Of a DNA stretch of 54,290 nucleotides, positions 1-54,290 are shown in pieces (the first letter of the stretch is position 1; each line of letters opens with the position of its first letter). The notes beneath the pieces are model-generated. The model was not told where the DNA came from and did not search any database. It worked only from the letters and a program-made list of their open reading frames with translations. Source of the DNA: Thermococcus celericrescens (GTDB taxonomy: Archaea > Methanobacteriota_B > Thermococci > Thermococcales > Thermococcaceae); contig NZ_LLYW01000005.1 of the NCBI RefSeq assembly GCF_001484195.1, forward strand, positions 1 through 54,290, in the 5' to 3' direction. Position numbers and translations under genes: made by a program.

Positions 1-33
1 CCAGGCTGAGCCACGGGCCCAGGAGAAGGATTC

Positions 34-111
34 TGGTGCCCCGGCCGGGATTTGAACCCGGGTCGCGGGATCGAGAGTCCCGCATGATTGACCGGGCTAC
101 ACCACCGGGGC
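34..111 (-). tRNA. tRNA-Glu (anticodon CUC), CCA encoded
   Basis: On the minus strand a seven-base acceptor stem GCCCCGG pairs with CCGGGGC. The anticodon stem CGGGA/TCCCG closes the loop CTCTCGA, giving anticodon CTC, which reads GAG. The T-arm contains GGTTCAAATCC. The discriminator base is A and the terminal CCA is encoded at 34-36. It marks the left edge of the surface-glycan island, and tRNA genes are common island boundaries. Confidence 0.96.
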
Positions 112-137
112 GTGTCCGAGATTAGGGAGGAGCGAGG

Positions 138-150
138 GTTTAAAAAGTTT
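138..150 (-). promoter_or_regulatory. TATA box of tRNA-Glu
   Basis: Read on the minus strand, CTTTTTAAACC lies about 30 bases upstream of the mature 5' end of the tRNA, the usual place for an archaeal box A. No other element is evident between it and the tRNA. Confidence 0.6.
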
Positions 151-258
151 TCGGTGGAGCGCGGCCCGGAACACGGGCTTCCGACACGGCCCCCCAGGAT
201 CACTCCCGGATGTTCAGCGTTAAAACCCATCGCCCACTTTTGATTTTTCTTTTTCAAC

Positions 259-283
259 CTCACCATTCAGGGGAGGAGGTCAT
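259..283 (+). repeat. Scar of an IS200/IS605-type right end
   Basis: The bases end in GGGGAGGAGGTCAT, the same terminal string found at the right ends of the TnpB elements near 36510 (minus strand) and 51610. The hairpin in front of it is degraded and no transposase gene remains. The rest of 112-439, apart from the promoters, shows nothing I recognise. Confidence 0.5.
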
Positions 284-320
284 AGCGTTCATCCAGGAAA
301 CCTAACGTTTCATAAGGGGT

Positions 321-334
321 CGAAAAACTTAAAA
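321..334 (+). promoter_or_regulatory. BRE/TATA of the glycosyltransferase operon
   Basis: CGAAAAACTTAAAA fits the thermococcal BRE plus TATA pattern and would start transcription near 352-358. It precedes the broken GT2 at 440 and probably drives the co-directional genes up to 6117, which overlap or nearly abut. Confidence 0.5.
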
Positions 335-439
335 GTATGCGGCAATACAGGTATCCAAGCATGTTAAATCATGTATTCCCAACCGCAGACGTATCACATA
401 TCGCAGAGTATTAAGCAACGATACCACCGGTGAAATGGT

Positions 440-613
440 ATGGACCATAACATCCTGGTCGTCGTCCCCGCCTACAATGAGGAGCTGACCATCGGGTCTG
501 TGGTAGCCCTTTCTAAAAGATACGGGGATGTTCTTGTTGTTGATGACGGGAGTAAGGGCAACATCCCCTTCTACAGGAGGGTCAGGCTCTCGATCATTAC
601 GGAGGGAGCATAG
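440..613 (+). pseudogene. Truncated GT2 glycosyltransferase (N-terminal fragment)
   Basis: The 57 codons read MDHNILVVVPAYNEE and later VLVVDDGSKG. These are the first strand with PAYNE and the DDGS turn of a GT-A family 2 glycosyltransferase. Where the family continues with SSDGT and another 150-250 residues, this frame changes to unrelated sequence (NIPFYRRVRLSIITEGA) and stops. The stop overlaps the GTG start of the next gene by one base, and its last codons include the GGAGGG ribosome binding site of that gene. It is most likely the fused remains of one or two transferase genes kept as a translated leader; a function of its own is unlikely. Confidence 0.6.
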
Positions 614-1551
614 TGAAATACCAGAGGGACATCCGACCGGAAGATGTTACCATATTGATACCAACAAAGAACGAGGAAGAGGGCATAGGCTGGGTGATAG
701 AGGAGTTCCAGAAACTAGGCTACAACAACATCCTGGTCATCGATGGTCACAGCACGGACAGGACGAGGGAAATTGCAGAGGAAAAAGGGGCCAGTGTTGT
801 CCTCCAGACGGGAAGGGGAAAGGGCCAGGCGGTCGCTGAAGCGTTCAAGATGGTGGACAGTGAAGTCATCGTGATGATAGACGGCGACGGAACCTACGAC
901 CCCAAGGATGTGGAAAAGCTCCTCGAACCTATACGGCGGGGCATCGCCGAGCACGTCATCGGGAACAGGCTGGTGAATTTTGAAAAGGGAGCTTTCACGA
1001 GGCTCAACCTGATCGGCAACAAAATATTCAACGCACTCTTCAGGTTTTTCTACGGCGTCCCTGTTTATGACCTGCTCACCGGATACAGGGCCGTTACTAA
1101 AGACCTCTACAAGAGCGTGGAGCTTGAGAAGCACGGCTTTGAGGTAGAGACCGAGCTGACGGTCGAGACGATAGCGAAGGGCTTTAGAATAGCGGAAGTC
1201 CCGATAAGCTACCGCAGGAGAAGGGGGGACGCGAATCTTCACCCAATAAAGGACGGATGGAGGATAGGGAAGGCGATAGTGGGGATGCTGGTTAGGTACA
1301 ACCCCGGGAGGTACCTCTACTTCCTCGGCTTCCTCTCCCTGCTGGTGGGGCTCGTTATGGGGACGTACATCGTCGCGGAGTGGAACAGGGGCGTGACCCA
1401 CTACCTGATGGCGCCCCTCACGTCGATGTTCGTGATTACAGGGGTCAGCATGCTGATATTCGGCTTTGTCATGAGCTACATGTTCAAGAGCATGTCCGAG
1501 CTGAAGAGGATGATAAGGGAAAACAAAGAGGTTAACGGGGGATTAAAATGA
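613..1551 (+). CDS. aglJ: AglJ-like GT2 glycosyltransferase (dolichol-phosphate sugar synthase type)
   Basis: This 312-residue GT2 enzyme probably transfers the first sugar from a nucleotide donor to dolichol phosphate on the cytoplasmic face of the membrane, opening N-glycan assembly; that role is known for the family in haloarchaea. Visible motifs are PTKNEEEGIGWV (nucleotide binding), VIDGHSTD, and the metal-binding MIDGDGTY near residue 95. Two predicted membrane helices end the protein, at about residues 233-255 and 270-290. It starts with GTG at 613 behind GGAGGG. The stop overlaps the wecC ATG. AglB, the transferase that would use the finished lipid-linked glycan, is at 33223-35604. 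Confidence 0.72.
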   Translation: MKYQRDIRPEDVTILIPTKNEEEGIGWVIEEFQKLGYNNILVIDGHSTDRTREIAEEKGASVVLQTGRGKGQAVAEAFKMVDSEVIVMIDGDGTYDPKDVEKLLEPIRRGIAEHVIGNRLVNFEKGAFTRLNLIGNKIFNALFRFFYGVPVYDLLTGYRAVTKDLYKSVELEKHGFEVETELTVETIAKGFRIAEVPISYRRRRGDANLHPIKDGWRIGKAIVGMLVRYNPGRYLYFLGFLSLLVGLVMGTYIVAEWNRGVTHYLMAPLTSMFVITGVSMLIFGFVMSYMFKSMSELKRMIRENKEVNGGLK

Positions 1552-2801
1552 AAATTTCAGTCCTCGGTCTTGGCTATATAGGCTTACCAACGGCACTACT
1601 GTTTGCATCAGCAGGGCACGAGGTTGTTGGGGTAGATGTCAACGAGAAGAAAGTAAAGCTACTCAACGAAGGCAAACTGCCCTTCCATGAGCCGGGGCTT
1701 GAAGAGCTTTTTGAGAAAGCACGGAACAACTTTAGGGCAACTACCCATGTTGAAGAGTCAGATGTGTTTTTGATAGCCGTCCCCACACCATTGGATGAGC
1801 ACACAAAGGCCGCGGATTTGAAATATGTGAAATCCGCTGCGGAGATGGTGTATCTCCATCTAAAGAAAGGGAACCTGGTGATCCTCGAATCAACGGTTCC
1901 GCCCAACACCACCGAGAGGCTTCTCATCCCGATTCTGGAAAAGAGCGGACTTAAAGCGGGCACAGATTTTTATGTTGTGCACTGTCCTGAGAGAGCTATT
2001 CCAGGAAAGACAATCCATGAGATGATTCACAACGATAGAATAGTCGGGGGAATAACGCCTGAGTCTGCACAGCTCGCGAAGAAGCTCTACGAGTCGTTTG
2101 TTAAGGGCAATATCTATCTCACGGACGCGACCACCGCGGAGTTTGTGAAGCTGATTGAGAACACGTACAGAGATGTTAATATCGCACTCGTCAATGAGCT
2201 CGCCCAGATAGCCGAGGAATACGGGATCAATATATGGGAGGCCATTGAACTCGCCAACAAGCATCCAAGGGTGAACCTCCACAAGCCCGGACCGGGAGTT
2301 GGAGGACACTGTATAGCTATCGACCCCTGGTTCGTTATTCAGAACTCTTCCAATGGAAAGATGATAGCCCTTGCGAGGCATGTTAACGACACCATGCCCA
2401 ACTACACCCTCCGCAGGGTCAGGGAAATGCTGAAAGGAATTAATTACCCAACGATTACGGTCTTTGGTGTTGCATATAAGGGAAACGTCGATGACGCCCG
2501 CGAGACTCCAGCGCTGAGGTTTATACGACTGGCCGAGAACGATGGGTTCAAAGTCAAAGTGTATGACCCGTTTGTGAAGGAGTTTGAATACCCCCTATTG
2601 AGTCTAGAGGAAGCCATAAAGGACAGCGACTGTATCGTCGTGATAACCGACCATGAGGTGTTCAAGTTCCTCGACCCTAATGAACTAGGAAAGCTGATGA
2701 GGAACAAGTGCGTGTTCGATGCGAGGAACATACTGGACCACGAAAAATGGAGAGAGGCAGGATTTGAAATAAAGGTGCTTGGAAATGGCAAAAACCTATG
2801 A
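1548..2801 (+). CDS. wecC: UDP-N-acetyl-D-mannosamine dehydrogenase (nucleotide-sugar dehydrogenase)
   Basis: This NAD-dependent enzyme oxidises C6 of a UDP sugar to the acid, in WecC UDP-ManNAc to UDP-ManNAcA. It begins with the Rossmann motif GLGYIGLPTA. It has HCPERAIPGKTIHE and NTYRDVNIALVNELA, typical of the WecC branch, and the catalytic cysteine in GPGVGGHCIAIDPW near residue 250. The C-terminal UDP-binding domain has GVAYKGNVDDARETPA. At 417 residues it has family length. The matching 2-epimerase (WecB) is not in this window, so the substrate is inferred from motifs only. It overlaps the gene before by 4 bases and the next by 17. Confidence 0.85.
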   Translation: MKISVLGLGYIGLPTALLFASAGHEVVGVDVNEKKVKLLNEGKLPFHEPGLEELFEKARNNFRATTHVEESDVFLIAVPTPLDEHTKAADLKYVKSAAEMVYLHLKKGNLVILESTVPPNTTERLLIPILEKSGLKAGTDFYVVHCPERAIPGKTIHEMIHNDRIVGGITPESAQLAKKLYESFVKGNIYLTDATTAEFVKLIENTYRDVNIALVNELAQIAEEYGINIWEAIELANKHPRVNLHKPGPGVGGHCIAIDPWFVIQNSSNGKMIALARHVNDTMPNYTLRRVREMLKGINYPTITVFGVAYKGNVDDARETPALRFIRLAENDGFKVKVYDPFVKEFEYPLLSLEEAIKDSDCIVVITDHEVFKFLDPNELGKLMRNKCVFDARNILDHEKWREAGFEIKVLGNGKNL

Positions 2802-3816
2802 CCTCTGGGCTGACATCTCAAACACCCCACAGGTTCACGTAGTCAGGGCGATTGTTAGTGAGTTAAACGGCTATTCTATCTATGTGACTGGATTCAAGAG
2901 AGGTGAAACCGAACAGCTTATGCAGATGTTTGGGCTCAAAGGGGAAGTTTTTGGGAGGGATCACTACAGCCCACTGTTAAAGTCTCTCTCGTTCGCTTCT
3001 CGCACCTTCAGACTACTTTACAAGGCACCGAAAGCGAAGGTCCTTTTAAGCTTCGAAAACGCAATGCCGATCCCGGCAGGGAAGCTCAAGGGTGCAAAAA
3101 TCGTCCTAATGCTCGACAACGACCTCAAGTTCATTGGAAAAAAACCGCTGTTCCAGAGGATAGAGTCAAGAATTAAAAAAATGGCCGATTATGTGTTAGT
3201 TCCGGAAGTTGCAAGGGAGACATTTGAATCGTACTTTGACACGGTTATCACGTATCCTGGATACAAGGAACACATCTACATTGCAGATTTTCAGCCGGAT
3301 TCAGAGTGTTTAGATCAGCTGCCCTTCGAGGAATACGTTGTTTTAAGGCCCGAGTCTCTTACCTCCCTCTACGTGATGCACAACGAGTCCCTCGTCCCTG
3401 AGTTGTTGAGACTGTTCAAAAAAGAGGGCATAGACGTTGTTTACCTCCCGCGGAACGAAGAGGAGAGAAAACTTGCTCAGGGGTTTGAGAACGTATATAT
3501 ACCTCCAAAAGCACTGGATGGGCTCAACCTGATATACTACTCAAAGGCGACCCTGACAGGTTCGGGAACCATGGCGAGGGAAGCGGCGGTTATGGGGGTT
3601 CCTGCCGTGTCGTTCTTCCCAGGGAGGATGTTGCTTGCTGTGGATAAGGACTTGGTTGAAAAGGGAAAAATGATGCATTCAAGGGAGCCGAGAGAGATTG
3701 TGGAGTATGTGGTGCAGAATTGGGTATCCCATAAAAAACCAAACATTCATATGACAAAGTACGTAAAGCAGAAGATAGTAATCAACTTAAAACACTTAAT
3801 GGAGGGAGTCTCATGA
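2785..3816 (+). CDS. DUF354 family glycosyltransferase-like protein
   Basis: The N-terminus LWADISNTPQVHVVRAIV matches the archaeal and bacterial DUF354 signature (WIDIDNTPHVHF type). These proteins have a GT-B-like fold and sit in polysaccharide loci, so a role in transferring or modifying a sugar is inferred. The stretch GSGTMAREAAVMGVPAVSF near residue 255 resembles the acceptor-proximal C-terminal domain of MurG-like enzymes. I chose ATG 2785 because AAAGGTG precedes it at a suitable distance; a TTG six bases upstream is less likely. The gene overlaps wecC by 17 bases and the following GT4 by 4, so it is probably translated in the same operon. Confidence 0.75.
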   Translation: MAKTYDLWADISNTPQVHVVRAIVSELNGYSIYVTGFKRGETEQLMQMFGLKGEVFGRDHYSPLLKSLSFASRTFRLLYKAPKAKVLLSFENAMPIPAGKLKGAKIVLMLDNDLKFIGKKPLFQRIESRIKKMADYVLVPEVARETFESYFDTVITYPGYKEHIYIADFQPDSECLDQLPFEEYVVLRPESLTSLYVMHNESLVPELLRLFKKEGIDVVYLPRNEEERKLAQGFENVYIPPKALDGLNLIYYSKATLTGSGTMAREAAVMGVPAVSFFPGRMLLAVDKDLVEKGKMMHSREPREIVEYVVQNWVSHKKPNIHMTKYVKQKIVINLKHLMEGVS

Positions 3817-4997
3817 AGCTTTTAGTCATAGCACCTTTCTACAGGTTTTTTGTCAAAGAACATATCGATCATATTTCCCGCCATGTTGATGAGGTCCATG
3901 TTGTTGTTCACCATAACAAATTGTCAGAATTGTCCAAATACATACCTCTTGGAGGTTTTTTTGAGCACGTTAGACATTTCACTCGTGAGAAACTCATTGA
4001 CATGACTGATACACCGGATAATGTGAGTGTCCATGTTCTGGATTTAATTTATTTCACTCCAGATAATCGAAATAGATCCTTGCCGGATAAGATATCTAAA
4101 CTCTACTTTAAACATTTCCAAGAAAGGTTTAGGTTTGATATAATTCATGCTCACTTTACTTGGCCTTCTGGATTCGTAGCATACAGACTAAAGAGGAATC
4201 TTGGAATACCTATAGTCGTCACCACTCATGCACTCCACAAAAGTCGTGTGGAGTTCTTCAACAAGATAAATGCCCTTGATTTTTGGCATCAGACAGATGC
4301 AATAATAAATGTGTCTAAAAAATGCTACGATTTGCTCAAAGAAATGGGCATAGATGAGACCAAGTTATGGTATATTCCAAATGGGGTGGACCTAGAAAAG
4401 TTTTTCCCTATGAGTACATCAGAAGCTCGAGAACGTCTTGGTATCCCGCAAGACAAAAAGATACTCTTAAGTGTTGGAAATTTAGTGGAAAAGAAGGGCT
4501 TTGAATACGGCATCACTGCTATGAAAAAAGTTGTTAGAGTAAGAAGGGATGTTGAGTTATATATAATAGGAGATGGCTACCTAAAAGAAAAACTGAAACA
4601 ATTGATCTCCACTAACGGTTTGAATGACTTTGTACACCTTGTTGGATTTAAACCACATTCTCAGATACCCTTATGGATGAACGCAGCTGATGTGTTCCTT
4701 CTCCCCAGTATAGTGGAGAATTTTGGTGTCGTTAATATTGAAGCCATGGCATGCGGCAAACCAATTGTTTCGACGTATAATGGAGGAAGTGAGGAGATAA
4801 TAACTTCAGAGGATTATGGTCTGTTATGCCCATCAAGAGACCCTGAGTGCTTAGCAGAAAAAATTTTAATTGCATTAGAAAAAGAGTGGAATCGAGCAAA
4901 AATAAGAAAGCATGCGGAAATATTTGGTTGGAAAAATATTACTGCCAAAACACTAAATGTATACCAAGAGGTGATTAGTAGAAATGAAAAAGTATGA
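3813..4997 (+). CDS. GT4 family glycosyltransferase
   Basis: This 394-residue GT-B enzyme transfers a sugar from a nucleotide donor to a growing glycan. The N-terminal acceptor domain has VIAPFYRFFVKEHI and HAHFTWPSG. The donor domain begins at IPNGVDLEKFFP, continues with LLSVGNLVEKKGFEYGI, and carries the GT4 EX7E signature in VENFGVVNIEAMACG near residue 308. GGAGGGAG precedes the ATG. Base composition turns clearly AT-rich here compared with the genes upstream, which suggests separate acquisition of 3.8-6.1 kb. Donor and acceptor sugars cannot be told from sequence. Confidence 0.88.
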   Translation: MKLLVIAPFYRFFVKEHIDHISRHVDEVHVVVHHNKLSELSKYIPLGGFFEHVRHFTREKLIDMTDTPDNVSVHVLDLIYFTPDNRNRSLPDKISKLYFKHFQERFRFDIIHAHFTWPSGFVAYRLKRNLGIPIVVTTHALHKSRVEFFNKINALDFWHQTDAIINVSKKCYDLLKEMGIDETKLWYIPNGVDLEKFFPMSTSEARERLGIPQDKKILLSVGNLVEKKGFEYGITAMKKVVRVRRDVELYIIGDGYLKEKLKQLISTNGLNDFVHLVGFKPHSQIPLWMNAADVFLLPSIVENFGVVNIEAMACGKPIVSTYNGGSEEIITSEDYGLLCPSRDPECLAEKILIALEKEWNRAKIRKHAEIFGWKNITAKTLNVYQEVISRNEKV

Positions 4998-6117
4998 ACG
5001 ACACAATTGTTTTGAGATACTAAAAAAAGCAAATAGCATATTAATATTAGCTCCTATCGAGATACATGACATCTTAAATGGGAACAGAGGTGGAGAAAAA
5101 CTGATACAAGAACAATTGAAATACTTTAGAAGCATAAATAAAAACGTGGAATTAGATTCTATGTTTAATATTTCGACAGCGTTCAAATTACTTAGATTAT
5201 TCCAAAATGCCACAAAAATTAACACAAGACTCGCAACAGATATAATCAAGAAGAAGAAAACGAGTCCATTTGGCAGTTTTTTGTTGCCTTTTGTAATTGT
5301 GTTCGTAGAATTGTTTTTAAGAATTGATCCCAACTTCAGAAGGGCATGTAACAATATTAAGAAGAAATATGACTTAATCGTGATTAATTTCCCTTTTGGA
5401 GCAACAATTACAAAGATGCTAACAAATAAGCCAACAATTATTGTAGAACACAATGTTGAATACTTATTTTTAGAGGAAAAATTTAGAATATTTGGGATGC
5501 GTAATAGAATTACATCTATTCTCTTGAGGGTATATAAAGGAATTGAATTTTATAATTTAAGGTATGCAGACTTCATCTTTTGTTTATCCTTTAGTGATAG
5601 GGACATAATTATTCGAAATATAGATCAAAAAGAAAATGTATGTATATGGGTACCTATTAGAGAAAAGAGAAGGCCAAATACCCTTAGGGAGTTCCAGAAA
5701 AAAGAAAAAATCATAATTGGATTTATAGGAAGTGCAACTGCCCATAATATAGACGCTGTTGAGAAAATCCTTGAACTTAGCAAAAAATTACCAAGTAATA
5801 AATTTGAATTTTGGATTATTGGAAGTGTGGGGTACTTATTCAAAAAACAAGAAAATAAAACACCCCCAAATGTAAAATTCTTGGGATTTGTAGATGATTT
5901 ATCTACCGTGTTAAAAAAATGTGATATTTTCATTAATCCCAAATTTGTTTCCCCAACAGGAATAGAGATTAAGATGTTTGATTATTTGAAAACAAATAAA
6001 CCAATAATATCGACATCTCTTGGAGCCAGAGGATTCGAAAGCATTATTGGGAAACAAATTTTTATTGCAGATTCTATAGAAGAAATGGCAAGAATAATTC
6101 AATCATCTATCCAGTAA
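4984..6117 (+). CDS. GT4-like glycosyltransferase, AT-rich
   Basis: The protein has 377 residues and GT-B features: IIVEHNVEYLFLEEK in the N-terminal half, IIGFIGSATAHNIDAVEKI opening the donor domain, and FINPKFVSPTGIEIKMFDYL followed by NKPIISTSLGARGFE, where the GT4 donor-site glutamate would be. The usual EX7E is replaced by a shorter version, as in divergent members. The gene is strongly AT-rich with many AAA and ATA codons, unlike its upstream neighbours. It overlaps the GT4 gene by 14 bases. It ends the plus-strand operon and converges with a minus-strand GT2 24 bases later. Confidence 0.72.
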   Translation: MKKYERHNCFEILKKANSILILAPIEIHDILNGNRGGEKLIQEQLKYFRSINKNVELDSMFNISTAFKLLRLFQNATKINTRLATDIIKKKKTSPFGSFLLPFVIVFVELFLRIDPNFRRACNNIKKKYDLIVINFPFGATITKMLTNKPTIIVEHNVEYLFLEEKFRIFGMRNRITSILLRVYKGIEFYNLRYADFIFCLSFSDRDIIIRNIDQKENVCIWVPIREKRRPNTLREFQKKEKIIIGFIGSATAHNIDAVEKILELSKKLPSNKFEFWIIGSVGYLFKKQENKTPPNVKFLGFVDDLSTVLKKCDIFINPKFVSPTGIEIKMFDYLKTNKPIISTSLGARGFESIIGKQIFIADSIEEMARIIQSSIQ

Positions 6118-6141
6118 GAACTCCAACCCGCGAATCCAAAA

Positions 6142-7200
6142 TTATATTGTCTTTAACCCTATAACCCCATCTAAAAGCGCTTTTAGATACACAAAAACTA
6201 AGTGCGGCCTCTTATAATACAGTACAAGAGAAACCAATTTAAAGGGAATCTCCCAAAATAAAACGTAGATTAAATGCCTACGCATTACACTTGCGAAAGT
6301 ATTTCTTTTTAGAAACCATAATCTATTCCTTGTCATGTGGTATTCATAAAAAACACCTAATACACCTCCATTGGAAGATGCGATTTTGTGCCATATATTC
6401 CCAGTCGGAACATAAAGCAGCTTGTATCCTTCCCGTTTTACTCTAAAATCTAAATCAGTCTCCTCCCAATAACAGAAAAACCTCTCCTCAAAAAGCCCTA
6501 CCTCTCTTAGAACCTTGCTTTTAATTAGCATACAAGAGCCCTCAATTTTATTAACTGCTAGAATCTTATCCCACTGACCTCTCTCAACTTCACCAGCACC
6601 ATACCTTTTTTCTTTTCCTTTCCACAGTATTAGATCTGCCCCAGTAAAGTTTATTACATCGCTTCTTCCATTGTAATCATAGTAATAAATCTTTGGCCCC
6701 ACAATCCCAATCTTCTCGTCGCTCTCAGCTACTTTAACAAGCTCGGTCAAAAACTCCTTATCAACAACAGTATCGTTATTCAAAAGCAAGATATAATCAG
6801 GATCCAAAACACTCAAAGCAAACTTTATCCCAACATTGTTCCCACCAGCAAAGCCATAATTGTCCTTGTTTTTGAATAAAATCATTCGCCTGTCTGGGTC
6901 AAACTTTTCGTAGGCGGGTTTATTGAACTTTCCTTCTCTCGCTTCATCCTCGGTTATCTCAAAAACCTTAATCGGCTTATTACTAGAATTGTACTCAAAA
7001 AACTTCGAATTAACTTTAATTCTCCCCTCGGCGTACTCTTTTATTTTCTGAATAGAATCATCCTTGGAGCCGTTATCCACCATGATAACATCATAGTTAG
7101 GATAAGTGATTCTATAAAGCGACTCCAAACACTCTATCGTATCTTTCCAGCCGTTCCAGTTGAGAACGATTATCGACACCCTCGGGGCATTCATCCGCAT
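6142..7200 (-). CDS. GT2 family glycosyltransferase (rhamnosyltransferase-like)
   Basis: The 352-residue enzyme opens with VSIIVLNWNGWKDTIECLESL and has VDNGSKDDS, NYGFAGGNNVGI and the metal-binding stretch LLLNNDTVV. It continues with GSCMLIKSKVLREVGLFEERFFCYWEETDLDFR, where the ED pair is the likely catalytic base. This arrangement is shared with WbbL/RfbN-type rhamnosyltransferases. A dTDP-rhamnose operon lies at 19.99-25.97 kb, so rhamnose transfer is plausible but inferred. The C-terminus is hydrophobic. The start at 7200 has almost no leader relative to the TATA box at 7219-7232. Confidence 0.85.
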   Translation of the reverse strand: MRMNAPRVSIIVLNWNGWKDTIECLESLYRITYPNYDVIMVDNGSKDDSIQKIKEYAEGRIKVNSKFFEYNSSNKPIKVFEITEDEAREGKFNKPAYEKFDPDRRMILFKNKDNYGFAGGNNVGIKFALSVLDPDYILLLNNDTVVDKEFLTELVKVAESDEKIGIVGPKIYYYDYNGRSDVINFTGADLILWKGKEKRYGAGEVERGQWDKILAVNKIEGSCMLIKSKVLREVGLFEERFFCYWEETDLDFRVKREGYKLLYVPTGNIWHKIASSNGGVLGVFYEYHMTRNRLWFLKRNTFASVMRRHLIYVLFWEIPFKLVSLVLYYKRPHLVFVYLKALLDGVIGLKTI

Positions 7201-7218
7201 CCCATACCCCTTCTATCA

Positions 7219-7232
7219 AAAATATTAAAAGG
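7219..7232. promoter_or_regulatory. Shared TATA region of divergent genes 7200 and 7267
   Basis: One AT-rich core, ATATTAAAAGG on plus and CCTTTTAATAT on minus, is the only TATA-like element in the 66 bases between the two divergent start codons. It would place start sites near 7204 (minus) and 7252 (plus). The plus gene has GGAGTGAG before its ATG. Confidence 0.5.
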
Positions 7233-7266
7233 TTTTTTGGTGGTATCCCCTTTGGAGTGAGATTAA

Positions 7267-9381
7267 ATGGACAGGAAATCACTGATAATCACCATCTCGA
7301 TTTTGTTGGGGCTGAACTCGGCAATACTGGCGGATTATTTAGGCGTCCATATGCCGTTGGTCAGGCAGATTTTTGGATTCATCGCTTTGACGTTCCTACC
7401 GGGCTATCTCCTCTTAAGGATATTTAGCACAAAAACGGAAAGCATCTCTGAAGAGATATTCCTTGAAGTTGCCCTCAGCATCTCGGTCGTCATGATTATG
7501 GGGATTTTTGCAAATTTTGTGTATCCGCTTCTTGGGGTTGAAAAACCGATAACCCTTCTTCCGATCCTCGTGACATTTAACCTGGTTACCTTAGGGCTAC
7601 TCGCAGTGGAGCAGGTCAGATCAGTGTCAATGCTTAACACCAGAAAACGGATCAGGATAGCAAAATGGGACTTATTCTTTGCCCTCCTGCCTCTTTGGTC
7701 CCTGCTTGGTGCCTACCTTTTCAGCCACTACGGGGATAACAGGGGATTGCTCCTCCTTTATTTCGTGATAGCGCTTACCCCACTGGTTTTTATTAAATCC
7801 AAGAACTTTAACAGAGCCTTTGCAATATGGTCAATTGCGATTTCCCTTATGTGGTCAACTGTCTTTGGAATATCCTGGAACTATATCTGGGGATACGATA
7901 TAAACGGGGAGTACTACTACGCCCACTTGGTTTTGAGTCGGGGAATTTGGGACATTTCAACTTACTATCAGTACAACACAGTTGCAAGTATAAATCTTCT
8001 TGCGCCGATATATTCGTTAATCTCAAATATATGGATAGTCCCGATTTTCAAAATCATTTATCCCTTGGTCTTCTCTCTGGTTCCAATTATACTTCTAAAG
8101 GCGTATGAAAAACTTCTGGGAAGGAGGCTCTGGACGGAGATTTCAGTGCTGTTCTTCGTGTTCCTCTTTACGTTCTTCACGGAAATGATGGCACTTGCGA
8201 GGCAGATGATCGCAGAGGTTTATTTGGCCCTTCTTGTCTATGCAACGGTAAAGAGGGTGAACCCGCTGTTTTTGATCCTATTCCTAGTATCCCTAACGGT
8301 TTCACACTATGGGACTGCATATCTGACGATGTTTGCGCTCCTTGCGCTTCTGTTCATACGACCACTTGAAAAGGAGGCAGATAATAGAATCAGTATCGGT
8401 ATAATAGCGGTTTTCTGGATTGTTACACTGCTGTGGTATGCATACGTCGGTGGGGGGTTCCAGTTCAACAAGTTAGTAACTATTGGGTACCAGACTCTTT
8501 TGATGCTCAATGATCTATTTAACCCTCAGTATTCCCAAGGGGCTGCACTTATCCTCAGCAAGACGACACTTATAGGGGAGATTACAAAGTGGATAAACAT
8601 CATTGCCCAAGGCTTAATTTCAATAGGGGTTCTGGCGGCAATCTACAGACTAGTCACTGGCAGTGAGATAAAACATCCTGAGTTCCATGTACTTTCCTTC
8701 GTGTTCTTTGCCTATGATGTTGCGGGAGTTGTGGTGCCGTATTTTTCAAACAGGCTCAACGCCACCAGGCTGTACCAGATAACGCTGTTCTTCCTTTCGC
8801 CGTACCTTGTAATAGGGAGCTCCACCCTAGTTGATGCACTTAAAAAGATTGCCGGACGCCTTAAGGAGATATTACCCTCCAAGAGCAATACTGCACGGCT
8901 GGTGGCGGTGTTCTTGGTGCTATACTTCCTGTTCAGCTCCGGTTTTATGGTGGCAATCGCAAATGATCCAAAGCCACCCATGTGGCTTGAAAAGGTTGAC
9001 GGGCCGTACTGGAGCTCCAGTGAGATTTACGGAGGGAAGTTTATATCCCAATATCGATACGATAATCTAAGGGTAAATTCTGACGTATACGGGGCTTTAC
9101 TTCTTTTGGGGCTACTTGGAACCCCTGCTTCAGAAATGACTTTTAAAATGAATTCTAATGGGAAAATATATAACTTTTCAAACAAACCCCTATATATTTA
9201 TCTCAGACATGAAAATATCCTTAATAAGAAGATAGCTATATGGACAATAGGTAATTCAGTATCACAAGTTGAATACATTTCTCTTTTCATTCCCCCTATC
9301 TTTAATAGTGTCCAGAACTCAGAGAGAGTTTATTCTTCTAAAGATACTTGGATAGTGCTAGCGGATTTTAATCCCCTCTAG
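7267..9381 (+). CDS. DUF2206 multi-pass membrane protein
   Basis: The 704 residues are mostly hydrophobic, with about 12-14 predicted membrane helices from residue 7 to about 565, followed by an outer hydrophilic tail of about 135 residues. The N-terminal [10 protein letters not shown] plus hydrophobic blocks match archaeal DUF2206 proteins found in surface-glycan loci. Relation to GT-C glycosyltransferases or polymerases is an inference from topology; no catalytic motif is certain. [23 protein letters not shown] follows the [10 protein letters not shown] loop near residue 215, a candidate outer active-site loop. It overlaps the convergent acyltransferase gene by 24 bases. Confidence 0.75.
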
Positions 9382-10095
9382 CTCTCTTTTTATCATCCAC
9401 AATTTCTCAATAGTTTGTGGATCCTCAGGATTAGAGGAGAGAACATCCAAATGCTGCTTGAGAACTTTATCTGACCACTCCCACCACCTCAATTTTTGCA
9501 ACTCTCTGATTGTTTTTTTTGAAAAACGATATTTAATTACTCTGGCAGGAACACCAACTGCAATGGCATATGGGGGGATATCTTTAGTTACAATAGAACC
9601 TGCTCCAATCACCGCACCATCCTCAATTTTAATACCTCTTTTAATCACGACATTGGCTCCAATCCACACATCATTTCCAACTATAACTCTGCCAGCAGTA
9701 GGATCATAAATCCTTTCTTCAGTGTCTTTGATAAAACCATGAAATGGAGAATACATTAATTCATGAGTCGTCACGATATCTGTTTTATGTTCACCTGCCC
9801 CTATAGTTACATTCCATGAAATGGACGTAAAAGCACCTATTTGAGCGTTCTCAACAACTCCGTTTTTTCCGATATAACTATGCTTGCCAAAGCGGGAATT
9901 GGAAACAAAAGTAAGCATATCAATCTTTACATAATCCTCCAGTATAGAGTTAGTGACAAATGAGAATTTTCCGATTCTTACATTCCTACCGAGGTGCGAA
10001 TTAATGATTCTCGAGCCAAACCCCACAAATGATTTTTGTCGGAGGTATTTTAAATTTCCTATTGACAGCACCAGGCTGTATACGAAGTCTATCAT
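9358..10095 (-). CDS. Left-handed beta-helix acyltransferase (CapG/Vat/LacA type)
   Basis: Hexapeptide repeats run through most of the protein (for example [41 protein letters not shown]), ending with the family's [18 protein letters not shown]. Such trimers O- or N-acetylate sugars; the catalytic histidine is probably in [15 protein letters not shown] longer frame reaches 10188, but it would run into the divergent gene and past the only TATA box, at 10131-10138. I therefore prefer ATG 10095, behind GGGGAT; ATG 10110 is the alternative. The protein probably acetylates a sugar made by the surrounding transferases. Confidence 0.82.
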
Positions 10096-10130
10096 AGCAC
10101 TAATCCCCATCCAGTGTTTTTCCGATATTG

Positions 10131-10138
10131 TTTTAAAT
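10131..10138. promoter_or_regulatory. Symmetric TATA box shared by divergent genes
   Basis: TTTTAAAT reads as a TATA box on both strands. It predicts start sites near 10109 (minus) and 10161 (plus), matching the internal start of the acyltransferase and the ATG at 10171. No second TATA box is seen between the two genes. Confidence 0.5.
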
Positions 10139-10170
10139 GTTTTGAATACTTGTTGTTTTAGGTGATAATC

Positions 10171-11526
10171 ATGGATCGCAAGATACATAGTATCATACTA
10201 ATAACTGTGGACTCATTAAGATCGGATCATCTATCGATTTATGGTTATAACCGCAGGACATCTCCCTTTATAGACAAGCTTGCTAAATCGGGAATATTGT
10301 TAACTCAGACATTTGCGAACGCTCCCTATACTACTGCATCCATAAATTCAATGTTAACATCGAGGTATCCCCTAATGGGAACGGAGAGGTATACTAATAC
10401 CAACAGAGGAAAAACACTCCCTGAAGTCCTAAAAGAGAATGGATTCTATACGCTGGGATTCCATTCAAATCCATGGTTCTTAATTTACCATTTTGGAAAA
10501 GGTTTTGACATATTTTTAGATCCTTACAGTGAGCATCATCGAAAACAAAAGTTTACTACAAAAGTTATGAACTTTGCAATGAAAAAAATCCTGGGAAAAA
10601 TTAAGGCACCGTATGCTACGGCAGAAGAGCTCAACGAGGCTGTACTAAAGACACTAACACAATTAAAGGACTATAAAAAATTATTTCTCTGGATTCATTA
10701 TATGGATGTTCACGAGCCATATTTGCCCAAAACGTGGCATTTTACAAGAAAAAAGTTGTCATATAGTTATGTCCTGAATCTAATGAGAAAGAAAAATGAG
10801 TCCCCAGAGAGTTTAACTGATAGTGAAAGAGAGCTTATACTGCGGTTATATGATGATAAAATATGGGAACTTGATAAAGAATTATCCCATCTAGTGAATG
10901 ACCTTAGTGATCACTTGGACTTAGAGAAAACATTGATCATATTTACCGCGGATCATGGAGAAGCCTTTGGAGAAAGGGGTGCTTATGGGCACTGTGCAAA
11001 TAACAATTTAAATCTCCATCGAGAGCTTCTTCATATACCAATGATATTCTGGTCTGAAAATAATGATACGTTGTCTAAGTTTTACCATATTGAGCAAAGT
11101 AACAGGATCTCAAAAATTTTTAGTTTAATGGATTTAGGTCCCACTATTTTAAATCTTTTAGGAATAAAAATTCCTAGCTCATTTTTAGGAAGAGATCTTA
11201 TCAATGACAAAATTCAGTATGTCATCTCCCAGGGAGTTGTTGCACCAGATCCAAATATAGAAAAGTACGTAAAAACTAATGAGCGGGCCCATGCTATTAC
11301 CAATGTGGAGCACAAGTTAATATGGTGGGAACAACGAGAGTATACTGAGTTGTACAACTTGGTAGCAGATCCATTAGAACAGCAAAATATTGCGAATGAA
11401 AATTTAGAACTAGTACATAGTCTCAAGTCAATAATAAAAAGGGAAATTTCTCAGTACTCAAAACCTGAAGAAGATGAAAAGCTTAAAAAAGCTATCAAAA
11501 ACCTAAAACTAAAAGGCAAGATCTAA
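10171..11526 (+). CDS. Sulfatase/alkaline phosphatase-fold enzyme with threonine at the nucleophile position
   Basis: The protein opens with [18 protein letters not shown], whose aspartates bind metal in the sulfatase fold, and has [18 protein letters not shown], the second metal site. The usual sulfatase nucleophile motif C/S-x-P-S-R reads T-T-A-S-I here, just before NSMLTSRYP. With no Cys or Ser to make formylglycine, a sulfatase in the strict sense is unlikely. A phospho- or phosphoethanolamine/phosphoglycerol transferase using Thr, or a phosphodiesterase, is a better guess. AGGTGAT sets the start at ATG 10171, not the GTG nine bases upstream. No signal peptide or membrane anchor is evident. 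The gene is AT-rich. Confidence 0.75.
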
Positions 11527-13052
11527 ACGAACCTCCCCAATATCTTTTTTACTCCCCCCAAATCAACCCCCAGCCTCTTCTCCACCGCCAGCAGGAGTTC
11601 AACGTCTTCCTTATCGATGCTCCTGCTTAAAAGCACCAGCAGGGCGTAGACCGCCAGGAAAATGACGAGCACCGGGATCGCATGCCATATGTCTCCCACG
11701 TCCAGACTCATCCATTTAAGAACTCCCAGCAAAAGGAAGCTTATTCCCAGCGGCTTCACGTAGTTCGGACTGAATGGATGTATCCCAGTCATCTTATAGA
11801 GCCAGTAAGACCTGAAAACGTTGGCCACGAAGTAGGAAACAGCCGTGGCGACGGCGGCACCGACCATTCCATACCTGGGTATCAAAGCCAGATTCAGTGA
11901 AACGTTTGATATCACTGCAAAGGTGTCTCCTATCATGTTGAGCTTTGGCTTTCCAATAACGATCAGCGTCATGCCGTTTAGCCCCAGAAACGTGTGGAAC
12001 ATGAACCCCAGAGACAGTATCTGGAGTGCAGTTGAAGCGGAGACGTATTTCTCGCCGAAGAGGAAGGATATGGTGGCCTCTGGGAAGAGGAACATGACGG
12101 CAAATATGGGGAGAGTCAGGAGGAACACCCACTTCGTCAGGATCTGATAGACCCTCCCCATTTCTCCAATCTTCCCCTGGGCATACAGTGACGTGACTAT
12201 GGGGGAGTAGATTACAGACGCAGAACCCAGAAAGATGGGGATCAACCTTGCCAGGGGAGTAGCTGCATTGTACAGGCCCACGACCTCCGAGCCCTTGTAA
12301 TAGCCGAGCATCAGCGTGTCGGTCCATGTCATCAAAAAATTCAGAATTCCAACGAACATCAGGGGGAGGGAAAAGAGAACCAGCTTTTTCCCGAGGGCAG
12401 GATCAAAAGAGGCCTTTACGTTAAAAAGCCGTATCCTGTGCACCTCAAAGATCAGGGCCAGAAATACCGCCGACTGGGCCAGAATGTACATCCAGAATAT
12501 CGAAGCAAAGGGGAGGCCGAGAACAGCCATGAGCACAACGAGTACAAGCCAGACTATCGGATAAACAATATTCTGAAAATACACCTGCTCCCTGACCCTT
12601 CCGAAGCCCCTGGAAACCGCAATCACCACACCCGTCAGGGCCCAGAACGGCAGGGCAAGGGCGGCTATCCTTAGGGCGTAGACCAGCCTCTCCTCGCTGA
12701 ACACCCGGGCAACAAAGCCCGAGCCGAGCACCAGGAGCGCCGTGATTACAAAACTGCTCGCCGCGACAATAACCAGAGCCGTCGAGACCAGATCCCCGAC
12801 CTTGGAAGGCTCCCTCTCCCTGTAAAACGCCACCTCCCTCGGCAGGGCGTTCTGGAAGCCCAGCGTCGCCACAACGAGAGCGATGTTCAAAACTGTCAGG
12901 GCTAAATTAAAAACACCATACTCTCCAGTGGAAAAGTACCTCGCTATCACCGCCCGGCTCAAAAACCCAAAGAGCATCGAGATTACCGTCCCGGCAAAGA
13001 CGATCCCCGTCCCCCTCGCAATCTTCTGCAGCGCCTGACTCGCCCCGCTCAT
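11523..13052 (-). CDS. Wzx-like oligosaccharide flippase (polysaccharide transporter family)
   Basis: About 510 residues with roughly 12-14 membrane helices. The N-terminus IARGTGIVFAGTVISMLFG and the AREVAF-like segment NALPREVAFYREREP are typical of the polysaccharide transporter/MATE superfamily. It would flip lipid-linked glycan across the membrane for AglB. The ribosome binding site GGTGA, which overlaps the stop of the gene upstream, points to ATG 13052 rather than GTG 13061. It converges with the sulfatase-fold gene, overlapping by four bases. Its first 60-80 bases recur, broken, at several places upstream of it (14.4, 18.3, 26.2 and 27.8 kb). Confidence 0.9.
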   Translation of the reverse strand: MSGASQALQKIARGTGIVFAGTVISMLFGFLSRAVIARYFSTGEYGVFNLALTVLNIALVVATLGFQNALPREVAFYREREPSKVGDLVSTALVIVAASSFVITALLVLGSGFVARVFSEERLVYALRIAALALPFWALTGVVIAVSRGFGRVREQVYFQNIVYPIVWLVLVVLMAVLGLPFASIFWMYILAQSAVFLALIFEVHRIRLFNVKASFDPALGKKLVLFSLPLMFVGILNFLMTWTDTLMLGYYKGSEVVGLYNAATPLARLIPIFLGSASVIYSPIVTSLYAQGKIGEMGRVYQILTKWVFLLTLPIFAVMFLFPEATISFLFGEKYVSASTALQILSLGFMFHTFLGLNGMTLIVIGKPKLNMIGDTFAVISNVSLNLALIPRYGMVGAAVATAVSYFVANVFRSYWLYKMTGIHPFSPNYVKPLGISFLLLGVLKWMSLDVGDIWHAIPVLVIFLAVYALLVLLSRSIDKEDVELLLAVEKRLGVDLGGVKKILGRFV

Positions 13053-13057
13053 GGGGT

Positions 13058-13816
13058 TCACCTTTTCAGACTTTCTTTCAATTCGTTGATAGTTAGCAAG
13101 AATTCTTCTCTATCAAAGGTTATCCCTATCCCGCGCATGACTGAAGCTAAAAACTCTTCGTTTTCCTTAAAATACTGGATCACCCAATCCAGGCTGAATT
13201 TTTCCTTGGAGTACAGCAGTTTAAATACATCGAAGTCCAGCTCTTCGGGACTAAGGGTTAATACATAAATGTCAATCAGGTCCTTCAGCTGTTTCTCTCC
13301 CCGGTACTTGTTATTCTCTATCAAAAATTTCATTGACAGGATAACCTCTGGAAAGGCAACGTTGATTCCCTTAATCTCTTCGTAAATCTCCCTCTCAAAA
13401 ATCACCCTAGCGTAAGGATGTGCAAAGCTTATTGAACTTATCTTTTCGTCCCATAAGACGTCCAAAAATAATTCTCTAAGCTCATATGGGGGAATCTTTT
13501 TGGATTCCTCAAAGCTTATCCCCTTTAACCTTCCATCCAGTGTTTCATGATAGTATTTGACATATCTAAAACTAACCGGTATAAAGTTACTGGCCAGCAG
13601 ATGTTTTTCAACAGTGTTAAACTCTTCTTTCAAAGCAACAAAATCGATGTCCAAAGAAGGGAGAGCCCTGCTTCCCAATTTCTGAGCTTGAAGGTAAGTT
13701 GCCCATCCTCCAACCAACACAAGTCTCTCCTTCAGCTCCCTGCCGATTTTCAGCATCCACTCGTAGGATTCCTTAATTATCGGATTACCCCAGCTCCTCA
13801 GGGTTACCTCTTCCAT
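13058..13816 (-). CDS. Nucleotidyltransferase toxin-like protein (AbiEii-like), module 1
   Basis: The 252-residue protein has LVLVGGWATYLQAQ followed by SLDIDFVAL, the GG...D-x-D core of minimal nucleotidyltransferases such as the AbiEii type IV toxins, which modify tRNA or other RNA. The rest is helical, as in that family. Its ATG lies 13 bases before the stop of the winged-helix gene upstream, so the pair is translationally coupled. The same arrangement occurs again at 14498-16110. Toxin activity is inferred from the fold and partner; the family also contains antibiotic-type adenylyltransferases. Confidence 0.72.
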   Translation of the reverse strand: MEEVTLRSWGNPIIKESYEWMLKIGRELKERLVLVGGWATYLQAQKLGSRALPSLDIDFVALKEEFNTVEKHLLASNFIPVSFRYVKYYHETLDGRLKGISFEESKKIPPYELRELFLDVLWDEKISSISFAHPYARVIFEREIYEEIKGINVAFPEVILSMKFLIENNKYRGEKQLKDLIDIYVLTLSPEELDFDVFKLLYSKEKFSLDWVIQYFKENEEFLASVMRGIGITFDREEFLLTINELKESLKR

Positions 13817-14379
13817 TCGATCTCCTCCAGCAGTTCTTCGATGGCTCTCGTATATATTCCTTCTCCTAGGGCGTCTGCAATCACCTGCTCGATTATTGCC
13901 AGCCGGTACTCCCTCACATTCCTCGTATAGTTAAAGACGTCCTCATCGTAAGAGTAGAACCTGATCGGATATCCCTCTCTTCTGAGTCCAATCCGCTTTA
14001 ACCTCTCGAAATCTTCTTTTCTAACGTAGGCCGTCCCAAAGCTCGGCTCCAGAACCTTTCCAAGAACCCACAACGCTGACGTTCCAGAGAACACTACAAA
14101 ATCCCTAACCTTTTTGGGCCTTACTTTATAAGTGGTTCCCCTAACAACCTGGAATATCTTCTTCTTTTCCGCCCCCCAGGCATAGAGGAGGGATTTTTTG
14201 TCAAGGACCCGTATCATCCCCATCTCCAAAACTATTGCCCCATCACTTTCCAGTGACCTGAGGATTCTGTAAAGGTAAGGCCTGTTAACCTTAAACCTGG
14301 CCAAAAGCTCTTTAACAGAAACTTCTTCTTTAACTGCTAACTCCCTCAGTATTTTCTCCTTCAATATTGGCGCCCTCAT
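13804..14379 (-). CDS. Winged-helix regulator/antitoxin (AbiEi-like), module 1
   Basis: The N-terminal 70 residues (ILKEKILRELAVKEEVSVKELLARFKVNRPYLYRILRSLE) form a winged helix. The C-terminal domain of about 110 residues (VVFSGTSALWVLGKVL onward) resembles the effector half of AbiEi-like antitoxins. It precedes and overlaps a nucleotidyltransferase gene, the type IV toxin-antitoxin order. A 13-base inverted repeat flanks its TATA box, so it probably represses itself. The TATA spacing implies a leaderless or nearly leaderless mRNA starting at the ATG. Confidence 0.7.
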   Translation of the reverse strand: MRAPILKEKILRELAVKEEVSVKELLARFKVNRPYLYRILRSLESDGAIVLEMGMIRVLDKKSLLYAWGAEKKKIFQVVRGTTYKVRPKKVRDFVVFSGTSALWVLGKVLEPSFGTAYVRKEDFERLKRIGLRREGYPIRFYSYDEDVFNYTRNVREYRLAIIEQVIADALGEGIYTRAIEELLEEIEWKR

Positions 14380-14382
14380 ATT

Positions 14383-14430
14383 GTATCCTTTGTATGTTAT
14401 ACTTTATAAAGTTTGAGATACAGAGGATAC
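14383..14430. promoter_or_regulatory. Operator: 13-bp inverted repeat around the TATA box of module 1
   Basis: GTATCCTTTGTAT at 14383-14395 and ATACAGAGGATAC at 14418-14430 are inverted copies matching at 12 of 13 positions. The TATA element TTATAAA at 14404-14410 lies between them. A dimer bound to both arms would block TBP, so autorepression by the winged-helix protein is the natural reading. Confidence 0.7.
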
Positions 14431-14440
14431 ACAGAACGGA

Positions 14441-14502
14441 TCCAGCAAAAACTATTCTGGTCCCCCTTGCAATCTTCTGCCGCTAGCTCATGAGATTTCA
14501 CC
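14441..14502 (-). repeat. Relic of the flippase gene 5' end (copy b)
   Basis: On the minus strand this reads GGTGAAATCTC, ATGAGC, a stop TAG, then codons for RQKIARGTRIVFAGS. It matches the start of the flippase (MSGASQALQKIARGTGIVFAG) with a stop and a short deletion. It lies between modules 1 and 2. Confidence 0.75.
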
Positions 14503-15184
14503 CGCTTATTTCTTTTAAATATCCCCTGAGGTGGATAAGTCCTTTTACGGCTCCAATCTGTTGCATTAAAAGGTCAACACTATGTATTATCCTCGGAACT
14601 AAGCTCCTGAGTGATTCATCCTTAGAGAGCTGGTTTTCAAGCTCATGAATGATTATCTCATAATCCAGCCCGGTTTCAACAAGTGCAATCAGATCCTCAA
14701 GGTCCCTCACTCTTTCCATTGAAGTTACGCTTTTAAACAAGAAGATGTCCTCTTTTGAAACCAGGTGTATCCTGAAAAGCTCGTGTGAGGAAAACTCCCC
14801 GGGAACTTCAGCCCTTGAAACCATCCCCTCCGACAGATACAGCTTGTTGAGAACCCTCTTCACAAAAACATCGAGACTGAACCCATGCAAGGGATGCACA
14901 TACCTGGAACTCATGCCCAGGTCATAATCCCACCGTGAGCGGTACTGCCTCACATAGACGGGCAGTTTTGGCAATGGAGTTTCCAGAAGCCCCTGCAAAA
15001 GGGAAAACTGTTTCCTGCTTAACATTACAACGTCAACGTCCTTCGTCGCACTCTTGAGTCCTCTGAGGGCCAAATTCCCGCCACCGATTAGGTAGACTTC
15101 CAGGGGTTCAAGGTTAAGTAGCCTCGCCTTCTCCTCCAGCAGATGAAATTCGGATATTATCTTTTCTCTGGTTACCCCGCCCAC
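14498..15184 (-). CDS. Nucleotidyltransferase toxin-like protein, module 2
   Basis: This 228-residue protein has VYLIGGGNLALRGLKSATKDVDVVM, the GG and D-x-D motifs of a minimal nucleotidyltransferase, near residues 30-55. LDVFVKRVLNKL may supply the third acidic residue. It differs in sequence from the module 1 enzyme but has the same size class and position. The GTG start lies 13 bases inside the end of the winged-helix gene, the same overlap as in module 1. The end of the gene reaches the flippase relic at 14441-14502. Confidence 0.68.
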   Translation of the reverse strand: MGGVTREKIISEFHLLEEKARLLNLEPLEVYLIGGGNLALRGLKSATKDVDVVMLSRKQFSLLQGLLETPLPKLPVYVRQYRSRWDYDLGMSSRYVHPLHGFSLDVFVKRVLNKLYLSEGMVSRAEVPGEFSSHELFRIHLVSKEDIFLFKSVTSMERVRDLEDLIALVETGLDYEIIIHELENQLSKDESLRSLVPRIIHSVDLLMQQIGAVKGLIHLRGYLKEISG

Positions 15185-16110
15185 TTCCCTTCACCGAAGT
15201 ACATTTTGAAGATTTCCCTCACTTCATCCATAGGAGGGTAGGGGTATCTTTTAACCTCTTTACCCTCAAGATATCCCAGCAGTTCGCTCACGCTAACGCC
15301 GTATTTCCTGCCAAGATTAAAAAGCTTCTTTTGGTTTATTCTACCTTTATACGCCAGCAGCAGGACGAGTGAATACAAAATTGTTCTTGGGCTGAAATCA
15401 ATAAGCAGCGCATGCACAATAACCTCTTCCAAAGAAAGTCTCTTTGCTTTTTCAGAATAATAATAGTGGTGCCGCCCGGTTCCAATAATATCCACTCCAA
15501 AATCGCTGAACCGTTCAAGCCCGGTTAGGTGGAAGCTTCCAACATCCCTCCCTTTGTACTCCCCCGTCGACAGAATAAATTCCCCAACTCCACCCCATAT
15601 CAGGGCAGAATCCTCAGAGAATTTCCTCGCTTTGATGGAGTTTTGTAATTCGTAGAATTCCACGGCAAAGCCGTGGAACAGTTCATATCTCTCCATCAGG
15701 AAGTACCCTCCATCTTTTTTCCCGATAAGCCCATAGTCCGAAAGCTTATCAATTACATAATAGAGGGTACTCCTTGAAAGGTTGCTCTTTATACAGAGCT
15801 CGTGGGCACTTAACGGAGTGCGCTTGAGAACCGCGAGAAGGGCGAGATTCCTTCCGCTCAGAATCTCATCGAGAGGCATGTGGCCAAACCTGGAGGTCAA
15901 TTTTCTAAAAAGCTCCGCGGGCTTTGCCTCACTCAGCGAGACTATCTTATATTTTCCTCTTTTTTCTGTCCTTACAAGGCCTTTTCTTTCAAGAGATGCA
16001 ACGAGAATGGAGGTTCGGTAAATGGATAAGCTCAGCGCGTTAGCTAACTCGGTTATGGTTTTCTCACCTTTGAGCTTCAGAAGTATTCTGACTTCAATTT
16101 TTGATAGCAT
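15172..16110 (-). CDS. Tandem winged-helix regulator/antitoxin, module 2
   Basis: Two winged-helix units are visible: residues 1-60 (KIEVRILLKLKGEKTITELANALSLSIYRTSILVASLERKGLV) and about 85-145 (RNLALLAVLKRTPLSAHELCIKSNLSRSTLYYVIDKLSDYGLI). A C-terminal domain of about 150 residues follows. At 312 residues it is longer than usual AbiEi-like antitoxins. It overlaps the nucleotidyltransferase gene by 13 bases and is preceded by an inverted repeat around its TATA box. I infer a DNA-binding antitoxin and autorepressor. Confidence 0.68.
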   Translation of the reverse strand: MLSKIEVRILLKLKGEKTITELANALSLSIYRTSILVASLERKGLVRTEKRGKYKIVSLSEAKPAELFRKLTSRFGHMPLDEILSGRNLALLAVLKRTPLSAHELCIKSNLSRSTLYYVIDKLSDYGLIGKKDGGYFLMERYELFHGFAVEFYELQNSIKARKFSEDSALIWGGVGEFILSTGEYKGRDVGSFHLTGLERFSDFGVDIIGTGRHHYYYSEKAKRLSLEEVIVHALLIDFSPRTILYSLVLLLAYKGRINQKKLFNLGRKYGVSVSELLGYLEGKEVKRYPYPPMDEVREIFKMYFGEGKWAG

Positions 16111-16119
16111 GGCTCTTCA

Positions 16120-16171
16120 CTGTCCAAAAATTAGAAAGTATTATATATAACACTTTTGCTTTTCTGGACAG
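16120..16171. promoter_or_regulatory. Operator: inverted repeat around the TATA box of module 2
   Basis: CTGTCCAAAAAT at 16120-16131 and its inverted copy, reading CTGTCCAGAAAA on minus and ending at 16171, match at 11 of 12 positions. The TATA element TTATATATA at 16141-16149 lies between the arms. The design is the same as at module 1 but the arm sequence is different. The rest of 16172-16255 shows only a possible flippase leader relic at 16189-16205. Confidence 0.68.
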
Positions 16172-16255
16172 ATTTTTGCTGGCTTTGCCCATGAGGTTCA
16201 CCATGAACTGTGATACCTTTATGAGCCCTTTATGATGCCTTTGAGCCCTTTAACA

Positions 16256-16410
16256 CCTGACCTCCCCCCCCGCCCTGAAGGGGAGGATTTCAAAAGAAAA
16301 AGGTAAAAACGGTCCGGGATTAATAACTTTTTGGTCCTTAAGGTGCGGCGCGAAGCGCCGGGATAAAGAGGATAAAACGGGGCCCAAGGGGCGGGTCTAT
16401 TCGCCCAAAA
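16256..16410. repeat. Mini-element repeat R1 (about 155 bp)
   Basis: It starts with CCTGACCTCC and a GC-rich hairpin (CCGCCCTGAAGGGGAGG). It continues with an A-rich stretch, the hairpin GGCGCGAAGCGCC and AAGGGGCGGG, and ends in CCCAAAA. R2 at 17263-17417 is nearly the same in the same orientation. The hairpin plus GACCTCC resembles ends of the TnpB elements in this window, so this is probably a non-coding derivative of such an element. A 20-base flippase leader relic follows at 16428-16450. Confidence 0.7.
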
Positions 16411-16488
16411 ATTGTATGGATATTAAGCTGCCTCGCTCATAGGGTCCAACATCATGAAAACCGGGAGCAGGATTCTCTTCAATTCCAT

Positions 16489-16869
16489 CTAAACACTGAT
16501 AGAAGTGACTGCAGTGGGAAGGCCGACGTTTGCCATTTCCAGTATCCTTGAGCGCTCGCGTTCCCTTTTTCTCTGGACTACAACTATCGAAATAATCATT
16601 TCAACGCGGTCTTCGCTGATCTTAATCTCCGCATGGAGCCTCTTAATTCTCCTGAGCAGGTGTTTGTCTAACCCAAACTTTCTGGAGGCCCCAAGTATCT
16701 CAAATCCGATGACGTCCAGCTTATCCCCCTCCGAAAGCCGGCCAAAGTCTAGAATAACATCATCCCCGAGCATGACGGAGTACTCATACTCCCCCCCCGG
16801 CGCCACCACAAAGAGTGAATCGACAAGGGGGTCATAATCCACAGGCCTGAACTCACTCTTCTCCCCCAT
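16489..16869 (-). CDS. DUF2283-like protein, extended (candidate antitoxin)
   Basis: The N-terminal half has YDPLVDSLFVV and VILDFGRLSEGDKLDVIGFEILGASRKF, matching the DUF2283 pattern (D-x-xhhD-x-hYhhh ... G-hEIhxAS) also seen in the 70-residue protein at 21555-21767. It carries about 55 extra C-terminal residues, basic then hydrophobic (IVVVQRKRERERSR). It overlaps the gene upstream by 17 bases, as paired toxin-antitoxin genes often do. The role is inferred from this pairing. The last residues are low in conserved features. Confidence 0.6.
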   Translation of the reverse strand: MGEKSEFRPVDYDPLVDSLFVVAPGGEYEYSVMLGDDVILDFGRLSEGDKLDVIGFEILGASRKFGLDKHLLRRIKRLHAEIKISEDRVEMIISIVVVQRKRERERSRILEMANVGLPTAVTSISV

Positions 16870-17185
16870 ATTCTTTCACCTTCGTTCTCCTTTTGGACGG
16901 CTGTGGAAATACCGTCACCACAGTTAATTTTAGTTTGCTCTTAACATGCCTCGCATCTACTATTATTATCAGGTCCTTATCCTCAGTATATGCATAATAC
17001 AGCTTAAACCTTCCCTCGGGCGCTTGCTGGATCACGCCTCTGAGTCCCTGGGGGTTATAAAGCAGCTCTTTCACCAAACCTTTTGGTATTCCCCTAACCT
17101 GGAGGCGATATCCACAGTGGGGTGTAACTGTGACATCTGAGATGCTTTTGGACCTCAACATGGCCACGAACTTGGTGAAATCCAT
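16853..17185 (-). CDS. Small basic protein paired with DUF2283 (candidate toxin)
   Basis: The protein has 110 residues. GYRLQVRGIPKGLVKELLYNPQGLRGVIQQ followed by GRFKLYYAYTEDKDLIIIVDARHVKSKLKLTVVTVFP resembles the layout of DUF4258/RelE-like small proteins: an early H-x-RLxxRxI-like helix, then strands ending in hhxVhT. DUF4258 plus DUF2283 pairs recur at 21555-22016, which supports the reading. A TATA box lies at 17214-17226. It lies between direct repeats R1 and R2, which may have moved or copied the pair. Confidence 0.55.
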   Translation of the reverse strand: MDFTKFVAMLRSKSISDVTVTPHCGYRLQVRGIPKGLVKELLYNPQGLRGVIQQAPEGRFKLYYAYTEDKDLIIIVDARHVKSKLKLTVVTVFPQPSKRRTKVKEYGGEE

Positions 17186-17213
17186 GTTCCTTCGGATATT
17201 ATACCCAGACCAG

Positions 17214-17226
17214 GCATTTAAATATT
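17214..17226 (-). promoter_or_regulatory. TATA box of the gene at 17185
   Basis: AATATTTAAATG on the minus strand is centred about 26 bases from an expected start near 17194, leaving a leader of about 9 bases to the ATG. Confidence 0.55.
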
Positions 17227-17262
17227 ACGTTTCTGGAATTCTCGGCATGAATGGGGCATTCA

Positions 17263-17417
17263 CTGACCTCCTCCCCGCCCTGAAGGGGAGGATTTCAAAA
17301 GAAAAAGGTAAAAACGATCCGGGAATTGATAGCTTTTTGGTTCTGGAGGTGCGGCGCAAAGCGCCGGGATAAAGGGGATAAAACGGGTTTCAAGGGGCGG
17401 GGTCCATTTGCCCAAAA
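17263..17417. repeat. Mini-element repeat R2 (about 155 bp)
   Basis: It is a direct copy of R1, with CTGACCTCCTCCCCGCCC, the hairpin GGCGCAAAGCGCC and the end CCCAAAA, differing at scattered bases. Together R1 and R2 bracket the small gene pair at 16489-17185. The remaining bases up to 17490 show nothing else. Confidence 0.72.
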
Positions 17418-17490
17418 CACCAATTCGGAGTTTGGCTCCAGGTAATCTTCAGTATAAATATCCTTATCTTAAAAGAACGCACAAAAATTA

Positions 17491-17498
17491 TTATAAAT
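17491..17498 (+). promoter_or_regulatory. TATA box of the gene at 17529
   Basis: TTATAAAT lies about 35 bases before the ATG and predicts a start near 17521, so the mRNA would have only a few leader bases. Confidence 0.5.
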
Positions 17499-17528
17499 CT
17501 AACCCCAGGATAGAACCTGGGACGATAC

Positions 17529-18053
17529 ATGCCGGTTGTAATGGCCATTGACGAAAGCAATAACGCCGCGGCAATGGTGGTCGTTAATTACGAAGATCTG
17601 CCCAGGCTTACAAAAGATTTCAGAAGAATACGGCACTTTAGGGAGGTTAAAAGGAACAGGAATCGGTATCTAAAAGAGGAGTCTAAGCCGAAATTGGAAA
17701 AGGCCGTGAGAAAGTACTATCTCGAACTCAGGTACTATCCCAAAATCGGCCACTATTTCTGGGAAGATGTTGAGTACTATGCCCAATTTGGACTGGAGAT
17801 TATAGCTGATGACAAGCTCTGGAGGGCAGTTGTGGGCAGATTTGAGGACGTGCAGATTTCAATCGTAAAGGAGGGAGACATCGCTTCGGCCATAGAAGAG
17901 CTAAAACAGAAGCTATGGAAAGCACAGAAAGAAAAAGACATCATAACGCAGGCAGAAGCTGAGAGAGAGTTAGAGTATTACCTGCAGAGGAAAATCCTCA
18001 TAACAATAGCTGACAATCACGTCAATCTCAGGAGGAGAGGACTAAAACATTAA
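17529..18053 (+). CDS. Unrecognised 174-residue protein
   Basis: I do not recognise the family. The protein is soluble and charged. It opens with a hydrophobic strand ending in acidic residues (VVMAIDESNNAAAMVVVNY), has a basic region (FREVKRNRNRYLK), a helical stretch with many Glu and Lys (IEELKQKLWKAQKEKD), and ends with ILITIADNHVNLRRRG. The opening D-E-S and the late A-D-N-H could be acidic catalytic positions of an RNase H-like nuclease, but that is speculation. It is the only plus-strand gene in the accessory region 11.5-26 kb and has its own TATA box. Confidence 0.6.
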   Translation: MPVVMAIDESNNAAAMVVVNYEDLPRLTKDFRRIRHFREVKRNRNRYLKEESKPKLEKAVRKYYLELRYYPKIGHYFWEDVEYYAQFGLEIIADDKLWRAVVGRFEDVQISIVKEGDIASAIEELKQKLWKAQKEKDIITQAEAERELEYYLQRKILITIADNHVNLRRRGLKH

Positions 18054-18068
18054 AAAGAAGCCAGGACA

Positions 18069-18123
18069 CACCCGCTCATCCGCCCCCTCTTATCATCGGA
18101 CGGGCTTCACAGGGGAGCGGGTG
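18069..18123. repeat. Nine-base inverted repeat after the orphan gene
   Basis: CACCCGCTC at 18069-18077 and GAGCGGGTG at 18115-18123 are perfect inverted copies separated by 37 bases that themselves contain GC-rich short complements. It lies 13 bases after the stop of the 174-residue gene and could be a 3' hairpin or a remnant element end. Confidence 0.45.
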
Positions 18124-18254
18124 AAAATTTTGATGTTGATCACTGCTTTCCAATACCCCATGTAACTTCAATCTTTTTAACCCTTTCGGGAGCCATTGAA
18201 TCTTATAGCCCTTCTCCGTTGTATATGTTATACTCAATAGATTTCTGGTTTATC

Positions 18255-18318
18255 AGTTCCCGTCCTCCTTGCAATCTTCTGGAGTGCCTGGCTCGCCTCG
18301 CTCATAGGGTTCACCTTT
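18255..18318 (-). repeat. Relic of the flippase gene 5' end (copy d)
   Basis: On the minus strand GGTGAACCCT, then ATGAGCGAGGCGAGCCAGGC, then codons for ALQKIARRTGT. It matches the flippase start MSGASQALQKIARGTG with its ribosome binding site. Bases 18214-18230 (GTTGTATATGTTATACT) resemble the operator region next to copy b, so a lost module is likely. The rest of 18124-18382 shows nothing else. Confidence 0.72.
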
Positions 18319-18382
18319 TGACTCATTTGACTCACGATGAGTCTTTAGCCTTCGAAATGGGCCCGTTCAGAGTTTTCTCATC

Positions 18383-19744
18383 TTAAAATCCAAGATTCTC
18401 GGAGTCCTCCAAATCCCACAGGAGCCAGCCCTCACCTGTGATGGCTTCCTTACTTTCAATGCCCTTTGCTATCAACCCGTAATACTTCTGCCAGTTTTCT
18501 AACCCGACAAGCCCACTTTTACGCTCTAAATCTTTTAAAACTCCCCTCGCCTTTTTTTCGCTCAACTCCTTCCACTTTACCTCCACCAGCAGGGCCTTCT
18601 TTTCTCCCCGGTTCAGTGCAACGAGATCAATTTCCTCATTTTTATGCCACCACTTTCCGATCTTCGTAAATTTAAACGGCAACCTTCCATGCTTATTAAG
18701 CTCCATTAAAAACTCTTTGGCTGCTTTTTCGAAGGTCTTTCCAAGGTAAGTATTAAAGTTCCTCAGGAAATCCTGAATCGCTGGCTCAGGGTTGAGGGAG
18801 TCTATCTCCTCATAGTGCGGACTGACGAAGCGGTGGTAAAAACGGAAGTACTCATCTTCTATAACATAAATCCCTCTCTTGGCTTTCCTCTCTGTTATTG
18901 GAACCTCCCGCCTCACAATTCCAAGATTTGAGAGCACCCTAAGATATGCAGATAGGTCTTTGGCCTCCATCCCAACGTACTGAGCGATCTCGTTAAGCCG
19001 GGTTTTTCCCATGGCTATGGCCTCGATAATCTGCATGTATCTGGTTGGATTCCTCAGTTCCTCCATGAGGAGAAGCCTCGCCTCGTTGAAAAGAAATGCA
19101 CTCGGGTCAAAGAAGTTGTTGATAATCTCATCATCGCTCCCCGTTTTGAAGAATTCCATGTATTTAGGAATCCCCCACGTGACCCCATAGAGTCTTAAAA
19201 GCCCCTCAAAGTCCTTTCCAAACCATTCGACCATATCGAAGAAGCGGAATGGTTTGACCTTCAGAACCCCACTTGCCCGCCCATAGAGGGGGCTCTTGTA
19301 GCTGAGAACCTCACGCTCCATCATTCCAACGCTCGAACCGCAGAGGATAATGGTGATCTCTGAACCCTCAAGCACTGTATCCACTACCTCCTGAAACTCG
19401 GATGTAACACCCCTGTCTGCCTCTATTAAGTAAGGGAACTCATCAAGAATCACCAAAAGCTTCCCCTGCCCCCTTAGGAACTTAAATGCATCCCTAAAGC
19501 TTTCGAATCTTACCGGAGCACCAATAAAAGAACTTATCTCGTGAGAAAATCTCTCGAGGTCTTTCTCATATCCCCTCTGGGAGCAGAGAAAATATATGCC
19601 CCTTTTGTTCTCCAAGAATTTCCTCAAAAGGGCAGTCTTTCCCACCCTTCTTCTCCCGTAGACCACAAAAAGTCGAAAGCCGTCTCTCCATGCCCTCTCC
19701 AGGACTTCGAGCTCCCTCCCCCGGTTTACAAATTTTCGAATCAT
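18383..19744 (-). CDS. Archaeal ATPase with DUF234 nuclease-like C-terminus
   Basis: A P-loop ATPase of the archaeal ATPase_2 family. It has FVNRGRELEVLERAW, the Walker A motif VVYGRRRVGKTALLRKF, the Walker B motif LLVILDEFPYL, and sensor ILCGSSVGMMERE. A winged helix follows near residues 245-300, and the C-terminal DUF234 domain ends with EEIDLVALNRGEKKALLVEVKWK, which has a PD-(D/E)xK nuclease look (D...EVK). Such genes are common, mobile and of unknown role in hyperthermophilic archaea. ATG 19744 fits the TATA box at 19766-19780; the longer frame to 19792 would include the promoter. Confidence 0.85.
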   Translation of the reverse strand: MIRKFVNRGRELEVLERAWRDGFRLFVVYGRRRVGKTALLRKFLENKRGIYFLCSQRGYEKDLERFSHEISSFIGAPVRFESFRDAFKFLRGQGKLLVILDEFPYLIEADRGVTSEFQEVVDTVLEGSEITIILCGSSVGMMEREVLSYKSPLYGRASGVLKVKPFRFFDMVEWFGKDFEGLLRLYGVTWGIPKYMEFFKTGSDDEIINNFFDPSAFLFNEARLLLMEELRNPTRYMQIIEAIAMGKTRLNEIAQYVGMEAKDLSAYLRVLSNLGIVRREVPITERKAKRGIYVIEDEYFRFYHRFVSPHYEEIDSLNPEPAIQDFLRNFNTYLGKTFEKAAKEFLMELNKHGRLPFKFTKIGKWWHKNEEIDLVALNRGEKKALLVEVKWKELSEKKARGVLKDLERKSGLVGLENWQKYYGLIAKGIESKEAITGEGWLLWDLEDSENLGF

Positions 19745-19765
19745 GATTATAATAAACGTGACTCG

Positions 19766-19780
19766 AATATTTAAATATTT
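19766..19780 (-). promoter_or_regulatory. TATA box of the DUF234 ATPase
   Basis: AATATTTAAATATT is a perfect 14-base palindrome containing the TATA core, centred about 28 bases upstream of ATG 19744, so the message is nearly leaderless. Confidence 0.55.
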
Positions 19781-19795
19781 TGGTTTTAGCAACCT

Positions 19796-19980
19796 GACCT
19801 CCTCCTTGCCTGAAGGGCGAGACTTTCAAAGAAAAATGTAAAGCCTGACCTACCTTGGTCATGGGCGTTCATCTTTTGCATCATTCCTGCTTCATTTTTG
19901 CGCCGTATAACACATTCGGTCCGTAAGCACCGAGATAACGAAATAAAAACGGGATTCAAAGGGCGGAGCCCCTTTGTTCA
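19796..19980. repeat. Mini-element repeat R3 interrupted by a flippase leader relic
   Basis: The left part (CCTGACCTCCTCC, hairpin, TTTCAAAGAAAAATGTAAA) and the right part (GATAACGAAATAAAAACGGG ... AAGGGCGGAGCCCCTTTG) match R1 and R2 with many changes. Between them, 19858-19905 matches the leader of the flippase relic near 26200 (TCATGGGC ... CATCTTTTGCATCATT). This is therefore a composite scar. Confidence 0.55.
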
Positions 19981-19987
19981 GAGACGT

Positions 19988-20848
19988 TTAGAGATACCCC
20001 TTCTCTCCCAGATACTCCTTCAGCCCTTCCCTCCAGCCCGCCATCCTCAGGCCAAGTCCATGAAGCCTCGAGTTCTCCAGCGCCGAAAACCCGGGCCTCC
20101 TTGCCAGCCTGTTGAGCTCGCTGGACTTTATGGGCTTCACTTCAACGTCCCAACCTAGAATTTCAAAGATGGCCCTAGTGAACTCGTACCACGAGCAAAA
20201 ACCGTCATTGACCATGTGATAAACCCCGAACTCCGGCTTCAGCTTCAGGAACTCCTTCAGAGTTCTCGCAACGTCCATTGTGTACGTGGGACTCATGAAC
20301 TGGTCATCAACTATTCTAAGCTCCTCTCCCCTCTTCGCCTTCTCAATGACCCACTCAACGAAGTTCCCGCCCTTTCCGCTCGCCCCCGCCTTCCCATAAA
20401 GGCTCGCCACCCGGATTACATAATGCCTGGATGAATAATTCCTCGTGAAGATCTCACCCATATACTTGCTTGCCCCGTAGACGTTGATGGGATTCGGTAT
20501 GTCTTCCTCAATATAAGGCTTCCCCTTCTCGCCATCAAAGACGTAGTCCGTGCTGATGTAGACGTTGATGGCATCAATCTCGCTGGCAACCCTGGCAACG
20601 TTCAGCGCGCCGATAGCATTGACCGCAAAAGCTTTCTCCGGATAAATCTCGGCGTCGTCAACTCTTACATAAGCTGCCGTGTTGATGATGACGTCGGGCT
20701 TCAGCTCTTTCAGCACATTCAGGGTCTCGGGAACGGTAACGTCTAAGTCTTTGTGGGTCAGAGGAACGACCTCAAAAGACGGGTCTTCCCCAAAGACCTT
20801 CACCAGGTCGGTTCCGAGCTGACCGTTGGCACCTATTATAGCCACCAT
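19988..20848 (-). CDS. rfbD: dTDP-4-dehydrorhamnose reductase
   Basis: This enzyme reduces dTDP-4-keto-rhamnose with NAD(P)H, the last step to dTDP-L-rhamnose. The N-terminal VAIIGANGQLGTDLV is the family's Rossmann motif. NTAAYVRVDDAE and YISTDYVFDG are RfbD signatures, and YGASKYMGE holds the catalytic Tyr and Lys. At about 286 residues it has normal length. The start ATG overlaps the stop of the VapC gene upstream as TGATG, so the toxin-antitoxin cassette and rfbD appear to be co-translated. Confidence 0.93.
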   Translation of the reverse strand: MVAIIGANGQLGTDLVKVFGEDPSFEVVPLTHKDLDVTVPETLNVLKELKPDVIINTAAYVRVDDAEIYPEKAFAVNAIGALNVARVASEIDAINVYISTDYVFDGEKGKPYIEEDIPNPINVYGASKYMGEIFTRNYSSRHYVIRVASLYGKAGASGKGGNFVEWVIEKAKRGEELRIVDDQFMSPTYTMDVARTLKEFLKLKPEFGVYHMVNDGFCSWYEFTRAIFEILGWDVEVKPIKSSELNRLARRPGFSALENSRLHGLGLRMAGWREGLKEYLGEKGYL

Positions 20849-21318
20849 CACGGGACATCACCAAGCCCGGTTATCTCCCCTTGGGTACTAAGAAGGGATA
20901 TCCCTTCCTTCTCACAAGCATTAGCAAAATCGCTGTCAAACGAAATTAGATACTTGACGTCGTGAAACTTACAGGTTGCAAGGATGAGTGCATCATTCGG
21001 TAGCAGGCCGTATTTTATCATGTACTCAACGGCAAGGGTTTCAACAGCCCTGTTTATCTCCAGATCAAGGAAAAGTTCAAAAAGCCTTGAGAAGTCCAGG
21101 AGCTCCTCCCTTAGGTTCCGGATAATACCAGGGTTGTGCTTGAGTGTGTACGGGCGTTCGCCAGTTAATGCCCTCAGGTACACCATAAGAGCCTCACTGA
21201 ACACTATGCTGTTGGAATACAGGACGTTAAACCTCTCCATTATGTCGAGAAGGTCGATATTGCCCTCCAAATGCTCAATTATCACGTTGGTATCCACAAA
21301 GGCCGTCAAAGACCCCAT
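20848..21318 (-). CDS. vapC: VapC-type PIN domain ribonuclease
   Basis: PIN domain of 156 residues. AFVDTNVIIEHL carries the first catalytic Asp, FSEALM the conserved Glu, LLPNDALILATCKFHDVKYLISFDSDF the later Asp residues. VapC proteins cut tRNA or rRNA and are held by VapB. The antitoxin gene lies directly upstream and overlaps it by 13 bases. The cassette lies within the rfb operon, between the rfbC and rfbD genes. Confidence 0.88.
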   Translation of the reverse strand: MGSLTAFVDTNVIIEHLEGNIDLLDIMERFNVLYSNSIVFSEALMVYLRALTGERPYTLKHNPGIIRNLREELLDFSRLFELFLDLEINRAVETLAVEYMIKYGLLPNDALILATCKFHDVKYLISFDSDFANACEKEGISLLSTQGEITGLGDVP

Positions 21319-21494
21319 TCCTCTTCGACCTCTCTCAGGATTTTTTTAAGGTCCATTCCCCTGAACTTTCCGTGAAGTTTCTGGACACTGTACTCTACAA
21401 TAACCTCCCTCTCAACGATTCGTTTCAGCCGCTTAAGGTCAATCGTCTTCAGTATCTCGTCAGGGATGTTAAGCTCAATGGCGATTTTTCCCAT
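21306..21494 (-). CDS. vapB: VapB-type antitoxin
   Basis: A 62-residue charged protein (IAIELNIPDEILKTIDLKRLKRIVEREVIVEYSVQKLHGK ... LREVEEEWGL). The N-terminal strand plus helices and acidic tail fit small archaeal antitoxins that pair with PIN toxins. GGTGG before ATG 21494 favours that start over the TTG two codons upstream. Role inferred from the overlapping PIN gene. Confidence 0.75.
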   Translation of the reverse strand: MGKIAIELNIPDEILKTIDLKRLKRIVEREVIVEYSVQKLHGKFRGMDLKKILREVEEEWGL

Positions 21495-21554
21495 ATCCAA
21501 CCACCGTTAGTAGTTGTGCTTACATCTAATAAAATTTGCATCTTGTGATTCCCA

Positions 21555-21767
21555 TCACACGGCTGCTTCCTGGAGCCTTATTGAGATTTCGCCGAGGGGA
21601 TTTGGGCCGACTCTAGTGGATGCGTTTATTATTTCGATTCCTATTATCCTGCCGTCCTTGCCAACGTCTATGAGCACTCCCTCTCCAACCTCGATTGTGT
21701 CAACTATTTCTCCCCCACCAAACTTGATGTACATCACGTCGTGATTTGGGTCGTACGTTATCATCAT
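21555..21767 (-). CDS. DUF2283 protein (candidate antitoxin)
   Basis: The 70 residues follow the DUF2283 pattern closely: ITYDPNHDVMYIKF, then GVLIDVGKDGRIIGIEIINAS. Members are often paired with DUF4258 proteins in archaea and are presumed antitoxins. GGGTGAG, overlapping the stop of the DUF4258 gene, is its ribosome binding site. A longer relative lies at 16489-16869. Confidence 0.8.
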   Translation of the reverse strand: MMITYDPNHDVMYIKFGGGEIVDTIEVGEGVLIDVGKDGRIIGIEIINASTRVGPNPLGEISIRLQEAAV

Positions 21768-21773
21768 ACTTTC

Positions 21774-22016
21774 TCACCCAGTGTATTTTTCAACCTTGGA
21801 GGTTATATATGCTGTGATGACAAGGATTTCATCCTCTGTCTCTTCATAAATCACCCGTATAAGCTTTCCATTTAAAATCTTTTGAGCGATTTTTCGTCCT
21901 ATGTAACCTGTATCGACGGAGTCTGGCTCGTTAAGGGCCTGAATTACGAGTTCCTTTGAAATTTTTCTGTCCCTTAGCCTTTCGAGTGCATGGGCTATGA
22001 AGACGACTCGTTTCAT
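21774..22016 (-). CDS. DUF4258 protein (candidate toxin)
   Basis: The 80 residues contain HALERLRDRKISKELVIQAL, the DUF4258 signature with H and R-x-x-x-R, and VIYEETEDEILVITAY, the closing strands of a RelE/BrnT-like fold. The gene is followed by DUF2283 seven bases later and preceded nine bases earlier by rfbC, whose message it shares. Confidence 0.78.
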   Translation of the reverse strand: MKRVVFIAHALERLRDRKISKELVIQALNEPDSVDTGYIGRKIAQKILNGKLIRVIYEETEDEILVITAYITSKVEKYTG

Positions 22017-22025
22017 CCAATCACC

Positions 22026-22583
22026 TCAAAATGCCCATCCCCTCTCAACGGCCTCCCTCAGCGTCGGCCACTTTCTGTCCTTTTCCGAGACTATGGGGTC
22101 ATCCACAGGCCAGTCGATTCCTATCTCGGGGTCGTTCCAGATTATCCCGCCTTCATGGTCAGGGGCGTAGACGTTGTCCACCTTGTAGACCACTTCTGCA
22201 ACGTCGCTCAGCACAACGAAACCGTGGGCAAAGCCCCTCGGGATGTAGAGCTGGTATTTGTTGTGCTCCGAGAGAATGACGCCGACCCACTTGCCAAATG
22301 TGGGGGAATCCCTCCTCAGATCAACGGCGACGTCGTATATGACTCCCCTAACTACCCTCACGATCTTGGCCTGCGCGTAGGGCTCTCTCTGGAAGTGCAG
22401 GCCCCTGAGCACTCCATATCTAGACTTTGAGTGGTTGTCCTGGACGAACTCTCCTTTGATTCCGGCCTTTTCAAAATCTGATTTCTTGTAAGTTTCCATG
22501 AAGAAGCCCCGTTCGTCCTCGAAGACTTTGGGCTTGATCAGGATAACATCAGGGATTTCCAGCCTTTTAAATTCGAACGGCAT
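22026..22583 (-). CDS. rfbC: dTDP-4-dehydrorhamnose 3,5-epimerase
   Basis: This cupin enzyme inverts C3 and C5 of dTDP-4-keto-6-deoxyglucose, the third step of dTDP-rhamnose synthesis. It has DERGFFMETY, FVQDNHSKSRYGVLRGLHFQ (catalytic His in RGLHFQ), VDLRRDSPTFGKW and YIPRGFAHGFVVLSD. At 185 residues it has normal length. GGTGAT precedes the ATG. It lies downstream of a PIN cassette and upstream of the DUF4258/DUF2283 cassette, all on the same strand with gaps of under ten bases. Confidence 0.94.
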   Translation of the reverse strand: MPFEFKRLEIPDVILIKPKVFEDERGFFMETYKKSDFEKAGIKGEFVQDNHSKSRYGVLRGLHFQREPYAQAKIVRVVRGVIYDVAVDLRRDSPTFGKWVGVILSEHNKYQLYIPRGFAHGFVVLSDVAEVVYKVDNVYAPDHEGGIIWNDPEIGIDWPVDDPIVSEKDRKWPTLREAVERGWAF

Positions 22584-22587
22584 AACA

Positions 22588-22986
22588 TCACCTCATCGCC
22601 TGAAGTGGCGTAACCCTACAGATATCGGTTGCATCAAAATCCAAATCGTAGCTGACTATGCGGAGGCCGTATTTACGGGCCAAGGTGTACTGGTACGCAT
22701 CGTCAAAATCGAGGTGGAATTTACGGGAGGCTTCAACCAGGGATTCAAAATCAAAGGGAGTGAGTCTCAGCAGGGAGAGCCCACCGCGCAGGAGAACGTC
22801 CTCAACGAACTCCCGGAAGACCCCGTGTTTCTTCTGCTTGAAGAGTATTATCCCTATTGAGTAAACCGAGAAATCCGAGACGGCAAGCTCGCTGGGTGGA
22901 GTTTCTCTAAGGAACCTCTCCGCGTTATCAGCGTTTTCCTGATCAAGAAGGATTTCAAGGAACACGTTGGTATCAACTAGATACAT
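22588..22986 (-). CDS. PIN domain ribonuclease (VapC-like)
   Basis: MYLVDTNVFLEILLDQ carries the first catalytic Asp, and FDDAYQYTLARKYGLRIVSYDLDFD the later ones, so this is a PIN nuclease of about 132 residues. ATG 22986 overlaps the antitoxin stop as TGATG. Its stop is five bases before the rfbC ATG, on the same message. Target RNA unknown. Confidence 0.85.
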   Translation of the reverse strand: MYLVDTNVFLEILLDQENADNAERFLRETPPSELAVSDFSVYSIGIILFKQKKHGVFREFVEDVLLRGGLSLLRLTPFDFESLVEASRKFHLDFDDAYQYTLARKYGLRIVSYDLDFDATDICRVTPLQAMR

Positions 22987-23189
22987 CAGCCCCACCATTC
23001 AAGGGCCTTGTGCTGAAGCTCCACGGAAGTGTACTTCTTCCTGAGCTCCTTCAGCCCCCCGCGCCATCCAAACTTCATGGGGGAGCGTCTCCTGCGCGCG
23101 TTCCTCTCCAGGAGGAACTCGATGTAGTCCAGCACCTCCTCCTTGAGGTCATCTGGGAGCTGCTGAAAGAGCTTGTAAGCGTCCTCCAT
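22986..23189 (-). CDS. DUF2281-type antitoxin
   Basis: AYKLFQQLPDDLKEEVLDYIEFLLER is the DUF2281 signature, and a basic-aromatic tail (FGWRGGLKELRKKY) follows, as in antitoxins of PIN toxins. GGTGA places the start at ATG 23189; an ATG four codons upstream is possible. It overlaps the PIN gene. Confidence 0.8.
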   Translation of the reverse strand: MEDAYKLFQQLPDDLKEEVLDYIEFLLERNARRRRSPMKFGWRGGLKELRKKYTSVELQHKALEWWG

Positions 23190-23263
23190 CACGTTCACCA
23201 TCCTAAAGGTTCTCGCGGAACTTAATTACCTTTTTGCTTGCTGCCGGGTGATTAACACCCACC

Positions 23264-23605
23264 TCATCCAACCAGTTCGAGTCTGAGCTCGGGAGCGACC
23301 TTCTTTATGCGCGAGAAATGTCTATCCTTTGTCACGAGGGTCATCCCCCTGGATATTGCAACGGCGGCGATTATCACGTCCACGGCGGGAACAGGGGTGC
23401 CTGCCTTTACAAGTTTCTCTGAGAGCTTAACAGCCAGAGCGTATTCTTTGGGCGATGGTATGAGGACTCCCAGATCCAGAGAGACCCCCTTTGGGTATTC
23501 CACAAGGTTCAGCGCCGTTGTATAGCCGTCCCCGGGGTTCTCGCCGCTTTTAGCGAGGTCGATCAGGACGTTCGTGTCGTAGAGTTTCTTTTTGTCCTCT
23601 CCCAT
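23264..23605 (-). CDS. vapC: PIN domain ribonuclease (VapC-like), short
   Basis: The 113 residues contain LYDTNVLIDLAKSG with the first Asp, AVDVIIAAVAISRGMTLVTKDRHF with the later Asp residues, and a beta-strand end LRLELVG. It is slightly shorter than usual PIN toxins. The gene starts 43 bases inside the antitoxin gene, a longer overlap than in the other pairs; no later start would keep the catalytic DTN motif. Confidence 0.82.
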   Translation of the reverse strand: MGEDKKKLYDTNVLIDLAKSGENPGDGYTTALNLVEYPKGVSLDLGVLIPSPKEYALAVKLSEKLVKAGTPVPAVDVIIAAVAISRGMTLVTKDRHFSRIKKVAPELRLELVG

Positions 23606-23850
23606 TCTAAATCCCTCGCTTTCTTGTAATATTCCTCGTAGGCCTCGTCTGGAACGGACTCTATATCCCTGATGAGCTCATCCCCGAGGAGTTCCCTGAA
23701 CTCCAACATGGACATCTCGGTTCGGGAGTTCTCAAGCTCACTGAGGTACTCCGCTATGGCCTTTCTCGCCACTTCGCTCCATTTGATTTCTGGGTGCTTC
23801 TTCATCTTGCGGTAGAGCTCCGGAGGTATTGAAAGGGTCATAGTTGGCAT
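23563..23850 (-). CDS. vapB: Ribbon-helix-helix antitoxin (VapB-like)
   Basis: MPTMTLSIPPELYRKMKKHP followed by IKWSEVARKAIAEYL is a classic ribbon-helix-helix DNA-binding fold. The rest (LLGDELIRDIESVPDEAYEEYYKKARD) is the toxin-binding tail. GGTGAT points to ATG 23850, not the frame's upstream start at 23883, which lies in the TATA box. A palindrome just upstream is its likely operator. Confidence 0.82.
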   Translation of the reverse strand: MPTMTLSIPPELYRKMKKHPEIKWSEVARKAIAEYLSELENSRTEMSMLEFRELLGDELIRDIESVPDEAYEEYYKKARDLEWERTKRNSTTRTS

Positions 23851-23858
23851 ATCATCAC

Positions 23859-23878
23859 CATACATAATTATGTGTATG
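23859..23878. promoter_or_regulatory. Palindromic operator of the RHH antitoxin
   Basis: A perfect 12-base palindrome ACATAATTATGT at 23862-23873 lies inside a 20-base imperfect one. The TATA core TTTAAATA follows at about 23881-23889, so the operator covers the expected start site on the minus strand. An internal promoter here could express the distal rfb genes separately from rfbA-rfbB. Confidence 0.6.
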
Positions 23879-23895
23879 CACATATTTAAATGTTC

Positions 23896-24897
23896 TCACC
23901 ACCCCAGCTTCCAGGGCGTTGGATGAAGGACCTTCTCGTTGACCAGCGGCCTCCACCAGGCCTCGTTTTCGAGGTACCATTTGACAGTCTTTCTAATGCC
24001 CTCCTCAAAGCTGTGCTTTGGCCTCCACTTGAGGTCACGCGTTATCTTCCAGGAGTCGAGGGAGTAGCGCAGGTCATGGCCGGGCCTGTCCTCAACAAAC
24101 TCTATAAGCGACTCGTCCCTGCCCATGAGCTCAAGGATCGTCTTAACGACCTCCAGGTTAGTCTTTTCCTCGCCGGCGGAGATGTTGTAGATTTCCCTGG
24201 GCTCCCCTTTGAGCAGAACGGCCTCAATTGCCCTGACGTGGTCTTCGACGTAGAGCCAGTCCCTCACGTTCTGGCCGGTGCCGTATATCGGAATCTTGAG
24301 CCCCATGCTGGCCCTGATTATCGTCTTGGGGATGAGCTTTTCCGGGAACTGGTAGGGGCCGTAGTTGTTGGTGCACCTCGTTATGGAGGCGTTCAGACTG
24401 TAAGTCCGCGTCCAGCCAAGCACGAGAACATCACTGGCAGCTTTAGTAGCGGAGTATGGGGATGAGGGCATAAGCGCGTCTTTTTCGGTGAACGAGCCTT
24501 CCAGGATATCGCCGTAGACTTCATCGGTGCTCACGTGAACTAGTCTAACTTCGGGGTTCTCTTTCCTGATGGCTTCAAGAATCGTGTAAACACCGATGAC
24601 GTTGCTTCTCAGGAAGTGCTCGGGGCTTGAGATGCTCCTGTCCACGTGACTTTCAGCGGCGAAGTGCACTATTCCGTCAACTCTCCTAACCAGCTCGCTC
24701 ACGAGCTCAAAGTCCGCTATGTCTCCCTTGACGAAGGTGTAGCGCGGGTCGTCTTCGATGTCTTTCAAATTTGCCGGATTCGAGCCGTAGCCAAGCTTGT
24801 CAAGGTTTATTACCTCCCAGTCGGAGTGCTTTTCAAGGATATAGCGGATGAAGTTGCTCCCTATGAAGCCCATTCCACCGGTCACCAAAAGCCTCAT
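23896..24897 (-). CDS. rfbB: dTDP-glucose 4,6-dehydratase
   Basis: This SDR enzyme converts dTDP-glucose to the 4-keto-6-deoxy sugar, the second step of the pathway. It has LVTGGMGFIGSNFIRYIL (NAD site), HFAAESHVDRSI, VSTDEVYGDI, YSATKAASDVLV (catalytic Tyr and Lys) and RCTNNYGPYQFPEKLIP, all typical of RfbB. At 333 residues it has normal length. It is nine bases downstream of rfbA. Confidence 0.95.
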   Translation of the reverse strand: MRLLVTGGMGFIGSNFIRYILEKHSDWEVINLDKLGYGSNPANLKDIEDDPRYTFVKGDIADFELVSELVRRVDGIVHFAAESHVDRSISSPEHFLRSNVIGVYTILEAIRKENPEVRLVHVSTDEVYGDILEGSFTEKDALMPSSPYSATKAASDVLVLGWTRTYSLNASITRCTNNYGPYQFPEKLIPKTIIRASMGLKIPIYGTGQNVRDWLYVEDHVRAIEAVLLKGEPREIYNISAGEEKTNLEVVKTILELMGRDESLIEFVEDRPGHDLRYSLDSWKITRDLKWRPKHSFEEGIRKTVKWYLENEAWWRPLVNEKVLHPTPWKLGW

Positions 24898-24906
24898 CGT
24901 TCCACC

Positions 24907-25965
24907 TCACAGCATTAACTGGGAATTGTCGCCGACGACCAGCTTCCTTCCAATGGGATGGTTGTTCCCCTCTAAAATCTTCACGTTCTTCCCTATGAGG
25001 CTCTCCACAATCCTGCCGCCGCATCTAATCTCGCTTCCCTCAAGGATTATCGAGTCCTCAATCTCGGTGTTTTCAATGACGACGTTGTCGCCGATGCTCG
25101 TGTAGGGGCCGATGTAGGCGTTCCTGATGACGCAGTTCCTGCCGATTATCGCGGGGCCCTTTATGACGGTGTTCCCGTCGATCCGGGTTCCTTCCCCGAT
25201 GACCACCCTTCCATGGATTCTGGCCTTCGTCTCGACCCGTATATCCGTCTGGATGTCGTCCAGGATGAGCCTGTTGGCGTCGAGTATGTCCTCGGGCTTT
25301 CCGGTGTCCTTCCACCAGTTCTGGACCTTCGTCCACCCTACACGGTAGCCGTGGTCGATGAGCCACTGGATGGCGTCGGTTATCTCAAGCTCGTTCCTCC
25401 AGGAGGGCTTTATGTTCTCGACCGCCTCGTGGATGACGGGCTTGAAGAAGTAGATTCCCACAAGCGCTAGGTTGCTCGGCGGCACCTTGGGCTTCTCAAC
25501 CAGCCGTTTGATGGTCTTTCCGTCCTCACTCAGCTCGGCTACACCGAACCGCTGGGGATTGGAAACCTCACAGAGCAAAATGCTGGCGTCGAAGTTTCCC
25601 TCTTTGAAGTGGTTCAGGTGCTCCACTATGCCTTCCCTGAGGATGTTGTCACCGAGGTACATCACAAAATCATCGTCACCGAGGTAGTCCCTGGCGACCT
25701 TTATCGCGTGTGCTAAACCTTTCGGCTCGCCCTGATAGATGAACTCTACCTCAGCGTCCCAATCAACGCTCCTAACGGTCTCCATCACCTGCTCCTTGTT
25801 CGGGCCGACGATAATCCCAATCTCGTGAATACCAGCCTCGATGACGTCCTCGATGGCATAGAACAGTACGGGCTTGTTTGCAACTGGAATCAGCTGCTTC
25901 TGCTGGGAATAGGTCAGCGGTCTCAAGCGGGTGCCATGACCTCCTGAGAGAATAAGAGCCTTCAT
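24907..25965 (-). CDS. rfbA: Glucose-1-phosphate thymidylyltransferase, long archaeal form
   Basis: It joins dTTP and glucose-1-phosphate to dTDP-glucose, the first committed step. LILSGGHGTRLRPLT is the nucleotide-binding signature, with KPVLFYAIE and YLGDNIL following; the C-terminal third is a left-handed beta-helix (VIGEGTRIDGNTVIKGPAIIGRN), which marks the long form of about 350 residues. The ATG at 25965 follows GGTGA; a GTG three codons upstream is less likely. It heads the operon, with a TATA box at 25997-26007. Confidence 0.93.
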   Translation of the reverse strand: MKALILSGGHGTRLRPLTYSQQKQLIPVANKPVLFYAIEDVIEAGIHEIGIIVGPNKEQVMETVRSVDWDAEVEFIYQGEPKGLAHAIKVARDYLGDDDFVMYLGDNILREGIVEHLNHFKEGNFDASILLCEVSNPQRFGVAELSEDGKTIKRLVEKPKVPPSNLALVGIYFFKPVIHEAVENIKPSWRNELEITDAIQWLIDHGYRVGWTKVQNWWKDTGKPEDILDANRLILDDIQTDIRVETKARIHGRVVIGEGTRIDGNTVIKGPAIIGRNCVIRNAYIGPYTSIGDNVVIENTEIEDSIILEGSEIRCGGRIVESLIGKNVKILEGNNHPIGRKLVVGDNSQLML

Positions 25966-25996
25966 CACCGTCACCTAGCCTTCTTAACCTCAGGAC

Positions 25997-26007
25997 AATA
26001 TAAAAGA
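25997..26007 (-). promoter_or_regulatory. TATA box of the rfb operon
   Basis: TCTTTTATATT on the minus strand predicts a start near 25975, about ten bases before the rfbA ATG. The bases 26008-26150 upstream show nothing else I can name. Confidence 0.6.
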
Positions 26008-26150
26008 ATTTTGGTAGAACTCGTCTTAAAAAATATTAAGAACGCAGTAGGGCGGGTACCTCGTTCATACAAGCCCATTCGCGGCAGTATGGGAGGAACC
26101 GAGGAACAGTGTCATTTTTTGAATATAACCAAAAATATCCAAAATAACCA

Positions 26151-26245
26151 GCCTCGCAATCTTCTGCAGGGTCGGGCTTGCCTCGCTCATGGGCTTTTCA
26201 CCTTTTTGCATCTTTTGCATCATTATTGCTTCATTTTTGCATCAT
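26151..26245 (-). repeat. Relic of the flippase gene 5' end and leader (copy e)
   Basis: On the minus strand the leader has ATGATGCAAAAG and GGTGAAAAGCCC, then ATGAGCGAGGCAAGCCCGAC, followed by codons for LQKIAR. This is the flippase start and its upstream region, cut after about 14 codons. The TTTTGCATCAT motif recurs several times on the plus strand between 26205 and 26250. The rest up to 26389 shows nothing else. Confidence 0.7.
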
Positions 26246-26389
26246 TTGAATCACATATTTTATTCCCCTTTTGCCCCTTCCAACCTCACCAAAAACCCTA
26301 TCTTAAGAGGCCCGCTTAAATCTCTCGTAGCAGTATATTTTTCTCCTGGAAACCTCGCCCTTTGGGTGGTGTAGTCACGGACGATAATG

Positions 26390-26432
26390 TTTAAATATGA
26401 GAGGGCCCCACCTACTAGTAGGGGGTGGCCCC
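26390..26432 (+). promoter_or_regulatory. TATA box and palindromic operator of the ATPase gene
   Basis: The TATA core TTTAAATAT at 26390-26398 predicts a start near 26420. A perfect 12-base palindrome CCTACTAGTAGG at 26411-26422 sits on that point and is flanked by GGGCCCCA and GGGTGGCCCC, partly complementary. It ends just before the ATG at 26436. The palindrome centre ACTAGT and its spacing recur at the decayed ATPase gene at 27688. Confidence 0.65.
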
Positions 26433-26435
26433 ACA

Positions 26436-27494
26436 ATGCTGTTCAGCCGGGTGAAGAAGTCAAGGGATGAAATGTTCGATCGTGAGTATGAGTTTAACAA
26501 AATCGCCTCAGCCATAACCGATGGAGTGCCGCTAATAGTGGTTACAGGCATCCGCCGTGTGGGCAAAACAACGCTCGTAAAAGTCCTGCTCAATGAAATA
26601 AACACGCCTGGTGTTTACATAGATACAAGAAAGCTCTGGAGCATCCATGCAAACATTTCGCCAAAGGTCATAAAGAAGGAGATAGTAAAATCCCTCGATG
26701 CAAGGAAAAGCTATGCGCCTGTCATGAGACTTCTGCGGTCGTTGAAGAGCGTGGCGATTGCAGGATCAGGTGTGGAATTCAAAGATGAAAAAACTGACCT
26801 CATAGATGTTCTTGACGACATTGAAAACAACGGGGAGAGGACAGTTATAGTTTTTGATGAAGCTCAATACCTCCGCTACTCAAACTATGATTACACTGCT
26901 TTATTTGCTTCCATAAATGACAACTATGAGAACATTACTCTTATTCTCACTGGGTCGGAAATACAAATTCTTGAGGAATTTCTCGGCTTCAACGACAAGC
27001 ACTCTCCACTCTACAAGAGGGAGCATGAAATAGTGCATCTAGATCGCTTCAGCAAGGATGAGAGCACAATGTATCTAAAAGAAGGTTTTAAAGAAGTTGG
27101 CTTGAGCGTGGGGGATAGAGAAATAGAGAATGCCGTTGAAGTGCTCGATGGCATTGTCGGTTGGCTCAGGGAGTACGGATGGTTGCGTTACCGTGGCAGA
27201 ACGCACAGTGAAGCTATCGATGAAGTATTTCAGAAAGCGAAGAGCGATATAATAGACGAGCTATCAAAGCACTCACCGAGGTACCTCACCATAATGATGG
27301 CAATCTCTGAAGGTTATCATTCATGGTCTGCAATAAAAGCATACGTTGAGAGGTCTGAAGGAAAGATAATAGACAAGAAAACTTTGTACACGGCTCTTCG
27401 GAACCTCATCAAGTACGGTTACATCGAAAAACATGATGATGAATACTACATCATTGATCCCGTCATTGAACGAGCACTGAGACATACACGGTGA
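26436..27494 (+). CDS. Archaeal ATPase with C-terminal winged helix
   Basis: The 352-residue P-loop protein has MFDREYEFNKIASAI, the Walker A motif VVTGIRRVGKTTLVKVL, the Walker B motif TVIVFDEAQYLRY and the sensor LILTGSEIQILEEFLG. The lid domain includes GWLREYGWLRYRG. The last 90 residues are a winged helix (IKYGYIEKHDDEYYIIDPVIERAL). Members may bind DNA and are often repeated in these genomes. ATG 26436 is chosen because earlier codons fall in the TATA box and palindrome. Function is not known. The C-terminus resembles the relic at 36399-36508. Confidence 0.85.
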   Translation: MLFSRVKKSRDEMFDREYEFNKIASAITDGVPLIVVTGIRRVGKTTLVKVLLNEINTPGVYIDTRKLWSIHANISPKVIKKEIVKSLDARKSYAPVMRLLRSLKSVAIAGSGVEFKDEKTDLIDVLDDIENNGERTVIVFDEAQYLRYSNYDYTALFASINDNYENITLILTGSEIQILEEFLGFNDKHSPLYKREHEIVHLDRFSKDESTMYLKEGFKEVGLSVGDREIENAVEVLDGIVGWLREYGWLRYRGRTHSEAIDEVFQKAKSDIIDELSKHSPRYLTIMMAISEGYHSWSAIKAYVERSEGKIIDKKTLYTALRNLIKYGYIEKHDDEYYIIDPVIERALRHTR

Positions 27495-27499
27495 ACTCC

Positions 27500-27688
27500 T
27501 ATCAAAACCCTCGGAATCATATGCTCGCACTTTGAAAGCCGAGTTTTTCATGACCTCTTTTATTTCACCAAAGCTTTCAGCCTTTGCGAGAAAGTAAGGC
27601 ATTTATCAGCTTGTTCAACTCCTCAGAACGTCCAAAAAGCAGGTCTTTGATCAAAAAACGATATGCCTCTCTTTGACTTGGGCCGCAT
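27500..27688 (-). pseudogene. Decayed archaeal ATPase gene
   Basis: From ATG 27688 the minus strand reads MRPKSKR, then after a frame change EAYRFLIKDLLFGRSEELNKLINALLSRKG and a stop. This matches the N-terminal region before the P-loop of archaeal ATPases (RPK-S-RED ... LFGR-x-EEL). The P-loop and most of the gene are missing. A different frame then reads AKAESFGEIKEVMKNSAF, possibly from the same gene's end. A perfect palindrome precedes it. Confidence 0.55.
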
Positions 27689-27691
27689 GTG

Positions 27692-27719
27692 ATACCCCCC
27701 GAACTAGTTCGGGGGGTAT
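27692..27719. promoter_or_regulatory. Perfect 28-bp palindrome at the start of the decayed ATPase
   Basis: The 28 bases are identical to their reverse complement: ATACCCCCCGAAC, then the centre TAGTT and onward. A TATA-like TTATTAAC on the minus strand lies at 27721-27729, placing the start site in the palindrome, four bases before the ATG at 27688. The core ACTAGT is shared with the palindrome at 26411-26422. Confidence 0.75.
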
Positions 27720-27762
27720 TGTTAATAATCTTTTCGTCATGATTCCACCCTGAGACTGGATA

Positions 27763-27842
27763 GGCATCGAAATTACTGTCCCGGCAAAAACTATTCCCGT
27801 TCCCCTCGCAATCCTCTGAAGTGCACGGTTCACCTCGTCCAA
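27763..27842 (-). repeat. Relic of the flippase gene 5' end (copy f)
   Basis: On the minus strand the codons read EVNRALQRIARGTGIVFAGT, then VISM, matching flippase residues 5-26 (ASQALQKIARGTGIVFAGTVISM). The frame then changes to unrelated sequence. It is the longest of the relics and retains the first membrane helix. Confidence 0.78.
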
Positions 27843-27847
27843 GCCCC

Positions 27848-28582
27848 TCACCTGCCCAGTAGTGTGAGCAGTCCAATCAGCAGGATAATGATGTTTATCA
27901 CCTTCTTAAGCCTCTCCCTATCCGCCCTAGAGTTCACGTTGGTTCCAGCGTACACTCCCGGGATGGTCCCCGCTATCAATGCACCGGCCAGGGCGTAGTC
28001 CACGCTTCCCATTCCCACGTAGTTCAGGAAGCTGAGGGCCGAAAGAGCTAGGCCATAGGTTATCGTCACCCCAACGACGTCCCGCGGGCCAATTCTGGCC
28101 ACGTTCATCAGCGTGAAGCTCACTATCACCCCCGCTCCAACGGAGGTGAACTGGACGGTCAATCCCACCACGAAGCCGAGGAGGTAGACGTAGGCCCACC
28201 TTGGTTTGATAGGGATGTGAATTTCGCCCTTCAGGAGGCTGAGGACTGCACTCACCACGAGGATGAGCCCGAGGAGGAGGGTCAGGTAATCGTTGAGAAC
28301 CTCCCTGTCGATCTCCCTGAGGATTATCCCCCCGAGGATTATTGCCGGAATGCTCCCCGCAAAAAGGCGGAGCGCTATGTCATACCTCATCCTGCCCCTC
28401 CTCCCGTGGAAGAAGACACCGAATATTCTGGTGACGGTGGCGTAGAGCAGGTCGGTTCCCACAGCGGTCAGGGGTTCAACACCGAGAAAGATTAGGGAGG
28501 GCGTCATCAGGGCCCCGCCGCCAACACCGGTGAGGCCGACGAGGAAGCCGACTAAAAGGCCCAGCCCGGCGAAGGTCAGCAA
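27848..28582 (-). CDS. TauE/SafE family permease (TSUP)
   Basis: The 244-residue protein has about eight membrane helices and the family's repeated GxG signatures, GFLVGLTGVGGGALMTPSLI at the N-terminus and VGLTVQFTSVGAGVIVSFTL in the middle. TSUP proteins move sulfite, sulfate, sulfoacetate or similar anions. Placed last in an ATP-sulfurylase and APS-kinase gene cluster, it probably imports sulfate or exports a sulfur oxyanion; the direction is inferred. Confidence 0.85.
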   Translation of the reverse strand: MLTFAGLGLLVGFLVGLTGVGGGALMTPSLIFLGVEPLTAVGTDLLYATVTRIFGVFFHGRRGRMRYDIALRLFAGSIPAIILGGIILREIDREVLNDYLTLLLGLILVVSAVLSLLKGEIHIPIKPRWAYVYLLGFVVGLTVQFTSVGAGVIVSFTLMNVARIGPRDVVGVTITYGLALSALSFLNYVGMGSVDYALAGALIAGTIPGVYAGTNVNSRADRERLKKVINIIILLIGLLTLLGR

Positions 28583-28599
28583 CGCCCTCCCCCCGAGAG

Positions 28600-29145
28600 T
28601 CAGGGCAGGTAGCAGAGCTCCCTGGCCTTCTCTATTACTGCCTCGACCTCCTCCTCCGGCGTCATCTTCGAGGAGTCGACCCTCACTTCCGGGTTCTCTG
28701 GCTCCTCGTAAACGCCGTCGTAGCCGGTGAGGCCCTTTATCTCGCCCCTCAATGCTTTAGCGTAAAGCCCCTTGGGGTCGCGCCGAATTCTGACCTCCAG
28801 GGGGGCGTAAACGTAGACTTCGATGAAGTCGCCAATCTCCTTCCTCGCGTACTCGCGGACGGCCCTGTAGGGCGATATCAGCGAGACTATCGCTATGACC
28901 CCGTTCCTGCTGAGGAGCTTGGCCATGTGGATTACAACCCTGTTGTGCATCTCCCTCGCTTCCTTCGAGAAGCCGAGCTCCGGGTAGAGGGTCTTCCTTA
29001 TGGTGTCTCCGTCGAGTATCTCGACGCGGTAGCCGAGCTCCCCGAGCTTCCTGGCGAGCTTAACGGCCAGAGTCGTCTTTCCGGCCCCGCTTGGCCCGGT
29101 GAGCCAGATTGTGAATCCCTTCTCAAGGTTTTGAAGCCCGGTCAT
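28600..29145 (-). CDS. cysC: Adenylylsulfate (APS) kinase
   Basis: It phosphorylates APS to PAPS with ATP. IWLTGPSGAGKTTLAVKLA is the P-loop, EILDGDTIRKTLYPELGFSKEAREMHN the APS-binding and lid region, and IVSLISPYRAVREYAR the conserved helix. At about 181 residues it has family length. The strong site GGAGGGAG before ATG 29145 decides the start. It is grouped with sat, so the cluster can make PAPS. Confidence 0.93.
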   Translation of the reverse strand: MTGLQNLEKGFTIWLTGPSGAGKTTLAVKLARKLGELGYRVEILDGDTIRKTLYPELGFSKEAREMHNRVVIHMAKLLSRNGVIAIVSLISPYRAVREYARKEIGDFIEVYVYAPLEVRIRRDPKGLYAKALRGEIKGLTGYDGVYEEPENPEVRVDSSKMTPEEEVEAVIEKARELCYLP

Positions 29146-29193
29146 TTCAGCTCCCTCCGGTTTCATCGGTTGGATTCAGATGGAAGAGGAAAT

Positions 29194-30624
29194 TCAGAGG
29201 ATGCTCCTCCCGTGCATCCCCGCGAGAGGCTCCTCTATGCCAAAGAGCTTAAGCACGGTTGGGGCGAAGTCGTAGATTGTCAGCTGCGTTGCTTTGCTCT
29301 CGTCGAAGCCCGGCAGATACATCGAGAACACTCCGAACTCGGAGTGGTTGGCGTCGTCCGGTCCGGTGTCGTTTTCCGGTAGATAATTGCTCGGGTGGCC
29401 GACGGTTCCTGCCGCGCGCCAGTTGAGGTTGTCGAAGTAGACCATTATGTCCGGCTTGCTTCCCTTCGCTATCGGATAGATATCTTCCGGGTAGAAGACT
29501 TTCGTGTCCCACCTCTCGCCGTTCGGGCCGCGGATTGACCTGATCTGCTCCGCGACCTCGTCTCTGACTTTCTCGAACTTCGAGAGCGGTATCTTTCCAG
29601 CCTTCTCCCTTCCGAGGACGTTGAGGAAAACCCTGGAATAGTAGCCGCCCCAGCCCCAGGCGGTGGTTTCCTTCCAGTCAACCTCAAGGCTCTCGAAGCG
29701 CTTGACCTTTCCGTCGTGGAGGGCCTCGGGGTTCTTCACCTTCAGCAGGTCCTCCTCAGCGAGCCACTGGTTCACCGCGAAGTTGCCGTGCATGGCCTTT
29801 ATGCCGTGGTCAGAAACGATGAAGACGGCCGTCTCGTCGAGGTCGATGAGCTCAAGCGTTTTTCCTATCTCTTTGTCCAGGAGCCTGTAGTAGTCCGGGA
29901 TGACGTTCTCGTACTCGTTGCCTTTTCCGGGGTAGAGGTGGTGGTTTTCATCAAAGTAGCGCCAGAAGGCGTGGTGGAGCCTGTCGAGGCCTATCTCGAC
30001 GAAGTGGAAGTAGTCCCACTCCTTCTCCTGGAGGAGGTACCTTATAACTTCAAAGCGCTTCTCCGTCATCTCCCAGATGCCGTCCCTGACCTCGTCCTTG
30101 GCTTCCCTCCTGAAGGGGACGTCGAAGATGTACTCCCCGACCAGGCGCTCTATCTCCCCCTTCAGCTCCTTCGGGTATGTGTAGTCCACGCTGGCATCGG
30201 GGGTTATGAAGCAGCTCACGAGGTGGCCGTTGATCGGCTTCGGCGGGTAGGTCGGCGGGACGCCGACGATTATCGACTTCTTTCCGCGCTCGCCGAGGTA
30301 GCCCCACACGGTCGGCTCCTTAACTTTCTTGCTGTGGGCTATCCAGTAGTCGGTGTAGCTGTAGCCCGTCCTGTGCCTGAAGCCGTAGAGGCCAAGCTCG
30401 CCCGGCGTTTTTCCGGTGACCATCACCATCCACATTGGAATGGTTATCGCCGGTATTCCCGTCTGCATCGGGCCGTGGACGGACTTCTCCAGGAGCTTCT
30501 TCACGTTGGGCATGTCCTCAATGAAGCGGTTGAACAGCAGCTCCGGCGGGGCCGAATCGAGGCCTATGACGAGGACTTTCTTCGTACGCTCCATTCCCTC
30601 CTTAACCTTTTTTTCAAACTCCAT
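29194..30624 (-). CDS. Type I phosphodiesterase/nucleotide pyrophosphatase family protein
   Basis: An alkaline phosphatase superfamily hydrolase of about 476 residues. VLVIGLDSAPPELLF holds the first metal Asp, GIPAITIPMWMVMVTG the probable Thr nucleophile, and FIVSDHGIKAMHGNFAVNQWL the Asp-His metal site. No signal peptide is seen, so it acts in the cytoplasm. It is four bases downstream of the DHH gene, in the sulfate-activation operon; hydrolysis of APS, PAPS, PAP or pyrophosphate-linked nucleotides is a reasonable guess. GGGGTGAGG before ATG 30624 sets the start. Confidence 0.8.
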   Translation of the reverse strand: MEFEKKVKEGMERTKKVLVIGLDSAPPELLFNRFIEDMPNVKKLLEKSVHGPMQTGIPAITIPMWMVMVTGKTPGELGLYGFRHRTGYSYTDYWIAHSKKVKEPTVWGYLGERGKKSIIVGVPPTYPPKPINGHLVSCFITPDASVDYTYPKELKGEIERLVGEYIFDVPFRREAKDEVRDGIWEMTEKRFEVIRYLLQEKEWDYFHFVEIGLDRLHHAFWRYFDENHHLYPGKGNEYENVIPDYYRLLDKEIGKTLELIDLDETAVFIVSDHGIKAMHGNFAVNQWLAEEDLLKVKNPEALHDGKVKRFESLEVDWKETTAWGWGGYYSRVFLNVLGREKAGKIPLSKFEKVRDEVAEQIRSIRGPNGERWDTKVFYPEDIYPIAKGSKPDIMVYFDNLNWRAAGTVGHPSNYLPENDTGPDDANHSEFGVFSMYLPGFDESKATQLTIYDFAPTVLKLFGIEEPLAGMHGRSIL

Positions 30625-30628
30625 AACC

Positions 30629-31690
30629 TCACCCCAGGTACTCGTTGATGATTGTGAGAACATCTCCGATTTTATCCCTCTCGCATATGCACCCCAGCAC
30701 CTCCCTCTTGCCGCCGGAGTTGGTGCCGAGGGCTTTAACCCTGGCGATGACCCCGGCCATGTCTATCCTTTGGGCTTCCTCCGGGGAGATTCGGAAGTAT
30801 ACCTGCGCCTTTCCGTGGAAGTTCCCGTTGATGACCACCGCGCCCCTGTAACCGAGCTCCCAGACGAGCTTCCTCGCGACCTTGGAGATGATGTTAAAGG
30901 GACTCTCAAAGTGAACGATGGCGAAGCCGTTCCGCTCCTCAACGCCTGAAACTGCACCATCTATGGCCTCCCTGATCGCCTCCGTTTTCTTCACCCACGG
31001 CTCGTATTCAAGGAGCTCCTTGATAGGATGGCTCAGGAGAGCCTCAACAGCTTCCTCCACGGCCTCCCTGTCCATCGTTATGTAGTTCGAATCGATGAGC
31101 TCGACGAGCCTTAAGGCCTCTTCCCGCGAGATTCCCTCCCTACCCAGGAGCTTTCTGATAATCTCCAGCTCAAAGGCCTTCTCTCCCACGTCTCCAACGG
31201 CGCCGAGGGCGCTCCAGGCGTTCCATATTCCAAAATGCTCCGAGACGACGAGGGAGTTGGCTGGCAAGTACTTCCCACCCAGCGAGGGGTTGATCTGCTC
31301 AACAAGCGGGTTCTTTATCCTCGGCTGGGTGTGGTGGTCTATGAAGAGCGTCGGAACTTTGACCTTCTCGACTTCATTAGGCACGTTGAAGTCGAGGACG
31401 TAGAGTCTATCGGCTTTTTCTATCGCATTCCATATTCTCTCGTCAAACCTGAACTCCCCTATCGGTGCCGTCATGTTGGTGAACCCTTCCATTTCCAGTG
31501 CCCTTACGAGAAGCGCCGCTGAGGTTATCCCATCGGTGTCCCAGTGGTGGATTATCAGGTGCATGGGATGTTCCTCCAAAGCTTGTTCTAACTGAGACCT
31601 CTCGGTCAGGAACTCCTTAAGGACGTCATTCTCCAATTTTCTGCTGAACCTTTCAATCACGTCTGCTATGCCCATTTCAGCCTTTTCCAT
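30629..31690 (-). CDS. DHH family phosphoesterase
   Basis: Visible motifs are IIHHWDTDGITSAALL (motif I), VLDFNVP, TLFIDHHTQP (the DHH motif) and the C-terminal DHHA1-like GGKREVLGCIC. The fold covers RecJ-like exonucleases, pyrophosphatases and nanoRNases/PAP phosphatases. In this operon a 3'-phosphoadenosine-5'-phosphate (PAP) phosphatase, removing the by-product of PAPS-dependent sulfotransferases, fits best, but sequence alone does not settle it. ATG 31690 follows GGTGCGTGAG; the frame is open further upstream to 31759, into sat. Confidence 0.8.
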   Translation of the reverse strand: MEKAEMGIADVIERFSRKLENDVLKEFLTERSQLEQALEEHPMHLIIHHWDTDGITSAALLVRALEMEGFTNMTAPIGEFRFDERIWNAIEKADRLYVLDFNVPNEVEKVKVPTLFIDHHTQPRIKNPLVEQINPSLGGKYLPANSLVVSEHFGIWNAWSALGAVGDVGEKAFELEIIRKLLGREGISREEALRLVELIDSNYITMDREAVEEAVEALLSHPIKELLEYEPWVKKTEAIREAIDGAVSGVEERNGFAIVHFESPFNIISKVARKLVWELGYRGAVVINGNFHGKAQVYFRISPEEAQRIDMAGVIARVKALGTNSGGKREVLGCICERDKIGDVLTIINEYLG

Positions 31691-31736
31691 CTCACGCACC
31701 ACTAAGAGGGAGTAATAAAGAAAATTGCGACTGCTT

Positions 31737-32876
31737 TCACTCCACAAAGGGGTTCTCAAAGCTCCTGATGACCTCGAAGACTTCCGGCCTCATCATGTAC
31801 TCCGGCGGCTGCTCCCCGGCCATTATCATCTTCCTGAGCTTGGTTCCGCTTATGTGGACGTGGAACTCCTTTGGATGGGGGCATATCTTGGCGTTGACCA
31901 TGCCGCCGCACTTCCTGCAGTAGAAGGCCTCCCTGATGAACATCGGGGTTATGCCGAGGTCGGGGAAGTTCTCGAAGGTATCCCACGCCTCGTAGGGGCC
32001 GTAGTAGTCGCCGACGCCGGCGTGATCCCTTCCGACGATGAAGTGCGTTGCTCCAAAGTTCTTCCTCATGATGGCGTGGTGGATGGCTTCCCTCGGGCCA
32101 GCATACCTCATTTCATAGCGGACGGTCGCTAAGGTCGCGGCGTTCTTCGGGTAGTAGTGCTCAAATAGCGTCTCGTAGGCCTTGATTATGACATCGTCCT
32201 TATAATCACCCTTCTTCTTTTTACCGAGGACGGGGTTGATGAAGAGGCCGTCTACAAAGGTCAGCGCCGCCTTCTGGACGTACTCGTGCCCGACGTGGGG
32301 GGCGTTCCTCGTCTGGAAGGCAACGATGGTCCTCCAGCCGAGCTCCTTGAAGAGAACCCTGGTTTCAACCGGTCTCAGGGTGTACTTGGCGAAGGGGTTT
32401 GGAACTTCATTGAGGAGCTCTATCTCGCCACCGACGAGATAGCTTCCCATGTTCATGACCCTGGCGACGCCTGGATGAGCTGGATCGTCGGTCTTGAAGA
32501 CCCTGACCGCGAATTCCCTCTTGTCGTAGGTGTAAATCTCCTCGATGTGCATTCTAGCTATTGGCAGGTCGTCGTAATACAGGAGTATCGCGTCGCCCTC
32601 GTCGAAGGTTCTCTCCCTCACGTCAAGCACTATCGGAATCGTCCAGGGCGTGTCGTCGCTCAGGCGCATGTGGTCGAGGACGCTCTCGAAGTCGTCGCTC
32701 GTGAGGAAGCCCTTGAGGGGCGAATAAACGCCGTGGGCGATGTTTTCAAGGTCTATTGCCCTTCCATGCTCTATCTGGACACGGGGATATTCTTTCTGCT
32801 CGCTCAGAATCCTCTCGCGGGTCCTCTCGGCAACGAGCCTTCTGACGAGCCTTCCGCCGTGCGGCTTTGAAACCAT
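31737..32876 (-). CDS. sat: Sulfate adenylyltransferase (ATP sulfurylase)
   Basis: It makes APS from ATP and sulfate. VAFQTRNAPHVGHEYVQ and IVGRDHAGVGDYYG are the two nucleotide-binding signatures, and FYCRKCGGMVNAKICPH is the zinc site seen in thermophile enzymes. At 379 residues it has the length of the archaeal single-domain form, with no kinase domain fused; the kinase is separate (28600-29145). It probably shares a message with the RHH gene just upstream (26-base gap). Confidence 0.94.
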   Translation of the reverse strand: MVSKPHGGRLVRRLVAERTRERILSEQKEYPRVQIEHGRAIDLENIAHGVYSPLKGFLTSDDFESVLDHMRLSDDTPWTIPIVLDVRERTFDEGDAILLYYDDLPIARMHIEEIYTYDKREFAVRVFKTDDPAHPGVARVMNMGSYLVGGEIELLNEVPNPFAKYTLRPVETRVLFKELGWRTIVAFQTRNAPHVGHEYVQKAALTFVDGLFINPVLGKKKKGDYKDDVIIKAYETLFEHYYPKNAATLATVRYEMRYAGPREAIHHAIMRKNFGATHFIVGRDHAGVGDYYGPYEAWDTFENFPDLGITPMFIREAFYCRKCGGMVNAKICPHPKEFHVHISGTKLRKMIMAGEQPPEYMMRPEVFEVIRSFENPFVE

Positions 32877-32901
32877 GGTATCACCTCAAAAAGGAAAGAC
32901 C

Positions 32902-33129
32902 TCAGTCAAGGTAGCCGAGGGCGCGAAGCCTCTCCTTGACCTTCTCTTCCTCCTCCTCGGTGAAGACTTCCTCCTTCTCCTCCTCTTCGAGGCTCGCCAG
33001 AACCTCGCGGAGGACGTAGGTGACGTAGTCCGACACCGAGGTGAAGCCGGTTCCCTCTATCCTGGCCTTAATCTTGTCGTAGAGGGGCTTGGGTATGGAA
33101 ACAGTGGTGTACTTCTTCTCCTCAGCCAT
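32902..33129 (-). CDS. Ribbon-helix-helix regulator upstream of sat
   Basis: YTTVSIPKPLYDKIKARIEGTGFTSVSDYVTYVLREVL is a ribbon-helix-helix fold, followed by a very acidic tail (LEEEEKEEVFTEEEEEKVKERL). It opens the sat operon. Three 10-base repeats overlapping its promoter are good targets for cooperative RHH dimers, so it probably represses itself and the sulfate-activation genes. GGGGTG before ATG 33129 sets the start. Confidence 0.8.
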   Translation of the reverse strand: MAEEKKYTTVSIPKPLYDKIKARIEGTGFTSVSDYVTYVLREVLASLEEEEKEEVFTEEEEEKVKERLRALGYLD

Positions 33130-33142
33130 GGCAAACACCCCA

Positions 33143-33172
33143 GTTTTAATTATATTTAATTACATTTAATTA
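33143..33172 (-). promoter_or_regulatory. Three phased 10-bp repeats over the sat operon promoter
   Basis: GTTTTAATTA, TATTTAATTA and CATTTAATTA follow one another with an exact 10-base period, so the sites lie on one face of the helix. They include the only TATA-like sequences upstream of the RHH gene. Bound RHH dimers would compete with TBP. Confidence 0.65.
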
Positions 33173-33222
33173 AGCGGGAACGTACAATATAAAGATTTCG
33201 GAAAATAGTGGAATCAGAAACA

Positions 33223-35604
33223 TTAATCCGTATCACTTGCACCAAATAGTACATCGTCTATCCTGAAAACCCCCCTATCCAGCACCGTCTTCTTCCGGAC
33301 GTAGACGTACCTCACGACGGCGCTCCCGTTGATGTCCGTGGGAAGAACAAACGCATCCTTCCCCCCGACGCCGTACCACTTCTTGAAGACGAGCGTGCCG
33401 TTATCGAGGTAGCCGTAGATGCCGAGGCCGGTTCCGGTGGCGTTGGTGAACCTGAGAACGACGGAGCCATTCTCCGCGGCAACGGCGACGTTCGGGTGCT
33501 CGAATCTGAAGATCTTCACGTAGCCGCCGTCGGAGTAAACCTGGGTGTAATTCCCGGAATAGTCATCGGTAAACATCAGCCGCGCCAGGGGGGTGTCAAA
33601 GGCCCTGCCGTTCATCAGCACGGCGTAGCCGTAGTTCAGGTTAATGTAAACGTAGGCATCGGCCGTTGGGGCTCCCGAGACGTTCACCTCCCTAACGACG
33701 TTCCCCCGCTCAACGAACGCCCTCTTGGGTATCACGACGCCCTTCCCGGCACGAACCTTGACGTCCCACTCCATATCTCCTGGGGCCGCCATGACCGAGT
33801 AGGGACCTCTGGAGAACACCATGAGGTTGCCGTAGGAACCCGCCCAGGGGAGAACCATCAGGACGTAGTCTCCGGAGGAGGCACCCGCGGTATCGACGAC
33901 CGCCCCGAACTTCGTCAGGGTGTCGTAGGAGACGATGACGTAGTCCACTCCAGGCTTCATCAGGTCCTTCTCCCCCTTGAGGCCAAGGTAGTACTGGGCC
34001 ACCCATTTACTGGGGCCACCCTGCGCAACGGGGGGTCTCATTGAATAGTAGGTCACCCAGTGGCCCTGATCCCACCAGGTCATGACGACGTCGTTGGGGT
34101 TGGAGATTTTGCCTAGATAAGTCAGCGCGGATTCCCATTCCTCCGTCATGAAGGGGTGGACGCTCAGCGTTGTACTGGTTCCCTGGTATGCGGATATTAG
34201 GGGGACGCCAATCAGAAGGAGGGAGAGAGCGGCGGAGAGCCATCTCCGTTTATCCTCAGAGAGACCCTCAATCAAAGCACCCATCGTATCATAGAGGGCC
34301 ACCAGCCCGATGCCGGCCATGGCGGCCACCGCGAGGGAGGATATGAAGAGGAACCTGGTCCAGACGACGGCCATCGGTATCATGACGAGCGCGGTGCCGA
34401 GGAGGAGGAAATCCCCCACCCTGGGCCGTTTGAGGAAGCGGAAGAGGAAGAGGGGCACCATCAGTCCGGAGATGCCGTAAGCCTCCCACCAGTCCCCAAA
34501 GGTCGTTCTCTGGGTCTCGGATATCGGGCTGGTGGGGAACAGACGGAGGAGGGCATCGTTTAGGATCCCGTAGTATCTGAAAGCAAGCCAGACGGAGGCG
34601 ACGGCTCCAAGCAGAACAACCGCACCCCTGACCCGTCTGTCCCTAACCAGCCTGGAGAGCACCAGGAGGACAAGAACCGCCGCAGCTGTCAGGGGAATGA
34701 TGTATTTAAGATACAGCAGAAGGAAGAGGTCCCCGATAAATCCAAACTGAATCCCGAGCTCCTCCGCCAGCTTTCTGCCGAGCCAGTGGGTGGCGCCCAC
34801 CATACCGTACCCAAGGTGGGAGCCTATTGAGTTTGCCAGAAGGGCGCCGGCGGCCAGGGATGCTATGAGAACTAGCGCGTCTTTCAGGTACCTGTCCCTC
34901 CCGAGAAGGAAGCCACCAACCGCGATGAGCAGGGCGTTGGAGGTAACGAGGGCGAATATTGGGTAGTAAGCCTGCCAGAAGGCCGCGGAAAGGCCGGCGA
35001 AGATCCCGGGAAAGAGGTAGAGGACCAGCCGGACGTTCCGCCACTTGGGCCCTCTGAGGGAAAGGGGAACGGCGGTTCCAAGGAGAGCCACGCTATAGAG
35101 GAAGAGCATGTAGTTGTCGCCGCGGTAGTAGCCGGCCATCGAGCGGAAGACGTGGCCGAAACTCACGGCCAAGATAAAGGCCGAGAGAAAGGCCTCCCTT
35201 TTACCGTGGAGCCTCAGCACGGTGAGGTAAGTGAAAACCACCGTGAGAACCCCAAAGATAACGGGCGTTATCCTGAAGGCGTTGTAGAGCGAAACGCCGA
35301 AGAGGGAGAGGAATTTATAAAAGTAGGCGGGCGTCATCCAGAGGCCTAAGGGATGGAACCCGGAAATCTGGTACCCCCACGGCCCTCCAGCGTAGGTGAT
35401 GAAGTTCACCCACTCCCCCCTCTCCAGGGAGTACCTGATGTAGGCGAGGTGGAAGTATGGGTCGTAGCCGAGGAGATACTCAAAGCGCATGGGGAGGAGC
35501 CTGACAACGAGGGTGATAACGGCTATGATGGTGGCCGCGAACTTCGGCTCGATGAGCCTCCTGTAAAAAACGGATGCCGTTTCAGACCTCCACAACCGTC
35601 CCAT
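33223..35604 (-). CDS. aglB: Oligosaccharyltransferase AglB/STT3
   Basis: This integral membrane enzyme moves a glycan from dolichol phosphate to Asn in N-x-S/T sites on the outer face of the membrane. About 12-13 helices fill the first 480 residues; LLGYDPYFHLAYIR near residue 50 holds the acidic DxD-type metal loop, and WWDQGHW near residue 508 is the WWDxGxx acceptor motif. The C-terminal 280 residues form the outer globular domain. GAGGGGAGCT decides ATG 35604, which gives 793 residues; a longer frame to 35703 runs into a mobile-element scar. The upstream glycan genes at 0.6-13 kb probably supply its donor. Confidence 0.93.
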   Translation of the reverse strand: MGRLWRSETASVFYRRLIEPKFAATIIAVITLVVRLLPMRFEYLLGYDPYFHLAYIRYSLERGEWVNFITYAGGPWGYQISGFHPLGLWMTPAYFYKFLSLFGVSLYNAFRITPVIFGVLTVVFTYLTVLRLHGKREAFLSAFILAVSFGHVFRSMAGYYRGDNYMLFLYSVALLGTAVPLSLRGPKWRNVRLVLYLFPGIFAGLSAAFWQAYYPIFALVTSNALLIAVGGFLLGRDRYLKDALVLIASLAAGALLANSIGSHLGYGMVGATHWLGRKLAEELGIQFGFIGDLFLLLYLKYIIPLTAAAVLVLLVLSRLVRDRRVRGAVVLLGAVASVWLAFRYYGILNDALLRLFPTSPISETQRTTFGDWWEAYGISGLMVPLFLFRFLKRPRVGDFLLLGTALVMIPMAVVWTRFLFISSLAVAAMAGIGLVALYDTMGALIEGLSEDKRRWLSAALSLLLIGVPLISAYQGTSTTLSVHPFMTEEWESALTYLGKISNPNDVVMTWWDQGHWVTYYSMRPPVAQGGPSKWVAQYYLGLKGEKDLMKPGVDYVIVSYDTLTKFGAVVDTAGASSGDYVLMVLPWAGSYGNLMVFSRGPYSVMAAPGDMEWDVKVRAGKGVVIPKRAFVERGNVVREVNVSGAPTADAYVYINLNYGYAVLMNGRAFDTPLARLMFTDDYSGNYTQVYSDGGYVKIFRFEHPNVAVAAENGSVVLRFTNATGTGLGIYGYLDNGTLVFKKWYGVGGKDAFVLPTDINGSAVVRYVYVRKKTVLDRGVFRIDDVLFGASDTD

Positions 35605-35659
35605 TAAAGCTCCCCTCTCACACCGATTTATCCCCAGTCCATTACCTTTTTTCTTCTGA

Positions 35660-36038
35660 AAGCCTCGCCCTTCAGGGCGGGGATGCGGTAATCGGTAATC
35701 CATTCTTTAAGCAGTCGAAACCCTTTTAAACTTTGGGGTGTAGTAAGGCCTCGGAGAGGCCACTCAAAGAGGGTTTCAGCGTGTCCTCCCGTCCCAGGGA
35801 GGAAGACGCTGTTAAGCGTCCTTTCAAAAACCGCTTTCGAGCGGTTAAGAACTCTGTGGGGTGGCCTTAGGTGATAACCCCGATCTGGTTTTGCCGGCAG
35901 GGTAACGGGCGCGAGACCGTGCCCTCGGGCCGAGCCAAAACCGGTGACAGGAGTAGGTGAATGAGTGCCCGAAAACCTTCCCGCCATTTGGCGAGGGGTT
36001 AAGCCGAACCCTCGCCCCTCACGGCAGGAAGGAGGTCA
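35660..36038 (+). mobile_element. TnpB-less IS605-type mini-element with own promoter (candidate stand-alone guide RNA)
   Basis: The left end has the hairpin GCCTCGCCCTTCAGGGCGGGG; the right end reads GCGAGGGGTTAAGCCGAACC and ends in AAGGAGGTCA. The same right-end string occurs in the element at 50115-51610. Inside, TCGAAACCCTTTTAAAC at 35715-35731 is a strong BRE/TATA, placing a start near 35752. The predicted transcript has several hairpins (GACGCTGTTAAGCGTC; AACCGCTTTCGAGCGGTT) and ends at the right end, as TnpB guide RNAs do. The bases after 36038 would be the guide. No protein is encoded; it may be a decayed element or a trans-acting guide locus. Confidence 0.55.
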
Positions 36039-36170
36039 GCATCGGCAGGTAATAAAAGTGTTGCGCAACCACCGGATGGCCCGCACAGTTGAGCGCGGGA
36101 AATGGCCCACCGGAGGTTAGAATTATTTCGAGTTATTTCAAAAAAATTTTGCATTAAATAAAAGCAAAGG

Positions 36171-36178
36171 TTTATATA
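36171..36178 (+). promoter_or_regulatory. TATA box of the 160-nt RNA gene
   Basis: TTTATATA, preceded by a purine-rich BRE (GCAAAGG), is centred 26 bases before 36201, where the terminal helix of the RNA begins. Confidence 0.7.
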
Positions 36179-36200
36179 GTTAAAGCACCTAATACTATAT

Positions 36201-36360
36201 GAGGAGTGCTGTGCAGGGGAGACTGAAGCGAAAGCTTCACTCCGAGCAGGCCCAACCCAAACGGTGGTTCCATGATCTGAGATGGTCACGGGATCACTAA
36301 CTAGGGAAAGGTCCGTCAAGAGTGGAACTTCACTCCTGCCTCGTCTGTACGGCGCTCCTC
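36201..36360 (+). ncRNA. Structured 160-nt RNA of unknown family
   Basis: The first nine bases GAGGAGTGC pair fully (one G-U) with the last nine, GCGCTCCTC at 36352-36360. Within lies GAAGC-GAAA-GCTTC at 36225-36238 inside GGAG/CTCC, and GAGTG-GAACTT-CACTC near 36320. Together with the TATA box exactly 26 bases upstream this defines an independent RNA gene. It is not SRP RNA, RNase P RNA, tRNA or rRNA by the motifs I know. It may belong to one of the Hgc families first described in Pyrococcus, which I cannot check. No long open frame crosses it. Confidence 0.65.
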
Positions 36361-36398
36361 ACTCCTTCTAACGTCCATTAAAAGACAGTCCGATAACA

Positions 36399-36508
36399 TC
36401 ACGTTTGGAAGAGCCTCCTGATCACCGGGTCCGGAATGAGGTACTCCCTTCCCGCATGCTCCAGAAAACCGTAGTTAACGAGCTTCTTGAGAAGCAGGTT
36501 AAGGTTCT
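36399..36508 (-). pseudogene. C-terminal relic of an archaeal ATPase at a TnpB element
   Basis: The minus strand encodes KNLNLLLKKLVNYGFLEHAGR and then EYLIPDPVIRRLFQT with a stop. This parallels the end of the intact ATPase at 26436-27494 (IKYGYIEKHDDEYYIIDPVIERAL). The upstream part is cut at 36509 by the right end of the TnpB element, so the element probably landed in the gene or near its end. Confidence 0.7.
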
Positions 36509-36510
36509 TA

Positions 36511-36690
36511 TGACCTCCTCCCCGTCCTGAAGGGCGAGGGTTCCAACGAGTTAACCCCTCGCTAAGGGCGGGGAGGTTTGAGGGGTAATCCTCACCACCC
36601 CTTTTGAAGGGGGTTCGGAGAACCCCTCCGGGAGGGTCTTCCCCCAATTACCCCTACCCGCCGTCAAACCCGGCAGGCTCGGGGTTATCT
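36511..36690 (-). ncRNA. Candidate TnpB guide (omega/reRNA) scaffold
   Basis: In TnpB systems the guide RNA overlaps the 3' end of tnpB and ends at the element's right end. Here the last 45 codons of tnpB and the right end are rich in stems (GGGGTTCTCCGAACCCCC; CGCCCTTAGCGAGGGG) and are conserved in the decayed copy at 50385-51573. The guide would be read from 36510 downwards, into the ATPase relic. The 5' limit is only an estimate. Confidence 0.5.
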
Positions 36691-37861
36691 TTTCCACAAC
36701 CTTCTTCAAAATATTAAACGCTCCAACAAGGTCGGCGTTCATAACAACACCCTTCCCACGGCACTTAAATAAACCCCTAACAAAGCGGGCATTAGAATGG
36801 CGTTGGCCGCAGAGAGGGCAAAGCTGGGAAGTGAAAGCCTCATCAACAACCACAACCAGAATACCATATTCTTCCGAGACTTCCTTGAGACGTTTGATAA
36901 CGTAATTGAACCGCCAAACGTGGGAGAGGAGAAAATTCTGCTTTCTGCCTTTCTCAGAGTTCCGGGCTATGCCTTTAGGATAACCAACCACAATCCTCGA
37001 AACTCCGAGGTGATAAAGCCTCTCGACAGTTTGTCTCACGGCAGTGTTGATGTAATGCTTGGCTTGGAGCTTGGCCTTCTCGTGCATTCTTTTGAGTTTT
37101 CTACTCGTTTTTGCTCCAGACTTGTTGAGTTTTGACTGGTAATCTGAAATCCTCTCCTGCCAGTAAAAGGCGATGCTCTTCAAGGGCCTTCCATTGACCA
37201 AAAAACTCTCACCGTTCTCAACGTAAACGGCCATCAGGTTGTTTACTCCCAAGTCAATACCCGCCGAGAGGTCTCCTAAGGGTTGCCTTGGAACTCTCAC
37301 CCATTCGCCGTTGATTAGCTTCTCTCCAACGGTGAAGCTAACGTGAGCATACCATTTCCGCTTTACCTCGTCGTAAGTTATCTCTAACCGCCCCTGCTTG
37401 CCCTTAAGGTAAATTCTTCCCCTGAATTGAATCCTCAGTCTTCCGAACTTCCCGAGGCGCCTCAACTCAATAACGTTCCCGGTAATCCTGTATTGGTCGT
37501 TTCTGATGGGGATTATGAAAATTTTCTTACCGTTTTCTTCTCTAACAAAGCCGGGAGGTTTTGGTCTGAACCACTCCGGCAATTCTCCGTTTTTCTTCTT
37601 GTTGAGTTGGAAGAAGCTCCTCCAGCTTTCAGCGTTCTTCCTCGCTAACTGCTGGACTGTTGAGCTGCCAATCCAGTTTTTGAACTCGTGGTAAACTTCT
37701 TTTTCTGTTCCATTAAAATCAATCCTGCCGAATTCTTTGAATTGTTTTAAACGCTGGTAGTTCAGCTTGTTCCAGATTACTGCCGAAGCGTGAGCTAACT
37801 CGAAAAGGATTTTCTCCTGCTCTTTTGAGGGCTGGAGTTTGATGGTTACTGTCCTCTTCAT
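36551..37861 (-). CDS. tnpB: RNA-guided endonuclease TnpB
   Basis: A 436-residue TnpB. The N-terminal KRTVTIKLQPSKEQEKIL starts the recognition domain. RuvC motifs follow: GIDLGVNNLMAVY with the first Asp near residue 205, VVVDEAFTSQLCPLCG with the catalytic Glu, and MNADLVGAFNI with the last Asp near residue 380. The zinc region has CPLCG and LFKC but lacks a fourth Cys, a form I believe is common in Thermococcales. The last 45 residues are low-complexity, translated from the guide-RNA region. It is presumably an active RNA-guided nuclease; the related copy at 50385 is decayed. Confidence 0.9.
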   Translation of the reverse strand: MKRTVTIKLQPSKEQEKILFELAHASAVIWNKLNYQRLKQFKEFGRIDFNGTEKEVYHEFKNWIGSSTVQQLARKNAESWRSFFQLNKKKNGELPEWFRPKPPGFVREENGKKIFIIPIRNDQYRITGNVIELRRLGKFGRLRIQFRGRIYLKGKQGRLEITYDEVKRKWYAHVSFTVGEKLINGEWVRVPRQPLGDLSAGIDLGVNNLMAVYVENGESFLVNGRPLKSIAFYWQERISDYQSKLNKSGAKTSRKLKRMHEKAKLQAKHYINTAVRQTVERLYHLGVSRIVVGYPKGIARNSEKGRKQNFLLSHVWRFNYVIKRLKEVSEEYGILVVVVDEAFTSQLCPLCGQRHSNARFVRGLFKCRGKGVVMNADLVGAFNILKKVVEKITPSLPGLTAGRGNWGKTLPEGFSEPPSKGVVRITPQTSPPLARG

Positions 37862-37933
37862 TTCAGAGTATGGTATTGTTATTAGGCCTTAAAAGAGTAT
37901 CGCTTTCCCGCTCAAGGGCCAGTTGGGCGGTTG

Positions 37934-38368
37934 TCAAAGGGTTTCGTAGACCAGTTTAAGTCGGTAGGCGTGTTTTAGCTCCTCCCCGGCCATCATTTTG
38001 AATATGTGTCCCAGGGAACCGTCCACTATCTGAGCGAGCTTTGTGTAGAGCTCGTAGGCGTGCTTCTCCCTCACGAGGGCGTCGAGCACCAGTTCCTCAA
38101 GGCTCTCGGGCTTTGCCCTCTCATCACCCAGCATCGGTTCGAGGGACAGGGAGTCGAGGTAGTCTATGACCGCGGTTCCCTTCAAACTGCCCTCCGCGAG
38201 CATTGCCTCGAGGGTTCTCCTGTGCCTCAGCTCCTCCTCGGCCATCAGCTGAAATGTCTCCACCAGATCGGGCCTCTCGAAGGCGGCGAAGGTCTCACCG
38301 AGCTTATGGAGGTTGTACAGCTCGTTCTCCTGCCAGACTAGCCTCTCAAGAAGTTCCCCGAGTCTCAT
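37934..38368 (-). CDS. Ferritin-like (rubrerythrin-type) di-iron protein
   Basis: Two helix pairs carry the di-iron ligands: NLHKLGETF and AEEELRHRRTL in the first, VREKHAYELYTKLAQ and AGEELKHAYRLKLVYE in the second. This is the erythrin-like four-helix bundle, 144 residues, without a rubredoxin domain. Such proteins handle peroxide or iron in anaerobes. It overlaps the HAD phosphatase gene by four bases. Confidence 0.85.
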   Translation of the reverse strand: MRLGELLERLVWQENELYNLHKLGETFAAFERPDLVETFQLMAEEELRHRRTLEAMLAEGSLKGTAVIDYLDSLSLEPMLGDERAKPESLEELVLDALVREKHAYELYTKLAQIVDGSLGHIFKMMAGEELKHAYRLKLVYETL

Positions 38369-39192
38369 TCCGATGCCTCCACGAAGGTCTTCAGGTAGTC
38401 GAGGAGCTCCCTCACGCTCGGAAGGATGATGTTTGGGGCTATGCCGGTTTTCTCAATATCTCCCGGCGTGTTTACGCCCGTCAGGACCATTAGGGCTTTC
38501 ATGCCGAAGCGTTTGGCGAAGACGATGTCGGTGTCGAGCCTGTCGCCGACCATCCAGATTTCATCAACGTCCCCGAACCTCCTCAGCCTCTCCCTGGCCA
38601 CCTCGAAGGCCGGTTCGTTTGGCTTGCCTATCACCAGCGGCTCCACACCCGTTGAGGCCCTCAACGCGGCTATTATCGCCCCTGCCCCTGGGTGGATGCC
38701 GTCCTCCGCGGGGTACGTGGTGTCGGGGTTGGTGCCTATGAACCCAGCGCCGTTCCTTACCGCCAGCGTGGCGTACTTGAGCTTCTCGTAGGTCAGCTCC
38801 GGGTCGAGCCCTACGACGACGTATTTGACTTCTTTCCATCCGCCGTTTCTGGCTTCATCGACACCAATGATACCCCATCCGAGGCGCTCCATCTCCCTGC
38901 GCAGCCCTTCCCCGCCGATGACGAAGATTTTTCCTGGTTTAAGGTGTTTTTCCATGTAGAGCCTCGTTGCCAGGCCGGAGGTTACTATCGCCTCCTCGGG
39001 GACGTCTATCCCCATCGAGATGAGCTTCTCCCGGTACATGGAGGGGTCCTTTGTGGAGTTGTTGGTGAGGAAGATGAACGGAACGCCCGTGTCCTTCAGG
39101 AATTCTATCAGCTCCCTGGCACCGTCAACCGGTTTGTTCCCCCTGTAGAGAACGCCGTCCATGTCGAAGATCAGGCTGATTTTTCTCCGCAT
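38365..39192 (-). CDS. HAD-IIA family sugar-phosphatase (NagD-like)
   Basis: LIFDMDGVLYRGNKPVDGA is HAD motif I; FLTNNSTKD is motif II; KPNEPAFEVA carries the motif III lysine and WMVGDRLDTDIVFAKRFG motif IV. At 275 residues it has NagD/4-nitrophenylphosphatase size. Substrates of the family include sugar phosphates and phosphoglycolate; not defined here. It is translationally coupled to the ferritin-like gene. Confidence 0.88.
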   Translation of the reverse strand: MRRKISLIFDMDGVLYRGNKPVDGARELIEFLKDTGVPFIFLTNNSTKDPSMYREKLISMGIDVPEEAIVTSGLATRLYMEKHLKPGKIFVIGGEGLRREMERLGWGIIGVDEARNGGWKEVKYVVVGLDPELTYEKLKYATLAVRNGAGFIGTNPDTTYPAEDGIHPGAGAIIAALRASTGVEPLVIGKPNEPAFEVARERLRRFGDVDEIWMVGDRLDTDIVFAKRFGMKALMVLTGVNTPGDIEKTGIAPNIILPSVRELLDYLKTFVEASE

Positions 39193-39222
39193 GAAAAAAG
39201 AATGGAGTTGGGGTTTAAAAGC

Positions 39223-39813
39223 TCACTGCTCCGCGCTTACCGTCAGGTTCACCTTTACCCCGTCCGTCTGGCATTCGTTTCCAACGGTCTTGGGCAGGGC
39301 GAAGCGTATCCTTATCCTCATGGTTTGTCCCGGGGTTAAGGAACCCCTGAAGATTGGGATATTCTTCCCGCTCAGCTCGGCTAAGCTTACTCCAGCGGCC
39401 TCCTTCACAGTGTGCTCACCGTTTGGCCCCTCAACGGCCACTTCAGTTACAACCAGATTTTTGCTGAGCTCCCCTTTGTCGGGCGTATTGTCGACGGTCT
39501 TCTCCGAGGGGGAAAGTTCACCTGCCTCGTAGTCCTGAACGTGGAACGTTAGAGACACCTTTGATACCGGCATGTCTCCCCTGTTCTTCACGGTGAGGAC
39601 TACGGTTTTTTCGTCCCCGGGCTTTATGTCGGAGAACTCAAATGCCTTCACGTCCCTGTAGAACTTGGATCCGTCTTTGCTTATCCCTATTGAGAATTCC
39701 CCTGTTTCCACGGTTCCTCTGGACGTTACAGCGTCCGTAAAGAGTGCCTTCCCCGCGGTTGTGGCTAGGAGGACGGCCAGGATCCCCAAAATAACGACGG
39801 CCTTTGGTTTCAT
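39223..39813 (-). CDS. TasA/camelysin-like secreted protein
   Basis: After a short basic start a hydrophobic segment (AVVILGILAVLLATTAGKALFTDA) looks like a signal peptide of the kind found on TasA/CalY proteins. Then follow FSIGISKDGSKF, a beta-rich domain with DIKPGDEKTVVLTVKNRGDMPVSKVSL, and SLTPGQTMRIRIRFALPKTVGNECQTDGV, all typical of that family. These proteins form extracellular fibres or act as proteases in Bacillus; archaeal roles are not known to me. GGTGG favours ATG 39813. A TATA box (CTTATAAG) lies near 39862. Confidence 0.75.
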   Translation of the reverse strand: MKPKAVVILGILAVLLATTAGKALFTDAVTSRGTVETGEFSIGISKDGSKFYRDVKAFEFSDIKPGDEKTVVLTVKNRGDMPVSKVSLTFHVQDYEAGELSPSEKTVDNTPDKGELSKNLVVTEVAVEGPNGEHTVKEAAGVSLAELSGKNIPIFRGSLTPGQTMRIRIRFALPKTVGNECQTDGVKVNLTVSAEQ

Positions 39814-39906
39814 ATTGACCACCGACAATGGTTATCATTGGATTTTTGATGGGATTGCTTATAAGATTTTCTATTCGTATGGGAAAATAAGAATAATGCT
39901 TGGTCG

Positions 39907-40893
39907 TCAACTAACGCGGATGTTCAGTTTTAGGCTCTGGATGGTGCCGTTAATTGCCTCGAGAATCAGGTCCCTTGCGTCCGTATCGGCGTAGTTTCCG
40001 TTGGGCGGTGCGGGGGGAAGCTCTGGAGGTTTATCTTTGAAGAGGAGGAACCAGACCTGCCACTGGCCGGGCTTATCGATTCTGAACGTGTAGTTGGTCT
40101 CGAACTGGGGTGTCCAGTTGCCTTCGATGTTGACTGGAACATTGGGGAGGGTCACGTTGAACCAGCCGGGCATGGGGTACATCTCGTGGATTAGGGTGGT
40201 GTTGGTCGTGTTGTCCCAGGTCAGGTTGACCAGCCAAATCTGGACGTAATAGGTCACGTTCCTGTGCTCGTGATTTACTATGCCGATTATCACTGTTCCG
40301 TTCTCTCCGACAAATAGCTCCGTCGGGTAGTCGTCCGCTATACCCCCGGGTCCGAGGATGTAGAACTCTGTGAACGCTTCTCCCGGCTTTGGATGAGTTA
40401 TGACGTAGGCGAGGGCTCCGATGGAGGTTATTATGGCGATTATCAGAATAACCGTCAGTGCTTTGTCGAGTTTGCTTGATTCCTCCCATTCGAGCTCTTT
40501 TTTAACCCTCTCCATGGTTATCCAGGGTATCCAGGGTTCGATCGCGGTCTCCCTGCGGTAGATTGCGGTGAGGGCAAAGGCCGTGTTGAATACTGTTAGG
40601 CTGACGAGGATGGGGGTGAGCCTTATGCCCCAGGGCGTGTAGTTGAGGGCCAGTCCTATGAGTGGAACGATGGCGATGCTGAGACCGAAGCTGAGGGCCA
40701 GCCTCTCAAGGCTGTCGAGCTCTTTTTTCTCGGGGAATAGTGCGGTTATGAAGACGTAGCCCGGGAAGAACAGAACGAACGCCAGGCCGAGGGCTTTTCT
40801 AACGATGCTGTCCGGAAAGAACGCGATGAGGAAGTCCAGGAACAACGAGAGGGCAATTATTGTGATGGTGTCCCAGTGTTTTCTCCACTCCAT
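39907..40893 (-). CDS. DUF1616 membrane protein
   Basis: The N-terminal third has four membrane helices (IIALSLFLDFLIAFF; ALGLAFVLFFPGYVFITALF; LALSFGLSIAIVPLIGLAL and the next). LFFPGYVFITALFPEK is the DUF1616 signature. A further helix near residue 155 is followed by an outer beta-rich domain (GFTEFYILGPGG-like start, many N-x-T sites). The outer part may be glycosylated by AglB. AGGTGG favours ATG 40893. Function unknown; it is next to the TasA-like gene. Confidence 0.8.
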   Translation of the reverse strand: MEWRKHWDTITIIALSLFLDFLIAFFPDSIVRKALGLAFVLFFPGYVFITALFPEKKELDSLERLALSFGLSIAIVPLIGLALNYTPWGIRLTPILVSLTVFNTAFALTAIYRRETAIEPWIPWITMERVKKELEWEESSKLDKALTVILIIAIITSIGALAYVITHPKPGEAFTEFYILGPGGIADDYPTELFVGENGTVIIGIVNHEHRNVTYYVQIWLVNLTWDNTTNTTLIHEMYPMPGWFNVTLPNVPVNIEGNWTPQFETNYTFRIDKPGQWQVWFLLFKDKPPELPPAPPNGNYADTDARDLILEAINGTIQSLKLNIRVS

Positions 40894-40931
40894 TTCGTCC
40901 ACCTGTTGCTTTTATGGTTTCAACAATCGTG

Positions 40932-41174
40932 TTAGCCCGAGAGCACCTCATAGACCTTCTTTAGCACTATTAGGGCGAACATGAATATCAGCAGCTCCAC
41001 GATGGGTTTTATCTCCTCTTTCTTCTCCCTGCTGAGGAAGAGGCCGCCCACCTCGAGCGTCACGAGGAGGCCTATCAGGGTGAGCGTTATGAACACGTCC
41101 ACGGATTTGACCGCGAGGGCGCTGGTCAGGATCCACAGGGAGATGAACAGCACTACCCCGTCCTCTACATCCAT
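40932..41174 (-). CDS. Small three-helix membrane protein
   Basis: The 80 residues contain about three hydrophobic helices (VVLFISLWILTSALAV; VFITLTLIGLLVTLEVGGLFL; IVELLIFMFALIVLKKVYE) and a short charged loop (SREKKEE). I do not recognise the family. It overlaps the end of the upstream gene by ten bases and precedes the DUF1616 gene, so it is probably co-expressed with both. Confidence 0.65.
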   Translation of the reverse strand: MDVEDGVVLFISLWILTSALAVKSVDVFITLTLIGLLVTLEVGGLFLSREKKEEIKPIVELLIFMFALIVLKKVYEVLSG

Positions 41175-41923
41175 TCTTCGACTCCCCCGAGCGTTCTGGC
41201 TCGCACTTCAATTCCGTACTCTTTCCGTTCGATGCTCTCGGTGACTATGAGCCTGCCGGTGGCTCGGGCCAGGGAGAGCATTATCGAGGAGCAGACTGGA
41301 CAGGCCACCTGGTCGCAGCCCTCTGGACTGCACTGGAACTCAGGTCTGACCACGACCCTGAACCCCTCTTCCGTTTCCTCGATGTAGACGGTTTTGGCGA
41401 GGTTAAGCGCCCTCAGGACTGAGCCCGCGACACTCTCCACGACCTCGGCTCCCGTCCCGTTGAGGGGGCCCTCAAAGAAGTCCTCGAACTCCCTCACAAG
41501 CTCTAGCCCAGTGGGCCTTATTGAGAGACCCATCTCCCGTTCGTTGCTCACGTTCGTGAGAAAAACCGTCTCGCTGTCCAGCTTCCCAAGGCTGGGTTCG
41601 AAGTCCTCGCGCAGGGGAATGAAGGTTCCGCCCTCCGGGAGGTTCTCATAGGGGGGTATGTAGACGGCCTTTCCCTCCAGGCCGAGATCCTCGACCATCT
41701 TGAGGAGGAGCTTTCTGTAGGATTTCATGACCGCCTCGAAGCCCTCCCGGTGGACGTAGCCGGGGCTTTTGAATGTGAAGACCACGGCGCCGAGGAAGAG
41801 GCCCGCCAGTCCGATGTTTATGAGTCCCACATCTCCCCTGATTGCACCGGTGATGGCCGTTGCCCCGCCGATCACCGCGAGGAGGGCGCTTGCGGCGTTC
41901 TTTGCGTTGAGCTCCAGCTCCAT
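41165..41923 (-). CDS. Unrecognised membrane-anchored protein with cysteine cluster
   Basis: Two N-terminal helices (AASALLAVIGGATAITGAI; NIGLAGLFLGAVVFTF) anchor a soluble domain of about 190 residues. Near residue 205 a cluster of cysteines, C-x4-C-x4-C-x2-C (CSPEGCDQVACPVC), could bind metal or form disulfides. GAGGTGA sets ATG 41923. It is divergent from the MoxR-type operon and shares its promoter region, which hints at a common envelope role. Family not known to me. Confidence 0.7.
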   Translation of the reverse strand: MELELNAKNAASALLAVIGGATAITGAIRGDVGLINIGLAGLFLGAVVFTFKSPGYVHREGFEAVMKSYRKLLLKMVEDLGLEGKAVYIPPYENLPEGGTFIPLREDFEPSLGKLDSETVFLTNVSNEREMGLSIRPTGLELVREFEDFFEGPLNGTGAEVVESVAGSVLRALNLAKTVYIEETEEGFRVVVRPEFQCSPEGCDQVACPVCSSIMLSLARATGRLIVTESIERKEYGIEVRARTLGGVEEWM

Positions 41924-41948
41924 CTGCTCACCTCTTTCATCTCCGGGC

Positions 41949-41961
41949 AAAAATTTAAAAC
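41949..41961. promoter_or_regulatory. Symmetric TATA region shared by divergent operons
   Basis: AAAATTTAAAAC reads as a TATA box in both directions. It predicts starts near 41928 (minus) and 41980 (plus), both within ten bases of the chosen start codons at 41923 and 41990. Confidence 0.55.
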
Positions 41962-41989
41962 GTTTACCAATCGACGGTGATTGGGGACA

Positions 41990-43447
41990 ATGAGGCGGTT
42001 AATAATCCCTGCTGTAATAATCGGTCTGCTTCTTCTAACCTCGCCCCTTGGGCTAGCCCTGGAAAGGCAGGTGCCCGTTGAGGAGTCCCAACCCAGCGAT
42101 GGTGGGATTTACGACTTTCTCTCTATCCTGATTGGCCTTTCTGAGTCCCTAACCGGCGCGGTTCTCGATGAGAGCAACGCTTCGCTGGGATACCTTGAGA
42201 GGCTGGGGTTCGCGGTCAACGAGACCTCCCGTGAGGTGCTGCTTTACAGGGAGAGGGGGGTGAGCACGAGGCTCGATGAATACTTTCCCCCTTTCGTTGA
42301 TCTCTACATCGCCATGGTCGATATTGTTGAGGGTCAGCTTAAGTTCACCGAGTACTTCCCCTTGGTTACCGGCGGCAACTCAAGCGCCTACCTCCCGGCG
42401 CTCCATGGTGTTGAGCTTGGAATGGAGGGGGTCTCCCGTGCCAGGGAAGCCCTGGGCGAAATAGCCGGACTCTCCTTCAGAACGTCCTCCGGCAACGTCA
42501 CCCTGGACACATTGGGGCTGGCGGGGAGCCTAGACGAAGTGGAGAGGCTGTTCGAACGCTATGAGGCCCTTCTCAGAAGGTACCAGCCCCCGGAGAGCCC
42601 GCTCGTTCTCTACGTTTCGGATGATACCCCTCCCATCGGCTCCAACGTCACCGTCTACGGATTGGTTAGGGGAATGGGCTCGGTCACCCTCCACATGGTT
42701 TCCCCAAGCGGTTCCGAGGACATAGCCGGCGTTCTCGTCAGGGACGGTTCCTTCAGCAGGGCCTACACCCTCGGTGAACTGGGCCTTTACAGGGTCTTTG
42801 CCACGGGCTACCTCAACGGGAGCCCCGTCCGCTCCAACACCGTCGAGATAAACGTCACCCGCATTCCAACGAGAATAGTGGCCGGCAACGGGAGCGCCTA
42901 CATAGGAAGGCCCTTCCAGGTGACGGCGGTTCTTCAGGATTACCTTGGCAGGCCGATTGCCGGGGAGAAGGTCTTTGTTAGGGTTCCCGGCGGTACAACA
43001 ATCCTGCGGACCGACCGGCTTGGCTACTTCCGCTTCAACGTCACTAGCGGTGCCGAGGGCACCGTACATGTTGTCATGACGTACCCGGGTTCCGGGCTTT
43101 ACGGGCCGAGCCGGGCGAACATTTCCGTCCTCTTCACTCGGTATCCCCTCAGGATAACCCTGGGTGGGCCGGAGCGGGTTCGGGTCGGGCGGAACTTTAC
43201 AGTTACGGTCAACGTGACTTCCGCTCATCCGGTTCCCGTCAGTATACTCGTCGACAACTCGACCTGTGCGGTCGTGAACGCCTCGGCCCCGTTCAACGTC
43301 TCCGTGGTTCTCGATGATGCGGGAATGCACTCCATAGCCGCGGTTTTTTCGGGGGACTCGCTCTACGCTCCCTCCCGCTCCAACGTTCTCTCGGTTGAGG
43401 CCGTTCCGGGACCGCCCTCCTGCGGTTTGTTCTTGTGGTTGTTGTAA
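41990..43447 (+). CDS. Secreted Ig-like repeat protein, 5' part of a frameshifted DUF4129 gene
   Basis: A signal peptide (LIIPAVIIGLLLLTSPLGLA) is followed by an alpha-helical region of about 180 residues and at least two or three Ig-like domains (VLYVSDDTPPIGSNVTVYG; AGNGSAYIGRPFQVTAVL; LGGPERVRVGRNFTVTVNV), with many N-x-S/T sites. The frame ends with an odd tail (GPPSCGLFLWLL). Adding one G at 43408-43410 joins it to the next frame and restores a membrane helix plus a DUF4129 domain. GGGGAC lies before ATG 41990. It opens the MoxR/DUF58 operon, where a DUF4129 membrane protein is the usual partner. Confidence 0.75.
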   Translation: MRRLIIPAVIIGLLLLTSPLGLALERQVPVEESQPSDGGIYDFLSILIGLSESLTGAVLDESNASLGYLERLGFAVNETSREVLLYRERGVSTRLDEYFPPFVDLYIAMVDIVEGQLKFTEYFPLVTGGNSSAYLPALHGVELGMEGVSRAREALGEIAGLSFRTSSGNVTLDTLGLAGSLDEVERLFERYEALLRRYQPPESPLVLYVSDDTPPIGSNVTVYGLVRGMGSVTLHMVSPSGSEDIAGVLVRDGSFSRAYTLGELGLYRVFATGYLNGSPVRSNTVEINVTRIPTRIVAGNGSAYIGRPFQVTAVLQDYLGRPIAGEKVFVRVPGGTTILRTDRLGYFRFNVTSGAEGTVHVVMTYPGSGLYGPSRANISVLFTRYPLRITLGGPERVRVGRNFTVTVNVTSAHPVPVSILVDNSTCAVVNASAPFNVSVVLDDAGMHSIAAVFSGDSLYAPSRSNVLSVEAVPGPPSCGLFLWLL

Positions 43448-43824
43448 TGGTTGGGGCGCTGCTCATCTACCGCAGGCTCTCGGGTGGAACGGCCGCGGGG
43501 GAGGGCATCACCGACGAGGAGCTGGTGGCCCTTCTCCGTGCGGGTGAGGATGGAGGCAAAAAGCGCGGCAAGAGACTTAACGAGTACTACCGGCACGTGT
43601 ACCTGCGGCTGCTGTCCCGCTACAACCTTCGGAGGAGTACCACACCAAGGGAGCTTCTGACGTTCGCCCGCGGGGAACCCTTCGAGGGGCATCTCACGTC
43701 TGCCACTGACTACCATGAGCGCTACACCTACGCGGGGAGGAGGCTCACCGCGGAGGAGATAGTGGACTTCATCCGCTCCACCGCCAACGTCATCCTTAAG
43801 CTCTTTGTGGGGGATGAGCTGTGA
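43435..43824 (+). CDS. DUF4129-like domain, 3' part of the frameshifted gene
   Basis: The frame begins inside a membrane helix (upstream codons in this frame already read ALLRFVLVVVVMVGALLIY) and continues with a cytoplasmic domain: LNEYYRHVYLRLLSRYNLRRSTTPRELLTFA and DYHERYTYAGRRLTAEEIVDFI. That is the DUF4129 pattern. Translation as a separate protein from GTG 43435 is possible but would start in mid-helix. I take it as the end of the gene starting at 41990. It overlaps the next gene by four bases. Confidence 0.72.
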   Translation: MVVVMVGALLIYRRLSGGTAAGEGITDEELVALLRAGEDGGKKRGKRLNEYYRHVYLRLLSRYNLRRSTTPRELLTFARGEPFEGHLTSATDYHERYTYAGRRLTAEEIVDFIRSTANVILKLFVGDEL

Positions 43825-44843
43825 GACGAGTAGTTTACGCGGTACTGCTGGTGGTCGGCCTGTTCCTCGTCATCGCCCCCCTCTCGATCCCAGTGTTCAC
43901 CAGTAACACCCCGTTCAGCGTGCTCAACACCGGCTGGGACGGCTGTTCCAAGTTTGGAAAGCTCCTCTACGGTACCGCTGATGGAAAGATAGTACCGGTG
44001 TTCTCTCCATTTGATTCCTTCGGGCTGTCCGGCAAAAGGGGAACACTCCTGATCATCGGTCCTGATATGGGATACAGCTCTGCGGAGATAGACGAGATCC
44101 GGGAGTTCCTGAAGAACGGCGGTACGCTCGTGCTGATGGACGACTTCGGAACCGGGAACGAGATACTTTCGGGCCTTGGCCTGAGCGCCCGCTTTTCGGG
44201 CAAGCCCTACCGGGACGTGTTCTACTACAAAAACGAGAACTTTCCGGTTCTGGTAAGGATACTCGACCCGGCCCTGGCTGAGAACGTCAGCGGCGTTATC
44301 CTGAACGTGCCATCCGTTCTCCAGGGCGTTGGGGGTGAGATTTACACGAGCAAGGTGGCGGTAGTGGGGAGCGACTTCTCCCAGTATCCCGTTATGGCGG
44401 AGGTGGATTACGGTGATGGAAGGATAGTTCTTTTCTCGGACCCGAGCGTTTTCATAAACGATATGTACGGGCTGAATGAGAACTTTATACGGAACTTCGC
44501 CGACTACGCCTTTTCGGGGCCCGTCTACATCGACGAGGCCCACCATTCCAACTTCAACCTCTACCACAGGGGGTACATCACTGTAAGGAGGAGCGCGGAC
44601 AGTGAGACGATTTTCTACGTCTTCCTGTTCGTTGCGCTCATTGCCCTCTTTGTGGAGAGCGGGCTTGCCTGGCTCGTGGTTACAAAAATTCTGGCCCTGG
44701 TTCCCCGTGTCCTTCCGTCTGAGGCCGGCGAGCCCGTCGAGGCGGTGGTTCGGCGCCTCGCCGAGAGGGGGTACCGTGAGGATATACTCTTAAAGATGGT
44801 CCGCGAGATTGAGACGGGTAGAAAACTGGGTGGTGGAAAATGA
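43821..44843 (+). CDS. DUF4350 membrane protein
   Basis: One helix at the N-terminus (VVYAVLLVVGLFLVIAPLSI) and one near residue 260 (IFYVFLFVALIALFVESGLAWLVV) enclose an outer domain with IIGPDMGYSSAEIDEIREFLKNGGTLVLMDDFGTGNEIL, the DUF4350/GATase-like signature. A cytoplasmic tail follows. Such proteins occur between DUF4129 and MoxR genes in MoxR-DUF58 operons. GTG start overlapping the previous stop. Confidence 0.82.
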   Translation: MRRVVYAVLLVVGLFLVIAPLSIPVFTSNTPFSVLNTGWDGCSKFGKLLYGTADGKIVPVFSPFDSFGLSGKRGTLLIIGPDMGYSSAEIDEIREFLKNGGTLVLMDDFGTGNEILSGLGLSARFSGKPYRDVFYYKNENFPVLVRILDPALAENVSGVILNVPSVLQGVGGEIYTSKVAVVGSDFSQYPVMAEVDYGDGRIVLFSDPSVFINDMYGLNENFIRNFADYAFSGPVYIDEAHHSNFNLYHRGYITVRRSADSETIFYVFLFVALIALFVESGLAWLVVTKILALVPRVLPSEAGEPVEAVVRRLAERGYREDILLKMVREIETGRKLGGGK

Positions 44844-45769
44844 AGGGTACCGACTTCCTTGAGAAGCTTAAGGATGAAATGCACAACGCCGTTGTCGGCA
44901 AGGATGACGTTATAGAGATGCTCGCGATAGCCCTCCTGGCGGAGGGCCACGTTATACTGGAGGGAATCCCAGGGGTGGCCAAGACCACAATAGCCAAGAG
45001 CTTTGCCCAGGCCATTGGACTGAAGTTCTCCAGGATTCAGCTTACCCCGGATCTGCTTCCCGCGGATATAATCGGAACCGTCTACTACAATCAGAAGACG
45101 GGCGAGTTCAAGATAAAGAAGGGCCCCATCTTTGGCAACGTCGTGCTGGCGGACGAGATCAACCGCGCCCAGCCCAAGACCCAGTCTGCTCTGCTGGAGG
45201 CCATGCAAGAGGGGCAGGTTACCATAGAGGGTCACACACTCAGGCTTCCCCGCCCGTTCCTGGTTATAGCCACGAAAAACCCCCTGGAGTTCGAGGGCGT
45301 CTATACGCTTCCGGAAGCCCAGCTCGATAGATTCATGATCAGGGTTAAAGTGGGCTATCCCGACAGGGGGGAGGAGCTTGAGATGCTCCTGAGAAAGGAC
45401 CGGGGTAAGTTCGTCGAGGTCAGACAGGTCTTCACGGCCAAGCAGGTTCAGGCCCTCATATTTGAGGTCAGGAAGGTCGGCACGAGCGAGCCGGTTCTTG
45501 AGTACTTATACGAAATAATCTCGCGGACGAGGAGCGACGACAGGCTGCTCATCGGTGCCTCCCCCAGGGCTGGTGAGCATCTCCTCTACGCGTCAAAGGC
45601 CAGGGCATTCCTCCAGGGCAGAACGTACGTCATACCTGACGATATAAAGGCCGTTGCCGTTAACGTCCTGGCCCACAGGCTCATAGTGAGGGCCGAGTAC
45701 GAGCTGGAGGGCCTCAAGCCGGAGACCGTCGTCAGGGAGATACTTGACTCCGTTGAGGTGCCTGTATGA
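44840..45769 (+). CDS. MoxR family AAA+ ATPase
   Basis: AAA+ ATPase with Walker A LEGIPGVAKTTIAKSFAQ, the MoxR motif FSRIQLTPDLLPADIIG, Walker B VVLADEINRAQPKTQSALLEAM, sensor IATKNPLEFEGVYTLPEAQLDRFM, and the sensor-2 region near PRAGEHLLYASKARAF. 309 residues. MoxR proteins act as chaperones with DUF58/VWA partners in assembling surface or metal-containing proteins. It overlaps both neighbours by four bases. Confidence 0.93.
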   Translation: MKGTDFLEKLKDEMHNAVVGKDDVIEMLAIALLAEGHVILEGIPGVAKTTIAKSFAQAIGLKFSRIQLTPDLLPADIIGTVYYNQKTGEFKIKKGPIFGNVVLADEINRAQPKTQSALLEAMQEGQVTIEGHTLRLPRPFLVIATKNPLEFEGVYTLPEAQLDRFMIRVKVGYPDRGEELEMLLRKDRGKFVEVRQVFTAKQVQALIFEVRKVGTSEPVLEYLYEIISRTRSDDRLLIGASPRAGEHLLYASKARAFLQGRTYVIPDDIKAVAVNVLAHRLIVRAEYELEGLKPETVVREILDSVEVPV

Positions 45770-47046
45770 AGCGGGAGGACGTGCTGTGGACGCTCGCGGG
45801 ACTGGGCTTCGTTCACGGCTACCTCACTTCCGACGTCTTCAGCGCGATGTTTGGGATGGGGTTAGTTGCGTACATTCTCCACCACGACTCATCGTTTTCA
45901 CCCTCTGTGGAGGCCTCCGTTGAGGTTCCTGGTGAGGTGGAGGAGGGGGAGGAGTTCAGGATTGGGCTCCAGCTTAAGAACACCGGGGGCCCGGTGGGAG
46001 TGGAGGTCTTTAACGAGACTCCCCCGGAAGTCGAGTCCCGTCCAGTCTGGCTTTTCCTCGGTCGGGGGGAGTCCAGGGTCGTGGATTATCCCGCCCGGGC
46101 CTCCATGAAGGGCATCTACCGCGTCTCAACGGTCCTTCGCCTCTACGATCCGAGCGGCATGTACTTCGAGGAGATTCGGCTGGGGGAGGGGGAGCTGAGG
46201 GTATATCCGTCGGTCGATTCGATCCGCGAGGCCGCGAGGGAGGAGGCCAACATTAGGATCGCCCAGAGGATGAAGAGGGGTATCACCTCTGGTATCGACA
46301 GCATGGAGGTTCACGGCCTCAGGGAGTACTATCCCGGTGATGACCTCAGGAAGATAGACTGGAAGGCCAGCGCTAGGCTGGGCGAGCTGATAGTTAGGGA
46401 GTTCCTCCGCGAAACGGAAAGCCCGGTTTACATAGTTCTCGACGCCACCAGGGGCATGCGGCGGCGAGTGAAGAGGGCCAGGATAGATTACGCCACCAGC
46501 CTGGTTCTCTACCTCGCCACGCTCTTGGTGATGAAAAACCGCCGCGTCGGCCTGGTGGTGTACTCCGAGGACGGATTCAGACTCGTTCCCCCCTCCGCGG
46601 GGAAGGAGCAGGTAAACCGCATTCGGAACGCTCTGGAGTTCAGACCGGCTGGAGGGAGGCCAGGCTTCAGGGTAAGGCTTGGCGAGCTCTCCCCCAGAGG
46701 CAGGCGCTTCCTCTCGCGCATCTTTCCCCGCAGAAGGGCGGGCCTGGCGGAGGCTCTCCTGGGCATCAAGGAGCCGGCGCATCTCCTCTTAGTTACCGAC
46801 CTCATGAGCGACACGTCCAGGCTCTACAGGCTGATCTCGATGCTGAAGAAAAAGCACACAATAGCCATCCTCTCGCCAAACCCAGTGCTCTTCCATGCCG
46901 GCCCCCTGGATGAGGAAACCCTTAAAATCCTCTATGAAAGGTACCTGGAGAGGGAAGAACTGATCAGGAAGTTCAACTCCCTGGTCCCCACTGTGGATCT
47001 CGGGCCTGAAGACTACGCGAGGGAAGTCGTGAGGGAACTGGGATGA
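45766..47046 (+). CDS. DUF58 domain protein
   Basis: Two N-terminal hydrophobic segments are followed by a beta-rich region and, near residue 185, the DUF58 signature REYYPGDDLRKIDWKASARLGELIVREF. A von Willebrand A-like part follows with VYIVLDATRGMRRR and LLLVTDLMSDTSRLYRLI. It is the usual partner of MoxR. 426 residues, overlapping moxR and the next gene by four bases. Confidence 0.9.
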   Translation: MKREDVLWTLAGLGFVHGYLTSDVFSAMFGMGLVAYILHHDSSFSPSVEASVEVPGEVEEGEEFRIGLQLKNTGGPVGVEVFNETPPEVESRPVWLFLGRGESRVVDYPARASMKGIYRVSTVLRLYDPSGMYFEEIRLGEGELRVYPSVDSIREAAREEANIRIAQRMKRGITSGIDSMEVHGLREYYPGDDLRKIDWKASARLGELIVREFLRETESPVYIVLDATRGMRRRVKRARIDYATSLVLYLATLLVMKNRRVGLVVYSEDGFRLVPPSAGKEQVNRIRNALEFRPAGGRPGFRVRLGELSPRGRRFLSRIFPRRRAGLAEALLGIKEPAHLLLVTDLMSDTSRLYRLISMLKKKHTIAILSPNPVLFHAGPLDEETLKILYERYLEREELIRKFNSLVPTVDLGPEDYAREVVRELG

Positions 47047-47636
47047 TGTGGCTCTTCGTTGCCCTCCTCGGTGGACTGGCACTGGGCGCCAGATCGGTTC
47101 TCCTGCTGCCCCTGGCCTACGTGGCCTCGTGGAAGCGGCGGGACTGGGGCCTGGCGATCTACTTTGTATTCGGTGTTCTGGCCCTCAACGAGGTGCGCAT
47201 CGGAGACGTCCTCTCCTACGCGGCCGTTAAGGCGGTTTTCTTCCTCATCCTGCCATCCTTCATGGCCCTGCGTGAGATGATGTCCTTGACTTTCCTTCCG
47301 AGTCTTCCGAAGGACTACCGCGAGATTAGGCCAGAGGGTGCAATCCCCGCCGCCCTGGTGCTCCTTGGGATAGTGTACTGGCCCCTCTTCATCGCGGGCG
47401 TTCTTTTGCTCCTGGTGCCGGGCAGTGACGTGAGGGGTTTAGCATCCTCCAGACTGCCCCTTGCCGCGGTGGTCCTGCCGATACTGGCGCTGGCCGCTCT
47501 AAGGGTGCTGCGTAATGAGCTCTACACCCCGGAGACCCAGGTCGCGCTGCTGGCGGCGTTCTCGATCTTTGCCCTCCTGTGGCGCTGGAGGGAGAGAAAA
47601 AGGGTGGATTTCAGACTCTACGGGGATTCGATGTGA
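47043..47636 (+). CDS. Unrecognised multi-pass membrane protein ending the MoxR operon
   Basis: The 197 residues carry about five to six hydrophobic helices (LFVALLGGLALGARSVLLLPLAYVA; GLAIYFVFGVLALNEV; VKAVFFLILPSFMAL; LVLLGIVYWPLFIAGVLLLLV; ALLAAFSIFALLW). I do not know the family. The overlap with the DUF58 gene shows translational coupling. Its end overlaps the convergent epimerase gene by 19 bases. Confidence 0.72.
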   Translation: MMWLFVALLGGLALGARSVLLLPLAYVASWKRRDWGLAIYFVFGVLALNEVRIGDVLSYAAVKAVFFLILPSFMALREMMSLTFLPSLPKDYREIRPEGAIPAALVLLGIVYWPLFIAGVLLLLVPGSDVRGLASSRLPLAAVVLPILALAALRVLRNELYTPETQVALLAAFSIFALLWRWRERKRVDFRLYGDSM

Positions 47637-48580
47637 TCGAGGAGCTCTTTCACCGTCCTCTCCACGGCGCCGTAGCTGTTGAGCCTCGGACTCCAGCCGG
47701 TTCCCTTTGCCTTTTCTATGCCCAGGCGCATGAACTTGACATCCCCCTTCCAGCCGCGGCCCCCATCGACGCCGCCGGTGAACCGGAACTCCGGCTCCAG
47801 GCCCATCCCCTCGCTGACTATCTCCGCTATCTCCCTCACGGTTATCCAGTCGTCGTTCCCGAGGTTGTAGAAGTCGACGGTTTTGTCGCTCCCCCTGAAG
47901 TGCTCAAAGATGTGGAGCATGCCATCAACGGTATCGCTCACGTGGAGGTAGCTCTTCCTCTGGGTGCCGTCGCCGAGTATCTCAAGCTCCCCCGGGTTCT
48001 TCCTGAGCTTGTTTATGAAGTCGTAGATGACCCCGTGGTTGGAGCGCTCGCCTATGATGTTGGCGAGGCGGAAGATCAGGGCCCTGAACCCGAAAGTGTG
48101 AGCGTACCCGCTGATTAAAGCTTCGGCGGCCAGCTTGGCACCACCGTAGACGCTTATCGGCTCGAGCGGGGCGTAGTCCTCCGGCGTCGGAATCACGGAT
48201 GCATCGCCGTAGACGGTTGAGGACGACGTGAAAACGAGGTACCTGGCGCTTGAACCCCTCATTGCGTTGAGCAGGTTGTAGGTTATCAGCACGTTTGTCT
48301 CGTAGAGCAGCTCCGGGCTCTGGGAACCTATTCTAACCTCAGGGTTCGCCGCGAGGTGGAAGACGGCATCGACGCCCTCAACGGCTTCCTCAACGATCCC
48401 CCGGTTCCTCATGTCTCCCTTGATGAACTCAAAGCGCTCGTGGTTCAGCCACCGCTTTATGTTTTCCAGACTGCCCGCACTGAGGTCGTCGAGAACCCTG
48501 ACCTCCCATCCGAGCTCCATCAGCCTGTCCACCAGGTGTGAGCCTATGAACCCGGCACCTCCCGTTACCAGGACCTTCAT
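47618..48580 (-). CDS. NAD-dependent UDP-sugar epimerase (GalE-like)
   Basis: An extended SDR enzyme of about 320 residues. LVTGGAGFIGSHLVDRLMEL binds NAD, FHLAANPEVRIGS and VFTSSSTVYGDAS are typical of UDP-glucose/GlcNAc 4-epimerases, and YGGAKLAAEALI holds the catalytic Tyr and Lys. It probably interconverts UDP-Glc/UDP-Gal or the N-acetyl forms for the glycan pathway. GGTGGT favours ATG 48580; the longer frame to 48685 runs through the divergent promoter. Confidence 0.9.
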   Translation of the reverse strand: MKVLVTGGAGFIGSHLVDRLMELGWEVRVLDDLSAGSLENIKRWLNHERFEFIKGDMRNRGIVEEAVEGVDAVFHLAANPEVRIGSQSPELLYETNVLITYNLLNAMRGSSARYLVFTSSSTVYGDASVIPTPEDYAPLEPISVYGGAKLAAEALISGYAHTFGFRALIFRLANIIGERSNHGVIYDFINKLRKNPGELEILGDGTQRKSYLHVSDTVDGMLHIFEHFRGSDKTVDFYNLGNDDWITVREIAEIVSEGMGLEPEFRFTGGVDGGRGWKGDVKFMRLGIEKAKGTGWSPRLNSYGAVERTVKELLDHIESP

Positions 48581-48606
48581 TCGTACCACCACCGATGATG
48601 AGACAA

Positions 48607-48620
48607 AATTATTTAAATAC
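48607..48620. promoter_or_regulatory. TATA region shared by the divergent epimerase and nucleotidyltransferase
   Basis: TTATTTAAATACG holds the palindromic core ATTTAAAT, usable on both strands. It predicts starts near 48588 (minus, leader about 8 bases) and 48640 (plus, leader about 32 bases). Confidence 0.5.
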
Positions 48621-48671
48621 GTTTGGACCCATCCTATGACGGTCTTGATAACCCCTGGATGGTGATAATCA

Positions 48672-49667
48672 ATGAAAGTCCTCATAATGGCCGGCGGCTA
48701 CGCGACGAGGCTGTGGCCCATAACCAAGGACAACCCCAAGGCTCTGCTGCCCGTTGGCAACAGGGTGATCCTCGACTACATACTGGAGAAGGTGGGGGAG
48801 CTTGGACTTGAGACCTACATCTCCACGAACCGCTTCTTCGAGGCTCACTTCCGCCCCTACGCAGAGGAGCGGGGGGTTGAGCTCATCGTCGAGGATACCC
48901 TCCACGAGGAGGAGAAGCTCGGCACGATAGGGGCCATGAAGAAGGCCGTCGATGAGCTGGGCCTCGACGACTACCTCGTCATCGCCGGCGACAACCTCTT
49001 CTCCTTCTCCCTGACGGACTTTCTCAGGGCCTATGACGGCAGGACGCTGATAGCGGTCTACGACGTCGGCGACCTCGAACTGGCGAAGCGCTACGGCGTT
49101 GTGGTTCTTGAGGGGGACAGGGTGATCTCATTCGAGGAGAAGCCGGCCCAGCCGCGCTCGACCCTAATAAGCACCGGCGTCTACGTCTTTCCAAAAGTCG
49201 TTATGGAGCGCATCGATGAGTACCTCTCCAACGGCAACCGCGATTCCCCCGGCTACTTCCTCCAGTGGCTCCTCTCCAAAGGCGAGCCGATAAAGGCCTA
49301 CCGCTTCTCCGAGTACTGGTATGATATAGGCTCGGCCGACAGCTACCTGGAGGCCCTCAAGACGCTCCTCCGGGAGAGCCACGTCGAGGAGATTCAGATA
49401 AGCCCCTACGCCAAGATAATCCCGCCGGTCGTCATAAAGAGGGGTGCGAAAATCCTGGGGCGCTCCATAATCGGCCCCTACGCCTACATCGGCGAGAGTT
49501 GCACCATAGAGAACTCGGACATAAGCGACTCGATAGTCTTCAGGAACACGGTCATCAGGAACTCCACGATATGGCGCTCCATCATAGACGAGAAGTGCGA
49601 GATAAGAAACCTCGAGCTCAGGAAGAGCCTCGTCGGCGGGCACGCAAAGATACAGAGGGGTGAGTGA
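48672..49667 (+). CDS. Sugar-1-phosphate nucleotidyltransferase with beta-helix C-terminus
   Basis: LIMAGGYATRLWPITKDNPKALLPV is the nucleotidyltransferase signature; VIAGDNLFSF and STGVYVFPK follow. The C-terminal 90 residues are a left-handed beta-helix (IIGPYAYIGESCTIENSDIS). The 331-residue layout fits archaeal RmlA/GlmU-like enzymes making UDP- or dTDP-sugars. The substrate is open: Glc-1-P or GlcNAc-1-P are likely, given the epimerase next door. Confidence 0.87.
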   Translation: MKVLIMAGGYATRLWPITKDNPKALLPVGNRVILDYILEKVGELGLETYISTNRFFEAHFRPYAEERGVELIVEDTLHEEEKLGTIGAMKKAVDELGLDDYLVIAGDNLFSFSLTDFLRAYDGRTLIAVYDVGDLELAKRYGVVVLEGDRVISFEEKPAQPRSTLISTGVYVFPKVVMERIDEYLSNGNRDSPGYFLQWLLSKGEPIKAYRFSEYWYDIGSADSYLEALKTLLRESHVEEIQISPYAKIIPPVVIKRGAKILGRSIIGPYAYIGESCTIENSDISDSIVFRNTVIRNSTIWRSIIDEKCEIRNLELRKSLVGGHAKIQRGE

Positions 49668-49673
49668 GACCGT

Positions 49674-49760
49674 ACCTGTTTCGGGTGGGGTCTACTTCTT
49701 TATCCTTGAGTCGTATTAGATCACAATCCTTATTAACGACAGGACCTACCCGAAACAGGT
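49674..49760. promoter_or_regulatory. 13-bp inverted repeat around a TATA box at an ATPase relic
   Basis: ACCTGTTTCGGGT at 49674-49686 and ACCCGAAACAGGT at 49748-49760 are perfect inverted copies. A TATA-like CTTATTAAC at 49728-49736 lies between them. The right arm abuts the start of the ATPase relic. This is the third ATPase start in the window that has a symmetric element. Confidence 0.65.
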
Positions 49761-49761
49761 G

Positions 49762-49878
49762 GTGTCTAGTGCTTTTGATACCCGTCCAAAGGCTTCAATG
49801 GATGAGGTTTTCGGAAGGAAAGCGGAATACTGGGAGCTGGTTGAGAAAATCGAAAACGGGAGAACTTCTTCGTCCTGA
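49762..49878 (+). pseudogene. N-terminal relic of an archaeal ATPase
   Basis: From GTG 49762 the codons read VSSAFDTRPKASMDEVFGRK and then AEYWELVEKIENGRTSSS with a stop. FDTRPK and EVFGR-x-x-EYWELV match the region in front of the P-loop in archaeal ATPases. The frame ends in the terminus of a mobile element (GACCTCCTCCCCGCC), which presumably cut the gene. Confidence 0.65.
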
Positions 49879-49925
49879 CCTCCTCCCCGCCGTAAACGGC
49901 GGGGTTTTCAAGAGAAAAAGATAAC
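49877..49925 (+). repeat. Mobile-element end (TnpB type 2)
   Basis: TGACCTCCTCCCCGCCGTAA begins a hairpin GCCGTAAACGGC, followed by GGGGTTTTCAAGAGAAAAAG. The layout equals the start of repeats R1-R3 (16.2, 17.3 and 19.8 kb), which links those mini-elements to the TnpB type found just downstream here. Confidence 0.6.
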
Positions 49926-49949
49926 GGACTCCATTGAGGGCATCACGGT

Positions 49950-50107
49950 TAAGGGGCTGTTTTGTAGTTGGTAATCACAAGAGGTTTAAGGATTGGAAGG
50001 TTGGGCAAACGTGGTTGGTGAGAACGCCCAAAGGAGTCTTCATAAACGTCGTTTTTTCGAAGGAGGTTGAAATAATCGAGCCTGAAGCTTTCGTTGGGAT
50101 TGACATT
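49950..50107 (+). pseudogene. Relic of a second TnpB type
   Basis: The frame encodes FKDWKVGQTWLVRTPKGVF, then INVVFSKEVEIIEPEAFVGID, the stretch just before and including the first RuvC Asp of a TnpB subtype unlike the one at 36551. Both ends are missing. Right after GIDI the sequence passes into the left end of the next element at about 50115, so one element landed in the remains of another. Confidence 0.65.
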
Positions 50108-50145
50108 TTTCTTTCAACAAGCCTCGCCCTTTAGGGCGGGGTACA

Positions 50146-50388
50146 GTGTTTGAAAGGTTAGCACTAGGTAGGAAAGCATTCCCCGAAAAGCTTATGAATC
50201 CAGACCATACTAATGTTGATTGGTGTGGACTAATAGGGGTTATCAACGTATCAGTTGATGATGATGTCGAGAAAAAGTTCAGAGAACTCGTGGCGAAAAA
50301 ATACGGAAAAATAAGAGGAGCCTTAGGTATGGCCGTAACTGAGGCAATGAAACTCTGGATTAAAAAAGCCGAAAGCGAGGAACAATGA
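50146..50388 (+). CDS. Small RHH-like protein coupled to tnpB
   Basis: The C-terminal half, VINVSVDDDVEKKFRELVAK followed by KYGKIRGALGMAVTEAMKLW, has the strand-helix-helix layout of ribbon-helix-helix regulators. The first 30 residues are poorly conserved-looking. It starts with GTG 50146 or ATG 50194 and its stop overlaps the tnpB ATG as ATGA, so the two were translated together. A regulator of the element is the likely role. The intact element at 36509-37925 lacks it. Confidence 0.6.
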   Translation: MFERLALGRKAFPEKLMNPDHTNVDWCGLIGVINVSVDDDVEKKFRELVAKKYGKIRGALGMAVTEAMKLWIKKAESEEQ

Positions 50389-51573
50389 AGCGCTCAGTAA
50401 CAGTAAAACTCCAGCCGAGCAAGGAGCAGGAAAACCCTCTTCGAGTTAGCTCACGCTTCGGCAGTAATCTGGAACAAGCTGAACTACCAGCGTTTAAAAC
50501 AATTCAAAGAATTCGGCAGGATTGATTTTAACGGGACGGAAAAGGAAGCCTATCACGAGTTCAAAAACTGGATTGTGGTTCAACGGTTCAACAATTAGCC
50601 AGAAAGAACGCCGAAAGCTGGAGGAGCTTCTTCCAACTCAACAAGAAGAAAAACGGAGAATTGCCGGAGTGGTTCAAGCCCAAACCTCCCGGCTTTGTTA
50701 GAGAAGAAAACGGTAAGAAAGTCTTCATAATCCTCATCAGAAACGACCAGTACAGGATTGACGGGAACGTCGTCGAGTTGAGGCGCCTTGGAAAATTTGG
50801 AAGATTGAGGATTCAATTCAAGGGGAAAATTTACCTCAGGGGCAAGCAGGGAAGGTTAGAGATAACTTACGACGAGGTAAAGCGAAAATGGTACGCTCAC
50901 ACCAACATCACGGTGGAAGAAAAACTAATCAACGACGAGTGGGTGAGAGTTCCAAAACAACCCTTGGGCGACCTTTCAGCGGGAATTGACTTGGGAGTGA
51001 ACAATTTAATGGCGGTCTACGTTGAGAACGGCGAAAGCTTCCTCGTGAATGGAAGGCCCTTGAAGAGCATCGCCTTTTACTGGCAGGAGAGGATTTCAGA
51101 ATACCAGTCAAAACTCAACAAGTCTGGAGCAAAAACGAGTAGGAACCTCAAAAGAATGCACGAGAAGGCTAAACTACAAGCCAAGCATTACATCAACACT
51201 GCGGTAAGGCAGACTGTCGAGAGGCTTTATCAGCTGGGAGTTAACAGAATCGTCGTTGGTTACCCCAAAGGAATAGCCAGAAACTCTGATAATGGTAAAA
51301 AGCAGAATTTCCTTCTCTCCCACGTGTGGAGGTTTAATACTGTCATTAAACGCTTGAAGGAAGTCTCGGAAGAATGTTGTTATGAACGCCGACCTTGTTG
51401 GAGCGTTTAATATTTTAAAGAAGGTTGTGGAAAAGATAACCCCTAGCCTTCCAGCCTTGGCTGGAGGTAGGGGTAATTGGGGGAAGACCCTCCCGGAGGG
51501 GTTCTCCGAACCCCCTTCAAAAGGGGTGATGAGGATTACCCCTCGAACCTATCCGCCCTTAGCGAGGGGTTAA
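50385..51573 (+). pseudogene. tnpB: Decayed tnpB
   Basis: It follows the intact tnpB closely but is broken. After KEQE a base change shifts the frame (near 50432). One base is missing at the NWIGSS position (near 50575). The codons for the second RuvC Glu, CPLCG and LFKC are deleted, so SEE joins directly to the codons for MNADLVGAFNI out of frame (near 51375). The first RuvC motif GIDLGVNNLM and the guide-RNA region at the 3' end remain. The nuclease cannot be active, yet the scaffold RNA could still be made. Confidence 0.88.
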
Positions 51574-51710
51574 GCCGAACCCTCGCCCTCTAGAGCGGGG
51601 AGGAGGTCATATTCGGATAAATTATCCGACATCCATTTTTCTATCCCTTCACCCTCCGGGCAAATTTTGAGGTCAAAATTCGTCACCGTGGCAACACTGG
51701 GTGGGGTAAG

Positions 51711-51718
51711 GTATATTA
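51711..51718 (+). promoter_or_regulatory. TATA box of the ribonucleotide reductase gene
   Basis: GTATATTA predicts a start near 51738 and a leader of about 60 bases. The leader can form a hairpin GCATCA/TGATGC at 51727-51749. The bases 51611-51700 show nothing else. Confidence 0.4.
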
Positions 51719-51775
51719 CCGGGCGCATCATAGGGCTACGCTGATGCTTCTCCTAACAGGGGCAACGATAGATAA

Positions 51776-54290
<2,515 letters not shown>

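Follow-up and report, generated by a model that had tools for sequence, protein, structure and literature searches.

The question raised by this locus is whether the DNA downstream of a TATA box near position 36171 of the window (the whole 54,290-nt stretch of Thermococcus celericrescens DNA that was analysed) encodes a stand-alone structured RNA, and what such an RNA might do among its neighbours. It had been proposed in a preliminary description that 36171-36360 holds an RNA gene with a TATA box centred 26 bases 5' of a nine-pair terminal helix, a GAAA-tetraloop hairpin and another stem. The site is correct and the limits shift slightly, the RNA lying at about 36199-36371 and the promoter element at 36119-36179. 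On the plus strand, the 162-nt sequence from 36200 to 36361 folds into a four-helix cloverleaf (P1 to P4) with −81.5 kcal/mol, compared with a mean of −52.4 kcal/mol for dinucleotide shuffles (z = −7.5; none of 200 shuffles was as good), whereas the minus strand of the locus reaches a z of only −4.7 against such shuffles. The promoter and the RNA are made up of the following parts.

36119-36170, plus strand: upstream promoter element with an A-rich BRE and palindrome-like AATTATTTC and AAAAAATTTTG blocks, seen in the aligned loci
36171-36179, plus strand: TATA box TTTATATAG, invariant in the 22 loci used
36200-36361, plus strand: cloverleaf RNA core, from P1 to P1', indicated by the fold, the covariance-model match and covariation among homologues
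36200-36221, plus strand: 5' strand of P1, 21 pairs with 36340-36361, the outer UGAGG/CCUCA nearly invariant
36224-36239, plus strand: P2 hairpin UGAAGC-GAAA-GCUUCA, conserved in sequence
36246-36316, plus strand: long P3 arm with internal loops, covarying in both group alignments (A3 and A4, below)
36317-36338, plus strand: P4 hairpin, whose loop has GAA..CUUCAC in common with P2
36340-36361, plus strand: 3' strand of P1, partner of 36200-36221
36362-36371, plus strand: conserved short 3' tail, CTCCTTCTAA here and CTATTCT or TTGTTCTAT elsewhere, taken from the downstream sequences

The terminal helix is present, with 21 pairs instead of nine, and the tetraloop hairpin was found (strands 36224-36229 and 36234-36239). 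The distance from the centre of the TATA box to the helix start at 36200 (~25-26 nt) agrees with the proposed one, and the other stem really comprises two arms, P3 and P4. At 85 °C, the cloverleaf is the minimum-energy fold for most of the Thermococcus-type copies tested. The RNA is a single copy in its own genome (G000, contig C5), and the predicted transcript probably has its 5' end at 36197-36200 and the short tail at its 3' end.

Among 94 Thermococcaceae genomes, 43 gave relatives with a loose blastn threshold. From 34 of these relatives we built a covariance model, which detected the RNA in 45 of the 94 genomes at E ≤ 0.1, with 40 of them better than 1e-9, and which matches the window with 156 bits over 36200-36371. 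The detected copies cover all six Thermococcaceae genera, and the few beyond the 40 are decayed or doubtful; the family measures ~160-190 nt, the window copy ~165 nt. The same model found no copy in any other genus among 115 genomes of the phylum (the 94 included), plasmid, phage and viral sources gave no matches, and a scan for the P2 motif over named genomes returned four Thermococcales MAGs only. As far as the searched sequences indicate, the family is known so far from Thermococcaceae only and is previously undescribed. Because fold, promoter and spacing repeat in ~40 genomes, their recurrence is far beyond chance, and we hold with high confidence that 36200-36361 of the plus strand belongs to a real structured RNA family. 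Its presence is patchy even in complete genomes. Some genomes have more than one copy: in G039 and G042, 22-28 kb separate two copies, and an adjacent second copy occurs in G025, G038 and G040, its promoter and 5' end being 80-89% identical to the query and the remainder diverged. Tandem second copies are seen at L040, L041 and L042, ~230-260 bp 5' of the first RNA copy.

Covariation across relatives had been named as a check of the proposed RNA, and compensatory changes turned out to be abundant. In a joint alignment, RNAalifold found double-sided changes in 16 of 34 pairs. We also aligned two sequence groups apart, one of 28 Thermococcus-type rows (A3) and one of 18 rows of other types (A4). 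In A3, 86.4% of cells are paired, 30 of 58 pairs show double-sided changes, and the covariation score is 0.306, against 0.228 for shuffled and at most 0.132 for slid alignments; the corresponding values for A4 are 93.4%, 26 of 61, and 0.339 against 0.247 and at most 0.155. The scores were reached by no shuffle in either group, and they are to be read with the caveat that the structures scored were themselves derived from the same sequences. Within A3, double-sided changes affect 12 of 22 pairs of P1 and, in P3 (helices 3 and 5; the A4 counterpart is helices 5 and 6), 7 of 7 basal and 9 of 13 upper pairs. P1 and P3 covary, whereas P2 and the loop of P4 are kept in sequence instead. The mutual likeness of P2 and P4 exceeds that in shuffles for 27 of the 43 related copies and is weak in the others; the shared motif takes the form AGCGAAA(G)CUUCAC in one subfamily, and the likeness is weak in one subfamily. 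A rod-like fold, in which P2 pairs with P4, accounts for about as many pairs as the cloverleaf in the Thermococcus-type alignment, whereas the consensus of the other subfamily and most of the 85 °C folds favour the cloverleaf. Since the rod is nearly as compatible in the Thermococcus-type copies, the RNA may switch there between two states, cloverleaf and rod.

The same comparisons bear on the idea that, instead of an RNA gene, the locus is a short protein gene or a feature of the DNA itself, such as a cruciform or a recombination site at the borders of the island. The locus does sit at variable, rearranged island junctions, and the window copy has a 33-codon frame from an ATG at 36198. However, one strand is rich in G-U pairs, the covariance model scores that same strand much higher (156 versus 67 bits), and the core promoter is held at a fixed spacing. 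A conserved reading frame was sought among the homologues and none was found: the start codon may be ATG, TTG or another triplet, the frame is displaced from one subfamily to the next, and most homologues contain stops. The short protein gene was rejected on these grounds, and the idea as a whole is highly improbable. The own promoter, the compensatory changes and the lack of a conserved frame support the stand-alone structured RNA of the preliminary description.

The promoter of this RNA is conserved well beyond its core. From the first base of TTTATATAG to the start of the helix there are 29 nt in 21 of 22 Thermococcus-type loci and 28 nt in one. In an ungapped comparison of these 22 loci, the ~50 bp 5' of the TATA box carry 1.1-1.7 bits per position; beyond this element, conservation drops to 0.6 and then to 0.3 bits or less. 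The upstream element occurs once in its own genome. Because it is conserved and palindrome-like, its sequence suggests that a DNA-binding regulator binds it and makes the promoter a controlled one. The palindrome-like blocks GAAATTATTTC and CAAAAAATTTTG are conserved 5' of the TATA box in the window (36119-36170) and in the upstream regions of L040-L062.

A search of the RNA with Rfam 15 (RNase P, SRP, Hgc, SscA, C/D, H/ACA and others) returned nothing at the gathering level, at E ≤ 5 or at E ≤ 10, which is consistent with the earlier statement that the RNA matches none of the recognisable standard archaeal RNAs; a divergent homologue gave chance matches below threshold only. Identity with a known RNA was ruled out by these empty searches. 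A box C/D or H/ACA guide RNA was rejected as well, there being no Rfam match and, judged by eye only, no conserved K-turn in the alignments. HgcC (RF00062) and sRk48/sRk52 of Pyrococcus are, like the window RNA, structured RNAs of Thermococcales with BRE/TATA promoters of their own. They have multiple genomic copies and are akin to OrfB/TnpB elements (PMC3124441), whereas the window RNA is single copy, has a different fold and gives no HgcC match; identity with sRk48/52 or with other ncRNAs of P. abyssi is unsupported by their descriptions (PMC3124441). SscA/sRk33, HgcE, HgcF and HgcG are also stand-alone structured RNAs of Thermococcales with unknown function. All are Rfam families, none matching at E ≤ 10, and the window family differs from them in its four-helix cloverleaf, its patchy presence and its linkage to a glycan island. 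No description of the family was found in the open-access literature. The unannotated intergenic ncRNAs in the T. onnurineus NA1 transcriptome (PMC5316973) may include this transcript, and the supplementary ncRNA table of that article might list it without analysis; the available portion of the article's text describes no such family, structure or distribution. 

To understand what the RNA might do, we clustered the genes around its copies. The neighbours are surface-glycan and sulfate-activation genes, forming a surface-glycan/N-glycosylation island. According to Pfam, the clusters include an NDP-sugar nucleotidyltransferase (c1), an NDP-sugar epimerase (c0), a short STT3/AglB-type transferase (c3) and an ATP-sulfurylase (c5), with a Gfo/Idh oxidoreductase near the RNA in other genera; an APS kinase, a UDP-sugar dehydrogenase and a DegT-type aminotransferase near the RNA were named from their sequences only. 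Three neighbouring genes of the window matter in what follows.

33223-35703, minus strand: gene for a short STT3/AglB-type oligosaccharyltransferase, oriented divergently to the RNA, with weak Pfam matches just below the cut-off and orthologues family-wide
36402-36527, minus strand: convergent remnant of an archaeal-ATPase gene (cluster c20), found by tblastn, with an ATPase_2 domain in an intact relative
48672-49667, plus strand: c1 NDP-sugar nucleotidyltransferase gene (PF00483), 12 kb from the RNA here and adjoining it in many genomes

Of the 94 genomes, 85 carry the c1 gene, rarely with more than one copy each. Wherever a single contig holds both RNA and c1, which is so in 36 genomes, the two lie at most 42 kb apart (at most 20 kb in 35; median 2 kb), and the distance between RNA and AglB is at most 43 kb in 27 of 27. 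In genomes of ~2 Mb, the linkage to c1 is far from chance, with shared descent of the locus contributing; the island linkage partly reflects this descent from one locus and is no proof of control. About half of the genomes lack the RNA or have it in decayed form, and it is dispensable for this reason. Decayed copies lie between c1 and aglB in G021, G062 and G060 (L128, L129 and L130); in G021, a deletion has fused the TATA region to P4. Together with the RNA-less genomes, these copies indicate that the RNA can be lost, the glycan island working without it.

According to the preliminary description, the RNA sits between two TnpB-type elements and might be linked to a mobile element or simply be a neighbour. 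On one side, 36551-37861 of the minus strand is indeed a TnpB gene, with OrfB_IS605 and Cas12f1-like TNB domains, and at its 3' end an HgcC-like sequence (36497-36560, minus strand; 28.9 bits, cut-off 50) is probably its omega-RNA region. On the other side, 35646-36040 has TnpB-type ends and no TnpB: it is a repeat of ~395 bp that lacks a clear gene, recurs in the genome as ~16 long copies of 71-83% identity, carries a left-end hairpin resembling those of HgcC and sot0042, and probably represents a TnpB-less IS200/IS605-type element. This repeat lies between the RNA promoter and the start of the STT3/AglB-type gene (whose true start probably lies near 35606), and its subtraction restores the usual ~200-bp spacing. 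Because both IS605-type elements interrupt an otherwise conserved arrangement, they look like later insertions. With a TnpB gene on one side and a TnpB-type repeat on the other, the window RNA could be the omega RNA of an IS200/IS605 element or be carried along by the flanking elements as a passenger. However, the RNA is single copy while the flanking elements are multicopy, HgcC matches the ends of the elements and not the RNA, and nearly all homologous loci have no TnpB beside the RNA. An omega RNA was rejected for the single copy, the missing element ends and these homologues, and an origin from TnpB elements is exceedingly improbable. The homologous loci speak against the mobile link and for the RNA being simply a neighbour of the elements.

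Downstream of the RNA there is usually a convergent gene, the end of which is often no more than ~60 nt away; it is often a glycan or an archaeal-ATPase gene and differs between genomes. The TnpB gene of the window sits inside the c20 ATPase remnant, and the c20 ATPase abuts the RNA in other genomes. Genes or remnants of such ATPases (ATPase_2, DUF234), belonging to three subfamilies, abut the RNA 3' end in 9 of 45 loci, the window included, and in G021 and G062 the decayed RNA adjoins an ATPase gene that is itself broken. This raises the idea that the RNA and the adjacent ATPases are partners in a two-part module, toxin-antitoxin-like or defence-like, within the glycan island. However, a glycan gene and not an ATPase occupies that place in most loci, and archaeal ATPases of this kind are numerous in Thermococcaceae genomes, so that chance and island instability could explain the adjacency. 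We consider the partnership improbable.

We suggest, with a probability of roughly 0.55, that the best explanation for the locus is a regulated, protein-bound RNA that uses twin hairpins to tune glycan genes. The RNA gene would be transcribed alone, from a regulated promoter. P1 and P3 would serve as a covarying scaffold that carries the similar hairpins P2 and P4 (GAA(A)..CUUCAC), these would hold or sequester a putative RNA-binding protein, and capture of the protein would tune the expression of the neighbouring glycan genes. Unpaired runs at 37 °C measure only 4-8 nt, and for this reason long antisense pairing is disfavoured; action through a bound protein is preferred to long base pairing because the RNA is mostly double-stranded. 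Taken separately, action through a bound protein has an even chance of being right, and regulation of the glycan island is less likely than not. The absence or decay of the RNA in so many genomes, the weak P2/P4 likeness in one subfamily, the nearly equal rod-like fold and the shared descent behind the island linkage count against the explanation. The CsrA/RsmA system is bacterial, and in it CsrB/RsmZ sequester the protein. The likeness to CsrB/RsmZ would be one of working only: they combine repeated hairpins, a conserved sequence motif and a variable scaffold, a design that the window RNA may share, although it has only two hairpins, another motif and a putative partner.

The glycan genes might also be affected in cis: by its transcription or its structure, the RNA would curb the convergent glycan gene, in its read-through or its expression, and set that gene apart from aglB. 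The usual convergence with a gene ending within ~60 nt fits such a role, as does the direct abutment of c1 and aglB in the RNA-less genomes G015, G016 and G057. However, cis action needs neither a detailed conserved cloverleaf nor sequence-conserved hairpins, the convergent gene varies between genomes, and the c1-aglB order is not kept in all carriers; we regard it as unlikely, although it and the ATPase partnership are the chief competitors of the explanation preferred here.

The protein-bound RNA tuning glycan genes, if correct, would connect a non-coding RNA in a concrete way with the surface glycosylation of archaea, a process for which, to our knowledge, no RNA regulator is known. Although it has no Rfam relative, the family displays compensatory changes in each of two subfamilies. 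It may have escaped notice since the best-studied Pyrococcus species appear to be without the RNA. We claim newness for the RNA family and not for the mechanism. It is a speculative and rather unlikely extension that the RNA represents a new archaeal class, residing in a dedicated ribonucleoprotein that controls surface glycosylation or glycan-gene expression in the island, possibly to evade surface-recognising viruses.

Two observations on gene arrangement may be added. In L016 and L020, two tandem tRNA genes (about 1129-1324, minus strand) lie 180-370 bp 5' of the RNA copy. In the window, the TnpB gene at 36551-37861 (minus strand) and a partial TnpB at 50661-51410 (plus strand) stand in inverted orientation and bracket the ~12 kb between the RNA and c0/c1, a segment that recombination between the two inverted copies may have inverted.
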